Virus record (IMG/VR): IMGVR_UViG_3300021335_000118
Span: 1-20,549 of that record
Source of the DNA: a virus
DNA: 20,549 bases
Direction: 5' to 3' (one strand)
Shown: positions 1 to 20,549 of the stretch, piece after piece
Position numbering within the stretch: the stretch's first letter is position 1
Layout: each line of letters opens with the position of its first letter
Position numbers and translations under genes: made by a program
The notes under the pieces: generated by a model
What the model was told of the DNA's origin: nothing
Databases searched by the model: none
Seen by the model: the letters and a program-made list of their open reading frames with translations, nothing else

Positions 1-923
1 ACATCGCCTAGTTGATATCTCTCAGCTGATTGCCAGCCGCCTTCGTATTCTGTACCTGGTAAGTATACTTCCCATTTGTTTGCGGCTTGATCGTCTGCAA
101 AAGTTGTAGAAGTATGTGCTAAAATACATTTCATTAAGTTAGGACCACGTCTTACAACGTCTGCTACTTTGTATCGTGTATTTGTTCCGTGTATACCTTT
201 ATATTCTACACCGTCAACTAAAACTTCCCATTTAGATTGGTCTTGTTCTAAACCTAGTGAAAGATTATCTGCAGATGTATGTCCTAATATACAACGATAT
301 ACAATACCGCCATACTTAACTAAATCACCTACTCTATATCTTGTACCAATGCTCCATGAATCTCTCCAAGCATCGCTATCTGCAAGTACAGCCCAATCAC
401 TTTGGTTTGCTTCTAAGCCCGACGCAACAGTTGTGGCAGATATATGTTGGTTAAGAGCTTTGTAAACAATACCATTGTATCTTACAATATCATTTCTTTT
501 ATAAAGAGTATTAATGTTCCAAGTAGTTTTCCAGTCTGAATCTGATACAGCAACAACTACCCATTTGTTAATGTCAGCAACTAGTCCATCTGTGTCTGAA
601 CTAAATGTTGCGGCACTAGTATGCCCTTCAATACATTTGTAAATGCCTGAACCATACTTAACAATGTTCCCTGCTGAATAGTTAGTTGCAACTGTCCAGT
701 TGCCTCTCCATTCTGCACCATCGGATTGTAGTTCCCATTTTGGTGTTGCTGGTGAAACATCAGCACCTTCTAAGTCGTTTTCAAATGTTGCTGATGTATG
801 TACTCTTTTACAGACAAACGTTTTACCGTCAACTTCGATCATATCGTCTATGTTATAGTCATAGCCAGATACCCAAGGTCCTCTCCACGTAAATCTAATT
901 CTGCTTAATTTAAAATCTGCCAT
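1..923 (-). CDS. Virion/fibre-like protein with tandem CBM-like repeats (partial, C-terminus outside window)
   Basis: The reading frame is open from an ATG at 923 to the left edge, 307 codons with no stop, so the C-terminus is missing. The start is preceded by an AAAGGGTAA ribosome site and, further up, by a late-promoter-like AATAAATA. The protein is built from repeats of 55-59 residues. Each has an aromatic pair (W...Y), a motif like GDxVxYGGxVYKC, then a GHTSA-type motif, then KWEVL. The HTSA-type histidines fall at residues 42, 101, 160, 215 and 270, which gives periods of 59, 59, 55 and 55. The W/Y/G-D-x-V-x-Y-x-G-x-x-Y pattern resembles the small chitin-binding-like (CBM5/12-type) modules in extracellular enzymes and phage fibres; this is an analogy by eye, not a database match. 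Position after the long fibre genes suggests a glycan-binding virion surface protein. Confidence 0.8.
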   Translation of the reverse strand, partial: MADFKLSRIRFTWRGPWVSGYDYNIDDMIEVDGKTFVCKRVHTSATFENDLEGADVSPATPKWELQSDGAEWRGNWTVATNYSAGNIVKYGSGIYKCIEGHTSAATFSSDTDGLVADINKWVVVAVSDSDWKTTWNINTLYKRNDIVRYNGIVYKALNQHISATTVASGLEANQSDWAVLADSDAWRDSWSIGTRYRVGDLVKYGGIVYRCILGHTSADNLSLGLEQDQSKWEVLVDGVEYKGIHGTNTRYKVADVVRRGPNLMKCILAHTSTTFADDQAANKWEVYLPGTEYEGGWQSAERYQLGD

Positions 924-948
924 TTTATATTACCCTTTATAATATATG

Positions 949-956
949 TATTTATT
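949..956 (-). promoter_or_regulatory. T4-type late promoter (near consensus)
   Basis: On the minus strand the sequence reads AATAAATA, one mismatch from the T4 late consensus TATAAATA. It lies about 25 nt upstream of the repeat-protein start at 923 and overlaps the stop codon of the upstream gene. The position suits a late promoter for the repeat protein. There is no -35-like element, as expected for this class. Confidence 0.5.
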
Positions 957-1311
957 AGACACCACTTGGATATGTGTAATCTTCATTGACTCTGACAACT
1001 AATTGTCCTGTACTGTCAATATAATACAATAAACTCCTGTTATCCCATTTATACTGTTCATAATTAAGGTTTTTATAAACCTTTTGATGTTTAACATCTC
1101 TACCTTCGAAGAAGTCTTCACCTTGTTCGAAATCCTCTAAATTATCTGCTGGATCACCACCTTGGTTGATCTCAACTGTTTCGCCACCTTTAAGTTGGTC
1201 AATTTTAACTAGATACAATTCGCCTTCATCAGTTCTTCTTAATCCATAAAAGTATCTTGAATCTGTTTGACCTACTAGTTCGCTGACGCTTTGTCCTAAA
1301 AAGTTGCTCAT
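955..1311 (-). CDS. Hypothetical 118-aa protein in fibre gene cluster
   Basis: This is a 118-residue acidic protein with no signal peptide, membrane segment or motif that I recognise. Its start codon overlaps the stop of the upstream gene by one base (TAATG), and a GGAG ribosome site lies inside the upstream gene, so the two are probably translationally coupled. The middle is rich in Asp/Glu and Gly (around NQGGDPADNLEDFEQGED). The C-terminal half is aromatic-rich and ends VNEDYTYPSGV. Placement between fibre genes suggests a virion component or fibre assembly factor, but nothing in the sequence proves it. Confidence 0.8.
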   Translation of the reverse strand: MSNFLGQSVSELVGQTDSRYFYGLRRTDEGELYLVKIDQLKGGETVEINQGGDPADNLEDFEQGEDFFEGRDVKHQKVYKNLNYEQYKWDNRSLLYYIDSTGQLVVRVNEDYTYPSGV

Positions 1312-1640
1312 TACACTATCTCCACTAAACTAGTAATTACATCTAATGATTCTGTTTTGTCAGATTCAACAAATAATGTATCACCAGCCTGCATTATTAT
1401 TTTTTCACCTTTACCAATTGGTTTAAGTGTACTATTCGCAGGTATCGGCATATCCTTAACAAGATATGCAACACTACTTCCACTGTCACCAATTAGAATA
1501 CTTGCAGAAACAATACTGTCTGTAATATTAGCAACACTAAGTCCAATAATAGTTGTGTTATTAGCCGGTGGCGTTGTATATACAGCAACTCTTACTGTTC
1601 CTATTTCTTTTGTTATAACATTTTTAAAATTAGTTGCCAT
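1311..1640 (-). CDS. Small beta-rich virion protein, paralogue of the 10107-10439 gene
   Basis: A 109-residue protein of alternating hydrophobic and polar residues, predicted all-beta. It begins 12 nt after the stop of the 1235-aa fibre protein with an AGGAAAAAAG ribosome site. It shares length and layout with the protein at 10107-10439: a Pro-Ala turn, a beta segment ending in N-x-T, a central loop, then an EKIIMQAGDTLFVES-like stretch (VVIEAGDSVVIVS in the paralogue) and a final hydrophobic strand ending in EIV/LEV. Both follow a fibre-type gene directly, so they may be small fibre-associated or cap proteins. The function is inferred from context only. Confidence 0.8.
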   Translation of the reverse strand: MATNFKNVITKEIGTVRVAVYTTPPANNTTIIGLSVANITDSIVSASILIGDSGSSVAYLVKDMPIPANSTLKPIGKGEKIIMQAGDTLFVESDKTESLDVITSLVEIV

Positions 1641-1652
1641 CTTTCTTTTTTC

Positions 1653-4600
1653 CTAAATTGTTAATGCAAGTTGAATTGCTATTTCCTCTGCATCGTTGTA
1701 AGTAACAGCACCTGTTGCACCAGCTACTGACACCCAGTTGTTTGAAACATCGTAAATTTCTACTCTGTCCTCAATACTATTATAACGCATCATACCCGTT
1801 TCTGGAGTAGGATGTCTGTTATCGTTTGTACCAACTGGAATAACAAATCCGCCAGTACCTTCTAATTTAAAATAACCTGTACCTTGTTGACGTAAAATAG
1901 TTGTTTCGCCATCAACTAGGTTAGTTATAGTACTACCATTAAAACTAAAGTTCTCAATACTTATCGTACCTGAACCATTAGCTCTTAATTCAAGATCCTG
2001 ATTAGTTGTAGTTGTTTCTAGTACAGAACCGTGAATAGCAATATCGTCAACTTCAATTCTTGCTACGTTGAATCTTTCTTGACTTACATCCGCTACAAGA
2101 GCACCGCCTGCATAAAAACGTAAAGTGTCATCATCAGCACCAGGAGTCAATTCCGGTGTAATATATGTGTCTCTGTCAGCATCATATACACCACCTAAGT
2201 TTGTCCATGCTCCGTCATATGCTTCAAAAACTCCTGACTCGGTATTGTATCTTATCATACCTGTTTCAGGTGTACCTGGACGTTGTGCAGTAGTACCTTT
2301 TGGAAGAACTAAACTTCCTGTACCAGTAACAGTAACTATCTCTGAACTAGGATCAAGAACTATATCTCCGCTTGCATTACTTATCGTATTATCTGCAAAT
2401 TGCAAATTATCTATAACTATTTTACCAGTACCATTAGCAGATAAATTAAGATCTCCGTTACTAGCATTAGTTTTTATGAAATTATCGTTGATTTCTAGTG
2501 TATCAACTAGCATTTTGCCTACATGAAATTCTGACCAATTAAGTGTATCACTACCAATTGTGTATGTGTCATCTGTAGCAGGAATTAAATTACTATCAAT
2601 TCTACCACCAATTTGTATGCTGTCTGTCGCATCGTCACCAATTGTAATATTACCGCCAATTGTTACATTTCCAGCAACATCTAAATTACCTGTAATATTA
2701 ACATTATCTTGTAAATTAATAGTTCCTGTACTTGCATCTAAGTTCAATGCACCAGAAACACTTTCAACTGTGTTGCCACTAAATTTAACATTTCCTGTTT
2801 GTACTTTAGTACCATCTATAATTGTTGTATTGGATCCGTCAGTAAATGTTATACCTTGGTTATTGTTGAATAGGAATTCTGCATTTGTAAACTGTACATT
2901 ACCTGTAGACTGATCTACTCTAAATAAATCTCCTACTCTAAAATCACCTTTGTGATCAACAGTACTGTAATAAACATTTGCACCATTATTTTTTACAACT
3001 TCATTTGTTTGTACAACTGAACTTACATCATTACTATTGTCTTTACCTGCACCAATGTACGCTAGGTTTTGACCTATCAAGTACATTACTACTCCTGGAC
3101 CGTCACCGTATACACCATATTGTCCGTAAACATTTGCACTTGCTATACTTCTTATTTCTGCACCAAAGTCACTTAGATCATTTAGTGTGATATTAGTTGC
3201 TGTTCCGCCTCCACTAAATCTTACATCTTGTACAAAAGTATCATCATCATCCATTATTATACTTCCAACGTCTCCGTCAAAATGTAGTAACAATACTGTA
3301 TTGAGTGTGCCTGGTAAAGCCGCAGTTGGTGTGGTTAAAGAAGTTACACCTGCACCTTTTTGTATTCTAAGTTCATCAACTTTTGCTGTTAAGAAATTTG
3401 TTAATGAATAATCTGTTCCAAACTTAAATGGTTTTGTTGTTCCAAAATCTGTAGTGTTTGCTGTTGTAGCAACAAGTGTGCCATCTATAAACATTCTTAA
3501 AGATCCACTTACTCTACTAATACAAATATGATACCAAGAACTGTCATTAAGAATATTTGTTGGATTAACAATATTAGTTGTTCCGTTATCTAAATAAAGT
3601 CTATTATCTGCACCTACATATAAGTGTAGAGCATTATTTGTTGCACTACCTGCTCTAAAATCAAATAAAGTTTGTACTGCATCAATTGCATCTAAGTTCA
3701 CAAAAAATTCTATTTGTAAATCACCTGTACCAAATCCAAAATCTGGTTGAGAAATAGTTTCAAGATAATCTGTAGATCCTAATAAGTATAATGATTCTGT
3801 GCCAATAGTACTAATAGCACCTAATGCCGCATTTCCTTTTGCACTGATAGTTTTCTTTGCTCTGCTAGGCGTAGTTACAAATCCTGTAACTTTGCCATCT
3901 ATGAAAAAATAATTTCCGTCTCTTGATCCAATTGTACCTGATGCAACACTACTTCCACCTGCATCATATAATGTTATTGTTTCACCAGCATTAGGATTGC
4001 CAGTTAATCCTGATACTTTAATTCTTGTTTTACCAGAACCTTTTAATCCAGCCGTGCCATCAAATGCATCAATACCTCTATCAGCATAGTAAGTAAAACT
4101 GTTTAACCATTCTACTCTTGCACCGTTAGTTGCTCTTAAAACTTTAGCACCTGGACATATAAATGTACAACTATGAAAAAGCATTGCCGCTTCTCTACTC
4201 GAAGTAGTTGCAACACTACCGTCTAGGTATACACCTGCTCCTGCATCTCCTGCGTCATAGCCTAAAGGATCATCACTAGATGTTACTGTACCTTTTGTGA
4301 TAACAGTTACGTTTCTTATGTAAGGTGATCTTTCTGTTACTGTAAAGTTTGGTGCAAATCTAAATGCGTAACCTTTGTTGTTTCCTGAATCATAATAATA
4401 ATTTTTTATTGTAAGTTCTTCAACAGTTGTTTCTCCGTTTAGGTGAAATGCATCTTCTGATTGTGTTGTACTATCTGGAGTAACTGTAACACTTCTTAAA
4501 CTTTGTCCTCTTATTGTAACTCCTGCCGGAACTACTAAAGGAAATGTTTCGTTGTAATCACCTGGATAAATGTAAACTGTATCACCTGCTGTTGCAAGTG

Positions 4601-5360
4601 TTAATGCTTTTTCTATTGACCTTACTGGATCTTGTGGGTGTGTTCCTGTTTGTGTGTCAGCACCTTGACTTGAAACATAAAGTATATTTCCTGGTCTAGA
4701 AACTAGATCTAAATCACCGAAGTCGATGTCGTTTGTTTGTAATGTGTCAACATATGTATTGTTAAGATATGCTGTTGACCAACGCTTAGTTGCTGTACCT
4801 AAACTATAAGTATCATTTGCATCTGGTATAACATCACTTGCTATTTCAGCATTAATAATAATGTTATCTGTATCAGCATCACCAATTTGTATATCGCCAT
4901 CTGCTGTAATATTACCTGTTGCGTGAAGGTTACCTGTTATATTTGTATTACCTTCAATATTAACATTACCTGTACCGTTTGCACGGATAAACAAATCTGC
5001 ATTTGTATTTCTGTTTTCAATAAAGTTGCTATTAATTTCTAAATCGCCAACTTCTACTCTGTTACCAATTAGTACGCTATCTGCTGTAGTTACTGTAAAT
5101 TCTTGTGCTGTGGTGGTAATGGAGTTTGTGTTACCATTTAAAGTAACATTACCTACATTGAAAACATTGTTTGTAATTTCTAAGTCGGATACACGAGCAA
5201 CACCTGCTACGTCTAATGCATATTGAGGATTCGTTGTTCTCACGCCTATGCGACGATTTGTAACATCTAAATATAATAGGTCTGTCTCAAAAGCTAGATC
5301 TACGCCGTTACGTAATAGATCGGACTTTAAGAGCGGACCGGATATGCGACCAATTGCCAT
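1653..5360 (-). CDS. Giant fibre-type virion protein with beta-helix and inserted LamG-like domain (1235 aa)
   Basis: The 1235-residue protein starts at ATG 5360 behind a GAGGAG ribosome site. The N-terminus (1-60) carries an IGVRTTNPxxxLDVxG motif typical of phage fibre and trimeric adhesin modules. Modules of the type N-x-DL-x-L-x-ANGTG-x-I-x-I and IGDxxTDxI...IPxxDxTYxLG occur around 118-190 and 900-985. Residues ~225-430 begin YVSSQGADTQTGTHPQDPVRSI, a DUF1565/pectate-lyase-like right-handed beta-helix, which resumes at ~732-790. Between these halves lies an insert of about 290 residues; its 520-700 part looks like a LamG/concanavalin-A-like domain (SWYHICISRVSGSLRMFIDG and KVDELRIQ stretches). 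The C-terminal third carries two RP-x-TPETGMxRYN modules (around 1019-1056 and 1176-1213). The 1353-aa gene upstream is a clear paralogue. It is probably a host-recognition fibre or baseplate-attached structural protein. Confidence 0.88.
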   Translation of the reverse strand: MAIGRISGPLLKSDLLRNGVDLAFETDLLYLDVTNRRIGVRTTNPQYALDVAGVARVSDLEITNNVFNVGNVTLNGNTNSITTTAQEFTVTTADSVLIGNRVEVGDLEINSNFIENRNTNADLFIRANGTGNVNIEGNTNITGNLHATGNITADGDIQIGDADTDNIIINAEIASDVIPDANDTYSLGTATKRWSTAYLNNTYVDTLQTNDIDFGDLDLVSRPGNILYVSSQGADTQTGTHPQDPVRSIEKALTLATAGDTVYIYPGDYNETFPLVVPAGVTIRGQSLRSVTVTPDSTTQSEDAFHLNGETTVEELTIKNYYYDSGNNKGYAFRFAPNFTVTERSPYIRNVTVITKGTVTSSDDPLGYDAGDAGAGVYLDGSVATTSSREAAMLFHSCTFICPGAKVLRATNGARVEWLNSFTYYADRGIDAFDGTAGLKGSGKTRIKVSGLTGNPNAGETITLYDAGGSSVASGTIGSRDGNYFFIDGKVTGFVTTPSRAKKTISAKGNAALGAISTIGTESLYLLGSTDYLETISQPDFGFGTGDLQIEFFVNLDAIDAVQTLFDFRAGSATNNALHLYVGADNRLYLDNGTTNIVNPTNILNDSSWYHICISRVSGSLRMFIDGTLVATTANTTDFGTTKPFKFGTDYSLTNFLTAKVDELRIQKGAGVTSLTTPTAALPGTLNTVLLLHFDGDVGSIIMDDDDTFVQDVRFSGGGTATNITLNDLSDFGAEIRSIASANVYGQYGVYGDGPGVVMYLIGQNLAYIGAGKDNSNDVSSVVQTNEVVKNNGANVYYSTVDHKGDFRVGDLFRVDQSTGNVQFTNAEFLFNNNQGITFTDGSNTTIIDGTKVQTGNVKFSGNTVESVSGALNLDASTGTINLQDNVNITGNLDVAGNVTIGGNITIGDDATDSIQIGGRIDSNLIPATDDTYTIGSDTLNWSEFHVGKMLVDTLEINDNFIKTNASNGDLNLSANGTGKIVIDNLQFADNTISNASGDIVLDPSSEIVTVTGTGSLVLPKGTTAQRPGTPETGMIRYNTESGVFEAYDGAWTNLGGVYDADRDTYITPELTPGADDDTLRFYAGGALVADVSQERFNVARIEVDDIAIHGSVLETTTTNQDLELRANGSGTISIENFSFNGSTITNLVDGETTILRQQGTGYFKLEGTGGFVIPVGTNDNRHPTPETGMMRYNSIEDRVEIYDVSNNWVSVAGATGAVTYNDAEEIAIQLALTI
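3261..3848 (-). other. LamG/concanavalin-A-like lectin domain inside the 1235-aa fibre protein
   Basis: Residues ~505-700 contain the sequence order typical of LamG_3-type jelly-roll domains: a strand with FGTGDLQIEFFVN, a strand with TLFDFRAG, a YVGADNRLYLDNG hairpin, a SSWYHICISR strand, LRMFIDGTLVA, a FKFGTD strand, and a VDELRIQKG strand followed by LLLHFDGD. Known members bind glycans or act as adhesion modules. The paralogous fibre at 5496-9557 lacks this domain at the equivalent place, so it behaves as an insertion. Confidence 0.7.
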
Positions 5361-5475
5361 TTCTACTCCTCAATACGGGGATCCTGTCCCTCCAGCCTGA
5401 TTTACAGCATTAGCTCTTTGCCGGCTGACCACAGTTTGTCCTGCAGGACTTGGTCTGTCTTATCTGCATTAGTAG
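5361..5475 (-). promoter_or_regulatory. GC-richer, hairpin-rich leader of the 1235-aa fibre gene
   Basis: The region between the two giant fibre genes lies downstream of a late-like box at 5476-5483. On the minus strand it contains a 12-bp palindrome (GTCCTGCAGGAC) and a second inverted repeat (GGGACAGGATCCCC), followed by the GAGGAG ribosome site. It is visibly richer in G and C than the flanking coding DNA. It could be a structured 5' leader that stabilises or regulates the mRNA. No known riboswitch pattern was recognised. Confidence 0.45.
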
Positions 5476-5483
5476 TATTTAGC
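5476..5483 (-). promoter_or_regulatory. Possible T4-type late promoter
   Basis: The minus strand reads GCTAAATA, two mismatches from TATAAATA, just downstream of the stop of the 1353-aa fibre gene and about 115 nt before the start of the 1235-aa gene. It is a plausible but weak late promoter. Confidence 0.35.
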
Positions 5484-5495
5484 CAAAAGGGTGTT

Positions 5496-8400
5496 TTAAT
5501 CTAGTATAAGGTTCCAAAGGAAGCTCAATTCACTGACGTCATCTTCAAGAATTGCTTCCACTTGTCCAGCCGCATTTATCCATGTTGTGCCGTTATACGT
5601 TTCAAGATATTCATTTGTTGTGCTGAATCTTGTATGCCCAACTTCAGGTGTACTTGGACGTTGTGCATCTGTACCAAATGGCACAACCATACCGTTTACG
5701 TTGTCAAATTTGACAAATGCTTCACCGTTTGTATTAGTAAGATTGAACGAAAATACTGGTGCATTAGTAGTATCTGTAAGAATACTATCTCTAAATGTTA
5801 ATGTTTCTATGTTTGTAGTACCTGTACCGTTTGAACGTAATGTTACATTTTGGTTATCACTCACAGCAGATACAGTATTACCGTTTACAAAAAATGCATC
5901 ACCTGCACTTAATCCACCTGATTGTAATAGTGTACCGTTTAGTGTATGATTAGTTACGCCTGCTGTAGTAAATTGATATTGATTATTAGATAAGTCTAAA
6001 AATGTATCACGATCTGTATCAAATATTCCTGCTAATGATACAGCACCTCCGCCTACTACACCTTCAAAAGAGTTGTATGTAGTATTGTATCTTATCGCTC
6101 CTGTTGTGCTAGGACGTTGTGCGTTTGTTCCTTTTGATAGTACAGCATGACTTGTTGCATCTATTTTAAGTGTGTCATTTACTACAAAGTCTAAGTCTCT
6201 AGATGTGCCACCAATTGTATTAGTAACTTGTGTCCAATAATCTAATACAGGTTGTGTTAAAGGAAAACTATAAGTTCCGTTAGTAATAATAGGAACAATA
6301 GTTGTGTCTGTAGCTTCTAATAAAGCTCTGGAATATGTTGACCATTTATCTGTAAGTGTATTATCTCCACTACGCCATGCTTGTGAACCTGCATATGAAC
6401 TTATACTTAGATACAAATATTCAATAACCAAAGCATCATATGCTATACCAACAGGATCTGTATACCATGCAAAAGGAGGATAACTGTAATTAGGTAATCC
6501 GCCTGCTTGGTAGCCACCTCTAGCAATATCCATTGCGGCTGTTATTGTAGTTGGTCTAGAAGTTCCTAAATCAGTATAAGAATTTACATAACCTTTTTCT
6601 ATTATATAATATCTTAATAATCTTTCAAGTGTTACATCTCTGTTTCCGCTTACACTATCACCTTGATAATTATTCATTTCACTTTGATATACACTTGTTG
6701 TTTTTAATTTCCAATTTCCTAATGCTGTTGCAATAGCAGATTCATCTGCGGCATCTGCATAAATTGCGATACCTTTTTGACCATCTGAGAATTGTGCGTA
6801 TACTGTACTGTTATCTATTACACCGTCATAATCATTATCAAAATAACCTGCTAATAAATTTGCTGTATGAAATAAAGCATCTCTACTTACATTTGCAGTT
6901 GCAAAAATTGGAATATCATTCCAAATAATACAATATGGAAAATATTGTTTTAGTGATTCAAAACTATTGAATATAGGAATTACATTTTCGTCTGTTTCTA
7001 TAATTGTAAAAGAACCTGCTGGACTAAATTTACCAATTAATTTATTGTCTTTAAGTTGTACATTTTCAAAGTTTACATTCCCAGTACCATTTGCTATTAA
7101 TTCTAAATTACTGTTTGACTCAGTAGTTGTTATTAAAGACGGAGTAACTCTTATATCATTAACACTAACTGCTTGTCCATAACCTGTGCGCCATGCAAGC
7201 GTTTCTGTACCTAATACATTTCCATCACTTGATCCTGGTTCTAAATTTTGACTGAAAGGTGTATTGAAATCAATCGTGTCTGATATATCATCACCAATAG
7301 TAATTACACTACCGTTTATAACACCGTTGCCTGTTACATCAACATTACCTGTTGTGTTTACATTTGCATTAAAATTAATTGTGTCTGTAGCAGATGTTAC
7401 GTTTAAATCTGCGTTTGTGCTAAAAATTGTATTGCCTGTTACAACAATATTATCTAAACTTAAACGTTCACTGTTAATAAACACTTCATTAGTATCTGTA
7501 AGTATTCTTACAACAGAGTTATTAGCAAAAATACTTTCAATATCAAAACTAGTTCTTCCATTAACTTGGTCAACGGAAAACAAATCTCCTACATTAAAAT
7601 TACCTTTTTCATCTTGCGATGTATAATAAACTTTACCATTGTTTGCTTCTACAACTTTATTTGCTTCTATAGTTAAGGTATTATCATTAGTGACATCTTT
7701 GCCTGATCCTATATATGCAAAATTACTATTAATTAAGTAAGCAAGACAATTTGCACCATCTGCTTTTACACCATAATTTCCATATACTGCGGCACTTGCA
7801 ATACTTCTTATTTCTCCACCAAATATTCTTGTGCTGTCTGGTAATAAGTTACCAGTAGTACCTTGTTCAATAAGAATACCATGATTTGCAAAATAACTAA
7901 AACTGTTTAACCATTCAACTCTAACACCATCACGCATTGTAAGTGCATCAACACCAGGTGTTATAAATGTTGTTCCGTAGAATAACATACTTGCTCTTGG
8001 ACTTGCTTGGTCAACACTACTACCGTCAACAAGAGCTCCTTTACCTGCATCACCGCTTGCAAATCCTCTTATGTCGCTTGCACTTGTACTTGAACCTTTT
8101 GTAATAACTGTACAATTACGAATGTAAGGACTACGTTCCATAATACTTGCGGCATTTTTAAATCTAAATCCGTAACCTTTATCGTTACCACTATCATAGA
8201 AAAAATCTTTAATTGTAATATTTTCTATTTGTGTTTCACCTTCAATTAGAAAACAATCTTCTGATTGTGTTGCAGTTGTAGGATATATTTCTACGCTACG
8301 TAAACTGTCACCTTGTATTGTAACACCTTTAGGAACTGTTAATGGAAATGCTTCTTGATACTGTCCAGGATATATGTAAATTATTGTATCTTCTGTTGCT

Positions 8401-9557
8401 ACACTTAATGCCTTTTGTATAGTTGCATAAGGAGCACCAGGGTGTGTACCTCTATTTAGATCACTTCCGTTACCTTGTGATACAAATATATTTTTAACAT
8501 CTTTTGTTAATCTTACACCTTGATAGATAATATCAACAACATTTAAGTAATTTGTTTCTAGTGTGTTTGCATATAAACTAAATCTCTTACCTTCGTCTGG
8601 TCCTGTACTATCATCATCACGCCCTAGTGTGTATGTTAAATCTTGATCTGGTATTAAAGGATTTTTAAATTCGGCCAAAAATCTTGCACTGTCTGTACTG
8701 TCGTCACCAATTGTTAAAGTGCCGCCACCATAAGTGATATTTCCTGTTGCATGTACATTACCTGCAACATTCAATGTGCCACCTGTTTGTAACTGTAACT
8801 GTCTTGGATAACTATTTGGATAGTTTGCAATAATATAATTTTTTAATGCTGTTGGATTAGGATGATCTCCTAATGTTCTTGAAGCAGGAAAATATTGACC
8901 GCCAGTAAATTGACTGTTAAGTGTCAATGTTTTTAATATATCGTCTGCTTGTATATCTCCGTCAGTGTCCCAATCAAATACTGCTAGTTCTTCTGCTGAA
9001 AAAGGTGCACCTCTTGTTGCAATAGCCTGTGCTTCAGCGTACAAAGCGTCACCATCGTTACTAGGAGCACTTGCACTATTCTTTGGTCCTGGATACCAAT
9101 AATCTCCGTAGTTGCCTTCATCATTCCATGCTTGAGTTTGTCCAGCAAAATAAGTTGATCTAAATCCTAAACTGCCATTTGTATTAAGAGCTTCAATTGC
9201 ACCATTTGCCTTTACAGCAAAATTTAGACTACCTAGTCCTCCTGCTGTAATATAACCATCTGCATGTGTTGATTCAATAGTTATATTTCCTGTTGGTGCA
9301 GTTGCTCCTGTTGTGCTTAGTGTTAAATCACCTACTGTAATACTATTACCAAAGATTATATCAGGATCACTTGTACCTGATGCTGTTCTTAATGTACCGT
9401 TAACTGTTAAATTTCTTGGAGTAGTTGTTGTGTTAATACCTAATGTATTATCACGTTTGACAACCAATAGGTCTGTGTCAAATGCAAGATCTGCTAATTC
9501 TCGTTGTAAGTTTGCGGCTAATAACTGTCCGCCAATTCTTTGGACCTGTTGTGACAT
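5496..9557 (-). CDS. Giant fibre-type virion protein with beta-helix and two inserted domains (1353 aa)
   Basis: The 1353-residue protein starts at ATG 9557 with an AGGAGTA ribosome site, behind a perfect late promoter. N-terminus (1-60): fibre-type GINTTTTPRNLTVNG motif. Residues ~125-255: an insert with an EF-hand/dockerin-like DWDTDGDIQADDIL loop. Residues 265-330: an IGDDSTDS...IPDQDLTYTLG module. Residues ~355-640: a right-handed beta-helix (IFVSQGNGSDLNRGTHPGAPYATI) closely matching the 1235-aa paralogue, with no LamG insert. Residues ~857-1110: a globular insert containing FDNDYDGVID and AMDIARGGYQ. The C-terminus has two RP-containing fibre modules (around 1143-1177 and 1294-1330). 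It is probably a tail-fibre or baseplate-associated adhesin. Inserts in otherwise paralogous scaffolds suggest modular evolution of host-binding surfaces. Confidence 0.88.
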   Translation of the reverse strand: MSQQVQRIGGQLLAANLQRELADLAFDTDLLVVKRDNTLGINTTTTPRNLTVNGTLRTASGTSDPDIIFGNSITVGDLTLSTTGATAPTGNITIESTHADGYITAGGLGSLNFAVKANGAIEALNTNGSLGFRSTYFAGQTQAWNDEGNYGDYWYPGPKNSASAPSNDGDALYAEAQAIATRGAPFSAEELAVFDWDTDGDIQADDILKTLTLNSQFTGGQYFPASRTLGDHPNPTALKNYIIANYPNSYPRQLQLQTGGTLNVAGNVHATGNITYGGGTLTIGDDSTDSARFLAEFKNPLIPDQDLTYTLGRDDDSTGPDEGKRFSLYANTLETNYLNVVDIIYQGVRLTKDVKNIFVSQGNGSDLNRGTHPGAPYATIQKALSVATEDTIIYIYPGQYQEAFPLTVPKGVTIQGDSLRSVEIYPTTATQSEDCFLIEGETQIENITIKDFFYDSGNDKGYGFRFKNAASIMERSPYIRNCTVITKGSSTSASDIRGFASGDAGKGALVDGSSVDQASPRASMLFYGTTFITPGVDALTMRDGVRVEWLNSFSYFANHGILIEQGTTGNLLPDSTRIFGGEIRSIASAAVYGNYGVKADGANCLAYLINSNFAYIGSGKDVTNDNTLTIEANKVVEANNGKVYYTSQDEKGNFNVGDLFSVDQVNGRTSFDIESIFANNSVVRILTDTNEVFINSERLSLDNIVVTGNTIFSTNADLNVTSATDTINFNANVNTTGNVDVTGNGVINGSVITIGDDISDTIDFNTPFSQNLEPGSSDGNVLGTETLAWRTGYGQAVSVNDIRVTPSLITTTESNSNLELIANGTGNVNFENVQLKDNKLIGKFSPAGSFTIIETDENVIPIFNSFESLKQYFPYCIIWNDIPIFATANVSRDALFHTANLLAGYFDNDYDGVIDNSTVYAQFSDGQKGIAIYADAADESAIATALGNWKLKTTSVYQSEMNNYQGDSVSGNRDVTLERLLRYYIIEKGYVNSYTDLGTSRPTTITAAMDIARGGYQAGGLPNYSYPPFAWYTDPVGIAYDALVIEYLYLSISSYAGSQAWRSGDNTLTDKWSTYSRALLEATDTTIVPIITNGTYSFPLTQPVLDYWTQVTNTIGGTSRDLDFVVNDTLKIDATSHAVLSKGTNAQRPSTTGAIRYNTTYNSFEGVVGGGAVSLAGIFDTDRDTFLDLSNNQYQFTTAGVTNHTLNGTLLQSGGLSAGDAFFVNGNTVSAVSDNQNVTLRSNGTGTTNIETLTFRDSILTDTTNAPVFSFNLTNTNGEAFVKFDNVNGMVVPFGTDAQRPSTPEVGHTRFSTTNEYLETYNGTTWINAAGQVEAILEDDVSELSFLWNLILD
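6228..6989 (-). other. Unidentified globular insert domain in the 1353-aa fibre protein
   Basis: Residues ~857-1110 are unlike the surrounding Asn/Thr-rich fibre modules: rich in Tyr, Trp and helical segments. An EF-hand-like loop FDNDYDGVID lies at ~906-915, followed by LERLLRYYIIEKGYVNSYTD and AMDIARGGYQ, then WYTDPVGIAYDALVIEYLYL. The pattern recalls extracellular proteins of marine microbes that join a DNDxDGxxD loop to an AMDIARGG segment. That recollection is unverified, and no complete catalytic motif is visible. Confidence 0.5.
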
Positions 9558-9573
9558 GTTTACTCCTTATGTA

Positions 9574-9581
9574 TATTTATA
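9574..9581 (-). promoter_or_regulatory. Perfect T4-type late promoter
   Basis: The minus strand reads TATAAATA, an exact match to the T4 late consensus. It sits 17 nt upstream of the ATG of the 1353-aa fibre gene, with an AGGAGTA ribosome site in between. It should drive the fibre gene late in infection through a gp55-type sigma factor. Confidence 0.75.
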
Positions 9582-9585
9582 GGAT

Positions 9586-10107
9586 TTACTTGTCAAAGTT
9601 ATGTAGCACATTAACAGGCTTACCTGATGGAACAGGTGTACCAAATACAATGTACCAACCAGCCGCATATGGTGTGTTTGGTCCTGATGATGGATTTTGT
9701 ACTAATGAATAGTTAGATACTGGTAACTGGAAAACGTTTTCAACAAATACTAATACATTTGCTTCTGCAATTGGTACAGGGTAAAATGCATCGCCACTAT
9801 TTAATGGGCCAAATGTTGTTTCAGTGCCGTCTCCGTCACCTAAGTTTTGATTTGTAATTGTAATAGGTTCTCTGAAACGTATTGGTTTCCAAACAGAACC
9901 TTGATAAACTTCAAAGTTTGCTTCGTCTGTGTTATAACGAATAAGTCCTTCTTCAGCATTAAAAGGACGAGATGCTTGAGCACCTTTAGGTACAAGTAAA
10001 CTATTACTGCTTTCTAGTCTTATTTGACCTGAAGCGTCATAGTTAATACCGTCGCTGTAACGGCCTACCTGTCTTGGATTAAGTCTGTGACTCTTTAAAA
10101 ATCTCAT
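9586..10107 (-). CDS. Fibre-associated virion protein with an RP-x(n)-RYNT module (173 aa)
   Basis: A 173-residue protein whose ATG overlaps the preceding stop by one base (TAATG), with GGAAG upstream, so coupled translation with the 10107-10439 gene is likely. Residues 39-76 carry the module P-K-G-A-Q-A-S-R-P...EEGLIRYNT...FEVYQGSVW. The same pattern occurs twice in each giant fibre protein of this window. The C-terminal half (80-173) is a separate beta-rich region with PLNSGDAFYPVP and ENVFQLPVSNYSL stretches. It is probably a virion structural protein attached to or homologous with fibre tips. No enzyme motif is visible. Confidence 0.8.
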   Translation of the reverse strand: MRFLKSHRLNPRQVGRYSDGINYDASGQIRLESSNSLLVPKGAQASRPFNAEEGLIRYNTDEANFEVYQGSVWKPIRFREPITITNQNLGDGDGTETTFGPLNSGDAFYPVPIAEANVLVFVENVFQLPVSNYSLVQNPSSGPNTPYAAGWYIVFGTPVPSGKPVNVLHNFDK

Positions 10108-10439
10108 TAAACTTCCAAATAACTAACTGTAGCCGATAAATTAGCAGGTGCTTGACTAACAATCACAACACTGTCGCCTGCTTCTATAACTACTTTTTCT
10201 GTATCAAATGTAAAAGTATCAGCACCTTGTACTGTTATGTTGTTACAAATTTGATTCTGTGCTCCTTTTGCTTGCCCACTTTTTACAAAATGTAAGTCAA
10301 AAGAAGTATCATTGTTGCCACTAACATCATATGTTGCAGTGTTACAAACAATTAAAGTAGTAATAGCATAAGTCTTACCTGCTGGAACAGTTAATAATGT
10401 TGTGTCAGTTAATTGTACTTGTGTATTTGCTATCGCCAT
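10107..10439 (-). CDS. Small beta-rich virion protein, paralogue of the 1311-1640 gene (110 aa)
   Basis: A 110-residue all-beta protein starting 12 nt after the 314-aa gene with an AAAGGAAAG ribosome site. The sequence pattern VPAGKTYAITTLIVCNT ... VVIEAGDSVVIVSQ ... VSYLEV matches the layout of the protein at 1311-1640. It probably acts as a small structural component; the role is inferred from neighbours. Confidence 0.8.
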   Translation of the reverse strand: MAIANTQVQLTDTTLLTVPAGKTYAITTLIVCNTATYDVSGNNDTSFDLHFVKSGQAKGAQNQICNNITVQGADTFTFDTEKVVIEAGDSVVIVSQAPANLSATVSYLEV

Positions 10440-10451
10440 ATTTTCTTTCCT

Positions 10452-11396
10452 TTAGAACAACATACTATACAGAAGTGATCTGTTTCTACCAATAACTTCA
10501 TCTGATGTGTTATTACTATTTACATAAAATAGCCCTGTATTGCCAAGTTCTGGTGTTTTACCATATAGTATAATACCACTTGATGCACTAGGATCTGTTG
10601 TTTGATTTGGCATTTTTAAAACGCCATCAACTGTTACAGAACCAGATCCAAAACTTGCTAATACTAGATCATTTCCACTAGTTGCAGTTCTTATTATATT
10701 ATCTTCAAATTCTATACCTTCAATTTCAGTATTGTTTGGTCCAAAAGTAGCAACAGCAACATTATCTATTTTTACTTCAAAGTTACTTACACCGCCGTCT
10801 ATACTGCTATCTGATAATTCAACTTTTGAATCACCTTGAATAATACTTTTAATTGTAATACCTTGAATACCTGCTACAATAGCATCATCAACATATTTTT
10901 TATTTGTTAGAATATCATCTGTTGTAACTTGTGTTTCATAATCAGAAGTACCGTCAACTCTAACAACACCTGTTCCAGAGTTGATTAAATTTAAGTCGCC
11001 GCCGCCTGTTGAAATAGAATTTACTCTAATTCCTATTAAAGCATTATTAGCATCTCTAAAAGTAAACGCACCTGATTTGTTTGTGTTTGAAATAGGATCG
11101 TTGTATGTTAATGCTTCGTCAAATAAAATATTGACGTCTGTCTGTGTACCTCTGTCAATCTTAATACCTGCTGTGTTAAGTGTAACACCAGCACCTGTTT
11201 CACCATCATTTAATTCAATGATGTTATCCTTAACTTTTAAGTTTTCGGATTGTACTGTAGTTGTATCTCCTTCAACAACTAAGTCTCCTGTGATTTTTAC
11301 ATAGCCAGTTTCAGCACCTGTGTTAAGAGTAATTACTCCTCCACTTTGTACACTAACTGTATAATCACCGTTTGGTATATTAACAAATTTTGACAT
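10452..11396 (-). CDS. Fibre-like virion structural protein (314 aa)
   Basis: The 314-residue protein starts at ATG 11396 with an AAGGAAG ribosome site. The N-terminal part has a strand-rich segment (VKITGDLVVEGDTTTVQSENL) followed by KDNIIELNDGETGAGV, a pattern I associate with phage fibre and head-decoration proteins, where a prelude of the type GNLTVNGTTT precedes DNIIxLN. Modules of the GGDLNLINSGTG and GNDLVLASFGSG type (residues ~135 and ~245) match the ANGTG modules of the giant fibres. A TNKKYVDDAI segment near the middle is typical of fibre proteins and may be helical. The C-terminus (SSGIILYGKTPELGNTGLFY) resembles a degenerate version of the RP/RYNT module. Confidence 0.82.
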   Translation of the reverse strand: MSKFVNIPNGDYTVSVQSGGVITLNTGAETGYVKITGDLVVEGDTTTVQSENLKVKDNIIELNDGETGAGVTLNTAGIKIDRGTQTDVNILFDEALTYNDPISNTNKSGAFTFRDANNALIGIRVNSISTGGGDLNLINSGTGVVRVDGTSDYETQVTTDDILTNKKYVDDAIVAGIQGITIKSIIQGDSKVELSDSSIDGGVSNFEVKIDNVAVATFGPNNTEIEGIEFEDNIIRTATSGNDLVLASFGSGSVTVDGVLKMPNQTTDPSASSGIILYGKTPELGNTGLFYVNSNNTSDEVIGRNRSLLYSMLF

Positions 11397-11413
11397 GTTC
11401 TTCCTTAAATTTA

Positions 11414-11431
11414 GGGGGTGTTGCCACCCCC
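11414..11431 (-). terminator. 7-bp hairpin with GCAA tetraloop between virion genes
   Basis: On the minus strand GGGGGTG-GCAA-CACCCCC forms a perfect 7-bp stem with a GNRA tetraloop, placed 10 nt after the stop of the 11442-11903 gene. No T-tract follows (TAAATTTAAGG), so strong intrinsic termination is doubtful. A partial terminator or an mRNA 3'-end stabiliser is as likely. Confidence 0.5.
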
Positions 11432-11441
11432 ATAAATATTA

Positions 11442-11903
11442 TTATGCGTCTTCTGTGAAATCGTCGTCGTCAGTACCTGATAATGTGTTATCATCACCAG
11501 CTTCTTCCATTCTAACTACACCAGATGCCGCTGAACCTGTCAGTGCATATTTTAAAGATGTACCGTCTAATGCGTTTGAACCTGTTGAACTAGGTTGAGC
11601 TACAGTTACTTTACGTCCTGCAATTTTACTTACACCGTAAGTTTCTGAATCAGCACCTTGTACTGAAATTGACATTTCGCCTGCTGATAAATTAGCAGGT
11701 AATACACCAGTTTTTAGTGTACAATCAAATGTTCCAGCTGTACCAATTTCTTCGCAACGGAATTTTTTTGATCCTAATTGTTTAACGATATAACCTTCTT
11801 TAACTGCTGTGCCGTTATGAAAGTTTACTTTGATTTCATTTCCACTTGCTGTAGGGCCTACGCCTGCTACACCAAATAATTTTTTGTTTAGTGGTCTTCC
11901 CAT
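11442..11903 (-). CDS. Probable virion protein following the head module (153 aa)
   Basis: A 153-residue protein beginning MGRPLNKKLFG behind a strong AGGAGA ribosome site. The body is beta-rich (IKVNFHNGTAVKEGYIVKQLGSKKF, then a KKFRCEEI strand). The C-terminus is acidic and low-complexity (GDDNTLSGTDDDDFTEDA). The sequence reminds me of small conserved structural proteins in marine T4-like phages, but I cannot name it. It has its own late promoter (11999-12006) and a hairpin-rich leader. An abundant virion or decoration role is an inference from position and expression signals. Confidence 0.8.
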   Translation of the reverse strand: MGRPLNKKLFGVAGVGPTASGNEIKVNFHNGTAVKEGYIVKQLGSKKFRCEEIGTAGTFDCTLKTGVLPANLSAGEMSISVQGADSETYGVSKIAGRKVTVAQPSSTGSNALDGTSLKYALTGSAASGVVRMEEAGDDNTLSGTDDDDFTEDA

Positions 11904-11998
11904 TTGTTTTCTCCTATATAAGTAGTCCTATCCGGGTTCTATCCGGTACGCTGTGGGTACAGCATAAGTCCGCCTTGCGGCTCGCTATCTGACACATG
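11904..11998 (-). promoter_or_regulatory. Hairpin-rich late leader upstream of the 153-aa gene
   Basis: About 90 nt between the late promoter and ATG 11903. On the minus strand it holds three short perfect inverted repeats: CCGC-AAG-GCGG, GCTGT-ACCC-ACAGC and CCGG-ATAGAAC-CCGG. An unpaired TATATAGGAGAAAAC carrying the ribosome site follows. The GC content is higher than in the adjacent genes. It is probably a structured 5' leader; its function is unknown. Confidence 0.5.
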
Positions 11999-12006
11999 TA
12001 TTTATC
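11999..12006 (-). promoter_or_regulatory. T4-type late promoter (one mismatch)
   Basis: The minus strand reads GATAAATA followed by CATG. It lies immediately after the T-rich tail of the ncRNA terminator, so transcription of the left virion block can restart here after the upstream unit ends. Confidence 0.55.
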
Positions 12007-12048
12007 ACAAAAGGAAAAAGGCATACAAGTAAACTTGTACACCTTTAA
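12007..12048 (-). terminator. Rho-independent terminator of the candidate ncRNA
   Basis: On the minus strand AAGGTGTACAAG-TTTA-CTTGTATGCCTT forms a 12-bp stem with two G-U pairs and a 4-nt loop. The end of the stem merges into TTTTTCCTTTT. This is a standard intrinsic terminator, located just past the paired 3' end of the structured RNA. Confidence 0.78.
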
Positions 12049-12272
12049 AGAATAAGCAATTATAGGGAGGACTCGGTTATACCTCCAACCCCTCGACCGA
12101 GATGCCATTCTCAAATCCAGGGAGCCTAATTCCGCTCGGTAGAGCGATGTGACTCAGCGTATTTCTACTACCAAGCCTGGGTACCACCCCTAATTAGCCT
12201 AGTTCGACGCTCTGGTAAACGCCTCTTCCTAGCACTATAAAACAAAAGTCAATTACTCTTTTGTTGCTTATG
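12007..12272 (-). ncRNA. Candidate structured phage non-coding RNA (~220-265 nt)
   Basis: A sigma-70 promoter (12278-12306) predicts a 5' end near 12271, and a terminator closes the unit at 12048-12007. No credible ORF is present. Possible helices, named by + coordinates: terminal P1 12264-12271 with 12052-12059 (8 bp, no mismatch); a local hairpin 12242-12248 with 12258-12264 (7 bp); P3 12235-12240 with 12060-12065 (6 bp); an arm 12209-12215 with 12117-12125 (7 bp, 2-nt bulge); 12192-12197 with 12126-12131 (6 bp); a small hairpin 12179-12189; and 12168-12176 with 12134-12142 (9 bp, one G-U). The 3' side can form an H-type pseudoknot (12096-12101 with 12072-12077; 12082-12086 with 12066-12070). 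The region is GC-richer than its surroundings. It does not read as tRNA, tmRNA, RNase P RNA, SRP RNA or a group I intron by eye. The role is unknown. Confidence 0.7.
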
Positions 12273-12277
12273 TTAGT

Positions 12278-12306
12278 AATATAGCAAACTTTACATAGAA
12301 AGTCAA
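12278..12306 (-). promoter_or_regulatory. Sigma-70 promoter of the candidate ncRNA
   Basis: The minus strand shows TTGACT (12306-12301), a 17-nt spacer and TATATT (12283-12278). This is close to the host housekeeping consensus with optimal spacing. The expected start, about 7 nt after the -10, falls at the first base of the terminal helix of the RNA. Confidence 0.78.
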
Positions 12307-12325
12307 CCTTTTTTTTACCAAAATA

Positions 12326-12478
12326 TTAAATTTTTTGTAATCTTGGATCATCACTTAATATATTCTTCTCGCATCTTGGTCTAGACAAGCGATTTTTAGC
12401 CATTTTTTCCATTATGGCTTTGTGAGCTAGTTTTGTCTTGATTTTTTTGCGAGCTAGTTCGAAGTCTTTGTGATTCAT
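12326..12478 (-). CDS. Small basic 50-aa protein
   Basis: A 51-codon frame with ATG at 12478, stop TAA at 12326 and a strong AAGGAGAG ribosome site 6 nt upstream. The product begins MNHKDFELARKKIKTKLAHK and ends SDDPRLQKI. It is lysine/arginine-rich, probably mostly helical (residues 5-30), with one Cys. It lies downstream of speD and may be co-transcribed with it from the sigma-70 promoter at 12944-12972. Many T4-like phages carry small early proteins that modify host functions, but no family is recognised here and the function is unknown. Confidence 0.7.
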   Translation of the reverse strand: MNHKDFELARKKIKTKLAHKAIMEKMAKNRLSRPRCEKNILSDDPRLQKI

Positions 12479-12551
12479 AACACTCTCCTTTTTACAGTTA
12501 AGTGCGTTCCTTCGCTAATGCTACTTCCGGGCTATAAGCCTGAACGTAATA

Positions 12552-12923
12552 TTATTTAGTATCTAATACTTCAGTTAAGTTCGTTTCTCTATCCAAATAT
12601 TTGTAGTCAATTTTGATTGGATCCCATTTATCTAATGCTTCAAATACTGTAGTAATATCTAGTTCACTGCACGTATATACGTCTAGTTGTATTAATGTAG
12701 GACGTTGTTCGTCCCAAGTATGTAAAACTACATGCGATGTTTCAATAATAGTAGCACAAGTAAAGCCTTTATTGCCTGCTTTATCACAGTATGTTGCATA
12801 AGGACCTAGCAAAATCTTCATGCCTATGTCTTCTATTAGATGTTTTGTCCAGTCAATAATATTTTGCTCGTATCTTGGAGGATTACTTACTTCTGCTCGT
12901 ACTATTAAATGTTTATGTTTCAT
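12552..12923 (-). CDS. speD: S-adenosylmethionine decarboxylase-like pyruvoyl enzyme (SpeD)
   Basis: The 123-residue protein matches the length and motifs of prokaryotic class SpeD proenzymes, which self-cleave at a serine to make a pyruvoyl cofactor and then decarboxylate AdoMet for spermidine synthesis. Visible landmarks: ETSHVVLHTW with Ser63 (cleavage and pyruvoyl serine) and His68 (processing), and DVYTCSELD with Cys85 (catalytic acid). The residue before Ser63 is Thr, where bacterial enzymes usually have Glu (ESH). The gene has its own sigma-70 promoter, and I see no Shine-Dalgarno site before ATG 12923. Phage-borne speD is an auxiliary metabolic gene known in marine T4-like phages. Some SpeD relatives have switched substrate to ornithine or arginine, so the exact activity here is open. 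Confidence 0.9.
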   Translation of the reverse strand: MKHKHLIVRAEVSNPPRYEQNIIDWTKHLIEDIGMKILLGPYATYCDKAGNKGFTCATIIETSHVVLHTWDEQRPTLIQLDVYTCSELDITTVFEALDKWDPIKIDYKYLDRETNLTEVLDTK

Positions 12924-12943
12924 AAATTAACGGTTATTTAGTG

Positions 12944-12972
12944 TTTATACCTTATTTGAGAACAGAAGTCAA
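12944..12972 (-). promoter_or_regulatory. Sigma-70 promoter of speD
   Basis: The minus strand shows TTGACT (12972-12967), a 17-nt spacer and TATAAA (12949-12944), a near-consensus host-type promoter. It implies an early or host-polymerase-driven unit within a late structural block. The predicted 5' UTR is only about 15 nt. Confidence 0.75.
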
Positions 12973-12989
12973 CCAGAAAATTTAGCCAT

Positions 12990-13020
12990 AAAAAAAGGGC
13001 GACATAAGCCGCCCTTTTTA
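12990..13020 (-). terminator. Rho-independent terminator after gp23
   Basis: The minus strand reads AAAAAGGGCG-GCTTATGT-CGCCCTTTTTTT. The GC stem of 5 bp extends with A-T pairs, and a T-run follows. It sits 20 nt past the gp23 stop and isolates the head transcript from the speD unit. The symmetric A and T flanks could let it act in both directions. Confidence 0.85.
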
Positions 13021-13040
13021 ATTCAGTTACTAATCTAAGA

Positions 13041-14213
13041 TTAGCTAAAGCTAACGTTACCGTTAGTGATAGCCACTTTAGATAGGTAGTCTGCCGCATT
13101 ACCTAGAGATGATGCAGTGTTTGTTAACTCAACATATCCGTAACGAGTCATGAAGCTCACAACTGGTTCGAATGTTGCTGGGTCTAGTACAACACCACTT
13201 GACATCAATGGAATGTATGGGCAGTAGAATGCTGGTGCATCTGATTCACTTGAACCTTTGTAACCAACTAGTACGTCTGCACTATCAGCCGCATATGAAT
13301 CAACATATACTCTCATAGCGTTGTTCAATGTACCTACAAACTTAGTGTTTGTTGGTGCTTCGAACGAACCTTCAGTTGTTCTTGCGAACGCTGAAGTTGT
13401 TGCAGATTGTAGAATTGTAAGTGCAAATGGACTTACAACTGCGTAGTTACCTGCGCCTCTACGTGTACGCTGTGCAATCAAGTTTGCAACTCTGTTGATT
13501 TGAACTGCTAAAGCCGCATGTTCGTCACCAACGAATGTTGCTGTACCTGATACAGCTGATTGGTCGTATGTTAGTGCCGCAGAACCAGCTAATGAACGTA
13601 GAGATGCTAGGATCTCTTGATCAATTTCAGCTGTTATTTCTTGCGCCAAAGCCGCCATGATCTCAGCTTCGATGTCAATGCCCTGTTGAGCTTGTGCATC
13701 TTGAGCCGCTTCAAAAGTCCATCTAGCTGATAGCTTTCTGGTTTTTGCTTCGACTGTTTGCTTTAAGATCTGGATGCTTAGTCTGTTACCAGCAGATCCT
13801 TCAAGACCAGCAGTAGCTTGTGCTTTACCAGCATCACTTCCTGCCGCATCGCCGGAATAACCCATAGCGATCTTGAATGGACTTAGAGCCTCTTCACCTG
13901 TAGTAGCATCGTCTGCTGTATCAGCATAACGTACTCTTAAAGTATGAATTTGGCCTACTGGACCAGTCATTGGTTGTACACCAACTAGTTCGTTTGCTAT
14001 AACTGTTGGCATTACACGTCTGATTACTGGTAGGATAACACGGTTTAGAGTAGCGACATTACCTGCAGAAGTTGCACCTGCTGTTGCACTTTCAGCCAAA
14101 TACTTTTTAGTATTTTCTAAAGTAACATCCATTACAGATTTCTTGTGGCCTTGTAAGCCTTCAAGAAGAGCACTCTTTGTATCCTGCCAGCGTCCTTCTA
14201 ATAGTTCTGACAT
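13041..14213 (-). CDS. 23: Major capsid protein (gp23-like)
   Basis: The 390-residue protein forms the capsid hexamers. The conserved T4-like core appears early: NRVILPVIRRVMPTVIANEL directly followed by VGVQPMTGPVGQIHTLRVRY (residues ~56-95). A prohead-protease cleavage site of the LxE type is visible as YLAE/SATAG after Glu41, so the mature chain should start at Ser42. It is preceded by an AAGGAGAAAA ribosome site 11 nt after gp22. At 390 aa it is clearly shorter than T4 gp23 (521 aa), so it probably lacks part of the T4 insertion domain. Position after gp20-gp21-gp22 agrees. It is followed by a strong terminator. Confidence 0.95.
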   Translation of the reverse strand: MSELLEGRWQDTKSALLEGLQGHKKSVMDVTLENTKKYLAESATAGATSAGNVATLNRVILPVIRRVMPTVIANELVGVQPMTGPVGQIHTLRVRYADTADDATTGEEALSPFKIAMGYSGDAAGSDAGKAQATAGLEGSAGNRLSIQILKQTVEAKTRKLSARWTFEAAQDAQAQQGIDIEAEIMAALAQEITAEIDQEILASLRSLAGSAALTYDQSAVSGTATFVGDEHAALAVQINRVANLIAQRTRRGAGNYAVVSPFALTILQSATTSAFARTTEGSFEAPTNTKFVGTLNNAMRVYVDSYAADSADVLVGYKGSSESDAPAFYCPYIPLMSSGVVLDPATFEPVVSFMTRYGYVELTNTASSLGNAADYLSKVAITNGNVSFS

Positions 14214-14224
14214 TATTTTTCTCC

Positions 14225-15325
14225 TTATTTAATACCCGCTAGGCGTTTAATGTCTACTACGTTAGAGTAGTTTTGGCTAGCGTCATTACTATCGATAGTT
14301 GTTTCTTTATTGCCTGTGATTTCTTTGCCTTCTGTGAGTGTCGCCTTCTTCTTCTCTGGAGTGTTACCTGCTAAAACTGCTGGTAGGTACTTGTCAAAAG
14401 CACCTTGTAATTTTGCAGTCTGAACTGATTCCAGTAAGTCTGTCATTATTTCTTTTTGGTCCTTGTTTAAAGGTCCAACAAGACTGTTTAGTACTTCATT
14501 ACGCTCAACTAGATCTTTTGCACGTTTAATTTCAGCGTCTTTTGCTTCAACTAATTTTGCCTTTTCATCTGCTGTCGCTTTTGCTTCTTCAAGTTGTTTA
14601 TTTTTTACATCAACAACTTTCAACAATTTAGCTGTTTCTGACTTTTCATTTAGATATGAATTTGTGTACTCATTACTAAATGCTTCGAACAATCTACGTC
14701 CAAAGTCATTTTTGCGAGCTGACTCAATATCTTCTTTAAGAGCACTCAACTCTTTATTAAGACCTTTGTCAACTGCTTCCATTACAGCTTTTGAAGATTT
14801 TTGAATGAAGTCTGTTTTCACTTTTGCTAAGTGGGATTTAGCTTCGCGTACTAAACGAACTTTCGTTTCTGCTAAATCTTTCTTATCTTCGTGGAATTCT
14901 GCAAGTTCTTTACTTAGAGCTTCAACAATAAATTCTTCGAGCTTGGAAAAGTTTGTAGCAAGAGCTTTTTGGTCTTCGTGAAGTTCACCGACTTCTTTGC
15001 CTAACTGATGTAGCACAAAATCTTTTAGTTTGCCGGCGTTTTCACGCATAGCTACTGCATATTTTGCTCTAGCTTCTGCTAGTTGCTTGCGATCGTCTGC
15101 AAGCTCTGCAATTTCTTCGGACAGTTTTGTCTCAAGCATTTTATCTACTGCTTCAGTCATTAACTGTTTGTCATGCTCGTATTTTTGAGCAAACTCTTCA
15201 CGGAGTTCAGCTGTTGCCGCAAGACGGTTTTCTTTAATTTTCGCGTCCCAAGCCTCTTGAATTTCTGCTTTAACTTCTTCGCTTAGTGCAGATCCTTCAA
15301 AGAGTGTTTTTAATGCATCCAACAT
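14225..15325 (-). CDS. 22: Prohead scaffolding core protein (gp22-like)
   Basis: A 366-residue, highly charged and almost wholly alpha-helical protein with long coiled-coil segments (roughly residues 15-300, repeated LAE/LSE/AEL heptad-like stretches). It lies between gp21 and gp23 as in T4 and starts 14 nt after gp21 with an AAGGAG site. Many (L/I)xE tripeptides are potential gp21 cleavage sites, which fits a scaffold that is degraded during maturation. T4 gp22 is shorter (about 270 aa). The C-terminal 60 residues are Thr/Lys/Asn-rich and end RLAGIK. Confidence 0.9.
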   Translation of the reverse strand: MLDALKTLFEGSALSEEVKAEIQEAWDAKIKENRLAATAELREEFAQKYEHDKQLMTEAVDKMLETKLSEEIAELADDRKQLAEARAKYAVAMRENAGKLKDFVLHQLGKEVGELHEDQKALATNFSKLEEFIVEALSKELAEFHEDKKDLAETKVRLVREAKSHLAKVKTDFIQKSSKAVMEAVDKGLNKELSALKEDIESARKNDFGRRLFEAFSNEYTNSYLNEKSETAKLLKVVDVKNKQLEEAKATADEKAKLVEAKDAEIKRAKDLVERNEVLNSLVGPLNKDQKEIMTDLLESVQTAKLQGAFDKYLPAVLAGNTPEKKKATLTEGKEITGNKETTIDSNDASQNYSNVVDIKRLAGIK

Positions 15326-15338
15326 TTATTTCTCCTTA

Positions 15339-15971
15339 TTACTGGAGGCCTCTAATTATGTTAACTAGAGATTCCTTTAAGTATTTCTGTGCCTTGTGGT
15401 CTTCTTTTGTTGCCTGTGCAAGTTTGTATGCCTTGTACCCGCCACGTTCATTCATTAAATGTTCGTAAATGGGCGTAGGATACGCCCCCGGTGCACTGGG
15501 TTGTGCAACTACATCCACTGTGATGATTTCAAAATCCGAAACCTCACCGCTTCCGCTTTCTGATACATTACCTGAACCCCTACTGGAAACACCAAGTTTC
15601 ACTCCGCTTTCCAGCATTGTTTTAACTAGTGTTCCCATTGGGGTAGGTAAAATTTTCATTTTGCCATAACCATTGTTTCCGTCCATGTACATATTAGTAA
15701 TCATATGACTTACACGGTCAAGGTTAATATTAAGTCCTTCGGGATGATCAACTTCACCTAATACACTATACCCGCCATTGATTTGATCGTTGAGCGTAGT
15801 TACAGCCCTACTGATCTCACTTACAGGATAAACTCTTTGGTTTGCATTACGCACACCACCTTGTATACAAATTCCTTTAAGATAAAGGTCTTTGCCTCCA
15901 GTTTCGTTTTCAGTTGTCTCAACAACCATATTCGCCTGGTCGAAGGATAGAGTTTCGGTTAAGTTAAGCAT
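15339..15971 (-). CDS. 21: Prohead core protease (gp21-like)
   Basis: A 210-residue serine protease of the T4 gp21 family that cleaves scaffold and capsid proteins after LxE-type sites. Visible catalytic candidates: His76 in LGEVDHPEG and Ser129/Ser130 in KLGVSSRGSG, followed by DFEIITVDVV with possible acidic partners (Asp147, Asp153). The length is close to T4 gp21 (212 aa). It starts 12 nt after the gp67-like gene with an AAGGATAAC ribosome site. Confidence 0.93.
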   Translation of the reverse strand: MLNLTETLSFDQANMVVETTENETGGKDLYLKGICIQGGVRNANQRVYPVSEISRAVTTLNDQINGGYSVLGEVDHPEGLNINLDRVSHMITNMYMDGNNGYGKMKILPTPMGTLVKTMLESGVKLGVSSRGSGNVSESGSGEVSDFEIITVDVVAQPSAPGAYPTPIYEHLMNERGGYKAYKLAQATKEDHKAQKYLKESLVNIIRGLQ

Positions 15972-15983
15972 TATAAGTTATCC

Positions 15984-16985
15984 TTATGATCCGATTGTAC
16001 TTTTTGCGTTGACGCCAGTTTCACCAGCACCTTTTTTCTCAGTACCGTGTCCTTTTGCATTTTTGCTCATTGACTTCGATGCTTTACCGCCTGGTACGTT
16101 TACGTTCCCTGCGTTATCTTCTTTAGGTGCTTGTGCCTTGCCGCCACTCTCGTCACCACCTTGTGCAATGTTAGAGGCTGTTCCGCCCATATCATTTTTA
16201 GATGCAACTGGTGATTTCGCTTTGTTGTCCTCGCCTTTTGGCTCAGCAACTTTCTCTACATACTCACGCATCTGTTCTGTTGCGGTTTTCTGTACAGATT
16301 CTTCTACTTCATCTTCTGAAGTTTCCATAGGTGCAAATTCTTCAGCTGGTACTAATGCTTCTTCTTCAGCATCACCTTCGTCGTCGCCTGCGTCCATATC
16401 CATGTCATCGCCTGCTTCGTCGTCGCCTTTGTCTTCGTCACCCATCATTTTTTCAAATTCTGCTTTTAAGTCATCTAAAGCATCTTCTAAATCAACTACA
16501 CGGTCTTCTAGCTCTTCTTCGCCTTCGTCGCCCATGTCGTCACCTTCTTCGTCATCACCGGCTTCAATGTCGCCCATCATGTCGTCTGCTGGATCACCGC
16601 CCATGTCGTCCATAGGTGCTTCCATTTCAGGTTCCATAAAGTTTTCATCAGTTTTTTCGTCGTCTGTAGCTTCTTCTACTTCTTTTTCATCTGTAGCTTC
16701 TTCTACTTCGTCGTCCTTTGATGATTCGTCAACTTCTTTGTCATCTTCTTTTGATGCTTCGTCAACTTCTTCGTCTTTTGATGCTTCATCTACTTCTTCA
16801 TCACTAGCTTCATCAACTTCTTCGTCTTTAGACGCTTCGTCAATGTCTAGATCATCTTCTAGTAGGTTTTCATAAATTTCTCTTGATTTTTCTATCACGT
16901 ACTCGTGAAATAGTTCTTCAGCACCTGCTTTGTCCTCGTTTACGAGTTTTTCAAGCATTGCTTCAATTTTATTGATATCTGCCAT
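15984..16985 (-). CDS. 67: Acidic prohead core protein, gp67-like and greatly enlarged (333 aa)
   Basis: The start chosen is ATG 16985 (MADINKIEAMLEKLVNEDKA), because AAGGAGAAACTA lies just upstream; the frame opens earlier at 17021 but has no ribosome site there. Residues 1-50 (EKLVNEDKAGAEELFHEYVI) resemble the N-terminal helix of T4 gp67, the small internal core protein that also ends in an acidic tail. Here the acidic part is expanded: residues ~52-115 are tandem VDEASKDEE-type repeats, then a long Asp/Glu/Gly/Met region, then a Lys/Gly-rich end (KNAKGHGTEKKGAGETG). Placement between gp20 and gp21 supports a prohead core role. Assignment to gp67 is by pattern and synteny. Confidence 0.75.
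   Translation of the reverse strand: MADINKIEAMLEKLVNEDKAGAEELFHEYVIEKSREIYENLLEDDLDIDEASKDEEVDEASDEEVDEASKDEEVDEASKEDDKEVDESSKDDEVEEATDEKEVEEATDDEKTDENFMEPEMEAPMDDMGGDPADDMMGDIEAGDDEEGDDMGDEGEEELEDRVVDLEDALDDLKAEFEKMMGDEDKGDDEAGDDMDMDAGDDEGDAEEEALVPAEEFAPMETSEDEVEESVQKTATEQMREYVEKVAEPKGEDNKAKSPVASKNDMGGTASNIAQGGDESGGKAQAPKEDNAGNVNVPGGKASKSMSKNAKGHGTEKKGAGETGVNAKSTIGS
16650..16846 (-). repeat. Tandem acidic coding repeat in the gp67-like gene
   Basis: Roughly seven imperfect copies of a 7-12 residue unit of the type VDEASKDEE or VEEATDEKE, encoded by repeated CTTCGTCAACTTCTTC-like DNA on the plus strand. The unit length varies, as expected from slippage or recombination between copies. Confidence 0.8.
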
Positions 16986-17020
16986 TAGTTTCTCCTTGTA
17001 TGTTCGTAAGGCTGTAAACA

Positions 17021-17028
17021 TATTTACA
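17021..17028 (-). promoter_or_regulatory. T4-type late promoter (one mismatch)
   Basis: The minus strand reads TGTAAATA, about 35 nt before the ATG at 16985. Its position agrees with transcription of the gp67-gp21-gp22-gp23 block. It also supports the downstream start, because an RNA from here would begin after 17021. Confidence 0.5.
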
Positions 17029-17055
17029 TTTTTTACAATATATGTATGGATAATA

Positions 17056-17070
17056 GGCTCAAAACGAGCC
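17056..17070 (-). terminator. 5-bp hairpin between the Rossmann-like gene and the core block
   Basis: GGCTC-GTTTT-GAGCC on the minus strand, 15 nt after the upstream stop. On the minus strand only TATTATC follows, so termination would be weak. On the plus strand GTTTTG follows, which is no better. Confidence 0.4.
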
Positions 17071-17084
17071 GTTTTGACTTGATA

Positions 17085-17690
17085 TCAGGATATCTGCCAG
17101 AAATCTTTGAATTCTGACACTGTTGAGTGTTCTAAATTCGGAACGTCCTTTAGTGATTTTGGTATAAAAGAATCCCCTTCCTCAACTACTCTTATATATC
17201 TCGTATCTGGATGACTTTTCATTGTAGTTAATGTTTGTCTTTCCCAATTTCCGAAATATGTAGCAGGATCATAGCTTTTTTTATAGTTTTGTGTATCAGC
17301 ATATATGTTGTTTACACGTTTATATTCACCATTTACGTCTTTAGTACCCCTAAAATCAAAGCCTAACACATATATTTCGTCATATCCGTGCATATGACTA
17401 GCCATCCATAATGCTGTAGGACCGCTACTCCAACCCTTACTAGGGTTGAAAAGATTTAAATTTGGTATTGCATTGTATGATCTATTAGGATTAGTCCATA
17501 CTTCGTTGTCTAATTGCCATCTATGTTGTGTTATTTCTAATATCATTTTAACATCAACAGCAACTAGATAGTCAGGTCTAAAGGTTCTGTATACTGCGTT
17601 ACACGCATATACTTTTCCAAACTGTTTTAGATGTTGTAGATTGATCGGTTCACGGCTCTTGCCGTTACCTACGACAAACGCTACGGACAA
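17085..17690 (-). CDS. Rossmann-like protein of unknown function in the head cluster (~201 aa)
   Basis: The start is uncertain because no ATG is available. A TTG at 17690 lies one base after the upstream stop, with GGAG six bases before it. Another TTG at 17720 would overlap the upstream gene by 29 nt. The N-terminus SVAFVVGNGKSREPINLQHL followed by KVYACNAVYRTFRPDYLVAVD looks like a nucleotide-binding beta-alpha-beta start. It resembles proteins with a VVGNGxS motif, such as DUF115/sialyltransferase-like families. The middle has GWSSGPTALWMASHMHGYDE followed by IYVLGFDFRG, which fits that fold. A sugar-modifying or glycosyltransferase-like role is possible but unproven. It lies between gp20 and the core genes, where T4 has no equivalent. 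Confidence 0.75.
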   Translation of the reverse strand: MSVAFVVGNGKSREPINLQHLKQFGKVYACNAVYRTFRPDYLVAVDVKMILEITQHRWQLDNEVWTNPNRSYNAIPNLNLFNPSKGWSSGPTALWMASHMHGYDEIYVLGFDFRGTKDVNGEYKRVNNIYADTQNYKKSYDPATYFGNWERQTLTTMKSHPDTRYIRVVEEGDSFIPKSLKDVPNLEHSTVSEFKDFWQIS

Positions 17691-17691
17691 A

Positions 17692-17937
17692 TTACACTCC
17701 AGGTTCTGCGTTAGCGGCAATGCCGTACATTTGCCTTACGAAAAATAATTCTTTCTCGTTTTCTTCCTTGTGTAATTCTGAAGATTTACGTGCTTTGTTT
17801 ATCATGCGTAAACTAAGACGTGTCTTACGAGTGTCATCGTACTCCATTGGAGATTCGTCTGACAAAGGATCGTATCCTTTATCTTCAATTGGATCTAAGT
17901 TTTGTTTATCAAAATAAAAGAATTCACGTAAGTTCAT
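17692..17937 (-). CDS. Hypothetical 81-aa protein downstream of the portal gene
   Basis: An 81-residue protein beginning MNLREFFYFDKQNLDPIEDK, acidic in the first half, with a basic helical middle (TRKTRLSLRMINKARKSSEL) and a conserved-looking ELFFVRQMYGIAA end. It occupies the position of T4 gene 67 but does not resemble it; the gp67-like protein lies further downstream. No Shine-Dalgarno site precedes ATG 17937, and a perfect late promoter ends only 5 nt before it. The function is unknown; a prohead or portal-associated role is inferred from position only. Confidence 0.75.
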   Translation of the reverse strand: MNLREFFYFDKQNLDPIEDKGYDPLSDESPMEYDDTRKTRLSLRMINKARKSSELHKEENEKELFFVRQMYGIAANAEPGV

Positions 17938-17942
17938 AATAC

Positions 17943-17950
17943 TATTTATA
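17943..17950 (-). promoter_or_regulatory. Perfect T4-type late promoter overlapping the gp20 stop codon
   Basis: The minus strand reads TATAAATAGTATTATG: an exact late box that includes the TAA stop of gp20 and lies 5 nt from the next ATG. With usual late-promoter spacing, RNA would begin at or next to the start codon, giving a leaderless or very short-leader mRNA. Confidence 0.6.
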
Positions 17951-19694
17951 CCGTTTGCTGTGTTGTGTCTCCGCCAGCGTCTGCACCTGGCTCTGCTCCT
18001 GTAACAGTTTCAGGTGGTGTACCTTCTCCTGCCGCCGCGGCTCCTTCTTCACCTTCTGGTGCTTCATCTTCTATGCCGCCTAAATCATCTGCTATACCTG
18101 CACCACTAACTCCTGCTGTACGCATTTCTGCACTTGCATCAGTAGGTGGTTGCTGTAGAGTTTCATCGTTTTCTTCTCTCCATAGTCTTTCATTGTGTGC
18201 AATTTCTTCTTTAGATAAACCTAAGAATCTTTCTAATGCAAATCTATTTGAAATATATGGTACTGCCATCATTTGTGTAAATGTTGGAACACGAGTATTG
18301 TCTAATTCACTTTGTCTATAACTTGCAAAGTTTTGTGGTGGTTGCATACTTACATCAAACATACTAACATCAATGTTAATACCTTTTTCTAGTAAGTAAC
18401 GTTTAAATTCTTGATTGAATACTTCAATTAGTAGTCCTTGCAATCTCATACAATACTGATTAAATCTTAATTCTTGTATGTATGCTGTGCCTACTCTACC
18501 GTCATTGTATTGACTTTGTCCTTCATCTTGTGCCGCAGTTGGCAAGTAAGAACTAGGAATACGTAATCCTCTAATTAATTTATTTGTAAAATATTTTAAG
18601 TCGTCAATTTCACCTAGGTTAGTTCCACCTGGTAATGTTTCAACTTTTGATCCACGCCCTTCTGCTGTTTGTGGAAAGAAGTAGTCTTCGTTGGTTGACA
18701 GCGGATTGTAAGAACTGTCTATGACCGATGTGCCTCCGCCTGTCTTCGATGGGATACGTCTTTGATGTATTTCCGTTTTAACACGCTCCACAAATTGCAT
18801 AGCAAGGTGTGACGGCATGTTGCCCACATCAACGTAGAATACTCTGCGTTCTGGTGCTCTCTGTGTTCTGTAAATAATAATTGCATCTTCAAGTAATTCT
18901 TTTTGCTTGTATACTTTGAATATACTTTCTAGTAATGAATTACCAAAAGGATGATTGTTATCTAGTCCTTCGCTTAGGCTCAAGTGTACCATGTGTTCTG
19001 CATCAATTGCAATTTCATGTTCTTGATCCATACCAAAACGTCCTTGTCCTCCAGAACCTGCTGTACTTGTATTACCAACCATGCCACGAACGCTACCTGT
19101 TAGGTATCCATCGCCGCCGCCAGTTACATTACCGTTAGTTTGGAAAGGAGTAGTTGCTACTTTATCTTTAAAATTTAAATTAATATCTTTTACAATATAT
19201 TGTTCAGGCTTTTTGCCTTCTGATTCATTAACAATAATTCTTGAAACTTTTGCAGGATCAACATGAAACCATTTTTTAGTTTCAGGATCTCTAATAAAAA
19301 ACTGATCACCGTATTTGAAAACATTACGTACTATTCTAAACATACGTGTTTCAAAACTATTCATTTTAGTCCACTGCTGTAAGTAGTTTTCTAAAATTTT
19401 AACTTCAGAGTTAGTTGCATCTTTTTTAAAATCAAGTACAAAATTTGTTTTATTTGTTTTATTAAATTGTGTACAAAATTCAGAAAGTATATCTAGTGCC
19501 GCATTTACTTCTGAATCGTTATCCATTACATTGTATTGTCCGTAACGTTCTACACGATTAGGAGCACCTACATACACATCAGGCAAATATGAACTATAAT
19601 TAGTTCTTGCAGGACCTGGCTGATTGCCACCTGCACCGCCTAATGGGCTATTTGTGCCTTGTTGCACTTCTGTAAAATATCTCTTCCAACTCAT
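17946..19694 (-). CDS. 20: Portal vertex protein (gp20-like)
   Basis: The 582-residue protein forms the dodecameric portal through which DNA is packaged and the tail attaches. Family landmarks: VMDNDSEVNAALDILSEF (56-73), RNVFKYGDQFFIRDP (123-137), a MVHLSLSEGLDNNHPFGNSL stretch (235-254), then FVERVKTEIHQRRIPSKTGG (301-320), STNEDYFFPQTAEGRGSKVE (333-352) directly followed by TLPGGTNLGEIDDLKYF (353-369), all recalling T4 gp20. It is slightly longer than T4 gp20 (524 aa). The extra length lies mainly in a low-complexity Ala/Gly/Glu-rich C-terminal tail (~525-582). It starts 4 nt after the upstream stop with only a weak GGGAT ribosome site, so coupling is likely. Confidence 0.95.
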   Translation of the reverse strand: MSWKRYFTEVQQGTNSPLGGAGGNQPGPARTNYSSYLPDVYVGAPNRVERYGQYNVMDNDSEVNAALDILSEFCTQFNKTNKTNFVLDFKKDATNSEVKILENYLQQWTKMNSFETRMFRIVRNVFKYGDQFFIRDPETKKWFHVDPAKVSRIIVNESEGKKPEQYIVKDINLNFKDKVATTPFQTNGNVTGGGDGYLTGSVRGMVGNTSTAGSGGQGRFGMDQEHEIAIDAEHMVHLSLSEGLDNNHPFGNSLLESIFKVYKQKELLEDAIIIYRTQRAPERRVFYVDVGNMPSHLAMQFVERVKTEIHQRRIPSKTGGGTSVIDSSYNPLSTNEDYFFPQTAEGRGSKVETLPGGTNLGEIDDLKYFTNKLIRGLRIPSSYLPTAAQDEGQSQYNDGRVGTAYIQELRFNQYCMRLQGLLIEVFNQEFKRYLLEKGINIDVSMFDVSMQPPQNFASYRQSELDNTRVPTFTQMMAVPYISNRFALERFLGLSKEEIAHNERLWREENDETLQQPPTDASAEMRTAGVSGAGIADDLGGIEDEAPEGEEGAAAAGEGTPPETVTGAEPGADAGGDTTQQTV

Positions 19695-19698
19695 TCAA

Positions 19699-20549
19699 TT
19701 ATCCCGTCATTAAGTCGCCTTGAGCGTTAACACCAGTTCTAACACCTTTGGTTAGTTTGTTGTTCTCAATCATCAACTCTGCCAATTGGGTCATGCTATT
19801 ATTTAACAATTCTAGCTGTTCGTTAGTCGCTTTCTGGTTTGGACCAAGATCTGCTACATTACCTAATTTACCACTTAAATCAGCTATTTGAGTACCAACT
19901 TCTGACATAGTATTGCCTATAGTAGACAATTCTTCTGGTGAAAATTCTGCCATCATTTTTGCTGTATCTGGTGCAGAACTGCTAGTTGAAGTTGCTGATG
20001 CTGTGTCTGTGCTTGGTTCGTCCCCGCCGCCAAATAATGACTTACCTTTACCACCTAACCATTTTGGAAGATAGTCTGTAAAGTCTGGAAGTTTAAAATC
20101 AAAACTAAAGAATCCTTTTACTTTATCTACAATAGAGTTGAACATATCAGATATACTCGGAAATTCAAACTCTATTCCAAATACATCTTTAATTTTATTA
20201 ATAGGCCACATAATCATATCTTTAGCAGATTGAAATATATCTCCTACACTAGTATCAAATATGCTTAATATTTTGTTTGGAACAAACATAATTGCATTCC
20301 AAGCGGAATCAATTACATCACCAAAACTTGTTTCGCCTGAGAAAAGTCCTATGATTGCATTAGGTACTGCCATTATTGCGTCCCATGCATCTGTGAAGAA
20401 ACTGCTTATACCTTCCCAACTAAACATTTCCATTATTGCTGTGCCTAGTCCTATTATTGCATCAATACCTGCACTTATCCAACCTTTAATTGTTTCATAA
20501 CTGAACATTGCCACCAATGCCGCTCCTATTGCTAAGAATGGTGCCGCTA
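19699..20549 (-). CDS. Tape-measure-like structural protein, C-terminal part (partial, 5' end outside window)
   Basis: The frame is open to the right edge, so the N-terminus lies beyond the window. The first ~160 visible residues are imperfect 26-30 residue repeats of amphipathic, hydrophobic helices with recurring AWDAIMAVPNAIIGLF, AWNAIMFVPNKILSIF and KDMIMWPINKIKDVF units. A Gly-rich stretch, a Ser/Thr/Ala linker (STDTASATSTSSSAPDT) and a predicted coiled-coil C-terminus follow. Such repeats are typical of tape-measure or other long internal tail proteins that have membrane-active segments. Its position directly upstream of gp20, where T4 has gp19, is unexpected for a tape measure, so it may be another virion protein of the same style. 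Confidence 0.75.
   Translation of the reverse strand, partial: AAPFLAIGAALVAMFSYETIKGWISAGIDAIIGLGTAIMEMFSWEGISSFFTDAWDAIMAVPNAIIGLFSGETSFGDVIDSAWNAIMFVPNKILSIFDTSVGDIFQSAKDMIMWPINKIKDVFGIEFEFPSISDMFNSIVDKVKGFFSFDFKLPDFTDYLPKWLGGKGKSLFGGGDEPSTDTASATSTSSSAPDTAKMMAEFSPEELSTIGNTMSEVGTQIADLSGKLGNVADLGPNQKATNEQLELLNNSMTQLAELMIENNKLTKGVRTGVNAQGDLMTG

Follow-up and report, generated by a model that had tools for sequence, protein, structure and literature searches.

A structured RNA encoded beside the capsid genes of a T4-type phage is, judged from its sequence, a divergent member of the manA family (RF01745) and not a new family—a known RNA, filed as a gene-leader switch, that appears here to be built like a free-standing RNA gene. 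We consider it likely that the locus is an autonomous gene for an early phage non-coding RNA of about 255 nt, constructed on the manA core and probably acting in trans.

The window (the whole 20,549-nt stretch of DNA that was analyzed; its source record is a 20.5-kb phage fragment) carries a T4-type gene set including the gp20 portal, the prohead protease, and gp23, followed by S-adenosylmethionine decarboxylase, a 50-aa open reading frame (ORF), the manA unit, a small gene of the virion region that falls in no named family, and genes for tail and baseplate (Table 1). Its gp23 and portal are nearest to those of large myoviruses (Sinorhizobium phage Phosso, the Pseudomonas PA5oct group, and similar phages), not to those of cyanophages. 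Downstream of the unit's terminator come, in order, a late-promoter-like element (GATAAATAC), a freshwater-2 RNA, and the virion gene; relatives also have such an element in the interval from the terminator to the gene. We take GATAAATAC to resemble the consensus of T4 late promoters, TATAAATA. Freshwater-2 is widespread beside gp23 in related phages, with manA present or absent: 20 capsid-locus relatives keep it without manA, and most of these have a late-promoter-like element between gp23 and the gene. On the other side of the unit, a glutamine riboswitch aptamer (RF01739, 47 bits; 12548..12501, minus strand) is placed directly upstream of the 50-aa ORF, and this aptamer is also found upstream of manA in two relatives (L218 and L236).

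Table 1. Features of the manA unit and its immediate surroundings, in window coordinates
Feature	Position	Strand	Basis or remark
Virion gene with freshwater-2 leader	11903..11442	-	
Freshwater-2 RNA (RF02980), leader of the virion gene, neighbour of the manA unit	11901..11984	-	67 bits against a cut-off of 49.9
GATAAATAC, late-promoter-like element of the virion gene, outside the RNA unit	11998..12006	-	read from the sequence
Intrinsic terminator (stem 12046..12017 plus T-rich tail)	12013..12046	-	13-bp stem, predicted
P0, 3' strand (UUGCUUAU)	12052..12059	-	
manA RNA core, divergent subfamily	12056..12265	-	RF01745, 55.7 bits; covariation; 227.7 bits to subfamily model R1, which was built with the window sequence included
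P0, 5' strand (AUAAGCAA); predicted transcript start at about 12271	12264..12271	-	
Sigma-70-type promoter, TTGACT-17-TATATT, extended -10 (TG)	12278..12306	-	10/12 matches, best in the region
50-aa ORF, family unassigned	12478..12326	-	

The manA RNA was described in 2010 from marine metagenomes and cyanophages as a cis-regulatory element (Weinberg et al. 2010, PMC2864571) and is filed in Rfam as type Cis-reg; the alignment was later revised by Rfam, with 48 significant base pairs in the corrected version (PMC7779021), and cyanophage S-CREM1 also carries a copy (PMC9964418). In the literature searched, we found neither a functional or ligand study of manA nor transcriptome data covering it. 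A preliminary description of this locus had proposed a new non-coding RNA matching no standard RNA gene, with a match to a known Rfam family named beforehand as one of the results that would refute it. Using cmscan, we recovered manA over positions 1-192 of 192 (E = 5e-12), at a score of 55.7 bits that is marginal relative to the gathering score of 55.2, and the claim of a new family is therefore refuted; the window sequence forms standard base pairs at 51 of the 54 Rfam manA pairs that were mapped. That the RNA belongs to a separate family merely resembling manA is, in our judgment, scarcely credible. The score clears the gathering score by just 0.5 bits, and the subfamily model R1 has no match in five of the seven cyanophage manA loci searched, but the alignment is full-length at a very low E value, two relatives (L204 and L205) reach up to 80 bits and so bridge towards Rfam manA, and R1—gathered with the pattern TATAGTGCAAGGAA and without cyanophage manA—still matches two cyanophage manA RNAs (E = 2e-9 and 9e-9).

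Relatives were gathered via capsid homology or short exact patterns, and proportions given here refer to the matches listed, not to population frequencies. The Rfam model detected manA in at least 13 contigs with the closest gp23 genes, mostly under its cut-off, and in Pelagibacter phage Mosig; R1 detected it in 15 of the 80 closest-gp23 contigs listed, one copy being truncated. A scan for TATAGTGCAAGGAA added further members (among 120 stretches listed, 55 without the expected 3' strand were set aside), yielding an alignment of 54 sequences, A3; of 50 records that carry these sequences, only 10 pass the Rfam cut-off. Compensatory changes, which the preliminary description had proposed looking for in homologues, are abundant in this alignment: both sides change in 41 of 56 consensus pairs, and 96.7% of cells are paired. 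The covariation score of 0.508 exceeds both shuffled alignments (0.165, a comparison inflated by relatedness) and slid structures (at most 0.105, controls that retain relatedness), bearing out the earlier impression of structure beyond chance; for the structure taken from the window only, the corresponding values were 53 of 75 pairs and 0.374 versus 0.150. As far as such alignments can demonstrate it, the manA core and its terminal helix are under strong structural selection. A 17-mer scan of genome contigs for bacterial copies returned only scattered matches in unrelated taxa, which we take to be chance. Separately, one contig (L032, 4847-5073, plus strand) encodes a promoter-led structured RNA between gp23 and freshwater-2 that lacks an Rfam match and has a weak full-length match to R1 (19.9 bits, E = 6e-6); it is possibly a still more distant manA relative.

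The terminal helix, P0, is not part of the Rfam manA model. It consists of 8 bp, AUAAGC(AA)/(UU)GCUUAU (AUAAGCAA/UUGCUUAU), joining both ends of the RNA, and its inner two pairs compete with a 5' hairpin. Since the 5' strand begins 7 nt past the -10 hexamer, the transcript would start at P0 itself. Relatives show the compensatory variants AUAAGC/GCUUAU, AUAAUGC/GCAUUAU, AUAUGC/GCAUAU, UAUAGC/GCUAUA, and AUAGU/ACUAU, and contiguous pairs average 5.9 within sequences compared with 3.46 ± 0.33 when strands are swapped between relatives (0/2000); the end-joining helix at the predicted start, first noticed in the window, thus covaries in the subfamily. Among cyanophage manA RNAs, P0 is unsupported by the same measure (4.92 versus 4.80 ± 0.16).

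Upstream and downstream of a structured RNA of about 215 nt on the minus strand, the transcription signals seen in the preliminary description are largely confirmed. The near-consensus sigma-70 promoter and its 17-bp spacer stand as described, and relatives have equivalent promoters in the corresponding position: for the 14 members from the capsid locus and Mosig, best scores average 10.4/12, compared with 8.0 when shuffled. Promoter-like signals are present in every group compared. The rho-independent terminator is likewise present, with a stem of 13 bp where 12 bp had been given. Coding potential was rejected, in agreement with the earlier reading: no credible ORF is found in the RNA, the sole overlapping same-strand ORF of at least 40 aa being a 66-aa TTG ORF that runs through the terminator. 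The 265-nt transcript has a predicted minimum free energy of -87.4 kcal/mol, compared with -71.5 ± 5.4 for shuffled sequences (z = -2.9).

Terminators, identified by a rule of our own with shuffle controls, divide manA copies into two architectures. At the capsid locus, each of the 13 distinct members, counting the window, has an intrinsic terminator no more than 75 nt from the core (shuffles, 0.33 ± 0.53), and all 13 keep promoter, RNA, and terminator together, so that the self-contained unit first proposed from the window recurs in its relatives; the terminators themselves vary in sequence between members. Conservation of a promoter and terminator (both predicted) along with the RNA is one mark of an autonomous sRNA gene. 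By the same token, with a terminator directly downstream in every case, these copies do not occupy the 5' UTR of a gene, a location that the sequence model does not specify but that most manA members are annotated with, and that does apply to Mosig and other sister copies. Among the matches listed for the TATAGTGCAAGGAA set, 23 of 48 have a terminator (shuffles, 0.57), compared with 4 of 41 cyanophage manA loci (shuffles, 0.70); 5' leaders make up most cyanophage copies and about half of the subfamily.

P0 type follows this division. In terminated copies, P0 is of the AAGC type, the UAGC type, or something similar (four copies of the AAGC/UAGC type, L221, L244, L270, and L327, have no detected terminator), and AUGC/GCAU-type copies are leaders. 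Terminated copies precede many unrelated genes—cytidylyltransferase-like, radical-SAM-like and cold-shock-like (the latter two by eye), and the virion gene—whereas leaders precede a gp32-like single-stranded DNA-binding protein (SSB) gene (MNTSIAALKRSK; by eye), rubrerythrin (annotated in Mosig), or an unnamed gene, and several have a late-promoter-like TATAAATA inside or right after the 3' strand of P0. The Mosig copy (MT647606 108164-108371, minus strand; L203), unannotated in that record, scores 64 bits and forms the leader of the rubrerythrin gene. Two further phages with leader-type copies (L223 9321-9583 and L248 7476-7740, both minus strand) carry an alphaproteobacterial permuted tmRNA gene, and the Mosig annotation includes SsrA; tmRNA genes in leader-type phages point to SAR11-like hosts for the subfamily. 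In cyanophages, at least 4 of 41 manA loci have a tRNA a short distance downstream (L118, L087, and L106 by ARAGORN; L101 by Rfam). We found no tRNA downstream of subfamily manA, and thus no sign of tRNA-coupled release there. At least eight cyanophage loci (L101, L125, L098, L099, L129, L108, L111, and L096) also share a recurring element, GACCTAAGATGCAAC...GGGCAGATGGTC, just downstream of manA.

The terminated layout could also mean that the window holds an ordinary manA cis-regulatory element, a riboswitch candidate whose terminator acts as the expression platform, controlling whether transcription continues into freshwater-2 and the virion gene. Many riboswitches have a terminator following an aptamer-like RNA, and the unit fits this layout. 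The Rfam type, the original description (Weinberg et al. 2010), and the leader position of about half of the subfamily and most cyanophage copies point the same way. We nevertheless judge this reading unlikely: terminator sequences vary freely next to a constant core, terminated copies stand ahead of many different genes, and the virion gene has a late-promoter-like element and freshwater-2 of its own, found without manA in the 20 relatives mentioned above. Furthermore, a search for antiterminator pairing showed that duplexes between terminator arms and their own RNA are no more stable than those with swapped partners (-8.43 versus -8.33 ± 0.23 kcal/mol; 999 of 3000 swaps as favorable). Together, GATAAATAC with freshwater-2, the varied downstream genes, and the lack of own-specific pairing argue against a transcription-attenuating riboswitch, which we rejected, and the window copy is probably not a leader; antitermination that does not involve pairing, e.g., protein-mediated, may operate. 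A T-box leader, suggested by the appearance of hairpin GGGUGGUACC, was rejected as well, given that relatives differ from one another in the GGUGGUACC-like loop and there is no Rfam T-box match.

Alternatively, the unit might be a mobile or decaying leader cassette that has lost its gene, leaving promoter, RNA, and terminator functionless. Leader forms do exist, and the position is variable, with manA missing from the capsid locus of those 20 relatives. We regard this reading as highly improbable, however, as covariation is strong with terminated and leader copies taken together, promoters are near consensus, and terminators occur in all 13 distinct capsid-locus members; these features therefore indicate purifying selection.

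Under the favored reading, an autonomous RNA gene, host RNA polymerase would transcribe the manA unit early, and the resulting RNA of about 255 nt would accumulate with both ends protected, by P0 at the 5' end and by the terminator hairpin at the 3' end. It would then act in trans, most probably by using its conserved junctions and loops to bind a protein or small ligand. The preliminary description had suggested that a stable RNA made early might sponge or regulate RNAs or proteins of host or phage. Simple antisense pairing seems somewhat less favored, because the conserved positions are distributed across junctions and helices of the structure and do not form one long unpaired stretch. With the manA core serving as leader of gp32-like SSB and rubrerythrin genes in sister phages, cis and trans uses would coexist, and because most cyanophage copies and half of the subfamily are leaders, manA may act mainly, or may originally have acted, in cis. 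It is conceivable, if on balance doubtful, that manA is instead fundamentally a phage RNA that acts in trans, with release by a terminator in this lineage and, elsewhere, either release by processing (e.g., where a tRNA directly follows) or residence in a leader; were this so, it would target a host or phage factor in early infection of abundant marine bacteria. For manA, an orphan family with no reported function or ligand that we could find, these possibilities have practical consequences. If copies that have no gene to regulate are kept intact, promoter and terminator included, across many phages, ligand searches guided by the downstream gene may be looking in the wrong place, and the minimal, self-contained unit makes a trans function directly testable. 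The subfamily mostly escapes the Rfam cut-off, and the one named isolate that we found has Pelagibacter as its host, implying that manA is not confined to cyanophages.

Compared with known systems, the unit shares with RF01745 a full-length covariance-model match, the same order of helices, an occurrence in T4-like marine phages, and a strong promoter directly upstream. It differs in its sequence divergence, which places most of the subfamily under the Rfam cut-off, in the extra covarying helix P0, in having its own terminator in place of a downstream gene, and in its carriers, whose nearest capsid relatives are not cyanophages and whose one named isolate found is a Pelagibacter phage. Freshwater-2 (RF02980) is adjacent, with strand and phages in common, but is distinct from the manA unit, being a short leader that follows a late-promoter-like element and reaches up to the start codon. 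The glutamine riboswitch (RF01739), similarly a phage-borne structured RNA nearby on the same strand, is by contrast a distinct RNA that lies outside of the manA unit, upstream of the 50-aa ORF.
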